Positions 1 through 64,000 of a stretch of DNA of 64,000 bases are shown here, piece by piece (the first letter of the stretch is position 1; each line of letters opens with the position of its first letter). Origin of the DNA: Xanthomonas indica. Its GTDB lineage: Bacteria > Pseudomonadota > Gammaproteobacteria > Xanthomonadales > Xanthomonadaceae. Under the pieces are notes generated by a model. The model saw only the letters and a list, made by a program, of their open reading frames with translations, was not told where the DNA came from and searched no databases. The DNA is taken from positions 1,968,501 through 2,032,500 of the forward strand of contig NZ_CP131914.1 of assembly GCF_040529045.1 (NCBI RefSeq), given 5' to 3'. The position numbers and the translations under genes were made by a program.

Positions 1-134
1 CGCACGAAGGCGTTGGGCTTGTCCAGCAGCATGCGCGGCGCCACGAACTGCCACAGCGGCATCATCAGTTGGGTGCGCTCGCGGGCGAACCAGGCCTCGT
101 CGATGTACGCCTCGGCCGGCATCAGCGACTGCAT
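1..134 (-). CDS. Rieske-type aromatic ring-hydroxylating oxygenase, alpha subunit N-terminus (partial)
   Basis: Only the first 44 codons are in the window; the gene continues off the left edge. The translation from the ATG at 134-132 has an acidic helix, an EAWFARER segment, then PLWQFVA. This matches the N-terminal pattern that precedes the Rieske [2Fe-2S] domain in ring-hydroxylating oxygenase large subunits (usually Y/W..EEWFERER..LF...W). The Rieske cysteines and histidines would lie beyond the edge and cannot be checked. It is divergent from purT, with 193 bp between. Substrate unknown. The call rests on a short conserved segment and is moderate. Confidence 0.55.
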   Translation of the reverse strand, partial: MQSLMPAEAYIDEAWFARERTQLMMPLWQFVAPRMLLDKPNAFV

Positions 135-266
135 GGACGCTCCCCGGCGGTGCGGCAGGGCGTGCCGTGGCGGTTTTCGGCGCTGCGTGCGTGCATGGCG
201 ACATCCCCAGTGACGCTGCAGAAGATAGCACTTCGCTGCGTGCCGGCGATGGCGCGGCCGCGCCGC

Positions 267-295
267 TGCCGGCGCGGGGCGCCGGGCCGTTAGAA
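267..295 (+). promoter_or_regulatory. Candidate purT promoter
   Basis: A TAGAAT hexamer at 290-295 is a good sigma-70 -10 element and lies 33 bp before the purT start codon. The -35 position, 17 bp further upstream (TGCCGG), is weak. No PUR-box-like palindrome was recognised. Confidence 0.3.
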
Positions 296-327
296 TGGTG
301 CCCCCTCTTCGCGCAGGCGCCGCCGCC

Positions 328-1515
328 ATGGTCACTCTGGGAACCCCGTTGTCCGCTTCCGCCACCCGCGTGCTGCTGCTCGGCTCCGGCGAACTGGGCA
401 AGGAAGTGGCGATCGAACTGCAGCGCTTCGGCGTGGAAGTGATCGCGGTCGACCGTTACGCCGATGCGCCGGCGATGCAGGTCGCGCACCGCAGCCACGT
501 GGTCGACATGCTCGATGCGATGGCGCTGCGCGAGCTGATCGCGCGCGAGCAGCCGCACCTGATCGTGCCGGAGATCGAGGCGATCCATACCGAGACCCTG
601 GTGGCGCTGGAGCGCGACCTCGGCCAGCGGGTGATTCCGACCGCGCGCGCGGCGCGGCTGACCATGGACCGCGAAGGCATCCGCCGCCTGGCCGCCGAGA
701 CCCTGGGCCTGCCGACGTCGCCGTATCGCTTCGTCGACACGCCAGAGGAGTACCGCGACGCGATCGCCGCGGTGGGCCTGCCGTGCGTGGTCAAGCCGGT
801 GATGTCGTCCTCCGGCAAGGGCCAGAGCACCCTGCGCAGCGCCGCCGACATCGATGCGGCCTGGGAGTACGCGCAGACCGGCGGCCGCGCCGGCGCCGGC
901 CGCTGCATCGTCGAGGGCTTCATCGATTTCGACTACGAGATCACCCTGCTGACCGTGCGCCACGCCGGCGGCACCGCGTTCTGCGATCCGATCGGGCACT
1001 GGCAGAAGGACGGCGACTACCGCGAGAGCTGGCAGCCGCAGCCGATGTCGGCGCTGGCCCTGCAGCGGGCGCAGGACATCGCCCGCGCGGTCACCGACGA
1101 TCTCGGCGGCTGGGGCCTGTTCGGCGTGGAGCTGTTCGTCAAGGGTGACGAGGTCTGGTTCAGCGAAGTGTCGCCGCGGCCGCACGACACCGGCCTGGTC
1201 ACCCTGGTGTCGCAGGAACTGAGCGAGTTCGCCCTGCATGCGCGCGCGATCCTCGGCCTGCCGATCCCGGTGATCCGCCAGAGCGGCCCATCGGCCTCGT
1301 GCGCGCTGCTGGCGCACGGCGAGGGCGTGCCGCGCTTCGGCAATGTCGGCGCCGCGCTGCAGGCCCCGGACACCGCCCTGCGCCTGTTCGGCAAGCCCAG
1401 CGTGCATGGCCACCGCCGCGTCGGCGTCACCCTGGCCCGCGGCGCCGATATCGAACAGGCGCGCCAGACCGCCCGCGACGCCGCCGCGGCCCTCACCATC
1501 GATCTAGACGCATAA
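328..1515 (+). CDS. purT: Formate-dependent phosphoribosylglycinamide formyltransferase (GAR transformylase 2)
   Basis: PurT makes formyl-GAR from GAR, formate and ATP in de novo purine synthesis in the cytoplasm, the folate-independent alternative to PurN. The 395-residue product matches the family length. The N-terminal region reads [15 protein letters not shown] (residues 16-30) followed by [10 protein letters not shown], both hallmark PurT segments. The ATP-grasp loop SSSGKGQ is at 160-166, and [10 protein letters not shown], supplying metal and ATP ligands, follows near residue 285. The ATG at 328 aligns with known PurT starts; an upstream in-frame start at 295 would add 11 residues overlapping the likely promoter. 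It stands alone and converges on the minus-strand signalling operon. Confidence 0.95.
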
Positions 1516-1557
1516 AACTGCGAGCGCTTGGGAAGCGGTGCCAAAGGGGACCCGCTT

Positions 1558-1590
1558 TCCCATTCCCCACTCCCGATTCCCCATTCCCGG
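1558..1590. repeat. GGGAATG-type degenerate heptad repeat
   Basis: Four short imperfect copies of CCATTCCC / CACTCCCGATT sit in the purT to minus-operon convergent gap. The same word family recurs at 15447-15475 and 15590-15621, where it forms inverted arms, and more weakly near 18795. It looks like a dispersed intergenic repeat. Confidence 0.6.
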
Positions 1591-1594
1591 CCCC

Positions 1595-2230
1595 TCAAGC
1601 CGGCGGCGCAAACCGTGCCGCCGCCAGGCGGATGCTCCACACCAGTTCCACCATCGCCAGGTTGTTGAGCAGCGCCTCGCCGCCCAACACCAGCCAGTAG
1701 CCGGCGCCGTCGACCCAGAACGGCACGAACGACCAGTCCGGCAGCAGCAGTTGCGGCTCGCTGTAGAACGCCACGTAGCGGTGCGCGCCGTGCCAGCCGC
1801 GTGCGCTCTGGCGCTGGGCGAAGCCGGCGAAGTCGGCCGCGGCCACGCTCAGCGTCTCGGCCTGCTCCTGGTCCAGGCCGGCATGGCCCAGGCAGAAGCC
1901 GCTGTCGGAGGCCAGCACCGCGCGGCGTTCGGCCGACAGCGGCGCGATCACGTGCTGGGCGAAATCGTCCAGGCGGATTTCCGGGCCCGGCACGGCGCGC
2001 CGCAGCAACTGCACCCATTGCTGGTCGCGGGCGTCCTGCAGCAGGCGCTGCGCGTCGCCGCCCACGCGCTGGCGCCATTCCTGCAGCGACAACGCACCGT
2101 GCGCACCGAGCAGCAGTTGCAACGCGCGCTGCATGCGGTCGGGCGTGGCGCTGGCGAAGCCGTGCAACACGCCGTGCGGGGTCGGCATCAGCCAGGTCGA
2201 TTCGGAGCTGGTCGGTTCGGGGGCAGTCAT
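1595..2230 (-). CDS. Orphan protein, possible divergent roadblock/LC7 domain; last gene of the signalling operon
   Basis: The 211-residue protein is soluble, with no signal peptide or membrane segment. The N-terminal half is helical. The C-terminal half (from about residue 105) contains LASDSGFCLGHAGLDQEQAE, an alanine-rich helix, a beta-rich stretch, and a final helix around MVELVWSIRLAAARF. The order 'SDxG-hydrophobic-aGld-x-E-x-A-E' then an Ala-rich helix is the pattern of roadblock/LC7 domains; I infer a divergent copy. The start is the ATG at 2230, whose first bases overlap the upstream stop by 4 bp (ATGA), so the two genes are translationally coupled. Catalytic residues are not apparent. 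Function unknown; the roadblock reading needs a profile or fold comparison. Confidence 0.7.
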   Translation of the reverse strand: MTAPEPTSSESTWLMPTPHGVLHGFASATPDRMQRALQLLLGAHGALSLQEWRQRVGGDAQRLLQDARDQQWVQLLRRAVPGPEIRLDDFAQHVIAPLSAERRAVLASDSGFCLGHAGLDQEQAETLSVAAADFAGFAQRQSARGWHGAHRYVAFYSEPQLLLPDWSFVPFWVDGAGYWLVLGGEALLNNLAMVELVWSIRLAAARFAPPA

Positions 2231-2868
2231 CGCGGCGCACTCGCGCTGGAAAAGGAGAGGGCGTCGACGCTGCGGCCGCCCAGCGGCTCGCGTTGCTGCA
2301 GCCAGCGTGCGGTGCGGTCCCAGCGGTCGCCCAGGGCCAGTGCGTGGCGGCGCAGTTCGCGGGTGGCGAGCATGAAGGCGAGCTTGTCCTGGCAACTGAT
2401 GCAGTAGTCCAGGAACTCGCGCTCGCAACGCGCCGCGGCGATCGGCGCACCGTCGCACAGTGCGTCCACCACCTCGCGCACCATCCGCCGCGAATGGTCC
2501 GGGCTGGCCCGGCGCACCCGCGCCGGCACGTCGGCCGACGGCCGCGCCAGCACGCTCCAGCGCGTGGCCAGGGCGTTGATCGGCAGCAGCGCATGCCCCT
2601 GGCTGTGGCGCTGGAACGCCTCGGCCACGTGTGGCGGCAGATGCGCTGCCGCCATCTGCAGCGCCAGCTGGCGCAGGGCGATGTCGTGTCGCGGCAAGGC
2701 CACGAACAGGTCGGCGAGCACGCCCTGGGTCGGTTCGTTGTCGTGCAGCTGCAGCGCGGCGTGCAGCCGCGCCAGGTGCGCGGCGGCGTCGCGCGGGTCG
2801 CGCAGCAGGGCGCGGGCATGGGTGCGCATCACCAGGCGTGCGGGATCGCGGGCGGCAGGAGTGGCCAT
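2227..2868 (-). CDS. Uncharacterised helical cytoplasmic protein of the roadblock/PAS operon
   Basis: I do not recognise this 213-residue family. It is alanine- and arginine-rich and mostly predicted helix, without signal peptide or membrane helix. A CISC motif (CxxC) lies in the segment CEREFLDYCISCQDKLAF near residue 155, with another Cys seven residues before it. This trio could bind a metal or be redox active. The ATG at 2868 is 7 bp after the stop of the binding-protein gene, and its own stop overlaps the next start by 4 bp, so it is certainly part of the operon. Possible roles are a scaffold or partner of the roadblock proteins; this is inference from context only. Confidence 0.75.
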   Translation of the reverse strand: MATPAARDPARLVMRTHARALLRDPRDAAAHLARLHAALQLHDNEPTQGVLADLFVALPRHDIALRQLALQMAAAHLPPHVAEAFQRHSQGHALLPINALATRWSVLARPSADVPARVRRASPDHSRRMVREVVDALCDGAPIAAARCEREFLDYCISCQDKLAFMLATRELRRHALALGDRWDRTARWLQQREPLGGRSVDALSFSSASAPR

Positions 2869-2875
2869 GGGCGCC

Positions 2876-3631
2876 TCAGTCCAGCAAGGTGTCGATCAGG
2901 TCGATCATGAATTCCGCGTCCTCCATGGCCATCGCCTCGAAACCGCGCTCCAGGCCCAGCGCGTCCAGTACCGCCTGGTCGTCGCGGTGCGCGGCATCGC
3001 CGAGCGTGAGCAGGGCCTCGCGCAGCACCGGCAGTTGTGGCCCCAGGCGTGGATGCGCCAGCAGCACATGGCCGATGTCGCACAGCGCGCTTTCCACAAG
3101 CGGACGCAGCCGCGCGCGGGTCAGCCGCGACAGGCCGTGGTAGGCGCTGGCCAGGAACAGGCCGGCGTCGGCTTCGCCTTCGAGCAGCAGCCGTGCCACT
3201 GCGGCATAGCTGCCGGCCGGGCGCCAGGCGATGCGTTCCGGCTCCAGGTCGGCCGGCTCCAGCAGGCGCAGGCCGATCAGGCGTACGTCGTGGTTGGCGG
3301 TCAGGGCGATGCGGCACCCGTAGGGCAGGTCTTCCACGCAACGCGCCGGCGCCTCGGCCGCGGTGGCGATCACCACCTCGTCGGCGTGCCCGCGCGGCCG
3401 CACCAGCGGCAGATAGCCGCGGTCGCGGATCAGCGCGCTGGCGTCGAAGGGGCTGGCGTACACCAGGTCGACGCCGCCGCCGTCCAGCAGTTGCCGCTGT
3501 TCGGTGGTGTCGGCCGGCATCAGCAGGCGCAGGCCGATGCCGGCACGGCGTTGCAACACCGTGCTGAGCAGGTACCAGCCGCCGAAGTATTCGGGCGCGA
3601 AGTCCGGCGCGACCAGGAAGGTATGGCTCAT
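2876..3631 (-). CDS. PhnD/SBP-like ligand-binding protein without signal peptide
   Basis: The 251-residue protein begins MSHTFLVAPDFAPEYFGGWY and then shows the type-2 periplasmic-binding fold pattern of PhnD-like proteins: a first lobe ending in GGGVDLVYASPFD, a mid-chain ADEVVIAT strand, and LLLEGEADAGLFL for the second lobe. PhnD-type proteins normally bind phosphonate or other small anions in the periplasm. This one has no signal peptide or lipobox, and no ABC permease or ATPase is adjacent. It therefore probably works in the cytoplasm as a ligand sensor. Its ATG overlaps the PAS gene stop by 4 bp. The fold is fairly sure; the ligand is unknown. Confidence 0.75.
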   Translation of the reverse strand: MSHTFLVAPDFAPEYFGGWYLLSTVLQRRAGIGLRLLMPADTTEQRQLLDGGGVDLVYASPFDASALIRDRGYLPLVRPRGHADEVVIATAAEAPARCVEDLPYGCRIALTANHDVRLIGLRLLEPADLEPERIAWRPAGSYAAVARLLLEGEADAGLFLASAYHGLSRLTRARLRPLVESALCDIGHVLLAHPRLGPQLPVLREALLTLGDAAHRDDQAVLDALGLERGFEAMAMEDAEFMIDLIDTLLD

Positions 3632-4128
3632 GCCGGCGTCTCCGCGTGCTCGTCCTGCAGCCATTGCGCGTACAGCGGCTGCAGCGCATCGATGCGTCGC
3701 CGCGAAGGCTTGCGTCGCACCGAGGTGAAGCCGACCACGCGGCCGTCGCGCACGTTCGGCAGCGCGGTGGCGTAGACCCAGTAGCAGGCGCCGTCGCGGC
3801 GCAGGTTCTTGACGTAGCCGTGCCACTTGTCGCCGGCCAGCACGGTCTCCCACAGCGCGCGGAACGCGCGCCGCGGCATCTCCGGGTGGCGCAGGATGCA
3901 GTGCGGCGCACCGATCAGCAGTTCGCGCGGCCAGCCGCTGAGTTCGACGAAGGCGTCGTTGGCGTGGGTGATGACGCCGTCCAGGTCGGTGCGCGAAACG
4001 ATCAGGCGCCCGTCCGGGTAGGCCACCTCCCGTTCGCTCCAGTACACCGTGCGGCGGCTGCCGTCGTGGTAGCGCAGTTCGGTGCTGCGGTGCGGCTCGT
4101 GCGGCGGATCCATCGGCGGCAGCGGCAT
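3628..4128 (-). CDS. Stand-alone Aer-like PAS-domain redox/oxygen sensor
   Basis: The 166-residue protein is one PAS domain (about residues 42-145) with short flanks. It closely follows the FAD-binding PAS of the aerotaxis receptor Aer: TDLDGVITHANDAF, SGW, then RHPEMPRRAF (Aer has RHPDMP), W near 105, KNLRRDGACYWV and a final GFTSVRRKPS. In Aer this domain carries FAD and reports redox or oxygen status. The HAMP and methyl-accepting domains of Aer are absent, so output must go through a partner. It lies 9 bp downstream of the roadblock gene and overlaps the binding-protein start, placing it centrally in a five-gene operon. Domain assignment is strong; partner and output are inferred. Confidence 0.9.
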   Translation of the reverse strand: MPLPPMDPPHEPHRSTELRYHDGSRRTVYWSEREVAYPDGRLIVSRTDLDGVITHANDAFVELSGWPRELLIGAPHCILRHPEMPRRAFRALWETVLAGDKWHGYVKNLRRDGACYWVYATALPNVRDGRVVGFTSVRRKPSRRRIDALQPLYAQWLQDEHAETPA

Positions 4129-4137
4129 GGCGGCCCC

Positions 4138-4500
4138 CTACAGGATCTGCTGCAGCGCCTGCGCGGCGCGCTTGATGTCCAGGAACACCAGGCCCAGCCT
4201 GGCGCTGGGCTTGGCCAGCACGGTGAGCACCGCCTCGCGGCCGGCCGCACTCATGATCACGTAGCCCGACTCGCCCTGGATCAGTACCCGCTCCAGCGCG
4301 CCGCGCGCCAGTTCGCGCGCGCTGCGCTCGCCCAGCGCGAGCAGCGCCGCGGACATCGCGCCGACGCGGTCCTCGTCCATGCCCTGCGGCATCGCCGAGG
4401 CGATCATCAGCCCGTCCAGGGAGATCAGCGCCGAGGCCTCGATGTCGGCGGTGGCGCCGTTGAGGCCTTCCAGCGCCTGTTGCAACTGTTGCGTTCGCAT
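4138..4500 (-). CDS. Roadblock/LC7 domain protein
   Basis: This 120-residue protein is almost exactly one roadblock/LC7 domain: an N-terminal helix, the strand-turn SALISLDGLMIASAMPQGMDEDRVGAM, an alanine-rich helix, and VLIQGESGYVIMSAAG followed by LTVLAKPSARLGLVFLD. Such proteins (MglB-like) usually dimerise and act on small Ras-like GTPases, or serve as two-component adaptors; no such GTPase is encoded in this window. It is the first gene of a tight minus-strand operon. An AAGG Shine-Dalgarno sequence precedes the ATG at 4500, and a perfect FNR-type box lies 70-83 bp upstream. Confidence 0.9.
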   Translation of the reverse strand: MRTQQLQQALEGLNGATADIEASALISLDGLMIASAMPQGMDEDRVGAMSAALLALGERSARELARGALERVLIQGESGYVIMSAAGREAVLTVLAKPSARLGLVFLDIKRAAQALQQIL

Positions 4501-4541
4501 GCTCGCCTTCCGCTTGCGCATCCCGACCGGGTGCGGAGGGC

Positions 4542-4583
4542 ATTGGACCGCGTCGGCGCGGGCTTGCCCTTGATCTGGATCAA
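4542..4583 (-). promoter_or_regulatory. ANR/FNR-type box and class II promoter for the roadblock-PAS operon
   Basis: TTGATCTGGATCAA at 4570-4583 is a perfect match to the FNR/ANR consensus TTGAT-N4-ATCAA. On the minus strand it is 32 bp (centre to centre) upstream of TCCAAT at 4547-4542, a 4/6 match to TATAAT. That is the geometry of a class II activated promoter, with the box at about -41.5 and a start near 4535. The 312-bp gap between 4500 and 4813 otherwise holds only the terminator of the upstream gene. Confidence 0.6.
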
Positions 4584-4742
4584 GGCCGATGCCGGCGCGC
4601 GGCGCGGAAGGTCTGAGGCGCGGCCTCGATTCGCCGGTGTTTGCCAAAAGGCGGGTAGTTCCCATGCCCGTGGCGCCTTCGGCCAGGCGATCGATGCAGT
4701 TGCACTGGCGGCAAGCCAGTCCCCGGGGACATGGCGGCCGGT

Positions 4743-4778
4743 GTGGCAAAAAGAACAGGCGGCCGATCGGCCGCCTGT
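4743..4778 (-). terminator. Intrinsic terminator of the nuclease-like lipoprotein gene
   Basis: A perfect 24-bp palindrome (4755-4778: ACAGGCGGCC, GATC, GGCCGCCTGT) is followed in the minus direction by TTCTTTTTG. This is a strong rho-independent terminator 35 bp after the stop at 4813, separating that gene from the next operon. Confidence 0.85.
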
Positions 4779-4812
4779 GGGGTGCTGCAAGGGCCGCGCG
4801 GGGTGCGCCGCG

Positions 4813-6045
4813 CTACGGCCCCGCGGCGACGTCGACCCAGACCAGATGGTGGTCGCTGCCGTCGGCGATGGCGGCGGCGGGATCGCTGGACGCCGGCCAG
4901 AACACGCCGCTGCCCAGGTAGCGGAAGTTGCGCGACGGCAACACGTAATCCAGGCGCATGGTGCCGGCCTTGGGGCCGAAATCGCCGGTGACCTGCTGCG
5001 GCGGGCCGCGATGGCCGATGCCGGTGGCCGCGTAGGCGCGGGTGGTTTCCTCGCCGCCGGCGCTGTGCGGGGTGGGGTATTGCAGCACGCGCGGATGCGT
5101 CACCAGGGCGCGGATCGCGTCGTGGCGGCCGTCGCCGTCGATCACGTCGTTGTTGAGGTCGCCGAGCATCACGAACTGCGCATCGGCGGCCAGTCCGCCG
5201 CAGCGGCCGGCGTCGTCGCACAGCCAGCGCGCCTTGCCGCTGCCGGCATCGTCCAGGTAATCGCGCCACAGCCGCAGTTCGTCGTGGTTGCGTGCGGCGT
5301 TGCGTTTTTCCGCGCCGTCGAACACTGGCGGGGTCGGATGCGACACCAGCGCATGCAGCACGCCCAGTGGGGTACGCACGGGGACGTCCCAATGCGATTT
5401 CGACGACAGCCGCAGTTGCGCCCACACTGCGTCGCTGTGGAAGAAGCGGCCGGTGGCCGGATCGACCGGGCGCAGCGCGTCGGGCATCGCGCTCCACTTC
5501 AGCAGGCGGAAGCTGCGCACCGCCGCGGCGTCGATCGGGTACCTGGACAGCAGCAGCATGCCGTACTGGCCGGCATGCAGGCCGAAACCCCAGGCGTCGT
5601 TGCCGCGCGCACGGCCTTCGCCGCCGACGTGGCCGTCGTTGTCCAGGTCCAGGCCGCTGGGCACGCCGGTATTGACCGGCGCCAGGTAGCGGTAGGGATA
5701 GCGCAGTGCCGCACCGCCATGCGGCTGCGGCACCGCCAGGTAGCGCTGTTCGAACAGGTCGGCGGCGCGGTGCGCGTCGTCGTAGTCGAATTCGTTGAGC
5801 AGCACGATGTCAGGTCGCACCTGCTGCAGCACCGCGGCGATCTTGCGCGCCTGCGCGCTGTCGCCCTGCAGCGCGGCGATCAGGCCGCCGGGTGCGTCGG
5901 CATTGAGCGAGGTGTTGTAGGTGGCCAAGCGCAGCGTCGTGGCGGCTGGCGCGGGGGCGTCGGTCATCGCAGGGGAGCTGGGAGCGGTGTGCGCGCAGGC
6001 GCCGCACAGCAGGGTCAGGGCAAGCAGGAGGAGGCGTGATGTCAT
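4813..6045 (-). CDS. Endonuclease/exonuclease/phosphatase-family lipoprotein
   Basis: The 410-residue product has an N-terminal hydrophobic stretch ending in LTLLCGAC, a lipobox that predicts a lipid-anchored envelope protein. The mature part is an EEP (DNase I-like) fold: LRLATYNTS, NEFD (metal-ligand Glu), GDLNND (catalytic Asp/Asn) and SDHHLVW (terminal Asp-His pair). These residues suit a Mg-dependent phosphodiesterase or phosphatase; substrates in the family range from DNA to phospholipids and cannot be fixed here. The ATG at 6045 directly gives the lipoprotein signal. It is transcribed alone; the gene upstream (bpt) is 91 bp away. Confidence 0.85.
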   Translation of the reverse strand: MTSRLLLLALTLLCGACAHTAPSSPAMTDAPAPAATTLRLATYNTSLNADAPGGLIAALQGDSAQARKIAAVLQQVRPDIVLLNEFDYDDAHRAADLFEQRYLAVPQPHGGAALRYPYRYLAPVNTGVPSGLDLDNDGHVGGEGRARGNDAWGFGLHAGQYGMLLLSRYPIDAAAVRSFRLLKWSAMPDALRPVDPATGRFFHSDAVWAQLRLSSKSHWDVPVRTPLGVLHALVSHPTPPVFDGAEKRNAARNHDELRLWRDYLDDAGSGKARWLCDDAGRCGGLAADAQFVMLGDLNNDVIDGDGRHDAIRALVTHPRVLQYPTPHSAGGEETTRAYAATGIGHRGPPQQVTGDFGPKAGTMRLDYVLPSRNFRYLGSGVFWPASSDPAAAIADGSDHHLVWVDVAAGP

Positions 6046-6136
6046 GCGCCAAGTTTCGCACGCGCTGCATGTCCGCACGATGGCGCGGCGACGTGCGGCG
6101 GCAGCGGCTGGGCAGCGCGGTATCGGTTGCCGGCGG

Positions 6137-6898
6137 CTAGCCGCCGAGCTGGCGCAGGTAGTCGTCGAAGTCGCGCCAGTGGCGGCCGTCGTAGGCCTGC
6201 AGCGGCCGGAAGCGGCGCTTGTAGTCCATCTTCTGGTGGCCGCGGATCCAGTAGCCCAGGTACAGATGGCGCAGGCCGTCGCGTCGCGCCCAGGCGATCT
6301 GCTGCAGGATCGCCAGCGTGCCCAGGCCGCGCGCGGCGGCGTCCGGGTCGTAGAAGGTGTAGACCGCCGACAATGCCTGCGCGGTGATGTCGGTGACGGC
6401 CACCGCCAGCAGCGGCCCACGCCTTCCATCCGGCATGCGTTGCCGCAGTTCCAGAAAGCGGCCGTGCGACCAGCGGCCGATCAGGAACTGATCGAACTCG
6501 TGCGCGCCGTGATCGTCCATGCCGCCGCCGGGATGGCGATGCTGCAGGTAGCGCTGGTACAGCGCCAGCTGTTCCTCGCTGCGTTCGGCGGCGACGATGC
6601 GCACCTCGACATCGGCATTGCGCGCCAGGCAGCGGCGCTGGCTGCGATCGGGTACGAAGTCCTCGACCGGGATGCGCACCGCCACGCAGGCACGGCAGTG
6701 ATCGCAGTGCGGGCGATAGACCAGGTCGCCGGAGCGGCGGAAGCCCCAGCTCAACGCCAGCGGATACAGCGCGCCCAGGCGCGGGTCGTGCGGGTCCAGC
6801 ACCAGGTCGCGGGCTTGCCGCTCGGGCCAGTAGCCGCACGCGTGCTGGCCGGTCTGGAACAGCCGCAGGTCGTCGCTGGCGTCGGAATGGATGGCCAT
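6137..6898 (-). CDS. bpt: Aspartate/glutamate leucyltransferase (bacterial protein transferase)
   Basis: Bpt transfers leucine from Leu-tRNA to proteins with N-terminal Asp or Glu, marking them for ClpS/ClpAP (the N-degron pathway), in the cytoplasm. The 253-residue protein shows family features: [14 protein letters not shown] near the N-terminus, the cysteine cluster [14 protein letters not shown] (about 65-78), [11 protein letters not shown], and the C-terminal [20 protein letters not shown]. The ATG at 6898 is preferred over an in-frame ATG 25 codons upstream because homologues begin with MAI-like starts and the Cys motif near residue 20. Confidence 0.92.
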
Positions 6899-7098
6899 GC
6901 GCCGAGCATAGCGCTTCGCCATCGCAGGGGCCGCGACTGTCCCGTCCATGAATACGCCCGGCGGTTGGGTCAACCACGGCGACGGCGGGGCGTTGTCTGC
7001 AGGGAAGGCGCCACGGCGCCGGCCCGTTGCGCGGGCCGCCCGCGGCGCCGGACGCCTGCCGTCCTGGCAGGTTCCTCATCATCCTCAGGGAGTGACCC

Positions 7099-7713
7099 AT
7101 GAAGTCTCGCAACCCGCTGCTCGCCCTGGCCGTGCTGGCCGTCCTGTCCGGTGCCGCCTACGCCGTTCCGCCGCCGCCGGCCGATCCCGCCGCGCCCGCC
7201 GCTGCCGGCGGCATCGCCGCGCTCGACAAGAACGGCGATGGCGTCATCGACCGCAGCGAAGCCGCCGCCGATCCGCGCCTGGCCGAACATTTCGACGCGC
7301 TGGACAAGAACCACGACGGCAAGCTCAGCCGCGACGAGTGGCCGCGGCACGGCCGCCACGGCGGTCCGGGTGGCCCCGGTGGACACGGCGTGCCCGGCGC
7401 GATGATGGCCAAGCTGGACACCAACAAGGACGGCCGCATCAGCCGCGCCGAAGCGCAGGCCGATCCCAAGCTCGCCGCGCGCTTCGACAAGATGGACGTG
7501 AACAAGGACGGCTACATCGACCGTGCCGACTTCGAGCTGCGCGCCAAGCAGCATCGCGATGCCTGGTTCACCGCGGCCGATACCAACAAGGACGGCATGC
7601 TCAGCCGCGCCGAGTTCGATGCGGCACAGGCCAAGCGCTGGGCGCATCGCCCGGGCGGACCGCGCGGTGGCGACACGCCGCCGCCGCCGATGCCGGCGCC
7701 GGACAACAACTGA
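7099..7713 (+). CDS. Exported EF-hand calcium-binding protein (five loops)
   Basis: The 204-residue protein has a signal peptide (hydrophobic core LLALAVLAVLSGAAYA, cleavage after AYA), then a Pro/Ala linker. Five canonical 12-residue EF-hand loops follow: DKNGDGVIDRSE, DKNHDGKLSRDE, DTNKDGRISRAE, DVNKDGYIDRAD and DTNKDGMLSRAE. A Gly/Pro-rich spacer sits between loops 2 and 3, and the tail is Pro-rich. It should bind calcium in the periplasm; the biological role is unknown. A GGGAG Shine-Dalgarno sequence precedes the ATG at 7099. It is followed by a clear terminator and has no operon partner. Confidence 0.9.
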   Translation: MKSRNPLLALAVLAVLSGAAYAVPPPPADPAAPAAAGGIAALDKNGDGVIDRSEAAADPRLAEHFDALDKNHDGKLSRDEWPRHGRHGGPGGPGGHGVPGAMMAKLDTNKDGRISRAEAQADPKLAARFDKMDVNKDGYIDRADFELRAKQHRDAWFTAADTNKDGMLSRAEFDAAQAKRWAHRPGGPRGGDTPPPPMPAPDNN

Positions 7714-7761
7714 GTCATTCGCCGCAACACGGCTTCACTGCATCAAGGCGCCGATCGACCG

Positions 7762-7793
7762 CGCCCCTGTACCGCAAGGTGCAGGGGCGTTTT
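7762..7793 (+). terminator. Intrinsic terminator of the EF-hand gene
   Basis: A 12-bp stem (CGCCCCTGTACC paired with GGTGCAGGGGCG, one G-T pair) around a GCAA tetraloop is followed by TTTTG, 49 bp after the stop codon. Confidence 0.85.
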
Positions 7794-7949
7794 GCTGTGG
7801 GGAGGCGGGCATTCGCGCGCTGTCGCGACGCAGCGCCGCGGCATGCAAGCGTGGGTGGCGTGCGCAGTGCGGCGCAGACAGGCAGGATGCTGCAGCAGTA
7901 AGGGCACCGCCGCAGCCGATGCGCGCGGTACGGCGCCGCGCGCGCTGCC

Positions 7950-8471
7950 TCAGTTGCCGCGCGGCGCCGGCTGCACGCGCACGCGCACTTCGTCGCTGCC
8001 GGTGTCCTGCGCCGGTGGCGTGGCCTGCTGGGTCGCGGCGGGCTGGGCCGGTACGGCGGTAGGCGCGCGGTTGTCGCGGTGGCGCAGCACCGTCACCAGC
8101 GCCGCCGCGCCGATCGCCAGCAGCAGGGCGATGCGGATGCGCCAGGCCCAGCGCTTGCCGGCGTCCACTTCCACCTGCGAGCGGAACTCGTTCAAGTACG
8201 GCGCACGGCCCTGTTCGGGGTCGCGGCGGGTGCTGTCGAGCAGGCCGGCGTCGCGCAGCAGTTCGCGCGCACGCGGCTGGTCGTTGGCATGCACCACCCA
8301 CACCGTGGGCTGGGCCTGTGCCGCCACCGGGTCGAGATAGCTGAACTGGCCGCTGCGGCGGCTGCGGTAGGAGCGGCCGTTGCTCAGCCGCACCTCGATA
8401 CCGGCATCGCGCAGCAGCGCGGCCACGCCTTCGGCGGTTTCCACGCGCTGGCTGCTGAAGATCTGACGCAT
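7950..8471 (-). CDS. DUF2007-like N-terminal domain protein with one membrane anchor
   Basis: The 173-residue protein starts MRQIFSSQRVETAEGVAALL with DAGIEVRLSNGRSY, the usual opening of DUF2007 (putative signal-transducing) domains. A second PTVWVVHANDQPRARELL segment follows. One membrane helix (about 113-128, IALLLAIGAAALVTVL) leads to a Pro/Ala/Gln-rich, probably periplasmic tail. Similar Xanthomonas proteins are often labelled 'pathogenicity-like', a name not supported by any motif seen here. It is 10 bp downstream of tesB and probably co-transcribed. Function unknown. Confidence 0.75.
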   Translation of the reverse strand: MRQIFSSQRVETAEGVAALLRDAGIEVRLSNGRSYRSRRSGQFSYLDPVAAQAQPTVWVVHANDQPRARELLRDAGLLDSTRRDPEQGRAPYLNEFRSQVEVDAGKRWAWRIRIALLLAIGAAALVTVLRHRDNRAPTAVPAQPAATQQATPPAQDTGSDEVRVRVQPAPRGN

Positions 8472-8481
8472 GTCGGTGTCC

Positions 8482-9366
8482 TCAGCGCTTCGCCGGAACC
8501 TGCGCCGCGGCGCCGGCGTCGGGCACCACGCGGATCAGACCTTCCTGCGCGGTGCTGGCCACCAGGGTGCCGTCGCGGGTAAAGAACTGCCCGCGCGCCA
8601 GGCCGCGCGCACCCTGCGCGCTGGGGCTGTCCAGCGAGTACAGCAGCCAGTCGTCGGCGCGGAACGGGCGATGGAACCACAGCGCGTGATCGAGCGAGGC
8701 CATCTGCACGTTCGGCGTGTAGTAGCTGATGCCGTGCGGGAAGGTGGCGGTGCCGAGCAGGTGGAAGTCCGAGGCATAGGCGAGCAGCGCCTGGTGCAGT
8801 TCCGGCGCATCGCCGACCGGCTCGCTCAGGCGCAGCCACATCTGCTGGAACGGCGGGCGCTTGGGCGGATTCAGTTCGTCGCGCGGATACACGTGGCGGA
8901 ACTCGAACGGGCCGCCGCGCGAGAGCCAGCGCTGCACCTTGGTCGGCAGCGTCGCCAGCACTTCCGGGCGGGCCGCCGGGGTCGGTTCGATGTCTTCCGG
9001 CTGCGGCACTTCCGGCATCTTCAGCTGGTGGGTGGCGCCGTCTTCCTGCTCCTGGAACGAGGCCGCGCAGAAGAAGATCACCTTGCCGTGCTGGATCGCG
9101 GTGACCCGGCGCACCGAGAAGCTGCCGCCGTCGCGGGTGCGGTCCACGTCGTAGACGATGGGATGCTCGATGTCGCCGGCGCGCAGGAAGTAGGCGTGCA
9201 GCGAATGCACGCGGCGGGCGTTCTCGACCGTGGCCTGCGCCGCCGACAGCGCCTGGCCCAGCACCTGGCCGCCGAACACGTACTTGGTGCCGATGTCGCG
9301 GCTCTGGCCGCGGAACAGGTTGTCCTCCAGCCGCTCCAGCGACAGCAGCTCGATCAGTTCGGACAC
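8482..9366 (-). CDS. tesB: Acyl-CoA thioesterase II
   Basis: TesB hydrolyses medium- and long-chain acyl-CoA to free fatty acid and CoA in the cytoplasm. The 294-residue protein has the double hot-dog organisation: FRGQSRDIGTKYVFGGQVLGQAL (shown in part: YVFGGQVLGQAL), HSLHAYFLRAGD, then YASDFHLL, LDHALWFHRPFRADDWLLY and STAQEGLIR. The catalytic Asp and Gln of E. coli TesB map to YASD and STAQEG; the third catalytic residue (Thr before the IDHSMW segment) appears as Ser in MASLDHALW. No ATG fits; the start is the GTG at 9366. It lies just upstream of the DUF2007-like gene. Confidence 0.93.
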   Translation of the reverse strand: MSELIELLSLERLEDNLFRGQSRDIGTKYVFGGQVLGQALSAAQATVENARRVHSLHAYFLRAGDIEHPIVYDVDRTRDGGSFSVRRVTAIQHGKVIFFCAASFQEQEDGATHQLKMPEVPQPEDIEPTPAARPEVLATLPTKVQRWLSRGGPFEFRHVYPRDELNPPKRPPFQQMWLRLSEPVGDAPELHQALLAYASDFHLLGTATFPHGISYYTPNVQMASLDHALWFHRPFRADDWLLYSLDSPSAQGARGLARGQFFTRDGTLVASTAQEGLIRVVPDAGAAAQVPAKR

Positions 9367-9554
9367 GACGGGGGCGGGCTTGGCGGACAAGAGGCGGGGC
9401 CTGGCGACGGACGTGCGCCGATTATACCGGGCCGTCCGCGCGCGCCTGCGGCCGCGCGATCGCTCGGGCCTGGGCGCACGTCTTTCTGTCCCGCTCACCC
9501 GGACGCGCGCAACCGTGGCGCGGCATGCCCGGGGATCGATGGCACGCCCTAGCC

Positions 9555-10334
9555 CTAGCCCTTGCCCAGCCGCGCCGCCAGCGCGCGCAGTGCGGCCTGG
9601 GTGTCCGGTGCCTGCCAGTCGTCGATCAGCCGCTCCAGGCCGATGTGCTCGTCGGCCAGCGCGGCGCGTAGGTCGGCGCGGGCGATGGCGCGGGTCTGCA
9701 GCATCGGCTGCCGCGGCCGCTTCAGCAGTTCCAGTAGCCAGGCCAGCGCGCGCGCCACCACCAGGTCGGCGTCGACCAGTTCGTCGACCAGGTCGATCTC
9801 CAGCGCGCGCTCGGCGCTGACCAGGTCGCCGCCGACCAGCAGGCGTTCGGCGCGGTGCGCGCCCACCACCCGCCGCAGCAGGCGCTGGATGCCCTCCGGG
9901 GCGACCAAGCCGACCTGGGTCTCGTTGAGACCGATGGTGACCGGGCGCGCCGGCTCGGGGCTGCGCGCCATCACCCGGTAGTCGCAGCACAGCGCCAGCA
10001 CGCAGCCGCCGGCCGGGGCGTGGCCGGTCAGCGCCGCCACCACCGGCATCGGGCTGGCGGCCAGCGTGCGCGCCGCGCCGAAGAACTGCTGCCAGCTGGC
10101 GAGCAGCTTGGCGCGGTCGTCGCCGTGACTCAGCAGGTGCGGCACGTCCATGCCGGCCGAAAACAGCCGTTCGTTGCCGGACAGCACCAGGCCGTGCGCG
10201 CCGTCGGCGCCGGCCTGCTCGATCGCCTGGATCAGTTGCTGGCACAGCTCGGTGTCCAGCGCGTTGACCGGCGGCCGCGCCAGGCGCAGCTCGCGGATGG
10301 GGCCGTGGTTGATCACGTCGATGAGCGTCGTCAT
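9555..10334 (-). CDS. Enoyl-CoA hydratase/isomerase (crotonase) family protein
   Basis: The 259-residue protein is a crotonase: RLARPPVNALDTEL, LVLSGNERLFSAGMDVPHLL (oxyanion-hole strand), AALTGHAPAGGCVLALCCDYRVMA (second oxyanion Gly) and GLNETQVGLVAPEG. The acid/base pattern is not the standard pair of glutamates seen in short-chain enoyl-CoA hydratase, so hydratase versus isomerase cannot be decided. The start at 10334 removes a non-homologous 54-codon extension. It is divergent from the PCuAC gene, with 34 bp between start codons, so the two must share a promoter region. Confidence 0.85.
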   Translation of the reverse strand: MTTLIDVINHGPIRELRLARPPVNALDTELCQQLIQAIEQAGADGAHGLVLSGNERLFSAGMDVPHLLSHGDDRAKLLASWQQFFGAARTLAASPMPVVAALTGHAPAGGCVLALCCDYRVMARSPEPARPVTIGLNETQVGLVAPEGIQRLLRRVVGAHRAERLLVGGDLVSAERALEIDLVDELVDADLVVARALAWLLELLKRPRQPMLQTRAIARADLRAALADEHIGLERLIDDWQAPDTQAALRALAARLGKG

Positions 10335-10368
10335 GCTGCGGTCTGCTTTCGAAGAAGGAACCGCGGCG

Positions 10369-10815
10369 ATGATAACCAAACCATTCGCTGGCGTATTGAT
10401 GGTGCTATGCGCGGTCGCCACCGCGGCGTCGGCCGCGGAACCGGCCTGCGTCACCCTGGAGCAGGGCTGGGTGCGGTTGCCGCCGAATCCGGCCATGCCG
10501 ATGACCGCCGGCTACGGCGTGCTCCACAACGGCTGCGGCAAGCCGGTCACGGTCACCGGCGCCAGCAGCCCCCGCTTCGGCGATGTGTCGCTGCACGAGA
10601 CCACGCTCGTCGCCGGCGTCAGCCGGATGCGCGCGGTCGAGCGTGTGCCGCTGGCCCCCGGCGCCCGCGTCGAACTCAAGCCCGGCGGCATGCACCTGAT
10701 GCTGATGCAGGGCACGGGTGCGCTGACCGAAGGCCAGGCCGTGCCGCTGCAGTTGCAACTGGACGATGGCGGCAAGGTCGATGCGACGCTGACCGTGCGC
10801 AAGCAGGCGATGTAA
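10369..10815 (+). CDS. Periplasmic copper chaperone PCu(A)C
   Basis: PCu(A)C proteins carry Cu(I) in the periplasm to heme-copper oxidases. The 148-residue precursor has a signal peptide (MITKPFAGVLMVLCAVATAA, cleavage near ASA-AEP). The mature protein carries the exact family copper motif H-x10-M-x21-H-x-M: His in VSLHET, Met in VSRMRAV, then GGMHLML. A GAAGGAA Shine-Dalgarno sequence precedes the ATG at 10369. It is divergent from the crotonase gene. The only terminal oxidase in this window is the cyo operon, which lacks Cu-A; CuB loading is still possible. Two extra Cys (PACVTL, NGCGKP) could form a disulfide. Confidence 0.92.
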   Translation: MITKPFAGVLMVLCAVATAASAAEPACVTLEQGWVRLPPNPAMPMTAGYGVLHNGCGKPVTVTGASSPRFGDVSLHETTLVAGVSRMRAVERVPLAPGARVELKPGGMHLMLMQGTGALTEGQAVPLQLQLDDGGKVDATLTVRKQAM

Positions 10816-10835
10816 GGGGGAGTCCTTCGTGCCTT

Positions 10836-10901
10836 GTAGGAGCGGCTTCAGCCGCGACAGGCATTCACTGCAACGCGCGTCGCGGCTGAAGCCGCGCCTA
10901 C
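10836..10901. repeat. REP-like inverted repeat, family 1
   Basis: Two inverted arms built on GGAGCGGCTTCAGCCGC (10836-10858 and 10879-10901) can fold into a long hairpin. It starts 20 bp after the PCuAC stop. It belongs to a dispersed family also found at 18819, 24498, 24605, 34654, 44311, 47133 and 47260. The remaining 168 bp up to 11070 show nothing recognisable. Confidence 0.85.
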
Positions 10902-11069
10902 AAGGGCTGCGGCGCTGCAAAAAGCGGGCTATCAGAGGTGCCTGCAGGTGCTTGACTGAGTACGCGCCGCGGGGCGGTCGCGCGCTGCGCCGGCGAATTC
11001 AAACGCGAATGTCGCCGGTACTGCGATGGGTTGCCTTGCGCCGGGTCGGTCCCGGCGCCGGCACAGGCC

Positions 11070-11476
11070 TCAGCTCGTCGCCTTGCGCACCGCGTCCGGC
11101 AGCGGCGCGCTCTTGCCGGTCTGGGTGTCCATCCACACCACCACCACGTTGCCGTCGGAATAGAGCCGGCTCTCGTCCTGCTGGTCGACGATGCGGTGGC
11201 CAATGGTCACGCTGCTGGTGCCCAGGCGCTCGACGAACAACTCCACCAGGATGTCGTTGGGCCACACGATCGGCACGCGGTAGTTGACGTTGGTCGCCGC
11301 CACCACCGGGGCGATGCGGTCGCGCATCGAGACGCCTTCCACGCCCAGCATCCAGCGCACGCGCGCTTCTTCCAGGTAGGAGATGTACTTGGCGTTGTTG
11401 ACGTGGCCCATGCTGTCCATGTCGCGCCAGCGCACGCTGATCGGGATGCGCGCCAGGATCTTGTGTTCGCTGCTCA

Positions 11477-11477
<1 letters not shown>
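11070..11477 (-). CDS. Acyl-CoA thioesterase, 4-hydroxybenzoyl-CoA thioesterase/YbgC type
   Basis: The 135-residue single hot-dog protein has the catalytic segment RWRDMDSMGHVNNAKYISYL (Asp in DMDSMGHVNN) near residue 18. It also has NVNYRVPIVWPNDI and a terminal VVVVWMDTQTGKSAPLP, typical of this thioesterase family. The likely reaction is hydrolysis of an acyl-CoA; substrate unknown. Its ATG at 11477 overlaps the last base of the uvrA stop (TGATG), so it is translationally coupled to uvrA, an arrangement without an obvious functional reason. Confidence 0.9.
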
Positions 11478-14476
<2,999 letters not shown>

Positions 14477-14652
14477 GAAGAGATTCCGGAATGTGCCGGC
14501 CGTGGCGGTGCCGCTGGCCAGTGTGGGGGCGGAAAGGGGACGGCAATCGATCAGCGTACCCAGCTTGTCAGGTGGGGGCAATTGCCGCAGATCCCAGCGC
14601 CGCCGGGCGCCGGCGGCTGGCTGGTTCAGGCAGCCGTGCCGGCCCGCGGGGC

Positions 14653-14706
14653 TTGACAGTCCGGGTCTGGGTGGGCTTGACGCTGTCGCGTGCGGCGGCT
14701 TACAAT
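14653..14706 (+). promoter_or_regulatory. rplU-rpmA promoter
   Basis: TTGACG (14677-14682), an 18-bp spacer and TACAAT (14701-14706) form a strong sigma-70 promoter 67 bp before the rplU start. A second TTGACA lies at 14653-14658, 24 bp upstream of the first -35, without a clear partner. The rest of the 297-bp uvrA-rplU gap shows nothing. Confidence 0.8.
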
Positions 14707-14772
14707 CCCGCTCCTGTCTGCCCGAAACGGCACGACGGGAACGACCACAATAACTACAGAGGAAGTCTGGTC

Positions 14773-15093
14773 ATGTACGCAGTACTGGTCACCGGCGGTA
14801 AGCAATACCGCGTCGCGCAGGGCGAAACGCTCCGCGTGGAAAAGCTCGAAGTCGAAGCCGGCAACGAGATCACGTTCGACAACATCCTGATGCTGGGCGA
14901 CAGCGACGGCATCAAGATCGGCGACGCGCTGAAGGGCGCCGCCGTCACCGCCAAGGTCGTGGCCCACGGCCGCGCCGACAAGGTGCGCATCATCAAGTTC
15001 CGCCGCCGCAAGCACCACATGAAGCGTCAGGGTCATCGGCAGCACTACACCGAAATCGAGATCACCGGCATCGCCGGTGGCGACAAGAAGTAA
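14773..15093 (+). CDS. rplU: 50S ribosomal protein L21
   Basis: L21 binds 23S rRNA in the large subunit. The 106-residue protein begins [18 protein letters not shown], has FDNILMLGD, and the basic [20 protein letters not shown] segment that identifies L21. It is the first gene of the rplU-rpmA operon, 12 bp before rpmA, behind a strong promoter. The AGAGGAAG Shine-Dalgarno region lies about 7-14 bp before the ATG. Confidence 0.98.
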
Positions 15094-15105
15094 GGAGCAG
15101 CAGTC

Positions 15106-15366
15106 ATGGCACACAAAAAAGGCGTAGGTTCCTCGCGCAACGGCCGCGACTCCAACCCGAAGTACCTGGGCGTGAAGATGTTCGGCGGCCAGGCCATCGA
15201 AGCCGGCAACATCATCGTGCGTCAGCGCGGCACCCAGTTCCATCCGGGCGCCGGCGTCGGCCTGGGCCGCGACCACACCCTGTTCGCGCTGGTCGACGGC
15301 AAGGTCGAGTTCTCGGTGAAGGGCGCCAAGAAGCGCCGCACCGTGAGCGTGGTCACCGAGGCGTAA
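15106..15366 (+). CDS. rpmA: 50S ribosomal protein L27
   Basis: L27 reaches into the peptidyl-transferase centre. The 86-residue protein starts [20 protein letters not shown], the universal L27 N-terminus, followed by [17 protein letters not shown] and [17 protein letters not shown]. There is no N-terminal extension of the firmicute (Prp-cleaved) type. AAGGAG lies 8-9 bp before the ATG. It is followed by an intrinsic terminator. Confidence 0.98.
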
Positions 15367-15411
15367 GTGCCGGTGTCCAGGGCCTGCGCCATGGCGCAGG
15401 CTTGCTGACGA

Positions 15412-15435
15412 AAGCCCCGCTTCGGCGGGGTTTTT
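15412..15435 (+). terminator. Terminator of rplU-rpmA
   Basis: AAGCCCCGC-TTCG-GCGGGG followed by TTTTTG, a stable UUCG-capped hairpin, 46 bp after the rpmA stop. Confidence 0.93.
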
Positions 15436-15446
15436 GTTTTGTGGCT

Positions 15447-16686
<1,240 letters not shown>

Positions 16687-16730
16687 GCGCTGCGCCGCAC
16701 CGCGGCGCGCAGGGCGGGGTGATGCGCACA

Positions 16731-16761
16731 CGAAAAACCCGGCCGAGGCCGGGCTTTTTCG
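16731..16761. terminator. Bidirectional terminator between obg and rpsT
   Basis: CGAAAAACCCGGCC, GA, then GGCCGGGCTTTTTCG. It has T-runs in both directions and can end both obg (plus) and rpsT (minus), whose stops converge here. Confidence 0.92.
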
Positions 16762-16807
16762 TAGTGCAGCCGGAAGCGCAGGCGCTCCCGGCGTCGACGG
16801 CAGCCGA

Positions 16808-17080
16808 TCAGGCGGCGGTCTTGATCGCCTTGATGCGGGCGCTCAGGCGGCTCTTGTGACGGGCAGCCTTGTTCTTGTGGATCAGGCCGCGCGAGCTGAA
16901 ACGGTCGAGGATCGGCTGGGCGATGGCGAAAGCGGCTTCGGCGCCGGCTGCGTCGTTGGCGTCCAGGGCCTTGATGACCTTCTTGACGGCGGTGCGCAGC
17001 ATCGAACGCTGAGCCGTGTTGCGCGCGTTGCGCACGACGGTCTGCTTGGCGCGCTTCTTGGCGGACTTGATATTGGCCAC
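16808..17080 (-). CDS. rpsT: 30S ribosomal protein S20
   Basis: S20 is a helical 16S rRNA-binding protein of the small subunit. The 90-residue protein begins [13 protein letters not shown], has [23 protein letters not shown] and ends with [19 protein letters not shown], all typical. It is divergent from murJ, the usual gammaproteobacterial arrangement, with its own promoter and a shared downstream terminator. Confidence 0.98.
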
Positions 17081-17128
17081 GGTGGTGGTTTCCTGGAAAG
17101 CTGTGTGGTGGATAAAAACAAGCGGGAG

Positions 17129-17157
17129 AGTATGAAGCGTCCAAACATTCGCGTCAA
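17129..17157 (-). promoter_or_regulatory. rpsT promoter
   Basis: On the minus strand TTGACG (17157-17152), a 17-bp spacer and CATACT (17134-17129), 49 bp before the rpsT start. A further TTGACA lies just upstream, toward murJ. Confidence 0.75.
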
Positions 17158-17181
17158 GCCAATTGTCAAGAGGGTTGCCGC

Positions 17182-18789
17182 ATGAGCACGCCGCGCATGC
17201 TCCGCGGGCTGCTCTCCTTCAGCAGCATGACCATGGTCTCGCGCGTGCTGGGGCTGGTGCGCGACCAGGCCATCACCATTTCCTTCGGCGCCAACGCGAC
17301 CACCGACGCGTTCTGGGTGGCGTTCCGCATTCCCAACTTCCTGCGCCGGCTGTTCGCCGAGGGCTCGTTCGCCACCGCCTTCGTGCCCGTGTTCACCGAA
17401 GTGAAGGAGACCCGCCCGCACGCCGACCTGCGCGCGCTGATGTCGCGCGTGTCCGGCACCCTGGGCGGGGTGTTGCTGCTGGTCACCGCGCTGGGGCTGA
17501 TCTTCACCCCGCAGGTGGCGATGCTGTTCAACCCGGGCGCCACGGACGATCCGGCCAAGTTCGGGCTGATCGTCGACCTGCTGCGGCTGACCTTTCCGTT
17601 CCTGCTGTTCGTGTCGTTGACCGCGCTGGCCGGCGGCGCGCTCAACAGCTTCCACCGCTTCGGCCTGCCGGCGCTGACCCCGGTGATCCTCAACCTGTGC
17701 ATGATCGCCGGCGCGCTGTGGCTGGCGCCGCGGCTGCAGGTGCCGATCCTGGCGATGGGCTGGGCGGTGCTGGTGGCCGGCGTGCTGCAGTTGCTGTTCC
17801 AGTTGCCGGCCCTGCGCGGCATCGACCTGCTGACCCTGCCGCGCTGGGGCTGGCAGCACCCGGACGTGCGCCGGGTGCTGACCCTGATGGTGCCGACCCT
17901 GTTCGGCTCCTCGATCGCGCAGATCAACCTGCTGCTGGACACGGTGATCGCCTCGTTCCTGTACGCCGGCTCGCAGAGCTGGCTGTCGCAGGCCGACCGC
18001 TTCCTGGAGCTGCCGCTGGGCGTGTTTGGCGTGGCCCTGGGCACGGTGATCCTGCCGGCGCTGTCGCGGCACCACGTCAAGACCGACCGCGCGGGCTTTT
18101 CCAGCGCGCTGGACTGGGGGCTGCGGACCACCTTGCTGATCGCGGTGCCGGCGATGCTGGGGCTGATGCTGCTGAGCCAGCCGCTGGTGGCGACCCTGTT
18201 CCAGTACGGCAAGTTCACCGCCTTCGACACGCGCATGGCGGCGATGTCGGTGTTCGGGCTGAGCTTCGGCCTGCCGGCGTTCGCCCTGCTCAAGGTGTTG
18301 CTGCCGGCGTTCTATTCGCGCCAGGACACGCGCACGCCGGTGCGCGCCGGCGTCGCCGCGCTGGTCGCCAACATGGCGCTGAACCTGCTGTTCCTGGCGA
18401 TCCTGTACCAGGTGTGGGTGCCGGCGGAACTGCGCGCGCAGGGCGTGCGCGCGGCGCTGGAGGCGGTGCCGGGCCTGCACCTGGCCCTGGGCCTGGCCAG
18501 CGCGGTGGCCAGCTACCTCAACCTGTCGCTGCTGTGGCGCTGGCTGCGCCGCGACCAGGTCTACCAGCCCAAGCCGGGCTGGGGCGGTTACCTGCTGCGC
18601 CTGGGCGTGGCCTGCGCGGCGATGGCCGCGGTGCTGGCGCTGGGCCTGCACTGGCTGCCGGCGTTCACCACCATGGACAAGTGGCACCGCATCGGCAGCC
18701 TGCTGCTGCTGGTGGGCGGCGGCGGCGCGGTCTACCTGCTGGCGTTGCTGGCGCTGGGCTTCCGGCCGCGGGATCTGCGCGAGAGCTGA
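17182..18789 (+). CDS. murJ: Lipid II flippase MurJ
   Basis: MurJ flips lipid II across the inner membrane for peptidoglycan synthesis. The 535-residue protein is a MOP-superfamily membrane protein with about 14 hydrophobic segments. It shows the family signatures [18 protein letters not shown] and [20 protein letters not shown] near the N-terminus and [19 protein letters not shown] in mid-chain. The functional arginines (SRVLGLVRD) are present. It is divergent from rpsT and followed, after a REP element, by ribF. Confidence 0.95.
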
Positions 18790-18818
18790 GAAGGGCTGGG
18801 AGTGGGGATTCGGGAGTC

Positions 18819-18887
18819 GTAGGAGCGGCTTCAGCCGCGACCTGGGGGTGCCGGTGAAATCCCCGGTCGCGGCTGAAGCCGCTCCTG
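18819..18887. repeat. REP-like inverted repeat, family 1
   Basis: Arms at 18819-18841 and 18866-18887 on either side of a 24-bp loop, 30 bp after murJ and 99 bp before ribF. Just before it, GGGAGTGGGGATTCGGGAG resembles the GGGAATG heptads. Confidence 0.85.
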
Positions 18888-18985
18888 TGGCGGGGCGCTG
18901 CGCCCGGGGCCTTGCCCCAGCCGCTATACTCGACGGTTACGCATCATCGACCGGCGCCTCCTGCGCCGGCGCTTCGGACCGAGGA

Positions 18986-19984
18986 ATGAGCAGGCTGTTT
19001 AGAGACGTCGAGGGCGGGACGCTGTTCCCGCAGGGAAGCGTGGTCTGCATCGGCGCCTTCGATGGCCTGCACCTGGGCCACCGCGCGCTGGTGCGGCAGG
19101 CGATCGCGCGCGCGCGCGGGGCGGGCGTGCCGGCGGTGGCGCTGAGCTTCGAGCCGCTGCCGCGCGAGTTCTTCGCCCCGGCCGCGCCGCCGCCGCGGCT
19201 GACCCTGGCCCGGGCCAAGGTGCAGGGCCTGCACCGGCTCGGCATCGACAGCGTCGGCCTGCTGCGCTTCGACCGACGCATGGCGTCGATGAGCGCCGAG
19301 GACTTCGTGCAGCGCGTGCTGGTCGAGCGCCTGCGTGCGCGCGAGGTCTGGATCGGCCCGGCGTTCCGCTTCGGCCACAAGCGCGGCGGCGACATCGCGC
19401 TGCTGCGCGCGCTGGGCGCCCAGCACGGCTTCGCCGCCGACGAGATCGCGCCGGTGCACCTGCGCGAGGAGCGCATCTCCAGCACCCGCATCCGCGAGTT
19501 GCTGGTGGCGGGGGAGTTCGTCCATGCCGCCGAGCTGCTCGGCCGCCCGTACGCGATCGGCGGCCGCGTGGTGCGCGGCAAGCAACTCGGGCGCACGCTC
19601 GGCTATCCCACCGCCAACCTGCGCTTCGCGCGGACTCCGGCGCTGTCCGGCATCTACGCCACCTGGGTGCACGGGGTGGCGGCGCAGCCATGGCCGTCGG
19701 TGTCCAGTTTCGGCACCCGCCCGACCGTGCAGGGCGTGGAGCCGCTGCTGGAAGCGCACCTGTTCGATTTCCAGGGCGACCTGTACGGTCGCCACATCGA
19801 GGTGGAGTTCGTCGCCAAGCTGCGCGACGAGGAAACCTTCGCCGATCTGCCGGCGCTGACCGCGCAGATGCACCGCGACGCCGCGCTGGCGCGGCAACTG
19901 CTCGCCGCGCCGGCCGCCACGGGCCTGCCGCCCGTGTCCACCGCCCCGCGCGCGGACCTCCCCCTGAAGACCACCGACCGGTAA
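18986..19984 (+). CDS. ribF: Bifunctional riboflavin kinase/FMN adenylyltransferase
   Basis: RibF phosphorylates riboflavin to FMN and adenylylates FMN to FAD. The 332-residue protein has the N-terminal nucleotidyltransferase with GAFDGLHLGHRALV (the HxGH-type motif), GPAFRFGHKRGGD and ISSTRIRELL. The C-terminal kinase domain carries GRPYAIGGRVVRGKQLGRTLGYPTANL (quoted as GRTLGYPTANL). GAGGA precedes the ATG at 18986; the open frame extends upstream into the REP element and was trimmed. It lies 6 bp upstream of ileS, with which it is surely co-transcribed. Confidence 0.96.
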   Translation: MSRLFRDVEGGTLFPQGSVVCIGAFDGLHLGHRALVRQAIARARGAGVPAVALSFEPLPREFFAPAAPPPRLTLARAKVQGLHRLGIDSVGLLRFDRRMASMSAEDFVQRVLVERLRAREVWIGPAFRFGHKRGGDIALLRALGAQHGFAADEIAPVHLREERISSTRIRELLVAGEFVHAAELLGRPYAIGGRVVRGKQLGRTLGYPTANLRFARTPALSGIYATWVHGVAAQPWPSVSSFGTRPTVQGVEPLLEAHLFDFQGDLYGRHIEVEFVAKLRDEETFADLPALTAQMHRDAALARQLLAAPAATGLPPVSTAPRADLPLKTTDR

Positions 19985-19990
19985 CTGCCC

Positions 19991-22822
19991 GTGACCCAGG
20001 ACTACAAAGCCACCCTCCACCTGCCGGCGACCGAGTTCCCGATGCGCGGCGACCTGCCCAAGCGCGAGCCGGACATCCTGGCGCGCTGGGAGAACGAGGG
20101 TCTGTACACGCGGCTGCGCGACAACGCCCAGGGCCGGCCGCTGTTCGTGCTGCACGACGGCCCGCCCTACGCCAACGGCGCGATCCACCTCGGGCATGCG
20201 GTCAACAAGATCCTCAAGGACATCATCGTCAAGTCCAAGTACCTGTCCGGCTTCGATGCGCCGTACATCCCGGGCTGGGACTGCCATGGCCTGCCGATCG
20301 AGATCGCGATCGAGAAGAAGTTCGGCAAGGTCGGGGTCAAGCTGGATGCGGAGCAGTTCCGGCAGAAGTGCCGCGAATACGCCAACGAGCAGATCGACAT
20401 CCAGCGCCGCGACTTCAAGCGCCTGGGCGTGATCGGCGACTGGGACAACCCCTACCGCACGCTGGACTTCCATTTCGAGGCCAACGAGATCCGCGCGCTG
20501 GCCAGGATCGTCGACAACGGTCACCTGACCCGCGGCGTGAAGCCGGTGCACTGGTGCTTCGACTGCGGGTCGGCACTGGCCGAGGCCGAGATCGAGTACG
20601 CCGACAAGCAGTCGCCGACGGTGGACGTGGCCTACACGGCCCGCGACGGCGCGGCGCTGGCCGCCGCGTTCGGCGCGACCCTGCCGGACGGTGCCGAAGT
20701 GGCCGTGCCGATCTGGACCACCACGCCGTGGACGCTGCCGGCCTCGCTGGCGGTGTCGCTGGGGCCGGAGCTGGTCTATGCGCTGGTCGAAGGCCCGGCC
20801 CGCGACGGCCGCCGCCGCTGGCTGGTGCTGGCCGATGCGCTGGCCGAGCGCGCGCTGCAGCGCTACGGCGTCGATGAGGTGGTGGTGCACGGCCGCGTCG
20901 CCGGCGCGGCGCTGGAACACCAGGTGCTGGCGCATCCCTTCTACGGCGAGCGCGACGTGCCGGTGATCCTCGGCACCCACGTGTCCGACACCGACGGCAC
21001 CGGCGCAGTGCACACCGCGCCCGGCCACGGCCAGGAGGACTACGTGGCGGTCAAGCCGTACGGGCTGCTGGAGCGCTACGGCGCCGCGCAGATCAACCCG
21101 GTGGATGCGCGCGGCGTGTACCTGCCCTCGACCCCCGCGGTCGATGGCACGGAGCTGGCCGGGCTGCACATCTGGAAGGCCAACGACGTCATCGCCGACC
21201 TGCTGGCCGCACGCGGGCTGCTGCTGGCGCGCGCCAGCATGGTCCACAGCTACCCGCACTGCTGGCGGCACAAGACCCCGATCGCGTTCCGCGCCACCCC
21301 GCAGTGGTTCATCTCGATGGAGCAGGCCAACCTGCGTGCCGAGGCGCTGCAGGCCATCGAGGGCGTGCACTGGTACCCGTCCTGGGGCCAGGCGCGCATC
21401 GCCGGCATGGTCGCCGGGCGCCCGGACTGGACGATCTCGCGCCAGCGCACCTGGGGCGTGCCGATCGCGCTGTTCGTGCACCGCGAGACCGGCGAGCCGC
21501 ATCCGCGCAGCACCGAGCTGATGCGCCAGGTCGCCGACCGGGTCGAGGAGGGCGGGGTGGACGTGTGGTACGCGCTCGACGCTGCCGAGCTGCTCGGCGA
21601 CGAGGCGGCCGACTACGAGAAGATCACCGACATCCTCGACGTCTGGTTCGATTCCGGCGTCACCCACGAGGCGGTGCTGACCGAACGCGGCCTGCCCAAG
21701 CCGGCCGACCTGTACCTGGAAGGCTCCGACCAGCACCGCGGCTGGTTCCAGTCCTCGCTGCTGACCGGCGTGGCGCTGGACCGCGCCGCGCCGTACCGGC
21801 AGTGCCTGACCCACGGTTTCACCGTGGACGAGCACGGCCGCAAGATGTCCAAGTCGCTGGGCAACGGCATCGAGCCGCAGGACATCATGAAGACGCTGGG
21901 CGCGGACATCCTGCGCCTGTGGATCGCCTCGGCCGACTACAGCAACGAGATGTCGCTGTCGCAGGAGATCCTCAAGCGCAACGCCGACGCCTACCGGCGC
22001 CTGCGCAACACCGCGCGCTTCCTGCTCGGCAACCTGCACGGCTTCAACCCGGCCATGCACCTGCGGCCGCTGCCGGAGCTGGTGGCGCTGGACCGCTGGA
22101 TCGTGCACCGCGCCTACGAGGTGCAGGAGCAGATCAAGGCCGCCTATGCGCGCTACGACTTCGCCGCGATCGTGCAGGCGCTGCTCAACTTCTGCAGCGT
22201 GGACCTGGGCTCGCTGTACCTGGACGTGACCAAGGACCGGCTGTACACGATGGCCGAGGACTCGCACGGCCGGCGCTCGGCGCAGACCGCGATGTTCCAT
22301 GTGGCCGAGGCCTTCGTGCGCTGGATCGCGCCGATCCTGAGCTTCACCGCCGACGAGCTGTGGGGCTACCTGCCGGGCGCGCACCTGGGCAATGTGTTGT
22401 TCGCGACCTGGTACGAGGGCCTGGCGCCGTTGCCGGAAGACGCGCCGCTGAGCGCGGCCGACTTCGAGCAGTTGCTGGCGCTGCGCGAGCAGGTGGCCAA
22501 GGTGCTGGAGCCGATGCGTGGCAATGGCGTGATCGGCGCGGCGTTGGAGGCGGAGATCACCGTCGCCGCCGACGCCGCCACCGCGGCGAAGCTGCAGCCG
22601 CTGCAGGAAGAACTGCGCTTCCTGTTCATCAGCGGCGACGTGGTGGTGCGCGAGGCCACGACCGACGAGATCTTCGTCAGCGCCCAGGCCACCGAGAAGC
22701 CCAAGTGCGTGCGTTGCTGGCACTACCGCGCCGACGTCGGCGCCGACCCGGCGCACCCGGAACTGTGCGGCCGTTGCGTCAGCAACATCGAAGGACCGGG
22801 CGAGGAGCGCCGCTGGTTCTGA
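19991..22822 (+). CDS. ileS: Isoleucyl-tRNA synthetase
   Basis: Charges tRNA-Ile. The 943-residue class I enzyme has the HIGH-type motif GAIHLGHA (about 58-65), WDCHGLPIE, the editing-domain segments [11 protein letters not shown] and [24 protein letters not shown], and KMSKS in [10 protein letters not shown] near 618. A C-terminal zinc knuckle C-x2-C...C-x2-C (CVRCW...CGRC) ends the protein. These are marks of the eubacterial, mupirocin-sensitive type. The start is the GTG at 19991. It sits between ribF and lspA in the conserved cluster. Confidence 0.97.
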
Positions 22823-22931
22823 GTTCCCTCCCCGGCCATGCGGTGTGCGCGTCGCCGGGGCACTCGGCGGCGCCGTCGCCGCGGCGCCGACCGTCCTTTT
22901 TTTCCTCATTCGCCCAAGGCGGACTTCCCGC

Positions 22932-23435
22932 ATGACCGCACGACCCAACCCCTCCGCCCTGATCTGGCTGCTGCTGTCGGCCGTGGTGATCGGCCTGGAC
23001 CAGTGGAGCAAGGCCTGGGTGCTGTCCAGCCTGCCCGAGTTCACCGCGGTGCCGGTGATTCCCGGCTTCTGGAACTGGTACCGGACCTACAACACCGGCG
23101 CCGCGTTCAGTTTCCTGAGCCAGGCCGGCGGCTGGCAGCTCTGGTTCTTCACCGCGCTGGCGGTGGGCATCAGCGCCCTGCTGGCCTGGTGGCTGGCGCG
23201 CACCCCGCGCGGCGAGTGGCGCAGCGCGCTGCCGTACGCGCTGGTGATCGGCGGGGCGATCGGCAACGTGATCGACCGGCTGATGCACGGCCACGTGGTC
23301 GATTTCATCCAGTGGTACGTTGGCGAGCACTACTGGCCCTCGTTCAACATCGCCGACTCGGCGATCGTCGCCGGCGCCATCGGCATCGCCCTGTTCGGCG
23401 TGTTCGACGGCAAGGCGAAGCGAAAAGCGGGATAA
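22932..23435 (+). CDS. lspA: Lipoprotein signal peptidase II
   Basis: LspA cleaves prolipoprotein signal peptides before the lipidated Cys in the inner membrane. The 167-residue protein has four hydrophobic segments, GLDQWSKAW near residue 21, NTGAAFSF at 54-61, and the catalytic aspartates in VVDFI (Asp124) and NIADS (Asp142). The ATG at 22932 aligns with homologues; the upstream open frame between ileS and lspA is not conserved in character. Confidence 0.96.
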
Positions 23436-23492
23436 TCGGTGCCACTCTCCCTGTCGAAGCGCCTGGTCCCCTGCGGCCGGCGGATCTAGCTA

Positions 23493-24443
23493 ATGGATGT
23501 CCTGCTCGCCAACCCCCGCGGCTTCTGCGCCGGCGTCGATCGCGCGATCGAGATCGTCAAGCGCGCCATCGAAACCCTGGGTGCGCCGATCTACGTGCGC
23601 CACGAGGTGGTGCACAACCGCTTCGTGGTCGACGACCTCAAGCAGCGCGGCGCGATCTTCGTCGAGGAACTGGACGAAGTGCCCGACGGCAGTACGGTGA
23701 TCTTCAGCGCCCACGGCGTGGCCCAGGCCGTGCGCCAGGAAGCCGAGCGGCGCGGGTTGAAGGTGTTCGACGCGACCTGCCCGCTGGTCACCAAGGTGCA
23801 TTTCGAGGTGGCCCGGCATTGCCGCGCCGGCCGCGACGTGGTGCTGATCGGCCACGCCGGCCACCCGGAGGTGGAAGGCACGATGGGGCAGTGGGACCGC
23901 GAATGCGGCACCGGCCGCATCTACCTGGTCGAGGACATCGAGCAGGTCGCCACGCTGGACGTGAAGCAGCCGGAGAACCTGGCCTACACCACCCAGACCA
24001 CGCTGTCGGTGGACGATACCCGCGGCATCATCGAGGCGCTGCGCGCGCGCTACCCGGCGATGCAGGGCCCGAAGAACGACGACATCTGCTACGCCACCCA
24101 GAACCGCCAGGACGCGGTGCGCGACCTGGCCAGGGAGTGCGACCTGGTGCTGGTGGTCGGCTCGCCGAACAGCTCCAATTCCAACCGGCTGAGCGAGCTG
24201 GCCCGGCGCGACGGGGTGGAGTCCTACCTGATCGACGGCGCCGACGAGATCGACCCGGCCTGGATCGCCGGCAAGCGCCGGGTCGGCCTGACCGCCGGTG
24301 CCTCGGCGCCGCAGGTGCTGGTGGACGGGGTGATCGCGCGGCTGCGCGAACTCGGCGCCGACGGCGTGTCCGAACTGGCGGGCGAACCGGAATCGATGGT
24401 GTTCGCCCTGCCCAAGGAACTGCGGCTGCGCCTGGTCGACTGA
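23493..24443 (+). CDS. ispH: 4-hydroxy-3-methylbut-2-enyl diphosphate reductase
   Basis: IspH makes IPP and DMAPP in the last step of the MEP isoprenoid pathway using a [4Fe-4S] cluster. The 316-residue protein has the three cluster cysteines at residues 12 (RGFCAGV), 96 (DATCPLVTK) and 199 ([11 protein letters not shown]). The substrate-binding residues in HEVVHN, FSAHGV and SSNSNRL are also present. It closes the ileS-lspA-ispH cluster. The 394-bp gap after it carries only REP-like repeats. Confidence 0.97.
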
Positions 24444-24497
24444 CGGACGCGTCCGGTCACGCGTTTCTGCACTGGAGAGGCGCCCGTCGTGGCGAGC

Positions 24498-24520
24498 GTA
24501 GGAGCGGCTTCAGCCGCGAC
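24498..24520. repeat. Single-arm REP, family 1
   Basis: One GGAGCGGCTTCAGCCGC unit without an adjacent inverted partner, in the 394-bp gap after ispH. A complete pair follows 85 bp later. Confidence 0.75.
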
Positions 24521-24604
24521 TGCCATTGCGTCGCGCCCGGCGCTGCTGATGGGCACTGAGACCAACCCGCTTTCACCGCAATCGAGCCGGATGCAGGTTT
24601 TCTC

Positions 24605-24688
24605 GTAGGAGCGGCTTCAGCCGCGACGGGCCTTATCGGGAACGCCCGTCGCGGCTGATCCCGAAAAGGGGACAAGAGCCGCTCCTAC
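24605..24688. repeat. REP pair with interrupted right arm
   Basis: The left arm is complete (24605-24627). The right arm is split: GTCGCGGCTGA (24648-24658) and GCCGCTCCTAC (24678-24688) are separated by 19 extra bases (24659-24677), which break the hairpin. Beyond it, up to 24837, nothing else is recognised. Confidence 0.8.
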
Positions 24689-24836
24689 GAGATAGCCGGG
24701 ACGGGCGCGATGCGCGCGCCAACAGGGGGTTGGCGGCGCCCCGAAGCGCCTCACATGAGCGTGAGGCGTCCTGGCAGCGGTGCCGGCATCGCACGTCTGG
24801 GCCTCCGGCGCCTGGCCGCGCCGCGGCCACCAACGC

Positions 24837-25544
24837 TCACTGGCGCTGCATGCCCCGCGGCCGCCCCTGCGCATCGAACAGGATGCCCATGGTGACGCGA
24901 TCGCCTTCCACGCCATCGGGCATCCAGCGCAAGCGGCCGCGCCGGCCGATCAGTACGTACACGTGATCCACCTTCTCCGGCTCGGCCTGCAGCGCCTCGC
25001 CCTGTTCCTTCAGGGCCGTGGCCACCCGATAGGCACCTTCGAAATCGATGTCCTGCAAGGCGGCGGTGTCGGTGGCCGGCTTGAGGAACGGGCCGAACAT
25101 GCGTGGATCCACCGGCGCGCCCTTGTGCCAGGCCTCGTCGTGGAAGCTGTAGTCGTCCACGTGGCCCGGCCGTGCGGGGTCCAGCAACTGGAGTCCGATC
25201 CGACCGTCGTAGAAATGCACGGCATGGAACACGCGAAGGTCGTGGCCCTGCAGGTCGGGCAGGTCCGCCAGCGCCTGCCGCGCCGCGCGCAGCCGCTCCG
25301 GGTCGAACAGCAGGTTGCCGCGCGATGCCGGCGGCGCCGGTTCGGCAGCAGGCGGGGCGGACGGGGTCACCGCCAGCGACTGTGGCGTGGAGGTGGCCTG
25401 CAGGGCGGCCGCCGGGTCCGTCGCCTGCGGGGGCGCTGCCTGCAGGGTGACGCGGATGGTGTCCCAGGCGCCGCCGGCGAAGGCCAGGCCGCCGAGCAGC
25501 AGGACCACGCAGGCGAAGACCAGTGGGGTGGACGGCGTCTTCAT
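24837..25544 (-). CDS. Uncharacterised exported/anchored protein
   Basis: The 235-residue protein has an N-terminal membrane anchor or signal (PLVFACVVLLLGGLAFAGGA), then a Pro/Ala/Thr-rich linker to about residue 74. A mixed alpha/beta domain follows with VFHAVHFYDGRIGLQLLDP and VDHVYVLIGRRGRLRWMPD. I do not recognise the family; the C-terminal part might be a periplasmic sensory or binding domain. Its ATG overlaps the stop of the upstream membrane-protein gene by 4 bp, so the two act as a unit. Function unknown. Confidence 0.75.
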   Translation of the reverse strand: MKTPSTPLVFACVVLLLGGLAFAGGAWDTIRVTLQAAPPQATDPAAALQATSTPQSLAVTPSAPPAAEPAPPASRGNLLFDPERLRAARQALADLPDLQGHDLRVFHAVHFYDGRIGLQLLDPARPGHVDDYSFHDEAWHKGAPVDPRMFGPFLKPATDTAALQDIDFEGAYRVATALKEQGEALQAEPEKVDHVYVLIGRRGRLRWMPDGVEGDRVTMGILFDAQGRPRGMQRQ

Positions 25545-26497
25545 GGCAGCTCCAGGTCGGCGCGGGCGGGGTGCTGCGGGTCGTACAGCACCGACACCGT
25601 CTCGCGCGGAAGCCGCCCGACATCGAGCAGCGACACGAACCGTCGCATCGTCGCTTCGTGTGGAGTGCCCGACGCGTCCTCGAACGCCACGCGGAACTCC
25701 ACCTGCGGCTGCTCGTTGAGGGTGGTGCCGGTCTGGCGCACGTCCAGCACCCGTGCACGGGCGCGCAGGCCGCGGTATGTCAGGGTCTCGTCGGTGGCGT
25801 TGTTGCGGATCACGCGCAGGATCACGCGCAGCGCCAGCAGGTAGCCGTTGAGCACCAGCGCGCACATCAGCAGCGGGTGGTTGAAGGTCAGGAAGGTCCA
25901 GCCCAGCCCGCGGTTCTGCAAGCGCCAGGCCACGACGTAGGCCGCACCGACCAGGACCACCAGCAGCACGGCGCCGGCCGCGCGGCGCCACAGGCTCGTG
26001 CGGTCCAGGGCCGGCTCGGCGTCTTCCAGCACCAGGTTCGGGGTGGATCCCGGCGTGGTGCTCAGCCGCAGCGGCACGGTCCGGCCGCTCTCGAAGCGGC
26101 GTTGCGCCGGCTTGCGGTCCACGATCACAAGGGTGTCGCGGATGGGGGTGCCGGACAGGTTATCGAAGGCCAGGGTCAGGGACAGCTGCGGCCAGCCCTT
26201 GACCTCGACGCCGGTCGGTGCGGCGCGTTCGATCAACGCCTCGCGGCGCACGCCGTGGGCGAGGAGGTGGCGCACGCGTTGCAGGGCGCGTCCCGGCATC
26301 AGCAGCAGCGTGTCCAGGTAGGCGTAGAGCAGGTGCAGCCACAGGCCCAGCGACAGCGCCAGCAGGGTCAGCGCCCATGCGGGCGAACTGGGCTGGGCCA
26401 GCACGCGTGGCCAGTCGCTGCCGAAGTAGAGGATGCAGGGGAAGGGCAGGGCGAAGAACAGCAGGAACGCGAGCCAGAACCAGGCGAACAACTTCAC
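25541..26497 (-). CDS. Membrane protein with two DUF3592-like beta domains
   Basis: The 318-residue protein has four hydrophobic segments (about 4-24, 41-62, 172-190 and 206-228). Two soluble beta modules follow the pairs: about 92-160, and 240-318 with ARARVLDVRQTG, VEFRVAF and VSVLYDPQHP. The second resembles DUF3592 (A-x-V..v..T...V.Y.P..P), and the first looks like a diverged duplicate, so the chain may be two copies of a two-helix-plus-beta unit. It is the first gene of a two-gene operon whose second gene overlaps by 4 bp. Role unknown. Confidence 0.75.
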   Translation of the reverse strand: MKLFAWFWLAFLLFFALPFPCILYFGSDWPRVLAQPSSPAWALTLLALSLGLWLHLLYAYLDTLLLMPGRALQRVRHLLAHGVRREALIERAAPTGVEVKGWPQLSLTLAFDNLSGTPIRDTLVIVDRKPAQRRFESGRTVPLRLSTTPGSTPNLVLEDAEPALDRTSLWRRAAGAVLLVVLVGAAYVVAWRLQNRGLGWTFLTFNHPLLMCALVLNGYLLALRVILRVIRNNATDETLTYRGLRARARVLDVRQTGTTLNEQPQVEFRVAFEDASGTPHEATMRRFVSLLDVGRLPRETVSVLYDPQHPARADLELP

Positions 26498-26575
26498 GAT
26501 GTGCGGGGGATGCGGACGACGGGGCGGGAGGGTAACCCATCGATTGCGGCGCGCGCGCGAAGGCCCGGGCAGCGA

Positions 26576-26605
26576 TTGACCCCGGCCTGGGCCGACGCCT
26601 AGAAT
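26576..26605 (+). promoter_or_regulatory. tRNA-Thr promoter
   Basis: TTGACC (26576-26581), an 18-bp spacer and TAGAAT (26600-26605) place the start about 5 bp before the mature tRNA 5' end. Confidence 0.75.
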
Positions 26606-26615
26606 TGCCAGTTCC

Positions 26616-26691
26616 GCCGGAATAGCTCAGTCGGTAGAGCGGCGCATTCGTAATGCGTAGGTCGCAGGTTCGACTCCTGTTTCCGGCACCA
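26616..26691 (+). tRNA. tRNA-Thr (anticodon CGU)
   Basis: A 76-nt cloverleaf: acceptor GCCGGAA pairs with TTCCGGC, the D-loop is AGCTCAGTCGGTAGAGC, the anticodon arm is CGCAT-TCGTAATG with loop TTCGTAA (anticodon CGT, reading ACG), the T-arm is CAGG-TTCGACT-CCTG, and the 3' CCA is encoded. A 10-bp GAAGGCAGCC hairpin follows. Confidence 0.96.
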
Positions 26692-26701
26692 GTTGCACCC
26701 A

Positions 26702-26733
26702 GAAGGCAGCCGCAAGGCTGCCTTCCTGGTTTC
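26702..26733 (+). terminator. Terminator after tRNA-Thr
   Basis: Perfect 10-bp stem GAAGGCAGCC / GGCTGCCTTC with a GCAA loop, followed by CTGGTTTC; the T-tract is weak. Confidence 0.75.
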
Positions 26734-26750
26734 TGCGAGGCCGCTTTCTG

Positions 26751-26818
26751 CGACGCAGGTCCGTGCGCACGGCAACCTGCGACGCCGTGTCGCAGCCGGG
26801 TGCGGCAATGTGTCGCAC
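26751..26818. promoter_or_regulatory. Cluster of palindromes upstream of cyoABCD
   Basis: Three dyads lie in 68 bp: CCGTGCGCACGG (26761-26772, perfect), CTGCGAC-GCCGT-GTCGCAG (26777-26795, perfect 7-bp arms) and GTGCG...CGCAC (26800-26818). The last two share TGCG/CGCA ends. They lie 189-246 bp before cyoA and could be operators or RNA structure; no known consensus was matched. Confidence 0.4.
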
Positions 26819-27006
26819 ATAAAAACGCGGCCTGGCGCCCGCCTGGGCTTGTCAATGACTTCCGGAGTTGCCGCACGGCAGCATAAAATGCGTCGTTGAT
26901 CGCGCATGCCGGCCCGGATGCCGCGGCGGATGCGGGACAGCCCTTGTGCGGCGCCCCGCCTCCCGCTCCCGCGCGGTTCGCATCCCCTACGCAATTGGAT
27001 CGTTCG

Positions 27007-27948
27007 ATGATTCCGTTGAAACAACTCCGGCGCTCGCTGCGCTCCGGTCTGTTGCTGCTGGCCGCGCTGCTGCTGGCTGGCTGCAACTCGGCCATCCTCA
27101 ACCCCAAGGGTCAGATCGGCCACGACGAGAAGACGCTGCTGATCACCTCGGTGGTGCTGATGCTGCTGGTGGTGATCCCGGTCATCGTCATGACCCTGGC
27201 CTTCGCCTGGCGCTACCGCGCATCCAACACCAAGGCGCGCTACGAGCCGAACTGGTCGCACTCCACCGCGATCGAGGTGGTGGTGTGGTCGATCCCGTGC
27301 ATGATCATCCTGGTCCTGGCGGTGCTGACCTGGCGCTCCTCGCATGCGCTGGATCCATACAAGCCGCTGGAGTCGGACGTCAAGCCGATCACCATCGAGG
27401 CGGTGGCGCTGGACTGGAAGTGGATGTTCATCTATCCGGAGCAGGGCATCGCCACGGTCAACGAGATCGCGTTCCCGGTCGACACGCCGCTGAACTTCAA
27501 GATCACCTCCGACACGGTGATGAACTCGTTCTTCATCCCGCACCTGGGCACGCAGATCTACGCGATGGCCGGCATGGAGACCAAGCTGCACCTGATCGCC
27601 AACGAGCCGGGCGAGATGTTCGGCCTGTCGGCGAACTACAGCGGCCACGGCTTCTCGAAGATGGGCTTCGCCGCGCACGCCACCGACCGCGCCGGCTTCG
27701 ACGCGTGGGTGGCCAAGGTCAAGGCGTCGCAGAAGACGCTGAACCAGGCCGAGTTCCAGGTGCTGGCGGCCAACCGCAACGACAAGGCCGCCTACCCGGT
27801 GACGTACTACGCCTCGGTGCAGGACGGCCTGTTCAAGTCGTTGATCGACAAATACATGATGGGCAAGGGCCACAAGATGGAAGGCCACGACGCTCATCCG
27901 GCATCGGCTGCTGAGCCGGTCGCCATGTGCACTTCTGGAGACAAGTGA
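27007..27948 (+). CDS. cyoA: Cytochrome bo quinol oxidase subunit II
   Basis: CyoA is the periplasmic-facing subunit of the bo-type ubiquinol oxidase. The 313-residue protein has a lipoprotein signal ([12 protein letters not shown], lipid-modified Cys), two membrane helices (about 45-70 and 88-108) and a cupredoxin domain with [20 protein letters not shown] and [15 protein letters not shown]. The Cu-A cysteines of cytochrome c oxidases are absent, as expected for a quinol oxidase. The ATG at 27007 gives the lipoprotein signal; it overlaps cyoB by one base (TGATG). Confidence 0.94.
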
Positions 27949-29948
27949 TGCTAGGCAAACTCACGCTCGAGGCGGTTCCTTACCACGAGCCGATCATCAT
28001 GGCGGCCCTCGGCGGCGCCGGCCTGCTCGGCCTGCTGGTGGTGGCCGCGGTCACCAAGTACAAGCTGTGGGGCTATCTCTGGAAGGAGTGGTTCACCTCG
28101 GTCGACCATAAGCGCATCGGTGTCATGTACATCGTGGTGGCGCTGGTCATGCTGCTGCGCGGCTTCGCCGACGCGGCGATGATGCGCACCCAGCAGGCGA
28201 TCGCGCACGGCGGCAACGAAGGCATCTTCCCGCCGCACCACTACGATCAGATCTTCACCGCGCACGGCGTGATCATGATCTTCTTCATGGCCATGCCGTT
28301 CATGACCGGCCTGCTGAACCTGATCGTGCCGCTGCAGATCGGCGCGCGCGACGTGGCGTTCCCGTTCCTGAACTCGCTGAGCTTCTGGCTGTTCGTGGCC
28401 GGCGCGGCGCTGGTCAACATCTCCCTGGGCGTGGGCGAGTTCGCGCAGACCGGCTGGCTGGCGTACCCGCCGCTGTCCGGGCTGGAATACAGTCCAGGCG
28501 TCGGTGTCGACTACTACATCTGGGCGTTGCAGATCTCGGGCCTGGGCACATTGCTCACAGGCATCAACTTCTTCGTGACGATCATGCGCATGCGCGCGCC
28601 GGGCATGACCCTGATGCGCATGCCGATCTTCACCTGGACCGCGCTGATCACCAACATCCTGATCATCGCCGCGTTCCCGATCCTGACCGTGGCGCTGGCG
28701 CTGCTGGGTGCGGACCGCTACCTGGGCACGCACTTCTTCACTAATGACGGTGGCGGCAACGCCATGATGTACGTCAACCTGATCTGGATCTGGGGCCACC
28801 CGGAGGTCTACATCCTGATCCTGCCGGCGTTCGGCATCTTCTCCGAGCTGATCGCCACCTTCAGCCGCAAGCGCCTGTTCGGCTACACCTCGATGGTGTA
28901 CGCGACCTCGTGCATCGGCGTGCTGTCGTTCATCGTGTGGCTGCACCACTTCTTCACCATGGGCTCGGGCGCCAACGTCAATGCCTTCTTCGGCATCACG
29001 ACGATGATCATCTCGATCCCCACCGGCGTGAAGATCTTCAACTGGCTGTTCACCATGTTCCGCGGCCGCGTGCACATGACCGCACCGGTGCTGTGGACCA
29101 TCGGCTTCATCATCACCTTCGTCATCGGCGGCATGACCGGCGTGATGCTGGCGATCCCGGCGGTGGACTTCGTGCTGCACAACAGCCTGTTCCTGATCGC
29201 GCACTTCCATAACGTGATCATCGGCGGCGTGGTGTTCGGCTACCTGGCGGGCCTGACCTACTGGTTCCCGAAGGCGTTCGGCTTCAAGCTCAACGAGAAG
29301 CTGGGCAAGGCCTCGTTCTGGTGCTGGATCATCGGCTTCTTCATCGCCTTCATGCCGCTGTACGTGCTCGGCTTCATGGGCATGACCCGGCGCATGAACA
29401 GCTACAACCATCCGGAGTGGGCGCCGTGGCTGATGGTGGCCGCGGCGGGTGCGGCGATCATCGGCACCGGCATCTTCCTGAACCTGGTGCAGATCGGCTA
29501 CAGCATCTGGAAGCGCAAGGACAACCTGGACCTGACCGGCGACCCGTGGGACGGCCGGACCCTGGAGTGGGCGACCTCCTCGCCGCCGCCGTTCTACAAC
29601 TTCGCGGTGCTGCCGCACATCGACGACCGCGACCAGTTCTGGGAAGACAAGCTCAAGGGCAAGGGCTGGACGCGCCCGGCCAAGTACGAACCGATCCACA
29701 TGCCGCGCAACACGGCGGCGGGCTTCTGGATCGGCGCGTTCAGCATCGTCATGGGCTTTGCGCTGACCTGGCACATCTGGTGGATGGCGGTGATCGGCCT
29801 GGTCGGCATGATCGGCAGCTTCATCGCGCGCACCTTCGATGACGACATCGATTACTGGGTCCCGGCGGAGGAAGTGGAGCGCATCGAGAACGCGCGCTTC
29901 GCCCTGCTGGAACAGCAACACGCGGCCAACGCCGCAAAGGCGGTCTGA
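27948..29948 (+). CDS. cyoB: Cytochrome bo quinol oxidase subunit I
   Basis: The catalytic heme-copper subunit reduces O2 and pumps protons. The 666-residue protein has about 15 hydrophobic segments. Heme/CuB ligands are visible in [30 protein letters not shown] (CuB His and the cross-linked Tyr), the His pair VWLHHFF, and [10 protein letters not shown]. The SVDHKRIG and [10 protein letters not shown] segments are typical of CyoB. A CTGGAG Shine-Dalgarno sequence precedes the ATG at 27948. Confidence 0.97.
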
Positions 29949-29951
29949 ACC

Positions 29952-30578
29952 ATGGCTTCCACGACGCTCGATCCCCACGCCGCCCACGCGGGCGGCCACG
30001 ACCACGACCACGAACATCACGACGCGGGCGGCAACACCGTCTTCGGGTTCTGGGTCTACCTGATGAGCGACTGCCTCATCTTCGCCGGCCTGTTCGCCAC
30101 CTATGCGGTGCTGGCCGGTGCGACGGTGGACGGCCCGACCGCCAAGGAACTGTTCGATCTGAAGTTCGTGCTGGTGGAAACCTTCCTGCTGCTGTTCAGC
30201 AGCCTGGGCTTCGGCCTGGCGATGATCTCGGCGAACAAGCGCAGCATGGGCGGCCTGTACGGCTGGCTGGCGGTCACCGCGGCGCTGGGCCTGGGCTTCC
30301 TGGGCATGGAACTCTACGAGTTCCACCACCTGATCGAAGAGGGCGCCGGCCCCGGCCGCAGCGCGTTCCTGTCGGCCTTCTTCACCCTGGTCGGCACCCA
30401 CGGTCTGCACGTGGCCTCGGGCCTGCTGTGGATGACGGTGCTGGTGATCCAGATCGCCAGGAACGGCCTGACCCCGCGCAACATGACCCGCCTGGCGTGC
30501 CTGAGCCTGTTCTGGCACTTCCTGGACGTGATCTGGATCGGCGTGTTCACCATCGTCTACCTGCTGGGAGCGCTGTAA
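29952..30578 (+). CDS. cyoC: Cytochrome bo quinol oxidase subunit III
   Basis: The 208-residue, five-helix subunit III is recognised by [48 protein letters not shown] and [18 protein letters not shown]. The first 28 residues are unusually His/Asp-rich ([11 protein letters not shown]), absent from E. coli CyoC and possibly metal-binding. It starts 3 bp after cyoB and overlaps cyoD by one base. Confidence 0.95.
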
Positions 30579-30919
30579 TGGCCAACCATCATTCGTCCTC
30601 CGACGCGCACGCCGAGCACGGCCATAGCGGCGGCCTGAAGTCCTACCTGGTCGGCTTCGTGCTGGCGGTGATCCTGACCGTGATCCCGTTCGGCATGGTG
30701 ATGAGCGGGGCCTTCCCGCGCGGCGTCACCGTCATCGTCATCGCGGTGCTGGCCGCGGTGCAGATGCTGGTGCACCTGATCTACTTCCTGCACATGGACC
30801 GTTCGGCCGAACAGCGCTCCAACGTGCACGTGGGCCTGTTCTCGCTGCTGATCATCGGCATCGTGGTGGTCGGCTCGCTGTGGGTGATGCACAACCTCAA
30901 CGTCAACATGATGCATTGA
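30578..30919 (+). CDS. cyoD: Cytochrome bo quinol oxidase subunit IV
   Basis: The 113-residue protein has a His-rich N-terminus (NHHSSSDAHAEHGHSGG) and three membrane helices, with VQMLVHLIYFLHMDRS typical of CyoD/COX4-type subunits. TAATG overlap with cyoC indicates coupling. A terminator follows, so cyoE (heme O synthase) is not part of this operon and is not in the window. Confidence 0.94.
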   Translation: MANHHSSSDAHAEHGHSGGLKSYLVGFVLAVILTVIPFGMVMSGAFPRGVTVIVIAVLAAVQMLVHLIYFLHMDRSAEQRSNVHVGLFSLLIIGIVVVGSLWVMHNLNVNMMH

Positions 30920-30943
30920 GGGCGGCACCGCCGCAGGGTCGCG

Positions 30944-30967
30944 AAGGCCGCCTCCGGGCGGCCTTTT
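30944..30967 (+). terminator. Terminator of cyoABCD
   Basis: AAGGCCGCC-TCCG-GGCGGCCTT followed by TT, 25 bp after the cyoD stop. Confidence 0.8.
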
Positions 30968-31131
30968 GCGTTCTACGGGCTGCAGCCCGGCAGCGCTGCA
31001 AGGGCAGCCCAAGCGCTCCGATATCGGCGTGGCGGGCCGGCACCTGCGGGAGCCGCGATCGGCATACCAAGGCGACGCGAGGCTGCATCGACGCCGTGCG
31101 CCCTGCGGAAACGAGGCGCGGCGCGCCGAGG

Positions 31132-31575
31132 TCAGTGCTGGTCTGCGCCGAGCGTCGCGGCGAGTTTCAGCAGTGTCTGCGCGTCTTCCGTGCTGAGGCG
31201 ATCGAGCAGTCTCGTTCTGACCGAGGTGGCGTGGACCGAGCGTGCCGCCGCGATCTTGTCCTCGCCCAGGGCGGTGATGGCGACCGTCACCACGCGCGGC
31301 TCGCTGCCGTTGCGGCGGACCAGGCCGCGCGCCTGCATGCGCGTGAGCTGATGCGACAGCCGACTCTTGTGCCATCCCATGGAATCGGCGAGCGCCTGTT
31401 GGCGCAGTTCGCCCTTGCCCAGATCCACGAGCCGCGACAGCACGCCGAAGTCGCTGCCGGTCAGGCCGGCCCCGGCGGCCAGGTCCTTTTCGACGGCCGC
31501 CATCACCGTCTGGCCCATCTGCTTGAAGGCGTGCCAGATCGCCAGCTCGCGTGTGGAAAGTCGCGCGTGTTTCAT
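31132..31575 (-). CDS. MarR-family transcriptional regulator
   Basis: The 147-residue protein has the MarR winged-helix layout: an N-terminal dimerisation helix, LTGSDFGVLSRLVDLG, the recognition region LADSMGWHKSRLSHQLTRMQARGLVRR, and the wing RVVTVAITALGEDKIAAA. It is divergent from a short-chain dehydrogenase, with two identical palindromes between, so it very probably represses that gene and itself in response to a small ligand. Ligand unknown. Confidence 0.92.
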   Translation of the reverse strand: MKHARLSTRELAIWHAFKQMGQTVMAAVEKDLAAGAGLTGSDFGVLSRLVDLGKGELRQQALADSMGWHKSRLSHQLTRMQARGLVRRNGSEPRVVTVAITALGEDKIAAARSVHATSVRTRLLDRLSTEDAQTLLKLAATLGADQH

Positions 31576-31596
31576 GCCGTCACCATAGACCCCGCT

Positions 31597-31644
31597 GGTT
31601 GACATGACAACCCGATGGGCGTATTCCTGGGTTGACATGACAAC
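31597..31644 (+). promoter_or_regulatory. Twin MarR operators overlapping the SDR promoter
   Basis: GGTTGACATGACAAC occurs twice (31597-31611 and 31630-31644). Each holds the dyad GTTG-n-CATG-n-CAAC, and the centres are 33 bp apart (about three helical turns). TTGACA inside the first (31599-31604), 17 bp, then TATTCC (31622-31627) form a promoter for the SDR gene; the second copy covers its start site. Binding would block RNA polymerase. Confidence 0.75.
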
Positions 31645-31711
31645 TTGAGCGCGGCCATGGGCCGGCAGGCGATGCCTGCCGAGCGGCCCGTATTCGATGG
31701 AGGCGAGGACG

Positions 31712-32482
31712 ATGTCCGCAACGACGTTTGCAGGTGTGGATGTATTGCTGACCGGCGGCAGCGACGGCATCGGGTTCGGCCTCGCGCGGCGCTTCCTGGC
31801 CGCAGGCGCAAACGTGCTGATCACCGGCCGGCATGCCGACAAGCTCGACCGTGCGGCCAAGGCCGCGCCCGGCCTGCAGACCCTGGTCAACGACATCGGG
31901 GTGGCCGAAGAGCGCGAGCGGCTGGCGCAGTACCTGCACGTGCGGCATCCCGGGCTGCGCGTGGTCGTCAACAACGCCGGCATCCAGCGACGCGTCGCGC
32001 TTGCCGACGACCAGGCGCCCTGGGCCGAATGCCAGCGCGAGATCGACATCCTGTTCGCTGCCGTCGTGCATCTGAACCATCTGCTGGTCCCGCTGTTGCG
32101 GCAGCATGGCGAGCCTGCGCTCATCGCCAATGTCTCCTCTGGCGGTGCCTTCGTTCCGCAGCCGTTCGCCCCGGTCTACAGCGCCTGCAAGGCCGCGCTC
32201 CACAGCTATACGGTCAACCTCCGCTTCGCGCTCTCCGCGACGCCGGTCAGGGTCGTGGAAATCATCCCACCCGCCGTCCGCACCGGCCTGGCAGGCCCTG
32301 GCATGGCCCATGGCGCGGACCTGGACGACTTCTGCGACGCCATCTTCGCCGGCCTCGCGGCGGGGCAGGCCGATGAGCTCGGCTTCGGAATGACCGATTC
32401 GGCGGAGTTTCGGCATCGTCTCGACGTGGAGCGTGCCGTGTTCGATGGGTTCTCCGGGCGCTTTCCCGTGCGCAGGTACTGA
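31712..32482 (+). CDS. Short-chain dehydrogenase/reductase (DltE-like)
   Basis: The 256-residue SDR has the NAD(P) motif TGGSDGIG (about 14-21), NNAGIQ, a catalytic Ser in NVSSGGAF and YSACK (Tyr-x3-Lys), then an IIPPAVRTGL segment. The sequence resembles DltE-type oxidoreductases, whose substrate is usually unknown. The ATG at 31712 has a GGCGAGG Shine-Dalgarno sequence and is preferred over an ATG five codons upstream. The product is probably made when the MarR repressor is released. Confidence 0.88.
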   Translation: MSATTFAGVDVLLTGGSDGIGFGLARRFLAAGANVLITGRHADKLDRAAKAAPGLQTLVNDIGVAEERERLAQYLHVRHPGLRVVVNNAGIQRRVALADDQAPWAECQREIDILFAAVVHLNHLLVPLLRQHGEPALIANVSSGGAFVPQPFAPVYSACKAALHSYTVNLRFALSATPVRVVEIIPPAVRTGLAGPGMAHGADLDDFCDAIFAGLAAGQADELGFGMTDSAEFRHRLDVERAVFDGFSGRFPVRRY

Positions 32483-32640
32483 AGCGCGATCCGCTGCGTG
32501 TGCGGGGCTCGCGTCTCGTGGAGCGCGGTGCCAGGCGCGGCGATCGCCGCGGGCATGACCTATGGCATGGCACGTGGCGGCGGCGCGGGCATAGCATGGG
32601 GGTTTGCCTGTCCGCTGTCGTTCGCCCCCCTGGAGACCCC

Positions 32641-34530
32641 ATGAGAAAGTCCACCGCCTGGATGGCGCCGTTGCTGCTGGCCGCCACTGTCGCGTTCCAG
32701 GCCTCGGCGCAGACCGCCCCGCCGCGCGACGTGCCGTTCGCCGGCACGCTGAAGATCGATGTCGACGCCACCGATCTGGCGCACCGCATCTTCCGTGTGC
32801 GCACCACCATCCCGGCCGCGCCGGGACCGATGACCCTGCTGTACCCGCAGTGGATCCCCGGCAACCATTCGCCGACCGGCCCGATCGACAAGCTGGCCGG
32901 GCTGGTGATCAAGGCCAACGGCAAGGTGCTGCCGTGGACGCGGGACCAGTACGACGTCTATGCGTTCAAGATCGACGTGCCCGCCGGCGTCAGCGAGATC
33001 GTCGCCGAGTACCAGTTCCTGTCCTCGCAGGGCGACGGCCAGGGCCGGGTGATGATGACCCCGGAGATGCTCAACCTGCAGTGGAACACCACCGCGCTGT
33101 ATCCGGCCGGGGTGTACGCGCGCAACATCAAGGCGCAGGCCAGTGTGACCCTGCCGGCCGGCTGGGACTACGCCACGGCGCTGGAGACCGCGTCGCGGAC
33201 CGGCGACACGGTGACCTTCAAGCCGATCGATTTCGACGACCTGGTCGACTCGCCGATGTTCGCCGGCAAGTACTACAAGCGCATCGTGCTGGATGACAAG
33301 GGCAATGCGCCGGTGGCGCTGAACGTGTTCGCCGACAAGCCCAAGTCGCTGGAGGCCAAGCCCGAGCAGGTCAAGGCGCACGTGGCCCTGGTGCAGCAGA
33401 TGGACAAGCTGTACGGCGCGCGCCACTTCGACCACTACGAGTTCCTGCTGGCGCTGACCGACAAGCTCGGCGGCATCGGCCTGGAGCACCACCGCTCCAG
33501 CGAGAACAGCGGCCCGCTGGACTATTTCACCGAGTGGGACAAGAGCTGGGAGATGCGCGACCTGCTCGCGCACGAGTTCAACCACTCCTGGAACGGCAAG
33601 TACCGCCGCGGCGCCGACCTGGCCACGCCCAACTTCAACGTGCCGATGGGCGACAGCCTGCTGTGGCTGTACGAGGGCCAGACCCAGTTCTGGGGCGAGG
33701 TGATCGCCGCGCGCGCGGGGCTGTGGACCCAGGACCAGGCCCGCGACATGCTGGCCAACGTCGCCGCCACCTACCAGCGCGGCCGGCCCGGCCTGGCCTG
33801 GCGCGCGCTGCAGGACACCACCAACGACCCGACCATGTCGATGCGCCGGCCGCGCGCCTACCGCAGCTACCAGCTGAGCGAGGACTACTATTCCGGCGGG
33901 CAGATGGTCTGGCTGGAGGTCAACGCCAAGCTGCGCGAGCTCAGCGGCGGCAAGCGCTCGCTGGACGATTTCGCCAAGGCGTTCTTCGGCATGCACGACG
34001 GCGCCTGGGACGTGAACCCCTACACCTTCGACGACATCGTCGCCACGCTCGACGGCATCGCCAAGTACGACTGGGCGACCCTGCTGCGCAGCCGTCTCGA
34101 TGAGCACGGTTCGCTGGTCGGCGGCATCGAGGCCAGCGGCTGGAAGCTGGTCTATACCGATCAGCCGAACGCGGCCAACAAGACCAGCGAGGCGCGCAAC
34201 AAGAGCCTGGACCTGAGCTATTCGCTGGGCCTGAGCCTGGACCAGCAGGGCCAGGTGCAGTCCGTGCTGTGGGACAGCCCGGCGTTCAACGCCGGCCTCA
34301 TCGCCGGCAACCGCGTCGTGGCGGTCGGTGGTCAGGAGTACAGCGCCGAGGCGCTCAAGGACGCGATCACCGCGGCCAAGGGCGGCAGCGCCCCGATCGA
34401 ACTGCTGGTCAAGCGCGGCGACCGCTACGACACCTTGCGCATCGCCTACCACGGCGGCCTGCAATATCCGCACCTGGAGCGCATCGCCGGCACCCCGGAT
34501 CGCCTGAGCGAGTTGTACAAGGCGCGTTGA
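32641..34530 (+). CDS. M61-family aminopeptidase with PDZ domain, exported
   Basis: M61 (glycyl aminopeptidase-like) zinc peptidases act in the periplasm. The 629-residue precursor has a signal peptide (MAPLLLAATVAFQASAQ, cleavage near ASA-QT). The zinc site is HEFNHSWNGK (HExxH) and the downstream Glu is in LYEGQTQFWGE. A PDZ domain near 530-600 includes SPAFNAGLIAGNRVVAVGG. The natural substrate is not known. It stands alone, followed by a hairpin and a REP element. Confidence 0.93.
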   Translation: MRKSTAWMAPLLLAATVAFQASAQTAPPRDVPFAGTLKIDVDATDLAHRIFRVRTTIPAAPGPMTLLYPQWIPGNHSPTGPIDKLAGLVIKANGKVLPWTRDQYDVYAFKIDVPAGVSEIVAEYQFLSSQGDGQGRVMMTPEMLNLQWNTTALYPAGVYARNIKAQASVTLPAGWDYATALETASRTGDTVTFKPIDFDDLVDSPMFAGKYYKRIVLDDKGNAPVALNVFADKPKSLEAKPEQVKAHVALVQQMDKLYGARHFDHYEFLLALTDKLGGIGLEHHRSSENSGPLDYFTEWDKSWEMRDLLAHEFNHSWNGKYRRGADLATPNFNVPMGDSLLWLYEGQTQFWGEVIAARAGLWTQDQARDMLANVAATYQRGRPGLAWRALQDTTNDPTMSMRRPRAYRSYQLSEDYYSGGQMVWLEVNAKLRELSGGKRSLDDFAKAFFGMHDGAWDVNPYTFDDIVATLDGIAKYDWATLLRSRLDEHGSLVGGIEASGWKLVYTDQPNAANKTSEARNKSLDLSYSLGLSLDQQGQVQSVLWDSPAFNAGLIAGNRVVAVGGQEYSAEALKDAITAAKGGSAPIELLVKRGDRYDTLRIAYHGGLQYPHLERIAGTPDRLSELYKAR

Positions 34531-34543
34531 GGCGGCGAAGTCC

Positions 34544-34576
34544 CCCCGCCCGGCGTCGTCATGCCGGGCGGCGGGG
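34544..34576 (+). terminator. Probable terminator hairpin after the M61 gene
   Basis: A GC-rich stem CCCCGCCCGGC around GTCGTCAT with a three-base bulge on the 3' side (GCCGGGC-GGC-GGGG), 13 bp after the stop. There is no T-tract, so termination is uncertain. The rest of the 310-bp gap to radA holds the REP at 34654. Confidence 0.45.
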
Positions 34577-34653
34577 AGCTACGTCCGCGTCGCGCTGTGC
34601 GGCAAGTGATCGATCGCCGCCGCTGCGTTGAGGAGGCGTACGGTGCGTCTGTC

Positions 34654-34721
34654 GTAGGAGCGGCTTCAGCCGCGACGGGGCATTACCGGTAACGCCCGTT
34701 CGCGGCTGAAGCCGCTCCTAC
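34654..34721. repeat. REP-like inverted repeat, family 1
   Basis: Arms at 34654-34676 and 34698-34721; the right arm has one extra T (GTTCGCGG). The loop CATTACCGGTAACGCCC is itself partly palindromic (TTACCGGTAA). Confidence 0.85.
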
Positions 34722-34839
34722 AAAAATGCGTGGTTTTTCGGTTCGCCGACGCCGTTGGACGAGCGTGGCGCACCTCCGTCGCGGACGCTGAGACCGCCAG
34801 CCACTATGCTGATGCATTGTCTGAGCGGACCAGAAGCAG

Positions 34840-36225
34840 ATGGCGAAAGCGAAAACGGCCTATGTCTGCGGCGAGTGCGGCGCCGAATACACCAAATGGC
34901 AGGGCCAGTGCACCGAATGCGGCGCCTGGAACACGCTGAGCGAGATCGTGCTGGAGAGCGCGGCCACGGCCAAGGCGCCGGCCGCGGCGCGCCGCAGCGG
35001 CTGGGCCGGCAAGGCCGAGACGCCGAAGATCACCGCGCTCAAGGACGTGGAGCATCGCGACCAGGCGCGCGTGTCCACCGGCATCGGCGAGTTCGACCGG
35101 GTGCTCGGTGGCGGCCTGGTGGAAGGCGCGGTGGTGCTGATCGGCGGCGATCCCGGCATCGGCAAGTCCACGCTGTTGCTGCAGGCGCTGGCGAAGATGG
35201 CCGGCACCCTGCCGGTGCTGTACGTGACCGGCGAGGAATCGCTGGGCCAGGTCGCCGGGCGCGCGGTGCGCCTGGACCTGCCGCTGGACGGGCTCAATGC
35301 GCTGGCCGAGACCGGCATCGAGCACATCCTGCAGCACGCCAGCGCGGCGCGGCCCAAGCTGATCGTCGCCGACTCGGTGCAGACCCTGTGGACCGAGGCG
35401 CTGACCGCCGCGCCCGGTTCGGTCAGCCAGGTGCGCGAGAGCGCGGCGCGGCTGGTGCGCTATGCCAAGGAGACCGGCACCGCGGTGTTCCTGGTCGGCC
35501 ACGTCACCAAGGAAGGCGGCATCGCCGGCCCGCGCGTGCTCGAGCACATGGTCGATGCGGTGCTGTACTTCGAGGGCGAGAGCGGCAGCCGCTTCCGCCT
35601 GCTGCGCGCGTTCAAGAACCGCTTCGGCGCGGTCAACGAACTGGGCGTGTTCGCGATGGGCGAGAAGGGGCTGAAGGAAGTCTCCAATCCGTCGGCGATC
35701 TTCCTCTCCGGCGGTAGCGCGCACCAGCCCGGCAGTTGCGTGATGGTCACCCGCGAGGGGACGCGGCCGCTGATGGTGGAAGTGCAGGCGCTCGTGGATG
35801 CCTCGCCGCTGTCCAATCCGCGGCGCGTGGCGGTGGGTCTGGAGCAGAACCGGCTGGCGATGCTGCTGGCGGTGCTGCACCGCCATGGCGGCATCGTGGT
35901 CGGCGACCAGGACGTGTTCGTCAACGTGGTCGGCGGCATCCGTGTGCAGGAGACCGCGGCCGATCTGCCGGTGCTGCTGGCGGTGCTGTCGTCGCTGCGC
36001 GACCGGCCACTGGCGGAGAAGACCATCGCCTTCGGCGAGGTCGGCCTGTCGGGCGAGATCCGTCCCGTGCCCAACGGCGAGGACCGGCTGCGCGAGGCCG
36101 CCACGCACGGCTTCAAGCGCGCCATCGTGCCCAAAGCCAATGCGCCCAAGACCGGCACGGTCAAGGGCATGGAAGTGATCGCGGTGGAACGCCTGGCGCA
36201 GGCGTTGGAAGCGGCGAGCGAATAA
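34840..36225 (+). CDS. radA: DNA repair/branch-migration protein RadA
   Basis: RadA promotes branch migration and recombinational repair. The 461-residue protein has the N-terminal zinc finger CGEC...CTEC (residues 10-27), a RecA-like ATPase with GGDPGIGKSTLLLQ near 103, the RadA-specific KNRFG motif, and a C-terminal Lon-protease-like domain (VGGIRVQETAADLPVLLAVLSS in part). Length is as expected. It is isolated, preceded by a REP element; the 298 bp after it, before the lectin-phosphodiesterase stop, contain hairpins only. Confidence 0.97.
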   Translation: MAKAKTAYVCGECGAEYTKWQGQCTECGAWNTLSEIVLESAATAKAPAAARRSGWAGKAETPKITALKDVEHRDQARVSTGIGEFDRVLGGGLVEGAVVLIGGDPGIGKSTLLLQALAKMAGTLPVLYVTGEESLGQVAGRAVRLDLPLDGLNALAETGIEHILQHASAARPKLIVADSVQTLWTEALTAAPGSVSQVRESAARLVRYAKETGTAVFLVGHVTKEGGIAGPRVLEHMVDAVLYFEGESGSRFRLLRAFKNRFGAVNELGVFAMGEKGLKEVSNPSAIFLSGGSAHQPGSCVMVTREGTRPLMVEVQALVDASPLSNPRRVAVGLEQNRLAMLLAVLHRHGGIVVGDQDVFVNVVGGIRVQETAADLPVLLAVLSSLRDRPLAEKTIAFGEVGLSGEIRPVPNGEDRLREAATHGFKRAIVPKANAPKTGTVKGMEVIAVERLAQALEAASE

Positions 36226-36453
36226 GCCGCGCCTCGGCGGTCGCGTCTTCGCCGTTCCTGCGGGCTGCGTCGCTGCGAAGCGCGATGCGGTGGTACGTGC
36301 GATGGCGCGGCTCAGGTCGCGCCGCCGTCGCATCGCGCGGCTGGCGTGGAGCGCTCCGCTCGCCGCGGCAGCATGCGATGCATCCATTCGCTGCACATCG
36401 ATGCGTGCGATTGGCCATGGATCGCAGTCAGGCCATGATGCTTGCGCACAGCG

Positions 36454-36517
36454 AACGGCGCGCGTCGCCACGCGCGCCGTTGCCGTCACGGCGCCGCAGG
36501 CGCGATGGCGCCTGCGG
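36454..36517 (-). terminator. Tandem hairpins downstream of the lectin-phosphodiesterase gene
   Basis: Two perfect stems lie side by side: CCGCAGGCGC-GATG-GCGCCTGCGG (36494-36517) and, next in the minus direction, a 12-bp AACGGCGCGCGT stem with a 4-base loop (36454-36481). No T-run follows, so they may act as transcript-stabilising 3' structures as well as terminators. Confidence 0.55.
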
Positions 36518-36522
36518 GTCCG

Positions 36523-37827
36523 TCAATCCTTGCGGTACACCACGCCGAGCTTGTCGATCTCGTCGCCGTCGCGGCCGGTGAAGCCGGCGATGTGCCAGCC
36601 GCTGGGCGCGGTGAGCGTGTAGGTCTCGGTGGTCGGCGTGCCGGCGCTGAGGCTGCGGCCCTGGTTGGTGCGCAGGCTCAGCGAGAACAGCCGGGTGTGG
36701 CCGTTGTACTGGCCCACGCTCAGCGTGGCCGAGGTCAGCCGCTCGTTGGCAGCCAGACGCAGCGTGACCGGATCGCCGCCGCTGCCGCCGTGGGCCAGGG
36801 TGCTGCCGTTGTCCAGGCCCAGCGCGATGCCGTCCAGGCGCTCGGCACCACGCAGGGTCACGCTGGCGATGGTGCGCTGCTCGGCGCCCTTGGCGATGTC
36901 GTTGAACGGGGTGCCATGCGGGCCGCCGAACTGGTCGCTGGTGCGCACGGTGGTGCCGACTGCCCAGCCGAACTGCGCGGCCAGCGGGTAGTGGTCGGAC
37001 AGCGGCTTGCCGTCGCTGTCGTAGAAGTTGCCGTCGTCGAGCTTGTAGCGGTTGGCGACCAGGGTCAGCTGCGGCGCGTCGCGGTACAGGATCTTGTCCA
37101 CCACCTCGCAGTCGTTGGTCGGCGGGGTGCCGCACAGCAGCGGTGGGGCACCGGCGGCGGGGGCGCTGCCCTTGACCAGTTCCACCCAGGTATCGGTCAG
37201 GCCGTTGGCGGCGATCAGCGTGCGGATGTTGTCGTCGGCACGGGTGTAGCGGGTGTTGGAATCCATCATCACCAGCACCGCGTTGCCGGCCGACCAGGTC
37301 TGGATGAACTGCGAGAGCTGGCTGATGTTGGCGCGGCGTGCGGCCAGGTCGCCGCTCTCGGTGCCGGCGTTGGGATGCGCGTTGTACACGTCCAGCAGCA
37401 CGCCGTCGTCCAGGCGCACGCGCATGTAGCTGAAGCCCTTGGGGGTGAGGCAGTCGGTGCCGTTGCACTTGTCCCACTTGACCCGGGTGAAGTCGTCGAA
37501 GCGGTAGTTGCTCAGCGTGTTGAGGCCGTCGCCGATCGCCGCGCCGCCGCTGGTGGGCGTGCGGTAGGGGTGCTTGTCGCCTGCGTACAACGTGGCGTGG
37601 TAGTTGAAATCTTCCTGCACGTTGATCAGGCCGTAGGGCGCCAGCTTCGGTGCGATCTGCGCCGTGTTGGCGGCCGGGTTGCTGCTGGAAATGCCCTGCG
37701 GCAGGCCGGCGACGTTGTAGGTGAGCACGTCGAGGACGCCGACGTCCGATTGCGCGTGGACCACGCCGGCGCAGGCCAGGCTCAATCCGATACCGTAGCT
37801 CACGAGGGTGCGTAGATGCTGGATCAT
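36523..37827 (-). CDS. Secreted endonuclease/exonuclease/phosphatase-fold enzyme fused to a jacalin-like lectin domain
   Basis: The 434-residue precursor has a signal peptide ending in ACAGVVHAQS. Residues about 30-285 are an EEP fold of the sphingomyelinase/phosphodiesterase type: DVLTYNVAGLP, NVQEDFNYH (metal Glu), DVYNAHPNAG, VMMDSNTRY (catalytic Asp-x-Asn) and SDHYPLAAQF (terminal Asp-His). Residues about 290-434 look like a jacalin-type beta-prism lectin: FGGPHGTPFNDI, SVTLRGAERLDGI, GGSGGDPVTLRL and GWHIAGFTGRDGDEIDKLGV. The lectin probably docks the enzyme on sugars of a host or envelope. Substrate unknown; a phospholipid or other phosphodiester is plausible. It is the last gene of the sigma/FecR/receptor/phosphatase cluster, 109 bp after the phosphatase gene. 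Confidence 0.85.
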   Translation of the reverse strand: MIQHLRTLVSYGIGLSLACAGVVHAQSDVGVLDVLTYNVAGLPQGISSSNPAANTAQIAPKLAPYGLINVQEDFNYHATLYAGDKHPYRTPTSGGAAIGDGLNTLSNYRFDDFTRVKWDKCNGTDCLTPKGFSYMRVRLDDGVLLDVYNAHPNAGTESGDLAARRANISQLSQFIQTWSAGNAVLVMMDSNTRYTRADDNIRTLIAANGLTDTWVELVKGSAPAAGAPPLLCGTPPTNDCEVVDKILYRDAPQLTLVANRYKLDDGNFYDSDGKPLSDHYPLAAQFGWAVGTTVRTSDQFGGPHGTPFNDIAKGAEQRTIASVTLRGAERLDGIALGLDNGSTLAHGGSGGDPVTLRLAANERLTSATLSVGQYNGHTRLFSLSLRTNQGRSLSAGTPTTETYTLTAPSGWHIAGFTGRDGDEIDKLGVVYRKD

Positions 37828-37936
37828 GAATCGCCTCTTGCGGGTTGGGAGGAACAGCGGATGGCGCGAGCGCCAGGGGCGGTGCTGGAAGGCACCGATG
37901 CCGCCGCGCGACCGGCCGGGGCCGGCGCACGTGGCG

Positions 37937-39238
37937 TCATGGGGTCAGGAACCGCGGATCGAGCGCGGCCTCGACCGCGGCGGCGAAGGCCGGCAGCGGG
38001 CAGTCGTAGGCGGCGTCGGCGCGGCTGCACTGCGGGATGAATACGGGCGAGCTCAGCGGCGGCGCCTGCAGCGTCAACGCGCGGCGTTCGCGCAGCTGCG
38101 CCAGGCTCTGCGCGATGTAGCGCAGGCGGATCACCCGCTCGCCGTCGGCGCGGCGCCAGCGCTCGAATACCAGTGCGCCGCCGGGCACGGTCTGGTCCGG
38201 TTGGTAGCCGGGCAGTTGCCAGTGCAGGTCGAGCATGCCGGCCAGCAGGGTCAGGGTGCCGTCGTGGCCGGACAGCACCACCAGCCGCGCCGCGCCGCCG
38301 ATCGGCGCGGCACGCGTGGCCTGGCCGCTGCCTTCCAGCAGCGTCGCCAGCAGTCGCGCCGCCAGCGGCGAGGCGGCCATGCGTGCCACCGCCGGCGCGC
38401 GCAGGCGCAGCGCGAACTCCGCCTGGTGCGGGGCGAAGGCGCGCAACAGGCTGGCTTCGTCCACGCCGCGCCAGCCGAGCGCGGCGAAGTCCTGGCCGTC
38501 GGCCCAGCCCATCAGCAGGCTTTCGCTGAGGCCGGAAGCGGCCGCGGCCGGGCCCTCGATGCCGGGGATCGCATCCTCGGCGTCGCCCAGTCGTGCCGGC
38601 ACCGCATCCAGGCGCAGCTTGCCGCTGCCGGCGTCGGCCGGGCAGGGCCGTTGCGCGCACTGCAGCAGCAGTTGCTGCAGGCTGTCGATGGCATCGGCCT
38701 GGGCCGCATTCCAGGCCTGCGCATCGCCGCCGATGCGGCCGGCGATGGCCGCGCGCATCTGCGCCACCGCGGCGGGAGTGCGCAGGGCGGGCGCGCCGTC
38801 GAACAGCGGATCGGAGGTGCCGTCGGCGACGCTGTGTACCGGGTTGGCGCAGCCTGGGGTCAGCGTGCTGGCCAGCGCCTGCGCAGAGGCCACGGTGCGC
38901 TGGGTGCGGTTGGCCCAGTAGTACGCGGCCGCGCAGCCGTCGCCGGCGAACAGCCCCAGCGGCGCGTAGCGGGCGCGGTAATAAGCACCGAACAGCCGTT
39001 CCAGCGCCGCGCCGTTCGCGGTGAGATGCCCGGCTGGCACCGCGAAGCGCGGCCAGGGGCGCGCCGAGTAGCGCTCCAGTTGCTCGGTGCTGGACATCGC
39101 CGCGCGCACGCCGTGGCGCTTGAGGATGACGACTTTTTCCAGCGTTTCTGTCGTGGCCGGTTGCGCGCGTGCCGCGGCGCAGGCCAGCGGCGCGAGGGCG
39201 AACAGGGCGAGGGTGGCGAGGCGCGACAGCGGTGGCAT
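37937..39238 (-). CDS. Histidine acid phosphatase, phytase/glucose-1-phosphatase type (exported)
   Basis: The 433-residue precursor has a signal peptide (LATLALFALAPLACAAARAQ). The active-site motif of branch-2 histidine phosphatases, RHGVRAAM, is at 41-48, and the proton-donor pair appears as SGHDGTL (about 323-329). These enzymes (AppA, Agp) hydrolyse phytate or sugar phosphates in the periplasm. Several Cys could form disulfides. A GGAG Shine-Dalgarno sequence is 7 bp before the ATG at 39238, and the gene is 98 bp after the TonB receptor. Phytate versus another phosphomonoester cannot be decided from the sequence. Confidence 0.88.
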   Translation of the reverse strand: MPPLSRLATLALFALAPLACAAARAQPATTETLEKVVILKRHGVRAAMSSTEQLERYSARPWPRFAVPAGHLTANGAALERLFGAYYRARYAPLGLFAGDGCAAAYYWANRTQRTVASAQALASTLTPGCANPVHSVADGTSDPLFDGAPALRTPAAVAQMRAAIAGRIGGDAQAWNAAQADAIDSLQQLLLQCAQRPCPADAGSGKLRLDAVPARLGDAEDAIPGIEGPAAAASGLSESLLMGWADGQDFAALGWRGVDEASLLRAFAPHQAEFALRLRAPAVARMAASPLAARLLATLLEGSGQATRAAPIGGAARLVVLSGHDGTLTLLAGMLDLHWQLPGYQPDQTVPGGALVFERWRRADGERVIRLRYIAQSLAQLRERRALTLQAPPLSSPVFIPQCSRADAAYDCPLPAFAAAVEAALDPRFLTP

Positions 39239-39336
39239 CGGCAAGCTCCAGGCAGAGTCGGTGCGATGGCGGGCGCCCGCGGCCGCGCAGGCAACGGGCG
39301 CCGGGCGGCTGCCGCGCATGGCGGCAGCGCGGCGGA

Positions 39337-42228
39337 TCAGAAGCGCGCGCGCACGCCCACCGACCAGGTGCGGCCGTAGTCGGTGTAGCCGCCGAACAGG
39401 CGGTCGCCGACGTACTGGCGCTGCACGGCACCGGTGAGATTGATCGCGTTGACGAACACCGACAGGGTGTCGTTGACCTTCCAGGCCACGTTGGCGTCGA
39501 GGCTGCCGAACTGGTCGCTGTTGAGCGTGGCGACGTTGGCGGTGCCGACCGCGTTGACGATGTCGTCGCTCCAGCTGTAGCTCACCCGCGCCATCAGCGG
39601 CCCCTTCTCGTAGAACAGCACCGCGTTGTAGGTGTTCTTGGCCACGCCTTCGAGGCTGTCGGTGAAGGTGCGGTTGCCGTCGCGGTAGGTGGCCTCGCTG
39701 TCGGTCCAGGTGTAGTTGAGCTGCATGCCCAGCCCGTCCAGCGGCGCCGGCAGGCCGGCGAAGACCTGCTGGTAGGCCACTTCCACGCCCTTGACGCTGG
39801 CCTGGCTGCCGTTGGTCTTGGACGAGAGCAGGTAGGTCTGGCCCTGGTACTGCAGGTTCGACAACTGGGTCTGGATGAAGCGCGAGATGTCCTTGTAGAA
39901 CACGCCGCCGGTCAGCGCCGAGGTGCCGTCGATGTACCACTCGAAGGTCAGGTCGTACTGCCAGGCCTCGAACGGACGCAGCGACGGATTGCCGCCGCTG
40001 GCAGTGAGGATTTCGCCGCTGGAATTGAAGGTGAGCTTGGACGACAGGTCGGTGAGGTCGGGGCGGGTGATGACCTTGGCCGCGGAGCTGCGCAGCACCA
40101 TGTCCTCGCGCACGTCCCAGGCGGCGTTGAACGAGGGCAGCGCGTTGCTGTAGCTGCGCGCGAAGTGCACCGGTTGCGCGCTGCCGTTGACATCGGCGTG
40201 GCCGTCGGTGGTCTGCTCGGTGCGCACCAGGCGCACGCCGAGGTTGCCGCGCAGTTCGCGGCCGGCCAGTTCGCTGCCGAAGTCGGCCATCGCGTAGGCC
40301 GAGCCGATCTTCTCCTTCACCTCGTAGGAGTTCTGCAGGTCGGCGCTGTTGGGCGTGTTGACCAGGTCGGCCGCGGTCGGCCAGGTGCCGAAGAAGGTCG
40401 ATTCGATCGGCGCCAGCCACTGCCGCGGCAGGCTGCCGTTGGCGTCGGCGAGCATGTCGTCCACCGGCAGCGCGGTGAAGTTGCCGGCCGGGAAGCGCAC
40501 GCCGGCGATGCTGGTCAGCAGCAGGTCGGCGCGATCGTAGGTGCGCGATCGCTGCCGGTACTTGGCGCCGAACTTGAGGTCGCGGAAGAAACCGTCGCCG
40601 AGCGCGCGCTTGGCGTCGAGCTGCAGCGCGTCCTCCTTGTCGCGCGCATCGATCTCGCGCCATTCCAGGCGGCGCCCGGCCACGCTGGCCGGGTTGGTCG
40701 GGTCGAAGCCGTTGGTGAAGCGCCAGTCGGGCACGTCGTCGCCATCGGCCTGTGGCATGTCCACGCGCATCGACAGGGTGGTGCCGCTGCGCAGGCGCGT
40801 ACGCCGGATCGGATCGGAGTCGTAGCTGTGCGCCTGCGAGTGGAACGCCACCGCGCCCAGCGTCCACGCATCGCCGCTCCAGGTGCTGGACAGGCGCGCG
40901 CTGCGGTTGTCGTCGGTGATGCCGGAGGTCTCGCGCGAGATCTGCACCTGGCCGTTGCGGTAGTCGAAGCCGGCGATGCCGCCGTGCGCCACGCGCAGGT
41001 TGCTGAGCTTGGCCAGGCTGTCGAAGCCCACGCCCAGGCTGTATTCGTCGTAGTGCACGGTCTGCTTGGCGTACAGCAGGTCCAGGTTGGTTTCCCAGGC
41101 TGCGCTCGGCTTCCATTGCAGCGAAGCGGCGATGCCGGTGCGTTCGCGCTGCTCCAGTTCCAGCGTCGGGCGCAGGCCGGTGGGCACGTAGTGGGCGCCG
41201 GGCACGCCCGGCACGCCGTCGCGGTAGTAGTCCCAGCTCACCTCGTTGACCCGGTCCTGGCGCAGGCTGCGCTGCGCATAGGCGCCGGAGAGCAGCAGGC
41301 CGAAGGTGCCGTCGGCGTTGACCCAGTTGAACAGGCCGGACACGCGCGGATCGTTGGCGTGGGTGCGCTGCGCCTGGCTCGACTCCAGCGACACGTTGGT
41401 CAGGGGTTTGCCCAGTTCCAGCGGGCGAAACGTGCGTACGTTGACGATGCCGCCGATCGCGCCCTCGTCCAGGTCGGCGGTGGGACTCTTGATCACGTCC
41501 AGGCCGGCGACCAGTTCCGCCGGCAGCGTGTCGTAGCGGAACTGGCGGCCGGTCTGGCCGGAGGTGCGCACGTTCTCGTTGACCGCCATGGTCTGGCCGT
41601 TGAGCGTGGTCACCTGGAAGTTGGGCCCGAGGCCGCGCACGCGCACGTACACGCCTTCGCCGCGGTCGCGCACGATCGACACGCCGGGCACGCGCTGCAG
41701 CGCTTCGGCCACGTTCTGCGCCGGCAGCTTGCCGATGTCCTCGGCGGCGATCACGTCGACCACGCTGTCGGCGTAGCGCTTCTCGCGCAGCGCGGCGCTG
41801 AGGCTGCCGGCGTAGCTGCCGAGCACCTGGATGCCGTCCAGTTGCTTGACCGGCGCGTCCGCCGGCGTTGTCGGTGTCGGTGCGGCGGTCATGGTCGCCG
41901 GCACGGTGGCGGCAGCCTCGGCCGGCGCGTTCGCCGCCTCGATCGTCACCGTGGTCGGGGTCAGGAAGCGGTAGCGCAGGCCGGTACCGTCGAGCAGTTG
42001 CTGCAGGGCCTGTTCCGGCGCCGCGCCGGCGCGGCTGCCATGGGTCTGCGGATTGCCGGTGTTGCCGGCGGCATAGACGAACTGCAGGCCGGTTTGCCGC
42101 GACAGCGCGTTGAGCGCGCGCGCCAGCGGCTGCGCGGGAATCGCATCGACCGCGACGGGCGCGGTCTGCGCGCCGGCGGCGCCGGCATGCAGGGCGAGGG
42201 CGATGGAAAGGAACAGGGTGCGGCGCAT
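39337..42228 (-). CDS. TonB-dependent receptor with N-terminal STN signalling domain
   Basis: The 963-residue outer-membrane receptor has a signal peptide (LFLSIALALHAGAAGAQ) and an STN domain (about 25-78: IPAQPLARALNALSRQTGLQ). A linker contains QLDGIQVLGSYAGSL (TonB-box region), followed by the plug (VVDVIAAEDIGKLPAQNVAEAL, quoted in part, and VYVRVRGLGPNFQVTTLNG). The long barrel ends in the aromatic terminus VGVRARF. Plug sequences of this type (VRGLGPNF...TLNG) belong to the abundant Xanthomonas/Caulobacter receptors for plant-derived carbohydrates. The STN domain contacts FecR, so the receptor reports its ligand to the sigma factor encoded upstream. The ligand is unknown; the downstream phosphatase suggests a phosphorylated compound. 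Confidence 0.93.
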   Translation of the reverse strand: MRRTLFLSIALALHAGAAGAQTAPVAVDAIPAQPLARALNALSRQTGLQFVYAAGNTGNPQTHGSRAGAAPEQALQQLLDGTGLRYRFLTPTTVTIEAANAPAEAAATVPATMTAAPTPTTPADAPVKQLDGIQVLGSYAGSLSAALREKRYADSVVDVIAAEDIGKLPAQNVAEALQRVPGVSIVRDRGEGVYVRVRGLGPNFQVTTLNGQTMAVNENVRTSGQTGRQFRYDTLPAELVAGLDVIKSPTADLDEGAIGGIVNVRTFRPLELGKPLTNVSLESSQAQRTHANDPRVSGLFNWVNADGTFGLLLSGAYAQRSLRQDRVNEVSWDYYRDGVPGVPGAHYVPTGLRPTLELEQRERTGIAASLQWKPSAAWETNLDLLYAKQTVHYDEYSLGVGFDSLAKLSNLRVAHGGIAGFDYRNGQVQISRETSGITDDNRSARLSSTWSGDAWTLGAVAFHSQAHSYDSDPIRRTRLRSGTTLSMRVDMPQADGDDVPDWRFTNGFDPTNPASVAGRRLEWREIDARDKEDALQLDAKRALGDGFFRDLKFGAKYRQRSRTYDRADLLLTSIAGVRFPAGNFTALPVDDMLADANGSLPRQWLAPIESTFFGTWPTAADLVNTPNSADLQNSYEVKEKIGSAYAMADFGSELAGRELRGNLGVRLVRTEQTTDGHADVNGSAQPVHFARSYSNALPSFNAAWDVREDMVLRSSAAKVITRPDLTDLSSKLTFNSSGEILTASGGNPSLRPFEAWQYDLTFEWYIDGTSALTGGVFYKDISRFIQTQLSNLQYQGQTYLLSSKTNGSQASVKGVEVAYQQVFAGLPAPLDGLGMQLNYTWTDSEATYRDGNRTFTDSLEGVAKNTYNAVLFYEKGPLMARVSYSWSDDIVNAVGTANVATLNSDQFGSLDANVAWKVNDTLSVFVNAINLTGAVQRQYVGDRLFGGYTDYGRTWSVGVRARF

Positions 42229-42497
42229 CGTCGGGTCCTGTGAGAGCGGGGTGGTGGTGCGCGTGGCATCGCCATCGGGCGTTTGCCTGCGTTGTCCCCG
42301 GACTACGAGGCGCGACCGCGACGATCGGGCACCGTTTTTCGATGAATTTTCTGTGACACGTGCGGCGGGGGCTGGCGTCGCGCGCGCACGAAGACGCGCG
42401 TGCACGACGCGTGTGACGCGCTGATGGCACGCGACGGCGCGCCGATCATTCGGTCTGGACGATGCGTGCGTCGCGCAGCGCGCGACGTCCCTGCCCG

Positions 42498-43565
42498 CTA
42501 CTGCGGGCGTACTGGCGTCGGCGCGCGGCTGCGCACGTGGATGCCGTCGGCGCTTGCGTGTACCTGCAATGTCGGCTGCGCATCCAGGAAGGCGCGCAAC
42601 GCGGCGAGATCGTCGCCGCGCAGGTTGCCGGTCAGCCGCATCGCACCCGCGTCGGCGTCGTCGATCAGCAGGCGGGTGCGGTTGAGCCGGTTGAAGTCTT
42701 CGGCGACATTGGCCAGCGGTTCGTCGCGGAACACGATGCGGTGCTGCCACCAGGCATGCATGGCCGCGACGTCCTCGTTGCCGATTTCGACCCGCCCATC
42801 GGCGGTATCGATGCGCGCGCCCTGGCCGGCGCCGAGATCGGCCAGCATCGGCTGCTGCGGTTGGTCCTGGCGCCATACGTGCACGCGACCGGCCGACACC
42901 TCGATGCGGGCCTGATCCCGGTGCAGGGCGATGTCGAAGGTGGTGCCGATATCTTCCACGCGCAGGCCGCCGGCCTGCACCTGCAGTGGGCGGCGGTCGG
43001 CGGCGACCACGAAACTGGCCTGGCCCTGCAGCAACTGCAGCCTCCGGCTCCACGGCGTCAGCGTGGCGCGCACCTGGGTCTGCGCATTGAGCCGCACCAC
43101 GCTGCCGTCGGCCAGTTGCACGCGGCGTTGTTCGCCGAGCGCGGTGCGGTAGGTCTGGGGGCGCGGCCAGGCCCAGCCGAGCAGCACCGCGACCGCGCAG
43201 ACCGCGGCGGCCGCGGCCAGGCGCCAGCGTGGCGCGGCATGGAATCGCGCCGCGCGCGCTGGTGCTGTCGCGGTCGCACGCCGCGGCAAGGGCAGGGCGA
43301 TCACGTTGTTGGCTGCGGCACCATCGGCGGCGGCGTCGCTGGCCAGCAAGGCATCCACGTCCAGGTCCATGCCGCGCAGCGCCTCGCCAAGGTCGCCGGC
43401 CACGCGCTGCATCGCCAGATACTCGCGCAGGTGCTGCGGCGAGGCGGTCAGCCAGTCCAGCAACTGCTGTTCCTGTTTCGCATCCAGCGGCTGCATGCGC
43501 TGCAATGCATGCCAGTGCGCGGCCTCGGCGATGGCGCTGCGCGACGAGAAGGCGCTGTCGTTCAC
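42498..43565 (-). CDS. FecR-family anti-sigma/sigma regulator
   Basis: The 355-residue inner-membrane protein has an N-terminal cytoplasmic helix set (AIAEAAHWHALQRMQPLD, the usual DUF4880 region) and one membrane helix at about 115-133. The periplasmic FecR domain follows: TALGEQRRVQLADGSVVRLN, LLQGQASFVVA, VEDIGTTFDIA and VSAGRVHVW. A C-terminal STN-interacting region (VAEDFNRLNRTRLLIDD) completes it. It relays receptor occupancy to the ECF sigma factor. The start is a GTG at 43565 overlapping the sigma stop (GTGA). A 270-bp gap separates it from the receptor and could hold a sigma-dependent promoter. Confidence 0.93.
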   Translation of the reverse strand: MNDSAFSSRSAIAEAAHWHALQRMQPLDAKQEQQLLDWLTASPQHLREYLAMQRVAGDLGEALRGMDLDVDALLASDAAADGAAANNVIALPLPRRATATAPARAARFHAAPRWRLAAAAAVCAVAVLLGWAWPRPQTYRTALGEQRRVQLADGSVVRLNAQTQVRATLTPWSRRLQLLQGQASFVVAADRRPLQVQAGGLRVEDIGTTFDIALHRDQARIEVSAGRVHVWRQDQPQQPMLADLGAGQGARIDTADGRVEIGNEDVAAMHAWWQHRIVFRDEPLANVAEDFNRLNRTRLLIDDADAGAMRLTGNLRGDDLAALRAFLDAQPTLQVHASADGIHVRSRAPTPVRPQ

Positions 43566-44086
43566 CAGCGGTCTCCGCTGTCGGCCAACGCGCGTCGGCA
43601 GGCCGACAGGCCGCGCACCACGTGTTTCTTGACCATGTGCGGCGACACGCCCATGCGTTCGGCGATCTGCTTGTAGCTCAGTCCGTCGCGGTACTGCATT
43701 ACCAGCACGGCGCGGGTGCGCGCGGGCAGGTCGGCGAGCAGGGCCTGCAGGTGCTGCTGGCGCTGCCGCCGGTGTGCGCTGTCTTCCACGTCGTCTCCCG
43801 CCGCCAGCAATTGCGAGAACTGCTCCATCTCGTCGATGCGCAGCGGCGCCTGGCGGCGACGCGCGGCCTGTTCGCGCGCCAGGTTCTGCGCGACGGTGTA
43901 CAGATAGGCTTCGGGATTGGCGATGGCCTCGCCCTGCTGCCGATGCGCGCGCAACAGCCGCAGATAGGTCTCCTGCACCATGTCCTCGGCGTCTTCGCGT
44001 GCGCCGCGGCGCACGAAGAAGCCGCGCAGCACCGGGCCGTGTTCGGCGAACATGCGCGCCCATGCGCGTTTGGGGGGAGCCGCCAC
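43562..44086 (-). CDS. ECF sigma factor, FecI type
   Basis: The 174-residue protein contains sigma region 2 (RGAREDAEDMVQETYLRLL, then ANPEAYLYTVAQNLARE) and region 4 (LPARTRAVLVMQYRDGLSYK, then IAERMGVSPHMVKKHVVRGL). There is no extra regulatory domain. It is translationally coupled to the fecR-like gene. By analogy with FecI it should be activated on ligand binding by the STN receptor and transcribe the receptor, phosphatase and lectin-enzyme genes. Confidence 0.93.
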   Translation of the reverse strand: MAAPPKRAWARMFAEHGPVLRGFFVRRGAREDAEDMVQETYLRLLRAHRQQGEAIANPEAYLYTVAQNLAREQAARRRQAPLRIDEMEQFSQLLAAGDDVEDSAHRRQRQQHLQALLADLPARTRAVLVMQYRDGLSYKQIAERMGVSPHMVKKHVVRGLSACRRALADSGDRW

Positions 44087-44192
44087 CGAGCCTGCCTTGT
44101 CCCTGGGGTGCGGGGCAGGCTAGAAGCTGCAGATGACGGTTCGGTGACGTGGGCTGCGATGCGTGGGGAAGAAGTCGGTGTTCGCCACTTCC

Positions 44193-44280
44193 TGTGGGAG
44201 TCGACTGTCATGCAGCCGAGATGCACGGAATGGTGTGCTTTCCGATGGCGCAATGCGTCGGGACTGAAGTCCCTCCCACA
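44193..44280. repeat. REP-like inverted repeat, family 2
   Basis: The right arm GCGTCGGGACTGAAGTCCCT continues into CCCACA (44255-44280). The left arm TGTGGGAGTCGAC (44193-44205) is degenerate. The family centres on GGGACTTCAGTCCC and differs from family 1. It lies in the 323-bp gap upstream of the sigma factor. Confidence 0.65.
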
Positions 44281-44310
44281 GTGCACACGGCGGGCTCGCC
44301 GCGAGCTCCT

Positions 44311-44376
44311 GTGGGGGCGGCTTCAGCCGCGATGGGCGCTATCTGTAACGCCTGTCGCGGCTGAAGCCGCTCCTAG
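44311..44376. repeat. REP-like inverted repeat, family 1 (variant)
   Basis: Arms at 44311-44333 and 44354-44376 with left-arm substitutions (GTGGGGGCGGC). It is immediately downstream of family-2 repeats and 32 bp beyond the stop of the sugar-acid dehydratase gene. Confidence 0.8.
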
Positions 44377-44408
44377 GAAAGCAGGGTGGATGCATCTGGC
44401 CGCGGCCG

Positions 44409-46133
44409 CTAATGCGAATCGCGCGCCACCGCGTCGCCGCTGCCGCCGACTAGGAAGTCCAGGTCCGCGCCCAGGTGCGCCTGCTGCACGTGCTCCACGT
44501 AGAGCTTGCTCCAGCCGCGCGTCGGCGCCGGTGGCGGCGTCCATTCGCTGCGTCGGCGCAACAGTTCCTCGTCGCTGACTTCCAGGTGCAGTGCGCGGCC
44601 GGGGACGTCGAGTTCGATGATGTCGCCGTCGCGCACCAGGGCCAGGGTGCCGCCGGCGGCGGCCTCGGGCGAGGCGTGCAGCACCACGGTGCCGTAGGCG
44701 GTGCCGCTCATGCGCGCGTCGGAGATGCGCACCATGTCGGTGACGCCAGCGCGCAGCAGCTTCGGCGGCAGCGGCATGTTGCCGACCTCGGCCATGCCTG
44801 GGTAGCCGCGCGGGCCGCAGTGCTTGAGCACCATGATGCAGTCGGCGTCGATGTCCAGCGCCTCGTCGTCGATGCGCGCCTTGAAGTCCTCGATGCTCTC
44901 GAACACCACCGCACGCCCGCGGTGCCGCAACAGGTGCGGCGAGGCGGCCGAGGGCTTGATCACCGCGCCGTCCGGCGCCAGATTGCCGCGCAGCACGGCG
45001 ATGCCGGCCTCCGCGCGCACCGGCGCCTCCAGCGGGTGGATCACCTCGCGGTTCCAGCACGGCGCCTGTGCCACGTTCTCGCCCAGGGTTTGACCATTGA
45101 CGGTGCGCGCGTCCAGCGCCAGTTCGGCGCCGAGTTCGCGCATCACCGCCGGCAGCCCGCCGGCGTAGTAGAAGTCTTCCATCAGGTACTGGCCGGACGG
45201 CTTGAGGTTCACCAGGCACGGCAGGTGCGAGCCGAGCCGGTCCCAGTCGTCCAGTTGCAGCGGCACGCCCACCCGGCCGGCCAGGGCGAGCAGGTGCAGC
45301 ACCGCGTTGGTGGAGCCGCCGATCGCCGCGTTGACCTTGATCGCGTTGGCGAAGGCATCGGCGGTCAGCACCTGCGACATGCGCAGGTCCTCTTCCACCA
45401 TCTGCACGATGCGCCGCCCGCTGAGCCGCGCCAGCCGCGCGCGGCGCGCGTCCACCGCCGGGATCGCCGCGTTCTCCGGCAGCGACATGCCCAGTGCTTC
45501 GACCATGCTGGCCATGGTCGAGGCGGTGCCCATGGTCATGCAGCTGCCCTTGGAGCGTTGCATGCAGGCTTCGGCCTCGACGAAATCGTCCTGGCTCAGG
45601 GTGCCGGCGCGGACCATCTCCGACATCTCGATCACGCCGGTGCCCGAGCCCAGCGGCTGCCCGCGCCAGTTGCCCGACAGCGACGGCCCGCCGGACACGC
45701 CGATGGTCGGCAGGTCCACGCTGGCCGCGCCCATCAGCAGCGCCGGGGTGGTCTTGTCGCAGCCCATCAGCAGCACCACCCCGTCCAGCGGATTGGCGCG
45801 GATCGATTCCTCCACGTCCATGCTGGCGAGGTTGCGGAACAGCATCGCGGTGGGGCGCATCTGCGTCTCGCCCAGCGACATCACCGGGAACTCCAGCGGG
45901 AACCCGCCGGCCTCGTACACGCCGCGTTTGACGTGTTCGGCCAGTTCGCGCAGGTGGCCGTTGCACGGGGTCAGTTCGGACCAGGTGTTGCAGATGCCGA
46001 TCACCGGGCGGCCGTCGAACATGTCGTGCGGATGGCCGGCGCTCTTGAGCCAGCTGCGGTAGTAGAAGCCCTGCTTGCCTTCGCGCCCGAACCACGCCTG
46101 GCTGCGGCGCGGCGGTTTGCTGGGTGAGCCCAT
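44409..46133 (-). CDS. Pentonate (L-arabinonate/D-xylonate type) dehydratase, IlvD/Edd family
   Basis: The enzyme dehydrates a sugar acid to a 2-keto-3-deoxy acid, the second stage of non-phosphorylative pentose breakdown. The 574-residue protein has the [2Fe-2S] ligands Cys57 (TPCNGH), Cys125 (LMGCDKTTP) and Cys198 (KGSCMTMGTAS), and ISDARMSGTAYG with the catalytic Ser region. The opening (RSQAWFGR, DMFDGRPVIGICNTWSELTP) and the end (GADLDFL...DSH) follow rhizobial L-arabinonate dehydratase closely. Gene context (XylB-like SDR, GguC, KGSADH) supports a pentonate over a hexonate. The ATG at 46133 has a GAGGAA Shine-Dalgarno sequence; the frame upstream runs into the operator and was trimmed. 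Confidence 0.9.
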   Translation of the reverse strand: MGSPSKPPRRSQAWFGREGKQGFYYRSWLKSAGHPHDMFDGRPVIGICNTWSELTPCNGHLRELAEHVKRGVYEAGGFPLEFPVMSLGETQMRPTAMLFRNLASMDVEESIRANPLDGVVLLMGCDKTTPALLMGAASVDLPTIGVSGGPSLSGNWRGQPLGSGTGVIEMSEMVRAGTLSQDDFVEAEACMQRSKGSCMTMGTASTMASMVEALGMSLPENAAIPAVDARRARLARLSGRRIVQMVEEDLRMSQVLTADAFANAIKVNAAIGGSTNAVLHLLALAGRVGVPLQLDDWDRLGSHLPCLVNLKPSGQYLMEDFYYAGGLPAVMRELGAELALDARTVNGQTLGENVAQAPCWNREVIHPLEAPVRAEAGIAVLRGNLAPDGAVIKPSAASPHLLRHRGRAVVFESIEDFKARIDDEALDIDADCIMVLKHCGPRGYPGMAEVGNMPLPPKLLRAGVTDMVRISDARMSGTAYGTVVLHASPEAAAGGTLALVRDGDIIELDVPGRALHLEVSDEELLRRRSEWTPPPAPTRGWSKLYVEHVQQAHLGADLDFLVGGSGDAVARDSH

Positions 46134-46242
46134 GTCGGCGGATTCCTCGAGTCCAGGACGCCGGGATCCGCCTTGTGCGCAAGCCGCCCCCGGATGCTTT
46201 ACGCGGGGGATGCTAGCGGGCATATTGATACGTGAAAAATAG

Positions 46243-46266
46243 CAAATATCTTCGAATGGATATTTG
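46243..46266. promoter_or_regulatory. Inverted repeat CAAATATC-N8-GATATTTG between dehydratase and SDR genes
   Basis: A perfect 8-bp dyad in an AT-rich island, midway between the divergent genes. The half-site GATATTTGTT recurs at 48372-48381 in the LysR/GguC divergent region, and both copies are followed by CATATA. I infer a binding site for the LysR regulator encoded at 47328-48326. Confidence 0.6.
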
Positions 46267-46307
46267 TTTTCATATATCGAAATCCTATCCACCTAGAGCG
46301 AAACGGC

Positions 46308-47105
46308 ATGGACAACTCGGCAAGCGCGGCGCCTTCCTCCCTCGGCAACGCAACCTACGGCAGCCTGCACGGGCGCCGCGTCTTCATCACCGGCGGCGGT
46401 TCCGGCATCGGCGCCGCGCTGGTCGAGGCCTTCGCCGCGCAGGGCGCGCAGGTGGCCTTCGTCGATGTCGCGGCCGAGGCCAGCGCCGCGCTGGCCGAGC
46501 GCCTGGCCGCGGCCGGCCTGACCGCGCCGTGGTGGCGCCACTGCGACGTCACCGACGTGGCCGCGCTGCAGGCGGCGATCGGCGACGCGGCGGCCGCGCT
46601 GGGCGATTTCCACGTACTGCTCAACAACGTCGGCAGCGACGACCGCCACGCGCTGGAGGCGGTGACCCCGGACTACTGGGAGCGCTGCGTGTCGATCAAC
46701 CAGCGTGCGGCGTTCTTCGCCATCCAGGCGGTGGTGCCGGGCATGCAGCGGCTGGGCGGCGGTTCCATCGTCAACCTCGGCTCCACCGGCTGGCAGAGCA
46801 AGACTGGCGGCTACCCGGTGTACGCCACCGCCAAGTCCTCGGTGAACGGCCTGACCCGCGGCCTGGCCCGCGACCTGGGCGCGGCGCGGATCCGCATCAA
46901 CGTGCTGACCCCGGGCTGGGTGATGACCGAGCGCCAGGTCACCCTGTGGCTGGACGAGGCCGGCGAGCGCGAACTGGCGCGCAACCAGTGCCTGCCGGAC
47001 AAGGTGATGCCGGAGGACATCGCGCGCATGGCGCTGTTCCTGGCCTCGGACGAGGCGCGCGCGATCACCGCGCAGGAGTTCGTGGTGGACGGCGGCTGGA
47101 CCTGA
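46308..47105 (+). CDS. Sugar 1-dehydrogenase, SDR family (XylB-like)
   Basis: The likely reaction is NAD(P)-dependent oxidation of an aldopentose to its lactone, the first step of the pathway. The 265-residue SDR has FITGGGSGIGAAL (about 26-38), NNVGSDDRH, catalytic Ser in NLGSTGW and YATAK. It resembles Caulobacter D-xylose dehydrogenase in YGSLHGRRVFITGGGSGIG, DDRH, IQAVVPGM and the end (FLASDEA...DGGWT). XylB-type enzymes also accept L-arabinose, so the sugar is not fixed. It is divergent from the dehydratase. Confidence 0.85.
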   Translation: MDNSASAAPSSLGNATYGSLHGRRVFITGGGSGIGAALVEAFAAQGAQVAFVDVAAEASAALAERLAAAGLTAPWWRHCDVTDVAALQAAIGDAAAALGDFHVLLNNVGSDDRHALEAVTPDYWERCVSINQRAAFFAIQAVVPGMQRLGGGSIVNLGSTGWQSKTGGYPVYATAKSSVNGLTRGLARDLGAARIRINVLTPGWVMTERQVTLWLDEAGERELARNQCLPDKVMPEDIARMALFLASDEARAITAQEFVVDGGWT

Positions 47106-47132
47106 GCGGCGCAGAATTCCCGGTTCGCGCGC

Positions 47133-47341
47133 GTCGCGGCTGAAGGCGCTCCTACAAGAGCCATGCGCCGGTGCGCGCTGGAGCATTGTGGGAGGGACTT
47201 CGGTTCCGACGCGATCGGCCGTCTTTGGACGGTCGCAGGTGAGCCCCGCACTGCTGCGCGTCGCGGCTGAAGCCGCTCCTACAAAAAGCCGCGCGCCGGT
47301 ACGCGCAGGAGATTTGTGGGAGGGACTTCAGTCCCGACGCG
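47133..47341. repeat. Cluster of REP-like units of two families
   Basis: Family 1 right arms at 47133-47155 and 47260-47282 alternate with family 2 units at 47187-47213 and 47315-47341 (GGGACTTCAGTCCC core). This forms a roughly 127-bp tandem composite (family 1 then family 2, twice) with a spacer GCGCCGGTnCGCGC-like in both copies. The last unit overlaps the end of the LysR gene. Confidence 0.8.
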
Positions 47342-48326
47342 ATTCACTGTCCGTCGGTAGCGACTGCGCGTCCACTGCCGCGGCGACGCCGTAGACCGCC
47401 GCGGCCGCCTCCTGCAGCGCCCGCAGCACGATCCGCGCGCCCGGCGACAGCAGCCAGTCGCGGCGGGTGATCAGGCCGAAGGCGTCCATGCGGCAGGACA
47501 GCGCCACCGGCACGATCGCCACGCTGCCGTGGTCGGCGAAATGCCGGGCCACGTCCTCCGGGACCACCGCCAGCGCGTCGCCGTGGCGCAGCAGTTGCGG
47601 CAGGACCACCAGCGCCGAGGTCTCGATCACCCGCTTGGGCGCCTCCAGCCCGGCGTTCTGGAACATCAGTTCGAAGCGATGGCGCAGCACGCTGCCGTCC
47701 GGCGGCACGATCCACGGTGCCTCGGCCAGCACGGTCAGCGTCGGCGCCGGCGCCGTCAGCAGCGGATGGCCGGGGCGGGCGATGGCGCAGACCTTTTCCT
47801 CGGCCAGCGCCTGGTAGTGCAGATGGCGCTTGTCGTGCCGCGCGAACAGCCGCGCCACCACGATGTCGAGCTTGTTCTGCGCCAGGTGCTCCAGCAGTAC
47901 GTCGCTGCCGTCCACGCGCAGGCTCACCCGCAGCAGCGGATGCTGCGCGCCGACCTGGGCCAGGGCCGACGGCAGCAGGCTCATCGCCGGGCCGGCGATC
48001 GCGCCGACGGCGACGCTGCCGGCATAGCCGGCCTTCAGCGCCTCGATCTCGGCACCGGCCTCGCCGAGACTGGCCAGGGCGATGCGCGCGTGGCGGATCA
48101 TCGCCTCGCCGTACCAGGTCGCGCGCATGCCGCGCGGCAGGCGCTCGAACAGCGGCACCGCCAACATGTCCTCCAGGTCCTTGAGCAGCTTGGACGCGGC
48201 CGGCTGCGACATGTTCAAGGTCTCGGCGGCGCGGTGGATGTTGCCTTCCTCCTCGATCGCCAGCAGCAGCATCAATTGCCGGGTCTTCAGGCGGGCGCGG
48301 ACGAACCAGGGCGGGGAAGCGGGCAT
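47328..48326 (-). CDS. LysR-family regulator (GbpR-like) of the pentose locus
   Basis: The 332-residue protein has the LysR winged helix (RQLMLLLAIEEEGNIHRAAE, LNMSQPAASKLLKDLEDML) and a substrate-binding domain with VAVGAIAGPAMSLLP and RHGDALAVVPEDVARHF. The group resembles GbpR/GalR-type LysR regulators of sugar-binding protein genes. It is divergent from the gguC-like gene, with inverted repeats between. The final residues (SRRD, stop) are encoded by a family-2 REP unit, so the native C-terminus was altered by the repeat. The ATG at 48326 is chosen because the upstream frame crosses the operator. Confidence 0.9.
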   Translation of the reverse strand: MPASPPWFVRARLKTRQLMLLLAIEEEGNIHRAAETLNMSQPAASKLLKDLEDMLAVPLFERLPRGMRATWYGEAMIRHARIALASLGEAGAEIEALKAGYAGSVAVGAIAGPAMSLLPSALAQVGAQHPLLRVSLRVDGSDVLLEHLAQNKLDIVVARLFARHDKRHLHYQALAEEKVCAIARPGHPLLTAPAPTLTVLAEAPWIVPPDGSVLRHRFELMFQNAGLEAPKRVIETSALVVLPQLLRHGDALAVVPEDVARHFADHGSVAIVPVALSCRMDAFGLITRRDWLLSPGARIVLRALQEAAAAVYGVAAAVDAQSLPTDSESRRD

Positions 48327-48339
48327 GGCGCTCAGAAAG

Positions 48340-48381
48340 ATACGAATGTTCGTATACCTTAAGCCAAAACCGATATTTGTT
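48340..48381. promoter_or_regulatory. Operators between the LysR and GguC-like genes
   Basis: ATACGAA-TG-TTCGTAT (48340-48355) is a perfect dyad just upstream of the LysR start. GATATTTGTT (48372-48381), followed by GCATATA, matches the half-site at 46259-46268. This suggests autoregulation and co-control of both divergent promoters. Confidence 0.6.
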
Positions 48382-48478
48382 GCATATAGGTCGTCCGGCC
48401 AGAATAGGACCGGCGCATCGCGTCGCGCGGGTTCCGCGTCGCGCGCTGCGCGTCCGCATTCCGACAGGCGACCGATGC

Positions 48479-49486
48479 ATGCGATTGATCCAGTTGCTCG
48501 ATGACGCCGGCACGCCCGGCGTCGGCGTGGTGGAAGACGACGGCCGCCAGGTGCGGCTGTTGCGCGAGGTGGACTCCACCTACGCGCTGGCCAACGCGGC
48601 GCTGGCCGCCGGCAACAGCCTGGAGGCGCAGGCGCAGCAGCTGCGCGGCGAGCGTGTGCTCGACTACGCCGCACTGCTGGCCGCCGGCCGGGTGCTGCCG
48701 CCGCTGACCCATCCGGACCCGGCGCATTGCCGGGTCACCGGCACCGGCCTGACCCACCTGGGCAGCGCCGCCACGCGCGACGCCATGCACCAGAACCTGC
48801 AGCAACAGGCGGCGCAGGGCACGCTCACCGATTCGATGAAGATCTTCCAACTCGGCGTGGACGGCGGCATCCCGCGCGACGGCCAGCCCGGCGCGCAGCC
48901 GGAATGGTTCTACAAGGGCGACGGCAGCAGCCTGGTCGCGCCGGGCGCGCCGCTGCCGTCGCCGGACTTCGCCCTGGACGGCGGCGAGGAGCCGGAACTG
49001 GTCGGGCTGTACGTGATCGGCGCCGACGGCGTGCCGTACCGGCTCGGCTTCGCGCTGGGCAACGAGTTCTCCGACCACGTCACCGAGCGCCAGAACTATC
49101 TGTACCTGGCCCACTCCAAGCTGCGCGCCTGCGCGGTCGGCCCGGAGCTGCGCTGCGGCGCACTGCCGCGCGACCTGCGCGGCCACAGCCGCATTCGCCG
49201 CGGCGACGCGGTGATCTGGGAGAAGCCTTTCGTCACCGGCGAGGCCAACATGTGCCATTCGCTGGCCAATCTCGAGTACCACCATTTCAAGTACGCCGCG
49301 CACCGCGTGCCTGGCGACGTGCATCTGCATTTCTTCGGCACCGCCACGCTGAGCTTCGCCGACGGCGTGCAGGCGCAGCCCGGCGACCGCTTCGAGATCG
49401 AACTGCCCGAGTTCGGCGCGGCGCTGGTCAATCCCTTGCAGCGCGTCGACAGCGGATTCGCCCTGGGCGGCGTGCGCGCGCTGTAG
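48479..49486 (+). CDS. GguC/AraD1-type 2-keto-3-deoxypentonate dehydratase (FAH superfamily)
   Basis: Proposed to convert 2-keto-3-deoxypentonate to alpha-ketoglutaric semialdehyde. The 335-residue protein is of the GguC/AraD1 type: MRLIQLLDDAGTPGVGVVED, TGTGLTHLGSAATRD, GDGSSLVAPG, ALGNEFSDH and FFGTATLSFADGV. The FAH-like beta core is recognisable, though the metal ligands are not obvious in the simplest form. It is the first gene of a plus-strand run; KGSADH follows after 18 bp. The ATG at 48479 matches the conserved start. Confidence 0.85.
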   Translation: MRLIQLLDDAGTPGVGVVEDDGRQVRLLREVDSTYALANAALAAGNSLEAQAQQLRGERVLDYAALLAAGRVLPPLTHPDPAHCRVTGTGLTHLGSAATRDAMHQNLQQQAAQGTLTDSMKIFQLGVDGGIPRDGQPGAQPEWFYKGDGSSLVAPGAPLPSPDFALDGGEEPELVGLYVIGADGVPYRLGFALGNEFSDHVTERQNYLYLAHSKLRACAVGPELRCGALPRDLRGHSRIRRGDAVIWEKPFVTGEANMCHSLANLEYHHFKYAAHRVPGDVHLHFFGTATLSFADGVQAQPGDRFEIELPEFGAALVNPLQRVDSGFALGGVRAL

Positions 49487-49504
49487 AACCGCACGGAGGT
49501 AGGC

Positions 49505-50944
49505 ATGACCCGACAGTTCCAGAGCTACATCGACGGCCGATGGGTGGCCGGCGACGACCTCGCTCCCGACGAGAATCCCTCCGACCTCTCGGCCCCGATC
49601 GGCGAGGCCGGCAGCGTCGACGCGGCCACGGTGCGCGAGGCGATCGCCGCGGCCAACGCGGCGCAGTCGGCGTGGGCCGCGAGCACCCCGCAACAGCGCG
49701 CCGATGCGCTGGACGCGGTCGGCAGCGAGATCCTGGCGCGCAAGCAGGAGCTGGGCGCGCTGCTGGCCTCGGAAGAGGGCAAGACCTTGCCGGAGAGCAT
49801 CGCCGAGGCGGCGCGTGCCGGGCAGATCTTCAAGTTCTTTGCCGGCGAGGCCCTGCGCATTCCCGGCGAGACGCTGGCCTCCACCCGGCCCGGGGTCAAT
49901 GTCGAGATCACCCGCGAGCCGGTCGGCACGGTCGGCATCATCGCGCCGTGGAATTTCCCGCTGGCGATCCCGGCGTGGAAGATCGCGCCGGCGCTAGCCT
50001 ACGGCAACACGGTGGTGTTCAAGCCCGCGGAGATCGTGCCCGGCTGCGCCTGGGCGCTGGCCGAGATCCTCAGCCGCGCCGGCCTGCCCAATGGCGCGTT
50101 CAACCTGGTGCTCGGCAGCGGCAGCACGGTCGGCCAGGCGCTGGTCGGCGAGCGCGGCATCGATGCGCTGAGCTTCACCGGCTCGGTGCCGACCGGCAAC
50201 CGGCTGCTCAAGCAGGCCGCCGAGCGCGGGCTGAAGATCCAGTTGGAGATGGGCGGCAAGAATCCGCTGGTGGTGCTGGCCGATGCCGACCTGGACCTGG
50301 CGGCGGAGATCGCGGTCAACGGTTCCTATTTCTCCACCGGTCAGCGCTGTACTGCGTCGAGCCGGCTGATCGTCGAACGCGCGGTGCACGATGCGTTCGT
50401 CGCGCGCCTGCGCACGCGCCTGGCCGCGCTGAAGATCGGCCATGCGCTGGAGGCGGGCGTGGACATCGGCCCGGTCGCCAGCGCCAGCCAGTTCGAACAG
50501 GACCGCGACTACCTGCGCATCGCCCGCGAGGAAGGCGCCGAACTGCTCTACGGCGGCGAGGCGCTGGAGTGCGCGCACCGCGGCTACTACCTGCGCCCGG
50601 CGCTGGTCGCCGCGCAGCCGCAGCACCGCATCGCCCGCGAGGAAGTGTTCGGCCCGGTCGCCGCGATGCTGGTGGCCGACGACTACGAACACGCGCTGGC
50701 CCTGGCCAACGACACCGAGTTCGGCCTGTGCGCCGGCATCGCCACGCGCTCGCTGAAGCACGCCACGCATTTCAAGCGGCATGCGCAGGCGGGCATGGTG
50801 ATGGTCAATCTGCCCACCGCCGGCGTCGACCCGCACGTGCCGTTCGGCGGACGCAAGGCGTCCAGCTACGGCCCGCGCGAGCAGGGCCGCTATGCGGTGG
50901 AGTTCTACACCACGGTCAAGACCGCCTATACGTCCGCACCATGA
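49505..50944 (+). CDS. Alpha-ketoglutaric semialdehyde (2,5-dioxovalerate) dehydrogenase
   Basis: Oxidises alpha-ketoglutaric semialdehyde to 2-oxoglutarate, which enters the TCA cycle. The 479-residue aldehyde dehydrogenase has APWNFPLAIPAWK, FTGSVPTGN, catalytic Glu248 (LEMGGKNP) and Cys282 (STGQRCTASSR), and EEVFGPVAAM. Assignment to KGSADH rather than succinate-semialdehyde dehydrogenase rests on gene context and a GQRCTASSR-type motif. A GGAGG Shine-Dalgarno sequence precedes the ATG at 49505. Confidence 0.88.
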   Translation: MTRQFQSYIDGRWVAGDDLAPDENPSDLSAPIGEAGSVDAATVREAIAAANAAQSAWAASTPQQRADALDAVGSEILARKQELGALLASEEGKTLPESIAEAARAGQIFKFFAGEALRIPGETLASTRPGVNVEITREPVGTVGIIAPWNFPLAIPAWKIAPALAYGNTVVFKPAEIVPGCAWALAEILSRAGLPNGAFNLVLGSGSTVGQALVGERGIDALSFTGSVPTGNRLLKQAAERGLKIQLEMGGKNPLVVLADADLDLAAEIAVNGSYFSTGQRCTASSRLIVERAVHDAFVARLRTRLAALKIGHALEAGVDIGPVASASQFEQDRDYLRIAREEGAELLYGGEALECAHRGYYLRPALVAAQPQHRIAREEVFGPVAAMLVADDYEHALALANDTEFGLCAGIATRSLKHATHFKRHAQAGMVMVNLPTAGVDPHVPFGGRKASSYGPREQGRYAVEFYTTVKTAYTSAP

Positions 50945-51041
50945 ACTGATCGAACCAGCGCACGCCGGCCTGGGAGGGCGGGCGGCGCGTCGCGGCCTCC
51001 GGGCCCGTCCGCCGCCAGCGTGCCATCAACGAGGAGGGGCT

Positions 51042-52034
51042 ATGCAGAAGCACACGTCGGGAATGCGGGCGCTGGGAATCGCGGCACTGCTGGGCATGGC
51101 GCTGGCCGCCTGTTCCGGCGGCGGCAAGGAGGCCGGCAAGGCGCCCGGGCAACTGACCGTCGGTTTCAGTCAGGTCGGCGCGGAGAGCGAATGGCGCACC
51201 GCCAACACCGCCTCGATCAAGCAGGCCGTGGCCGATGCCGGCATGAAGTTGAAGTTCTCCGATGCGCAGCAGAAGCAGGAGAACCAGATCAAGGCACTGC
51301 GCTCGTTCATCGCCCAGCGCGTGGACGTGATCGCGTTTTCGCCGGTGGTGGAGTCGGGCTGGGAGACAGTGCTGCGCGAGGCCAAGGCCGCCAATATCCC
51401 GGTGGTGCTCACCGACCGCGCGGTGAAGGTGTCCGACGATAGCCTCTACGTCACCCTGATCGGCTCGGATTTCGTCGAGGAAGGGCGCAAGGCGGCGCGC
51501 TGGCTGGTCGAGCGCTCGCCACTGAAGGACGGCGACAAACCGGTGCGCATCGTCGAACTGCAGGGCACTGTCGGCTCGGCGCCGGCGATCGATCGCATGA
51601 AGGGCTTCAAGGAAATCTTGGCGGCGCATCCGCGCTTCCAGATCGTGCGTTCGCAGAGCGGCGACTTCACCCGCGCCAAGGGCAAGGAAGTGATGGAGGC
51701 GTTCCTGAAGGCGGAGGGGCGCAACATCGATGTGCTCTATGCGCACAACGACGACATGGCCATCGGCGCGATCCAGGCGATCGAGGAAGCCGGGCTGAAG
51801 CCCGGCAAGGACATCCTGGTGATCTCGGTGGATGGAGTGAAGGGCGCGTTCGAGGCGATGCAGGCGGGCAAGCTCAACGTGACCGTCGAATGCAATCCGC
51901 TGCTCGGCCCGCAACTGGTGCAGGCCATCCGCGACCTCAAGGCCGGCAAGCCGCTGCCCAAGCGCATCGTGGTCGAGGAGTCGGTGTACACCCAGGACCA
52001 GGCCGCGGCCGAACTGCCCAAGCGCAAGTACTGA
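51042..52034 (+). CDS. ytfQ: Sugar ABC transporter substrate-binding lipoprotein, YtfQ-like
   Basis: The 330-residue precursor has a lipobox (GMALAAC). The type-1 sugar-binding fold follows: LTVGFSQVGAESEWRTAN, IAFSPVVESGWETVL, VVLTDRAVKV, RIVELQGTVGSAPAIDRMKG (in part), VLYAHNDDMAIGAI and VISVDGVKGAFEAM. This matches YtfQ, the galactofuranose-binding protein of E. coli, except that here it appears lipid-anchored. It starts 97 bp after the dehydrogenase and heads the transporter genes. Galactofuranose or another furanose (for example arabinofuranose) is possible. Confidence 0.9.
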   Translation: MQKHTSGMRALGIAALLGMALAACSGGGKEAGKAPGQLTVGFSQVGAESEWRTANTASIKQAVADAGMKLKFSDAQQKQENQIKALRSFIAQRVDVIAFSPVVESGWETVLREAKAANIPVVLTDRAVKVSDDSLYVTLIGSDFVEEGRKAARWLVERSPLKDGDKPVRIVELQGTVGSAPAIDRMKGFKEILAAHPRFQIVRSQSGDFTRAKGKEVMEAFLKAEGRNIDVLYAHNDDMAIGAIQAIEEAGLKPGKDILVISVDGVKGAFEAMQAGKLNVTVECNPLLGPQLVQAIRDLKAGKPLPKRIVVEESVYTQDQAAAELPKRKY

Positions 52035-52044
52035 GGGCGCGCGC

Positions 52045-53556
52045 ATGCATCCGCTGCTGCTGGAGGCGCAGGGACTGAGCAAGGCCTACGCTGGCGTGGC
52101 CGCGCTGGAGGACGTGGCGCTGCGCCTGCGCGGCGGCGAGATCCACGCGCTGATGGGCCAGAACGGCGCCGGCAAGTCGACGCTGATCAAGCTGCTCACC
52201 GGGGTGACGGCGGCCGATGCCGGGCGCATCGCGCTGGACGGCGCGGTCGTCGCGCCGGCCTCGCCGCAGCAGGCGCAACGCCTCGGCATCAGCACCGTGT
52301 ACCAGGAAGTGAACCTGTGCCCGAACCTGTCGGTGGCCGAGAACCTGTTCGCCGGCCGCTATCCGCTGCGCGGTTGGCCGCGGCGCATCGACTGGCGCCG
52401 GGTCGAACGCGAAGCCGAGGCCAGCCTGCAGCGCCTGGGCATCGTCGTCGACGTGCGCCGCGCGCTGGGCAGCTATCCGGTGGCGGTGCAGCAGATGGTG
52501 GCGATCGCGCGCGCGGTCGGCGTGTCGGCGCGGGTGCTGATCCTCGACGAACCCACCTCCAGCCTCGACGAAGGCGAGGTGGCCGAGTTGTTCCGGGTGA
52601 TGCGTGCGCTGCGCGAGGCCGGCATGGCGATCCTGTTCGTCACCCACTTCCTGGACCAGGTGTACGCGGTGGCCGACCGCATCAGCGTGCTGCGCAACGG
52701 GCGCCTGGTCGGCGAATACACGCCCGATGCGCTGCCCGCGCCGCAACTGGTCGCGGCGATGGTCGGGCGCGCGCTCGATCCGGCCAGCGCCGCGGCCGCC
52801 ACGGTGCGCGCGGCCGCACCCGAGGACGCGGTGCCGCTGCTGCAGGCGCAGGGCCTGGGACGGCGCGGCCAGCTGCAGCCGGTCGATCTGCACGTGTGCC
52901 GCGGCCAGGTGCTGGGCCTGGCCGGCCTGCTCGGCGCCGGCCGCACCGAACTGGCGCGGCTGCTGTTCGGGCTGGACCGTGCCGATCGCGGTCGCGTGGC
53001 GATCGACGGCCGCGCCGTGGCGCTGCGCGGCCCGCCCGACGCGATCGCCCATGGCCTGGCGCTGTGCCCGGAAGAGCGCAAGACCGAGGGCATCGTCGCC
53101 GAGCTGTCGGTGCGCGAGAACATCGTGCTGGCGCTGCAGGCGCGCCTGGGCCTGCGCCGGTTCCTGGCGCCGGCCGAGCAGGTGCGCATCGCGCAGGGCT
53201 ACGTGGATGTGCTCGGCATCAAGACCGCCAGCCTGGAGACGCCAGTGGGGCTGCTGTCCGGCGGCAACCAGCAGAAGGTGGTGCTGGCGCGCTGGCTGGC
53301 GACGCGGCCGCGGCTGCTGATCCTCGACGAACCCACCCGCGGCATCGACATCGCCGCCAAGCAAGACATCATGACCCGGATCCTGGCCTTGGCCCGCGAG
53401 GGCATGGCGGTGCTGTTCATCTCCGCCGAGGTCGCCGAGATCGCGCGCATCGCCCACCGCATCGCGGTGCTGCGCGAACGCCGCCTGGTCGGCGAACTGC
53501 CCGGTGGCTGCGGCGAGCGGGCGATCTTCGACCTGATCGCCGGGAGTGCGGCGTGA
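52045..53556 (+). CDS. ytfR: Sugar ABC transporter ATP-binding protein, YtfR-like
   Basis: The 503-residue protein has two ABC modules, as in all CUT2 importers. The first has GQNGAGKSTLIKLLTG and the second-site Asp in LILDEPTSSLDE; its signature is VAVQQMVAIARA. The second has a degenerate P-loop (LLGAGRTELARLLFG) and LSGGNQQKVVLARWL plus LILDEPTRGID. The active pairing of one good and one degenerate site is normal. It overlaps the permease start by 4 bp. Confidence 0.95.
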   Translation: MHPLLLEAQGLSKAYAGVAALEDVALRLRGGEIHALMGQNGAGKSTLIKLLTGVTAADAGRIALDGAVVAPASPQQAQRLGISTVYQEVNLCPNLSVAENLFAGRYPLRGWPRRIDWRRVEREAEASLQRLGIVVDVRRALGSYPVAVQQMVAIARAVGVSARVLILDEPTSSLDEGEVAELFRVMRALREAGMAILFVTHFLDQVYAVADRISVLRNGRLVGEYTPDALPAPQLVAAMVGRALDPASAAAATVRAAAPEDAVPLLQAQGLGRRGQLQPVDLHVCRGQVLGLAGLLGAGRTELARLLFGLDRADRGRVAIDGRAVALRGPPDAIAHGLALCPEERKTEGIVAELSVRENIVLALQARLGLRRFLAPAEQVRIAQGYVDVLGIKTASLETPVGLLSGGNQQKVVLARWLATRPRLLILDEPTRGIDIAAKQDIMTRILALAREGMAVLFISAEVAEIARIAHRIAVLRERRLVGELPGGCGERAIFDLIAGSAA

Positions 53557-54608
53557 GCGCCGCCGCCACGCCCGACACCACCGTACCGCGCTGGCCGGCA
53601 CGGCTGCGCGCGCACCCGTTGTTCTGGCCGCTGGCGACGCTGGCCGTGCTGCTGCTCGGCAACGGCCTGTTCGACCCCGGCTTCCTGAGCCTGCAATGGC
53701 GCGACGGCCACCTGTACGGCAACCTGATCGACATCGGCAACCGCGCCGCGCCGCTGGCGCTGGTGGCGATGGGCATGACCCTGGTGATCGCGGTGCGCGG
53801 CCTGGACATCTCGGTCGGCGCGGTGGTGGCGATCGCCGCGACGGTGGCGGCCTGGATGATCGGCGGCGGCGAGCACAGCCGTTTCCCGCTGTGGGCGGTG
53901 CTGCTGGCGCCGTTGTTGGTGGCGACGCTATGCGGGCTGTGGAACGGGCTGCTGGTGGTCAAGGTCGGCATGCAGCCGATCATCGCCACGCTGATCCTGA
54001 TGGTGGCCGGGCGCGGCATCGCGCAGCTCATCGGCGACGGGCAGATCCTGACCATCTACTACCCGCCGTACTTCTACCTCGGCAACGGCTTCCTGCTCGG
54101 CTTGCCATTCGCCTTGTTCGTGGTCGCGGCGGTATTCCTGGCGCTGCAGCTGCTGCTGGGGCGCACCGCGCTGGGGCTGTTCGTACGCGCGATCGGCCAC
54201 AACCCGCGTGCGGCGCGGGTGGCGGGCGTGCGGGCGCGGCTGATCGCCGTGCTGTTGTACGTGTTCTGCGCGTTCAGCGCCGGCTTGGCCGGGTTGCTGA
54301 TCAGTTCCAACGTCAAGAGCGCCGACGCCAACAACGCCGGGCAGCTGATGGAACTGGACGCGATCCTCGCGGTCACCCTCGGCGGCACGCTGCTCGATGG
54401 CGGCCGCTTCAGCCTGGCCGGCAGCGTGATCGGCGCGCTGATCATCCAGACCCTGACCGCGACCATCTACGCGTTCGGCGTGCCGGCGCAGGTCACCATG
54501 CTGATCAAGGCGCTGCTGGTGTTCGCGGTGATGCTGCTGCAGTCGCCGGCCTTCCGCGCCACCCTGCGCGGCTGGATCAAGCGGCCCCAGCCGCAGGTGC
54601 GGCCATGA
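53553..54608 (+). CDS. ytfT: Sugar ABC transporter permease, YtfT-like
   Basis: The 351-residue membrane protein is a CUT2 (RbsC-like) permease with 8-10 hydrophobic segments, TLVIAVRGLDISVGAVVAIA, GHNPRAARVAGV (EAA-like loop) and AVTLGGTLLDGGRF. The start is the GTG at 53553 overlapping the ytfR stop (GTGA), and its end overlaps yjfF (ATGA). It forms the channel with YjfF. Confidence 0.92.
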   Translation: MSAAATPDTTVPRWPARLRAHPLFWPLATLAVLLLGNGLFDPGFLSLQWRDGHLYGNLIDIGNRAAPLALVAMGMTLVIAVRGLDISVGAVVAIAATVAAWMIGGGEHSRFPLWAVLLAPLLVATLCGLWNGLLVVKVGMQPIIATLILMVAGRGIAQLIGDGQILTIYYPPYFYLGNGFLLGLPFALFVVAAVFLALQLLLGRTALGLFVRAIGHNPRAARVAGVRARLIAVLLYVFCAFSAGLAGLLISSNVKSADANNAGQLMELDAILAVTLGGTLLDGGRFSLAGSVIGALIIQTLTATIYAFGVPAQVTMLIKALLVFAVMLLQSPAFRATLRGWIKRPQPQVRP

Positions 54609-55630
54609 GCGCGGCGGCTCCGCGCTTGGCGGTGCCCGGCCGGCGCAAGGCGACGGGGATGCTGCAGGGCGCACGCCTGCCGCTGGCGATCACCGTGGCG
54701 CTGTTCGTGGCCATGCTCGCGACCGGCGGCGTGCTCTACGACGGCTTCCTGGCGCCGCAGGTGCTCGCCAATCTGCTGATCGACAACGCCTTCCTGTGCA
54801 TCGCCGCGGTGGGCATGAGCCTGGTGATCCTCAGCGGCGGCATCGATTTGTCGGTGGGCGCGGTGCTGGCCTTCGCCACGGTGCTGTCGGCGTCGCTGGT
54901 CGAGCGCCATGGCTGGTCGCCGCTGGCGGCGATCCCGCTGGTGCTGCTGCTCGGCAGCGCGTTCGGCGCCGGCATGGGCCTGCTGATCCAGCGCTACCGT
55001 CTGCAGCCCTTCGTGGTCACCCTGGCCGGCATGTTCCTGGCGCGCGGCGCCAGCACGCTGATCAGCGTCGATTCGATCCCCATCACCGACCCGCTGTACA
55101 CCGCGATCGCGCAGGCGCGGCTGCCGCTGGGCGGTGGCGCATCGCTGTCGGTCGGTGCGCTGATCGCGCTGGCCATGGTGGCGCTGGGCATGTGGCTGAC
55201 CCAGTACACCCGCTTCGGCCGCTGCGTGTACGCACTCGGCGGCAGCGAGGCCTCGGCGCGGCTGATGGGCCTGCCGGTGGAGGCGACCCGGGTGCGCGTC
55301 TACGCCTTCAGCGGCTTCTGCTCGGCGCTGGCCGGGGTGGTGTGCACGTTCTACATGCTGTCCGGCTACAGCCTGCACGCGCAGGGCCTGGAGCTGGACG
55401 CCATCGCCGCGGTGGTGATCGGCGGCACCCTGCTGGCCGGCGGCAGCGGCTATGTGATCGGCACCTTGTTCGGCGTGCTGATCCTGGGCGCGATCCAGAC
55501 CCTGATCGTGTTCGACGGCACGCTCAGCTCGTGGTGGACGCGCATCGTGATCGGCGGCCTGCTGCTGCTGTTCTGCCTGCTGCAGCGGCTGCTGACCCGG
55601 CGCCTGCCGGACGCCGCGATGGGCGATTGA
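54605..55630 (+). CDS. yjfF: Sugar ABC transporter permease, YjfF-like
   Basis: The 341-residue second permease contains SLVILSGGIDLSVGAVLAFA, LGGSEASARLMGL and AVVIGGTLLAGGSGYVIGT. Two different permeases plus one fused ATPase is exactly the E. coli ytfQRT-yjfF arrangement. The ATG at 54605 overlaps ytfT by 4 bp. Confidence 0.92.
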   Translation: MSAAAPRLAVPGRRKATGMLQGARLPLAITVALFVAMLATGGVLYDGFLAPQVLANLLIDNAFLCIAAVGMSLVILSGGIDLSVGAVLAFATVLSASLVERHGWSPLAAIPLVLLLGSAFGAGMGLLIQRYRLQPFVVTLAGMFLARGASTLISVDSIPITDPLYTAIAQARLPLGGGASLSVGALIALAMVALGMWLTQYTRFGRCVYALGGSEASARLMGLPVEATRVRVYAFSGFCSALAGVVCTFYMLSGYSLHAQGLELDAIAAVVIGGTLLAGGSGYVIGTLFGVLILGAIQTLIVFDGTLSSWWTRIVIGGLLLLFCLLQRLLTRRLPDAAMGD

Positions 55631-55675
55631 GCGGCGCGGCGGCGTAGAATTCCCGGACGCAACGGGAGCGCCGAC

Positions 55676-56296
55676 ATGCTGAAGATCTGGGGCCGCCACA
55701 ATTCGAGCAACGTGCGCAAGGTGCTGTGGTGCGCCGAGGAGATCGGCCTGGCCTACACCTCCATCGAGGTCGGCGGCGCGTTCGGCGGCAACGACGCACC
55801 AGCCTATCGCGCACTCAATCCCAACGGCCTGGTGCCGGCCATCGAGGACGATGGCCTGGCGTTGTGGGAATCCAACGCCATCGTGCGTTACCTGGCCGCG
55901 CGCTACGCGCCGGACACGCTGTATCCGCAGGATCCGGTGCTGCGCGCGCAGGGCGACAAGTGGATGGACTGGACCACCTCGCGCTTCGCCGGCGCTTTCC
56001 GTGATCTGTTCTGGGGCGTGCTGCGCACCGCGCCCGAGCAGCGCGACGCCGCCAGGATCGCCGCCGCGCTGGAACACTCGGCCGAGTTGTTGCGCACCGC
56101 CGACGCCGCGCTGGCACAGCAGCCGTGGCTGTCGGGCGAGCACTTCGCGATGGGCGACATCCCGCTGGGCAGTTTCGCCTATGCCTGGTTCGAGATGTCG
56201 ATCGAGCGCCCGACGCTGCCGCATCTTCATGCCTGGTACCAGCGCCTGCAGCAGCGCCCGGCCTACCGCAAGGGCGTGATGACGGCACTGACCTGA
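55676..56296 (+). CDS. Glutathione S-transferase family protein
   Basis: The 206-residue protein has the thioredoxin-like N-domain (LKIWGRHNSSNVRKVLWCAEE with Ser at the catalytic position, NPNGLVPAIEDDGLALWESNAIVRYLA, shown in part) and a helical C-domain ending in LHAWYQRLQQRPAY. It is a theta/beta-like GST. GGGAG precedes the ATG, and a TAGAAT -10-like hexamer lies at 55645-55650. Substrate unknown; not obviously linked to the sugar locus upstream. Confidence 0.9.
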   Translation: MLKIWGRHNSSNVRKVLWCAEEIGLAYTSIEVGGAFGGNDAPAYRALNPNGLVPAIEDDGLALWESNAIVRYLAARYAPDTLYPQDPVLRAQGDKWMDWTTSRFAGAFRDLFWGVLRTAPEQRDAARIAAALEHSAELLRTADAALAQQPWLSGEHFAMGDIPLGSFAYAWFEMSIERPTLPHLHAWYQRLQQRPAYRKGVMTALT

Positions 56297-56393
56297 ATCG
56301 CGGCGGTCATGGCCGGCGCGTCGTCGCGGCGGCGGCCATGCCGGTGAACTGCTCGCGCATGTGATTCCCTCTGACGGCAAGGAGCCGCCTCCC

Positions 56394-57113
56394 TTGATCG
56401 AGCCCCCCAAGATCGTGCTCTGCATTCCCGGCCCATGGCCGGATCGGTCCGACCTGCTGGCGCGCATCGTCCAGGACAGCGGCGGCTACCTGTTCGCCGG
56501 GCAGGTGCTGATGCACATGGACAGCGGCCAGGCCTGCGAACTGCAGCACGAGCCACACGATGCACGCATGGCCGACGCGTTCGCCGCCGCCGGACCGCAC
56601 TGGCGCGGTTCCGCGGACATGGCGCGCATCGGCACGCATGCGTCCGTCGTCTACCTCATCGGCGCCGGCGGTTCGCGGGTGCGTGCCGAGACGATGATGC
56701 GCGCGGCCGCGGCGTTGCTGGATGCCGGCGGCCTGGGGGTCAAGGTGGAAAGCAGCGGCGTTGCCCACAGCCCGGCCGACTGGCGCCAGTTGTGCGCGGA
56801 CCTGCCGCTGGGCAGTGCCCATCGCGCCTATGTGCTCAACATCACTGGCGAGCAGGTGCATTCCTGCGGCATGCACCAGTTCGGCATGAAGGACGCGATC
56901 GTCGCGGCGCAGGCCGCGCCCGATCCGGTCGGCCTGCTGCACACCTTCACCTGCTACCTGTTCAACGAAGCGCCCGACGTGCGCGAGGGCCACACCTTTT
57001 CCGTCGCGCACGGCGCGCCGCGCTATCGGCTCCAGGCCGAGGCCAGCAGCCAGTTCCAACCCGGCGATCTGTTCGCCAATCCCTATGGACTGTGGCGGCT
57101 GACGCCGCTCTGA
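56394..57113 (+). CDS. DUF4261-like cytoplasmic protein
   Basis: The frame is open from a GTG at 56361, but AAGGAG (56379-56384) sits 9 bp before an in-frame TTG at 56394, the most convincing start, giving 239 residues. The protein has VLCIPGPWPDRSDLL, AHSPADWRQLCADLP, SCGMHQFGMKDAIVAAQAAP, and HTFTCYLFNEAPDVREGHTF. The order (a conserved 'H.p.dW', a 'GM..FG..d/e' turn, then 'YL......l..G.T') fits DUF4261, a family of unknown function sometimes found near secretion-system genes. No such genes are nearby. Moderate family call. Confidence 0.7.
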   Translation: MIEPPKIVLCIPGPWPDRSDLLARIVQDSGGYLFAGQVLMHMDSGQACELQHEPHDARMADAFAAAGPHWRGSADMARIGTHASVVYLIGAGGSRVRAETMMRAAAALLDAGGLGVKVESSGVAHSPADWRQLCADLPLGSAHRAYVLNITGEQVHSCGMHQFGMKDAIVAAQAAPDPVGLLHTFTCYLFNEAPDVREGHTFSVAHGAPRYRLQAEASSQFQPGDLFANPYGLWRLTPL

Positions 57114-57215
57114 CGGCGCGTTTCGTCCGGGATCCGGGTAGGGCGGGCAGGGCCGACGAGTTGCTCGCCGCGAATCGTGGTTGCGGTGCGGGCCGCCGTC
57201 GAGCGCCTGCGTGCC

Positions 57216-58481
57216 TCAGGGCCTCCCGCCCGCCACCGCCGGCAGCGCGTCGCCGCCTGCCCGGCGCATCACCCAGTTGAACAGCGGCGTGGCCATCAGC
57301 GTGGAGGTGATGGCCATCAGCACCAGGATCGAGAACAGACCCTGTTCGATCACCCCGGCCTGCAGGCCGATGTTGATGATGATCAGTTCCATCAGGCCGC
57401 GCGCGTTCATCAACGCGCCGATCGCCATTGAATTGCGGTTGTTCTCGCCGCTCAGCCGTGCCGCGCCCCAGCAGGCGATGCCCTTGCCCAGGAACGAGGC
57501 CAGCAGCACCACGCCGGCGGCCAGCAGGATCTGCGGATCCAGCAGCACGCTCAGTTCGGTCTTGAGGCCGGAGAAGGTGAAGAACATCGGCAGCAGGAAC
57601 ACCACCACGAACGGCTGCAACTGCTCGCGCAGCTTCTCGGTCAGCGCGCCCTTGGGCAGGCAGGCGCCGAGCAGGAAGCCGCCGAACACCGCGTGGATGC
57701 CGATCGCATCCATCGCCCAGGCGCTGGTGCAGAACAGCATCAGCACCACCGCCAGCACGCCGGCGCTCAGCGGCTGGTCGGCGCGCACGTGGTCGGCCAG
57801 GCGGCGTAGCCAGTGGCGGCCGACCAGCAGCATGAACAGCGCATAGCCCACGCCGCCGCCGATTGCCAGATAGGCGCTGCCCCAGCTGCCGCCGAAGCTG
57901 GCCAGTACCACCGCCAGGATGCACCAGGCCGCGGCGTCGTCGACCGCGCCGGCGGTCAGCGCCAGGGTGCCCAGCGGGCTGCCGGTGAGACCGCGCTCGT
58001 GGATGATCCGCGCCAGCATCGGGAACGCGGTGATGGCGATGGCCGCCCCCAGGAACAGCGACGCCTCCAGCAGCTTGGTCTTGGCCGAGAACAGCCCCGG
58101 CACGTGCAGCAGCCACGGCGCCAGCACGAACGCCAGCACGAACGGCACGGCGATGCCGGCCAGCGACACGCCCATCGCGCTGCGGTAGCGCGTACGGAAG
58201 TGGTCGCCGCGGAAATCGGTGCCGACCAGAAACATGTACAGGCCCACGCCGAACTGCGCGGCCACGTACAGCATGTCCAGGGTCGGCTTGGGAAACAGTG
58301 CCTGCTGCACGTCCGGCAGCAGCGCGCCGAACAGCGACGGCCCCAACGCGACGCCGGCGATCATCTCGCCGACCACCTGCGGCTGGCCCAGGCGCCTGGC
58401 CAGCAGGCCGACCAGGCGGCACACCAGCAGGATCACCGCCGCCTGCAGGAAGAAGTACACCGACATCTGCGGGGTGGTCAT
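57216..58481 (-). CDS. Cation:proton antiporter, CPA2 family
   Basis: The 421-residue membrane protein has 12-13 hydrophobic helices. It shows CPA2 signatures: RLGQPQVVGEMIAGVALGPS, FLVGTDFRGD, AITAFPMLARIIHERGL, TAGAVDDAAAWCIL (the ion-binding Asp-Asp) and MNARGLMELIIINIGLQAGV. No regulatory TrkA/RCK domain is attached. It exchanges H+ for Na+ or K+; which one is unknown. The ATG at 58481 is used instead of an upstream in-frame ATG that overlaps the divergent dipeptidase promoter region. Confidence 0.92.
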   Translation of the reverse strand: MTTPQMSVYFFLQAAVILLVCRLVGLLARRLGQPQVVGEMIAGVALGPSLFGALLPDVQQALFPKPTLDMLYVAAQFGVGLYMFLVGTDFRGDHFRTRYRSAMGVSLAGIAVPFVLAFVLAPWLLHVPGLFSAKTKLLEASLFLGAAIAITAFPMLARIIHERGLTGSPLGTLALTAGAVDDAAAWCILAVVLASFGGSWGSAYLAIGGGVGYALFMLLVGRHWLRRLADHVRADQPLSAGVLAVVLMLFCTSAWAMDAIGIHAVFGGFLLGACLPKGALTEKLREQLQPFVVVFLLPMFFTFSGLKTELSVLLDPQILLAAGVVLLASFLGKGIACWGAARLSGENNRNSMAIGALMNARGLMELIIINIGLQAGVIEQGLFSILVLMAITSTLMATPLFNWVMRRAGGDALPAVAGGRP

Positions 58482-58658
58482 GGGCGGCCGTCCTGGAAGT
58501 GTCGGCGGATGATAGGAGGCCGGGGCCGCGAAATCCATGCGCGCGCCGCGTCACGTGGTGGGGCGGGGCGCGTTTGCGGTATGGTGCCTCGCGCGCGCAT
58601 CGCGCATGCCCGTCACCCATGCGGGCCGACACCGCAGGACGCACCGGGGAGCGAAGCG

Positions 58659-59789
58659 ATGAGCAAGGGATGGACGCGGCGGCAATGCCTGGGCGCCGGT
58701 GCCGCGGGCGCAGTGGCCGGTTTGCTGCCAGGGGCCGCCATCGCCAGCGCCGCCGCTGCCGATGCGGGCGATGCCGATGCGCTGTACCGGCGCGCGCTGG
58801 TGCTCGACGCCAATGCGCTGGCCTCGATCGGGCAGGTGTTCGGCGGCCCGGATACGCCGCAGCTGCTGCAGCAATTGCGCGACTCCGGCGTGTCGGCGCT
58901 GAAGACCACGCTGGGCGGTGCGGCCGGCGACTTCGAGACCGCCGTGCAGGACATTGCCGCCGCGCAGGCGCTGGTCGAGCGTTATCCGCAGCACTTCCTC
59001 AAGGTGCTGCAACCGGCCGACCTGCGCCGCGCCAAGCGCGAGGGGCGCGTCGCGCTGATTTTTTCCTTCGAGTCGGCGGCGATGCTGGAGGACAAGCCCG
59101 CGCGCATCGATCTGTTCCGCCAGCTCGGTGTGCGGGTCATGCAACTCACCTACAACCGCACCACGCCGTTCGGCGTGGGCTGCCTGGACGGCGAGAGCGG
59201 CGGCGTCACCGCGCTCGGCCGCGACGCCATCGCGCGCATGAACCGGCTTGGGGTGGCGCTGGATCTGAGCCATTCCAACCTGCAGACCACCCGCGACGGC
59301 ATCGCCCTGTCGCAGCGCCCGCCGGTCATCACCCACGCCGGCTGTGCCGCGGTGTTTGCGCATCCGCGCAACAAGCAGGACGCCGAGCTGCGCGCCCTGG
59401 CCGGCAAGGGTGGGGTCATGGGCGTCTACATGCTGCCGTTCCTGACCGAGGACAGCCGCCAACCGCACCTGGCCGACTACATGCGCCACCTGCAGCACGC
59501 GCTGGACGTGTGCGGCGAGGACCATGTCGGCATCGGCACCGATTCGCTGTTCTTCCCGATCACCGAGCAGGACCGGCGCGCGTTCGAGGCGGACCTGGTG
59601 CAGCGCCGCCGCGACGGCATCGGCGCCCCGGGCGAGAACCGGCTGCCCTATCTGCCCGACGCCAACACCCCGCGCAAGCTCGAACGCGTCGCCGACGCAC
59701 TGCTGCGCCAGGGCTACAGCGCCCGCGTCGCCGACAAGGTGCTGGGCCTGAACTTCGAACGGGTCTTCGGCGAGATCTGGACCGTTTGA
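58659..59789 (+). CDS. Membrane dipeptidase, M19 family (Tat-exported)
   Basis: The 376-residue precursor begins with a twin-arginine-type signal (TRRQCLGAGAAGAVAGLLPG). The M19 (renal dipeptidase-like) amidohydrolase follows: LVLDANAL (first metal motif, with DAN replacing the more usual D-x-H), FSFESAAML, VMQLTYNRTTPFG, LDLSHSN, VITHAGCAAVF and VGIGTDS. The altered first metal-ligand motif may change or reduce metal binding. It would act on dipeptides in the periplasm. The ATG at 58659 gives the Tat signal. Confidence 0.88.
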   Translation: MSKGWTRRQCLGAGAAGAVAGLLPGAAIASAAAADAGDADALYRRALVLDANALASIGQVFGGPDTPQLLQQLRDSGVSALKTTLGGAAGDFETAVQDIAAAQALVERYPQHFLKVLQPADLRRAKREGRVALIFSFESAAMLEDKPARIDLFRQLGVRVMQLTYNRTTPFGVGCLDGESGGVTALGRDAIARMNRLGVALDLSHSNLQTTRDGIALSQRPPVITHAGCAAVFAHPRNKQDAELRALAGKGGVMGVYMLPFLTEDSRQPHLADYMRHLQHALDVCGEDHVGIGTDSLFFPITEQDRRAFEADLVQRRRDGIGAPGENRLPYLPDANTPRKLERVADALLRQGYSARVADKVLGLNFERVFGEIWTV

Positions 59790-59930
59790 CCCCGACCGAC
59801 CGCGGACGGCGCATCGCTGCCTCCGGCGCGATCGCCGTCGCTGGCAGGTGCAGGCTGAAAATTTTTTCGGATCACATGCGCTGCCGCCGACGCGGCTTCT
59901 TCACCAACACCCTTTTCACCAAGACGAGAG

Positions 59931-61211
59931 ATGCACATGCAACAGCATTCGAATGGACAACGTCCTGCGGCGGGAATGTCGCGCCGTGACTTTTCCCGTT
60001 TCGTGGGCCTTGGCGGCATGGCAGGAGTGGCCGCGCTCGCCGGCGTGGACGTCGCCGGCGCCAACGCCAATCCCAACACCACGCAGGCAGCGGCACCATC
60101 GTCCCCCATCGTCAACGTCAAGGATTTCGGCGCGGTCGGCGATGGTGCCAGCAACGACCAGCCGGCGATCCAGGCGGCCCTGGACAGCGTGGGCACCGAT
60201 GGCGGCTACGTGTTCTTTCCCAAGGGCTCCTATCGGGTCGACGCGCCGCTGTTCGTGAAGAGCAAGGTCAACAGCGCGGCCGGTTTCGTGGTGGCCGGCG
60301 CGGGGCAGAACTGCGCCATTCGCGCCGGCGACAACTTCCCGGCCAACGTGGCCCTGGTCTACGTGCTCGGCGGCAATGCCGCACTGTTCGACCTGGGGCT
60401 GGATGGCATGAACCGCGCGCAGAACGGCGTGGAGTACGCGTACTCCGCACCGGATCGTCCGGACGACCGCACCATCCTGATCCGCGGCGTGGCGTTCTCG
60501 CGGTTCCTGTCCAACGGCTTCCACTGCGTCGGCGGCGAGGGCTACCAGATCCGCGAGTGTTTCTTCAATTCCATCGGCGACTACGCGGTCTACAACCGCG
60601 ACGGCGGCATCAATTCGTTCGTCGAGGGCAACTACATGCTCGGCTGCGGGGGCGTCTATCTGGGGTCGACGTCGGCGCAGCCGGAAGGGGTCAGGATCGT
60701 CAACAACACCATTCTCGCCTCCGCCGGTTCGGGCATCGGCGTCTACGTCGACCGCGGCATGGAGATCAACATCTCGCACAACGTGATCGACCAGGTCAAG
60801 GTGGCCTCGGTGCAGGTCACCAACAACAGCTCCTACGTCAAATGCATCGGCAACTGGCTGTCGGGGCAACCCGGCACGGTGGTGTGCTCGTTGAGCCAGG
60901 ACGCCAACTCGATCACCTTCGCCGACAACACCTTCGAAGGCGGCGACTTCCAGTTGTCGGTGGTTTCCGACACCGTCGGCCGCATCCACGACATCACCGT
61001 CCACAACAACATCTTCAACAACACGCGCGACACCGCGATGTTCTTCAACAACATCTCCAGAGTCAGTATCATCGGCAACCATTGCCGCTCAAGCGGCAAG
61101 GAATCGCTGTTCTGGGGTGGCGGCCAGTACGGCGTGGCGATGGGCAACGTGCTCTGGAAGGGCCCGAACGCCGCTGCCGGCTTGGTACAGAACACCAACA
61201 TCGGGTGGTGA
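59931..61211 (+). CDS. Tat-exported right-handed beta-helix protein (pectate lyase superfamily)
   Basis: The 426-residue precursor has a Tat signal (SRRDFSRFVGLGGMAGVAAL). It then has the Pectate_lyase_3 opening VKDFGAVGDGASNDQPAIQA and GGYVFFPKGSYRV. Repeated parallel-beta-helix coils rich in Asn follow (VRIVNNTILASAGS, INISHNVIDQV, ITVHNNIFNNT, VSIIGNHC). Family members cleave or bind polysaccharides, including pectins and capsule; catalytic residues cannot be assigned. The first ATG is at 59931; a second at 59937 is equally possible. It is independent of the dipeptidase, 141 bp away. Confidence 0.85.
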   Translation: MHMQQHSNGQRPAAGMSRRDFSRFVGLGGMAGVAALAGVDVAGANANPNTTQAAAPSSPIVNVKDFGAVGDGASNDQPAIQAALDSVGTDGGYVFFPKGSYRVDAPLFVKSKVNSAAGFVVAGAGQNCAIRAGDNFPANVALVYVLGGNAALFDLGLDGMNRAQNGVEYAYSAPDRPDDRTILIRGVAFSRFLSNGFHCVGGEGYQIRECFFNSIGDYAVYNRDGGINSFVEGNYMLGCGGVYLGSTSAQPEGVRIVNNTILASAGSGIGVYVDRGMEINISHNVIDQVKVASVQVTNNSSYVKCIGNWLSGQPGTVVCSLSQDANSITFADNTFEGGDFQLSVVSDTVGRIHDITVHNNIFNNTRDTAMFFNNISRVSIIGNHCRSSGKESLFWGGGQYGVAMGNVLWKGPNAAAGLVQNTNIGW

Positions 61212-61605
61212 TGCGCGCATCGCGCCGGTGCCGGCAGGCTTTCTGCCGCACCGGCGCGACAATTCGGGGGCGGCGCGAGCGGAATGTTCCGCCCCATGGC
61301 GCCGCAGGGGCATACGGCAGTGCGCCCGTGCGCCCGTGCGGAGTCGGCATTGAGTGCATGCGCGCCAGCGTTGCACGCACCGCCTCCGAGCGTTCCAGCG
61401 GCGCCGCGCCGCCCGCATTGACCGGGCCCTCGCGCAGGTCCAGACTTGTCGCCCTCATTCGCACCCATCGTCACGCCGCCATGCCGTACGCACCGCTGCT
61501 GATATTGCCCAACGCCCTGCGCGTCAGCGCAGGCCGGGTGCGCCTGCCTGAAGGAATGGACGACGCCGTGCGCTAACGCCGGCCATCGCCGATCCGCCGC
61601 AGACA
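61212..61605. other. 394-bp region without a convincing gene
   Basis: No ORF with a Shine-Dalgarno sequence was found. A 31-codon frame at 61481-61576 (starting MPYAPLLILPN) ends 29 bp before the terminator hairpin, but it has no ribosome-binding site. If the promoter for the downstream EF-G-like gene lies here, the terminator would act as an attenuator. Confidence 0.5.
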
Positions 61606-61628
61606 AGCACCCGATGGGTGCTTTTTTT
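61606..61628 (+). terminator. Intrinsic terminator upstream of the EF-G-like gene
   Basis: AGCACCC-GAT-GGGTGCT followed by seven T in total. It ends transcription from the beta-helix gene or attenuates a leader transcript. Confidence 0.85.
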
Positions 61629-61680
61629 ATGCCTGTTTTTTCGCTGTTCCACCGTTCCGACACGCCAAGGAGAACGTGCC

Positions 61681-61710
61681 ATGCACTACGCCGCCGAACC
61701 CGAACCCTAG
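61681..61710 (+). CDS. Nine-codon leader ORF (MHYAAEPEP)
   Basis: AAGGAG (61667-61672) is 8 bp before ATG, an ideal ribosome-binding site, and stronger than that of the large downstream gene. The reading frame is nine codons, ending in Glu-Pro-Glu-Pro and a TAG stop at 61708, and is followed at once by an RNA hairpin. Proline-rich endings slow ribosomes at termination. This looks like a regulatory leader peptide for the EF-G-like gene, as seen upstream of some ribosome-protection and antibiotic-resistance genes. Conservation is untested. Confidence 0.55.
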   Translation: MHYAAEPEP

Positions 61711-61768
61711 CCGCATGCCAGCCTCGCCAACCGGGGCATGCGGCTTCCCCAGTGTTGGCAATGCGGAA
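61711..61768 (+). promoter_or_regulatory. Alternative RNA pairings between leader ORF and EF-G-like gene
   Basis: CCGCATGCC (61711-61719) starts at the leader stop. It can pair perfectly with GGCATGCGG (61735-61743), or, with one bulged A, with GGCAATGCGG (61757-61766). The second partner overlaps the GGAA Shine-Dalgarno (61765-61768) of the downstream gene. The duplicated right arm makes mutually exclusive structures, one of which hides the ribosome-binding site. Confidence 0.55.
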
Positions 61769-61776
61769 CCTTTCTC

Positions 61777-63840
61777 ATGAACACGAACACCCTTTCCCGC
61801 TGGCGCAACCTCGGCATCATCGCCCACATCGACGCCGGCAAGACCACCCTCACCGAACGCCTGTTGTGGGCCGCCGGTGCGATCCATCGTCTCGGCGAAG
61901 TCCACGATGGCGCCGCCACCACCGACTTCTCGGACATCGAACGCGCGCGCGGCATCAGCATCGGCGCGGCCGCGGTGCAGGTGCAGTGGGCGCCGGCCGG
62001 GCAGCCGACGCATCGCCTGACCCTGATCGACACCCCCGGACACATCGATTTTGCGATCGAGGTGGAACGCTCGCTGCGCGTGCTCGACGGCGCGGTCGCG
62101 GTGTTCTCCGCGGTCGACGGCGTGCAGCCGCAATCCGAGACCGTGTGGCGGCAGGCACGCCGCCACGGCGTGCCGATGCTCGCGTTCGTCAACAAGATGG
62201 ACCGTGCCGGCGCGTCGTTCGACGGTGTGCTGGCGCAGTTGCGCAGCAAGCTCGACGCGACGGTCTGGGCGGTCGGCGTGCCGTTGCCGGGCGACTCCGG
62301 CTTCGACGGCTGGAGCGACCTGGTCGGCGGCCGCCTGCTGACCTGGGACGACGCGGGGCAACTGCACACGCGCGCCTGGCATGCCGAGGAGGCGGCCGCG
62401 TTCGCGGAGGCGCGCGAGCAGTTGATCGCCGCGGTGGCCGAACACGACGAGGCGCTGGCGCAGGCCTATCTCGAGGAGCGCGCGATCGACGCCGAGCTGC
62501 TGCGCGGCGCCTTGCGCCGGGCCACCCTGGCCGGCGCCGGCGTGCCGGTGCTGGCCGGGTCGGCGTTCAAGCGCAAGGGCATCGAGCCGTTGCTGGACGC
62601 GATCGTCGACTGGTTGCCGTCGCCGCTGGACCGCCCGCCGGTGGCTGCACGGGCCGACGCCGACGGCGATGCCGGTGGCGAAGGCGGACACGAGACGTTG
62701 CTCGCGCCGGATCCGTCCGGCCCGCTGGCGGCGCTGGTGTTCAAGTTCGCGCATACCGCGCAGGGCCCGCTGGCGTTCGTGCGTGTGTACTCGGGCACCT
62801 TGCGCGTCGGCGACACGGTGTGGACGTCGCATGCGCGGCGTCCGCGCCGGGTCGGGCGGCTGGCGGTGGTGCAGGCGCAGCGCACCCACGACGTGGCGCA
62901 GGCCGAGGCCGGCGAGATCGTCGCCGTGCTCGGCTGGAAGGACGCGGTCAGCGGCGAGACGCTCAGCGGCGTGCAGGCGCGGTGGGTGCTGGAACGCATC
63001 CGCACGCAGCCGCCGGTGCTGGCGTGGCGGCTCGGCGCGGCCAATGCGGCCGAGCTGGTGCGGCTGGGTCAGGGCCTGGCGCGGCTGGCGCAGGAGGATC
63101 CGTCCTTCCGCGTCGACAGCGATCCGGAGACCGGCGAGGCGGTGATCTGGGGCATGGGCGAGTTGCACCTGGAGGTGATGGTGGAGCGCTTGCGCAGCGA
63201 GTGGCACGTGGACGTGCGCACCGGTGCGCCGCGCGTGGCCTACCAGGAAACGCCGCGTGCGGCCGCGCTGGGCGTGGCCGCACGGCTGTCCAAGCAGAAC
63301 GGCGGCCAGGGCCAGTTCGCGCAGGTGGTGCTGGACGTGCTGCCGCGCGCGGACGGCGCGGTGACCTTCGTCGACCGCAGCCGCGGCGGCGTCGTGCCGA
63401 AGACCTTCGTCGCCGCCACCGAGAAAGGCGCGCGTGCGGCGCTGGCGCAAGGCCCGCTCGGCCATCCGGTGGTCGGTGTGGAGGTGGTGCTGGTCGATGG
63501 CCAGGCGCATGCGGTGGATTCGTCGGACCTGGCGTTCCAGCGCGCGGCGTCGGACGCGGTGAAGGCGGCGCTGGCGCAGGTCGGCACGCAGTTGCTGGAG
63601 CCGGTGATGGCGGTGGCGATCGACACGCCCGCGCACAGCGTCGGCGACGTGCTCGGCGATCTGCAGCGGCGCGAGGGACGCGTCGTGGCGATCGAAGAGC
63701 GTGGCGCCCGCGCCGAGGTCGTGGCGCAGGCGCCGCTGGCGCAACTGCAGGCCTATGCCACTGCGTTGCGCTCGCTGACCCAGGGACGGGCATCGGCGAG
63801 CATGACCTTCGACGGCTATGCGCCGGTCAAGGCCGCGTGA
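61777..63840 (+). CDS. EF-G-like translational GTPase (EF-G paralogue)
   Basis: The 687-residue protein has the full EF-G/Tet-type layout. The G domain carries AHIDAGKTT (16-24), DTPGHIDF (85-92, catalytic His89) and NKMDRAG (139-145); a domain II with GPLAFVRVYSGTLRVGDTV follows. Domains III-V contain GMGELHLEVMVERL, VAYQETPR, and a terminal FDGYAPV. The switch I motif is RGISIGAA rather than RGITI. It is not adjacent to rpsL/rpsG/tuf, so it is not the canonical str-operon fusA; it may be an accessory EF-G II or a ribosome-protection factor. The ATG at 61777 has GGAA 8 bp upstream; in-frame ATG 61738 lies in the hairpin and is less likely. Confidence 0.88.
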   Translation: MNTNTLSRWRNLGIIAHIDAGKTTLTERLLWAAGAIHRLGEVHDGAATTDFSDIERARGISIGAAAVQVQWAPAGQPTHRLTLIDTPGHIDFAIEVERSLRVLDGAVAVFSAVDGVQPQSETVWRQARRHGVPMLAFVNKMDRAGASFDGVLAQLRSKLDATVWAVGVPLPGDSGFDGWSDLVGGRLLTWDDAGQLHTRAWHAEEAAAFAEAREQLIAAVAEHDEALAQAYLEERAIDAELLRGALRRATLAGAGVPVLAGSAFKRKGIEPLLDAIVDWLPSPLDRPPVAARADADGDAGGEGGHETLLAPDPSGPLAALVFKFAHTAQGPLAFVRVYSGTLRVGDTVWTSHARRPRRVGRLAVVQAQRTHDVAQAEAGEIVAVLGWKDAVSGETLSGVQARWVLERIRTQPPVLAWRLGAANAAELVRLGQGLARLAQEDPSFRVDSDPETGEAVIWGMGELHLEVMVERLRSEWHVDVRTGAPRVAYQETPRAAALGVAARLSKQNGGQGQFAQVVLDVLPRADGAVTFVDRSRGGVVPKTFVAATEKGARAALAQGPLGHPVVGVEVVLVDGQAHAVDSSDLAFQRAASDAVKAALAQVGTQLLEPVMAVAIDTPAHSVGDVLGDLQRREGRVVAIEERGARAEVVAQAPLAQLQAYATALRSLTQGRASASMTFDGYAPVKAA

Positions 63841-63874
63841 GCCGGATTGCCATCCGGCAATGCGGTAGGAGGAC

Positions 63875-63905
63875 GAGGAGCCGGTTCGCCGGCTCCTCTT
63901 TTTTT
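63875..63905 (+). terminator. Terminator of the EF-G-like gene
   Basis: GAGGAGCCGG-TTCG-CCGGCTCCTC followed by seven T, 35 bp after the stop. A weaker hairpin (GCCGGATTGCCATCCGGC) begins directly after the stop at 63841. The last 95 bp of the window show nothing recognisable. Confidence 0.95.
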
Positions 63906-64000
63906 AAGTGCACTACGGCCGCGCAGCCGCCAGATGGAGGCGGACGGCGCTCGGCATCCTCATCGGGCAGGCGTCAACGGTAGCTCCTGTGCGCCGCCCG

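What the first reader, a model, noticed from the sequence alone, without database searches (positions are those of the whole stretch)
1595..4500. Five-gene roadblock / Aer-PAS / cytoplasmic PhnD-like / orphan operon: a possible undescribed signalling system
Seen: five tightly packed minus-strand genes, three junctions with 4-bp overlaps or small gaps (roadblock, PAS, binding protein, two orphans). Known: roadblock proteins regulate small GTPases or act as adaptors, Aer-type PAS domains bind FAD and sense redox, and PhnD-like proteins bind small anions. Inferred: a cytoplasmic module that joins redox status and a ligand to a roadblock output, with no GTPase, kinase or transporter in cis. I know of no described system with this combination.
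Basis: partly seen in the sequence, partly recalled or inferred. Interest (0 to 1): 0.8.

Follow-up and report, generated by a model that had tools for sequence, protein, structure and literature searches.

The report
Roadblock sensor operon without its GTPase
These five bacterial genes look like the surviving part of a seven-gene signalling operon found in many related bacteria, with the molecular switch (a small GTPase) that normally sits in the middle missing, so they could show what such "roadblock" proteins do on their own.

Summary
In detail: five packed minus-strand genes (roadblock, Aer-type PAS, signal-less PhnD-like protein, two orphans). The order is not unique: one continuous DNA match covers the unit in 14 of 20 held genus genomes (own included); the other 6 have no intact copy. 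Homologues of all five lie in a wider gammaproteobacterial operon, orf4 - recwh - MglA-type GTPase - orf5 - roadblock - PAS - PhnD-like, complete in 35 of 80 named loci. The module is therefore a derivative of a "Group 3 MglA" system (core reported in 2014) without GTPase and recwh; in 20 genus genomes the GTPase profile gave only two weak partial matches and the recwh profile nothing. Orphan orf5 is a divergent roadblock protein by predicted fold; orf4 is all-helical and fused to orf5 in two genomes. The GTPase is also missing in marine Oceanospirillales-type loci and two other genera, so roadblock modules appear to outlive it repeatedly. Best reading: PAS (FAD/redox) and PhnD-like (cytosolic ligand, not a classical phosphonate site) are paired inputs to a two-roadblock adaptor. 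In 11 of 80 loci a FimV/HubP polar-landmark-like gene follows, hinting at polarity. I found no biochemistry.

The parts
4138..4500 (-). roadblock/LC7 (MglB-like) protein, 120 aa
   Evidence: Pfam Robl_LC7 2e-16; the only PF03259 match in the genome
3628..4128 (-). stand-alone Aer-type PAS protein, 166 aa, predicted FAD/redox sensor
   Evidence: Aer PAS 8dik E 4.4e-33; equivalents of Aer H53, N85, R115 are H76, N108, R138, kept in 66, 67 and 67 of 67 homologue rows, 63 distinct (Aer residues from passages of PMC9668731)
2876..3631 (-). signal-less PhnD-like (periplasmic-binding-protein fold) protein, 251 aa
   Evidence: Pfam Phosphonate-bd 9e-31; no hydrophobic N-terminal stretch and no STS-H motif
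2227..2868 (-). orf4, all-helical protein, 213 aa
   Evidence: homologue at the head of the seven-gene operon by iterated profile; AF2 pLDDT 84.2, pTM 0.58, helices only; several TPR proteins among the hits but none significant, best E 0.83
1595..2230 (-). orf5, divergent second roadblock protein with an N-terminal helical part (winged-helix-like in my reading of the secondary structure, not searched apart), 211 aa
   Evidence: AF2 pLDDT 86.8, pTM 0.81; top Foldseek hits are roadblock/MglB structures, 3kye prob 1.00, E 5.8e-3; 14 of 68 family members hit Robl_LC7 weakly, the window protein not
4755..4778 (-). terminator-like hairpin between the upstream gene and the operon
   Evidence: 1 found; shuffles give a mean of 1.0, so weak on its own

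Best explanation
The five genes encode a cytosolic sensor-adaptor complex that descends from a Group 3 MglA (Ras-like GTPase) operon and has lost the GTPase and its REC/winged-helix-like partner (recwh). Shown by comparison: homology of the five genes with the seven-gene operon (weakest for orf4), failure to find the GTPase in the genome, near-strict pairing of the PAS and PhnD-like genes, presence or absence of the unit as a whole in the genus, and a roadblock fold of orf5 (predicted). Inferred: the two roadblock proteins (robl and orf5) form a dimeric platform held by the helical orf4; the PAS reads cellular redox state through FAD, and the PhnD-like protein reads a cytosolic small ligand that is not a classical phosphonate or phosphite. 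Together they change the state of the platform. In the ancestral system that platform would set the GTPase cycle; in this genome it must act on another partner.
For: PAS and PhnD-like genes occur both or neither in 78 of 80 named loci (50 both, 28 neither, 2 PhnD-like only). One continuous DNA match covers the unit in 14 of 20 genus genomes, the window's own and one of its species included; the other 6 have no intact gene of it. orf4 and orf5 are one ORF in L088 and L094. orf5 fold is roadblock (weak sequence support). The GTPase profile gives nothing in 18 of 20 genus genomes and weak partial matches in 2, nothing in G019, G160, G205, G377 and in two Marinobacterium genomes, while genomes known to hold the GTPase rang (G433, G434; G042, G271). 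FAD-contacting residues of Aer are conserved.
Against: No biochemical or genetic data. Complex formation is inferred from gene order, one fusion and one predicted fold. orf4 of this genus is only 8-24% identical to the orf4 of complete operons; the link rests on an iterated profile (14, then 90 sequences) plus position. Gene order differs here (orf4 and orf5 at the end). Wuichet 2014 lists Xanthomonas among Group 3 MglA hosts, whereas 20 genomes of this genus (Xanthomonas by my recall) gave no full match. Searches held no positive control of their own. In the four-gene tree this genus lies next to the GTPase-less Oceanospirillales with only a weakly placed GTPase-bearing locus beside it (supports 0.55 and 0.27), so two separate losses are not proved for that pair. 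Of six GTPase-less Oceanospirillales-type genomes searched, four do hold a GTPase of this kind elsewhere.
Confidence: 0.6

Rival explanations
1. The module still regulates a GTPase in trans: a diverged small GTPase, or another P-loop switch, elsewhere in the genome replaced the lost one.
For: 421 of 749 MglB-family proteins were coupled to an MglA in PMC4316618. Four of six GTPase-less Oceanospirillales-type genomes searched hold ten GTPases of this kind elsewhere, nine of them in ORFs of 327-370 aa.
Against: Profile and single-sequence searches found none in this genome. PF00071 matches above cut-off lie only in long ORFs. Two Marinobacterium genomes, G160, G205 and G019 have none by the same profile.
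Confidence: 0.15
2. The ancestral and present output is cell-pole organisation (type IV pili or surface motility), with the sensor module tuning polar recruitment through FimV/HubP-type landmarks.
For: FimV/HubP-like genes follow the operon on the same strand in 11 of 80 named loci (12 genes; 9 loci from Thiotrichaceae-type records, 2 from Burkholderiales). 11 of the 12 genes were scanned and all 11 pass a curated cut-off of a FimV/HubP model. MglA/MglB set polarity in Myxococcus (PMC2907295, abstract start in a search listing).
Against: The link was seen in 11 of 80 loci only, mostly one group of bacteria, and no FimV gene adjoins the operon in this genome. No phenotype data. One search listed no paper joining FimV with MglA (30 papers held three of the five terms, 12 listed, none of those 12 with FimV).
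Confidence: 0.3
3. A decaying remnant: once the GTPase is lost, the remaining genes drift and have no joint function.
For: Loss in 6 of 20 genus genomes, with a frame-broken orf5 scrap in G001. Long branch of this genus in the four-gene tree.
Against: dN/dS 0.05-0.12 for all five genes against L028; roadblock protein 97-100% identical in the 12 same-genus genomes that have it; the 14 genomes that keep the unit match it over its whole length (ORF integrity was checked protein by protein only for L027 and L028, and in part for L003-L013).
Confidence: 0.05

Closest known systems
Group 3 MglA systems of beta/gamma-proteobacteria (Wuichet and Sogaard-Andersen 2014, PMC4316618; passages read)
   Same: A conserved REC plus winged-helix-like protein, an MglA-type GTPase (no Asp in G3, DAR in G5; both patterns are common in the relatives' GTPases) and one or two MglB/roadblock proteins make the core of the operon that the relatives carry.
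   Different: The window version lacks GTPase and recwh. 'PAS domain', 'phosphonate' and 'substrate-binding' do not occur in that paper's main text; its supplementary tables were not seen.
Actinobacterial conservons (CvnA-D; PMC4316618 passages, PMC13343842 abstract start in a listing)
   Same: Sensor protein, roadblock (CvnB) and small GTPase (CvnD) in one operon; copies that lost the GTPase gene are reported.
   Different: The sensor there is a membrane histidine-kinase-like protein; here it is a cytosolic PAS plus a binding-protein fold, without kinase.
E. coli Aer PAS domain (PMC9668731, passages)
   Same: Sequence match E 4.4e-33 and the residues near FAD (H53, N85, R115) conserved.
   Different: Stand-alone 166-aa protein, no HAMP, membrane or chemoreceptor signalling part.
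PtxB/PhnD phosphite/phosphonate-binding proteins (PMC5700983, passages)
   Same: Same Pfam family; the profile's only PDB match at E up to 0.001 is PtxB, 1.4e-4.
   Different: No hydrophobic N-terminus, no transporter nearby, STS-H oxyanion motif replaced by D-V-x and Y.

Membership tests
Group 3 MglA system | MglA-type small GTPase coupled to the roadblock gene | tested here: not met
   none in cis; none found in this genome. Present in 59 of 80 named related loci (recount from the order list)
Group 3 MglA system | one or two MglB/roadblock proteins | tested here: met
   robl by Pfam, orf5 by predicted fold
Group 3 MglA system | conserved REC-like plus winged-helix partner | tested here: not met
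   0 of 20 genus genomes (no positive control in that call). In relatives the protein next to the GTPase has no Pfam or NCBIfam match; its REC/winged-helix nature is taken from the paper's description, not folded here
Aer-type FAD PAS | FAD-contacting His, Asn, Arg | tested here: met
   H76, N108, R138; 66, 67 and 67 of 67 homologue rows; correspondence read by eye
Aer-type FAD PAS | bound FAD and redox response | not testable with these tools
   needs protein
PhnD/PtxB binding protein | STS-H oxyanion motif | tested here: not met
   alignment to 5o2j and column counts in 74 homologue rows
PhnD/PtxB binding protein | export signal and ABC transporter partners | tested here: not met
   (hydropathy only, no signal-peptide predictor); gene map of 1-9000 only
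Roadblock/LC7 superfamily (orf5) | Pfam match of the window protein | tested here: not met
   P0005 has no match; 14 of 68 members match PF03259 at E up to 0.01, best 1.7e-4
Roadblock/LC7 superfamily (orf5) | roadblock fold | tested here: met
   confident AF2 model; Foldseek top hits roadblock/MglB, though no match reaches E 0.001 and TM by query length is about 0.4; VIA-align was unavailable
Conservon | histidine-kinase-like sensor CvnA | tested here: not met
   no kinase domain among the five genes

The most novel reading that the evidence does not exclude
Roadblock proteins can form a GTPase-independent redox-plus-ligand signalling complex: after repeated loss of the Ras-like GTPase, the paired PAS and PhnD-like sensors and the two roadblock proteins keep working as a stand-alone adaptor with a new output.
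Probability: 0.4. Interest if true: 0.78.

Novelty: new variant of a known kind. Interest (0 to 1): 0.62.

Why it matters
Wuichet 2014 counted 328 of 749 MglB homologues as uncoupled to an MglA and wrote that no orphan MglB had been characterised by experiment. Here is a natural series, from complete operon to GTPase-less operon, in which sensors and roadblocks stay under selection without the GTPase. It supplies candidate inputs (flavin redox, a cytosolic ligand) for Group 3 MglA systems, adds a roadblock protein that Pfam does not recognise in this genome (orf5), and points to polar landmarks as a possible output. Culturable methanotrophs such as Methylotuvimicrobium buryatense 5G (L166) carry the complete form, so the question can be tested directly.

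Tried and rejected
A GTPase elsewhere in the window's genome was looked for three ways and not found. A fused GTPase inside the long recwh ORFs of the Oceanospirillales-type loci was considered and rejected because the GTPase profile found nothing in two of those genomes. PHROGs gave nothing for orf4 and orf5. The orf4 model gave no significant structural match. Literature: (roadblock, Xanthomonas and PAS domain together) found 0 papers. Searches (94 papers, 20 listed; 5; 1; 5; 30, 12 listed; 1) listed none whose title or abstract start describes the operon with PAS and PhnD-like members. The claim that it is undescribed rests on those listings only; the library misses most subscription journals. 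Rfam finds one tRNA in the window. No sigma-70-like promoter was found in 1400-4900; the scan does not cover other promoter types.
Full report
What is there. The window is a stretch of a 4.81-Mb single-contig genome. No tool names the organism; I take it for Xanthomonas from recall of its genes. Five genes lie head to tail on the minus strand between 4500 and 1595: roadblock (120 aa), PAS (166 aa), PhnD-like (251 aa), orf4 (213 aa), orf5 (211 aa), with junctions of +9, -4, +7 and -4 nt. Pfam confirms the first three and is silent on orf4 and orf5. All five are under purifying selection (dN/dS 0.05-0.12 against L028, 0.08-0.42 against L027, 0.21-0.59 against the sister-genus locus L014).

Conservation in the genus. 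A DNA search with 5.75 kb that includes both flanking genes covers the whole unit in one match in 14 of 20 held genomes, which include the window's own and one other of its species. The other six (G001, G002, G008, G009, G016, G017) also lack the roadblock protein. In G002, G016 and G017 the flanking genes lie about 65-130 bases apart. G001 keeps a scrap of orf5 broken over three frames, with about 1.2 kb before the next flanking gene. In G008 the contigs end at the site, and the 72 matching bases left there may be no more than a dispersed repeat. In G009 the flanks are far apart. The genome G019 of another genus has the same five genes (L014). So the unit is kept or lost as a whole in this sample.

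The wider operon. The roadblock protein led to distant relatives, and their neighbourhoods showed a small GTPase and a protein matching orf5. A profile of orf5 rings in 40 of 369 gammaproteobacterial genomes, 32 of 272 genera, own included. I read 40 loci from those genomes (recounted): 11 have orf4 - recwh - GTPase - orf5 - roadblock - PAS - PhnD-like in that order, 14 have the first five genes, and 15 are cut, rearranged or lack the GTPase. 67 of 80 hold orf5. PAS and PhnD-like genes come both or neither in 78 of 80. Hosts by record title include methanotrophs, Thiotrichaceae, Chromatiales and two Burkholderiales.

What the GTPase is. Its G1 is of the GxxxxGKT[TS] type in 96 of 100 sequences, and its G3 reads GTPGQ in 93 of 100, so the usual G3 aspartate is missing. 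The DAR pattern comes first in 61 of 100 and NSR in 25 (regular expressions, not an aligned G5 column, and the 100 include duplicates and other MglA-type operons). The profile also matches Thermus MglA, 3t12, at 3e-8, although Rab proteins score higher. Wuichet and Sogaard-Andersen give the missing G3 aspartate for MglA and DAR for Groups 2 and 3, and describe Group 3 systems as a REC-like plus winged-helix protein, an MglA and one or two MglBs (PMC4316618; passages read). I therefore place the relatives' operon in Group 3; no MglA tree was built. The paper lists Xanthomonas among Group 3 hosts; my profile found only two weak partial matches inside ORFs of 347 and 958 aa in 20 genomes of the window's genus. 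This discrepancy is unresolved.

Missing GTPase. The profile finds no full match in 20 of 20 genus genomes (no positive control of its own), none in G019, G160, G205 and G377 (G377 is 79% complete) and none in the two Marinobacterium genomes, while genomes known to carry it rang. Four other Oceanospirillales-type genomes do hold GTPases of this kind away from the operon. Among 102 loci with recwh, orf5 and a roadblock hit, 87 have the GTPase and 15 do not; without duplicates 84 and 15. Of the 15, L141 is a short, rearranged contig, and L103, L105 and L106 carry a different roadblock protein. On a four-gene tree the GTPase-less loci fall apart: the window's genus, the Oceanospirillales-type clade, L083 (next to the GTPase-bearing L144, support 0.89) and L141. 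The window's genus and the Oceanospirillales-type clade are, however, near neighbours with supports of 0.27-0.55, so two separate losses for that pair rest mainly on the different gene order and on recwh, which the latter keep. In the Oceanospirillales-type loci, mean identity to GTPase-bearing relatives falls most for orf5 (46 to 34%), then orf4 (28 to 22), and little for roadblock (79 to 76), PAS (64 to 60) and PhnD-like (54 to 52). In the window's genus the falls are orf5 46 to 23, roadblock 79 to 63, PhnD-like 54 to 40, orf4 28 to 18, PAS 64 to 56. I read this as the roadblock pair, orf5 above all, having faced the GTPase; fast genes show larger drops anyway, so it is weak evidence.

The orphans. 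orf5: the AF2 model (pLDDT 86.8, pTM 0.81, 68 sequences) has an N-terminal helical part and a C-terminal order of elements like a roadblock domain. The first 13 Foldseek hits are roadblock or MglB structures (3kye prob 1.00, E 5.8e-3; none under 0.001). The profile's best PDB sequence hit is CvnB5 at 1.3e-3, the next Ragulator proteins at 0.1 or weaker, and 14 of 68 members match Robl_LC7 weakly. orf4: helices only (pLDDT 84.2, pTM 0.58); TPR proteins are among its hits but none is significant. The two are one ORF in L088 and L094; both genomes (G069, G425) are of one family, so probably one event, and those loci show neither GTPase nor roadblock gene in the stretch held.

The sensors. The PAS matches E. 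coli Aer PAS at 4.4e-33. The Aer residues near the flavin (H53, N85, R115; PMC9668731, passages) correspond to H76, N108, R138, kept in 66, 67 and 67 of 67 homologue rows, 63 of them distinct. The PhnD-like protein has no signal-like stretch (0 of 74 rows, 70 distinct, with a 12-residue hydropathy over 1.8). The STS-H motif that holds the ligand oxygens in PtxB (PMC5700983, passages) aligns to D-V-R and Y here; in the family D is found in 63, V in 66 and Y in 65 of 74 rows. Its first tyrosine (Y58, 72 of 74) is kept. The ligand is therefore probably not phosphonate or phosphite.

A clue to output. In 11 of 80 named loci a gene of one family follows the operon on the same strand, mostly within 250 bases; 11 of its 12 copies were scanned and all pass a curated cut-off of a FimV/HubP polar-landmark model (the L120 copy was not scanned). 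With the role of MglA and MglB in polarity in Myxococcus this suggests, but does not show, a polar output in the complete systems.

Conclusion. Its main value is that it makes the function of orphan roadblock proteins testable.

Noticed in passing
window 1546-1640: A short dispersed repeat at the 3' end of orf5 has many copies across this genome and the genus (many hits of about 35-80 bp at query 1232-1344).
   Followed up: no
L017, L018, L023: Other MglA-type operons in related genomes place an ABC-ATPase-like protein (fused to a phosphatase-like part in L017 and L018) and a ferredoxin-reductase/globin-like protein around GTPase and roadblock (names read from the translations by recall), a second redox-flavoured design.
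   Followed up: no
L015 5003-8245 and 8317-12459: G042 carries two nearly identical roadblock genes, each followed by a PhnD-like gene (one with PAS between), converging on a recwh-GTPase-orf5 operon.
   Followed up: partly
L083, L119, L129, L162: A second PhnD-like gene sits between orf5 and roadblock in L083, L119 and L129; L162 has one upstream of orf4.
   Followed up: no
L103, L105, L106: A variant operon recwh - a different roadblock protein - orf4 - orf5 without GTPase.
   Followed up: no
window 26616-26688: A single tRNA is the only Rfam match in the window at gathering score.
   Followed up: no
L154 9631-12618: A 996-aa Rieske-PAS-GGDEF-EAL protein converges on the operon end in a Neptuniibacter record.
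   Followed up: no
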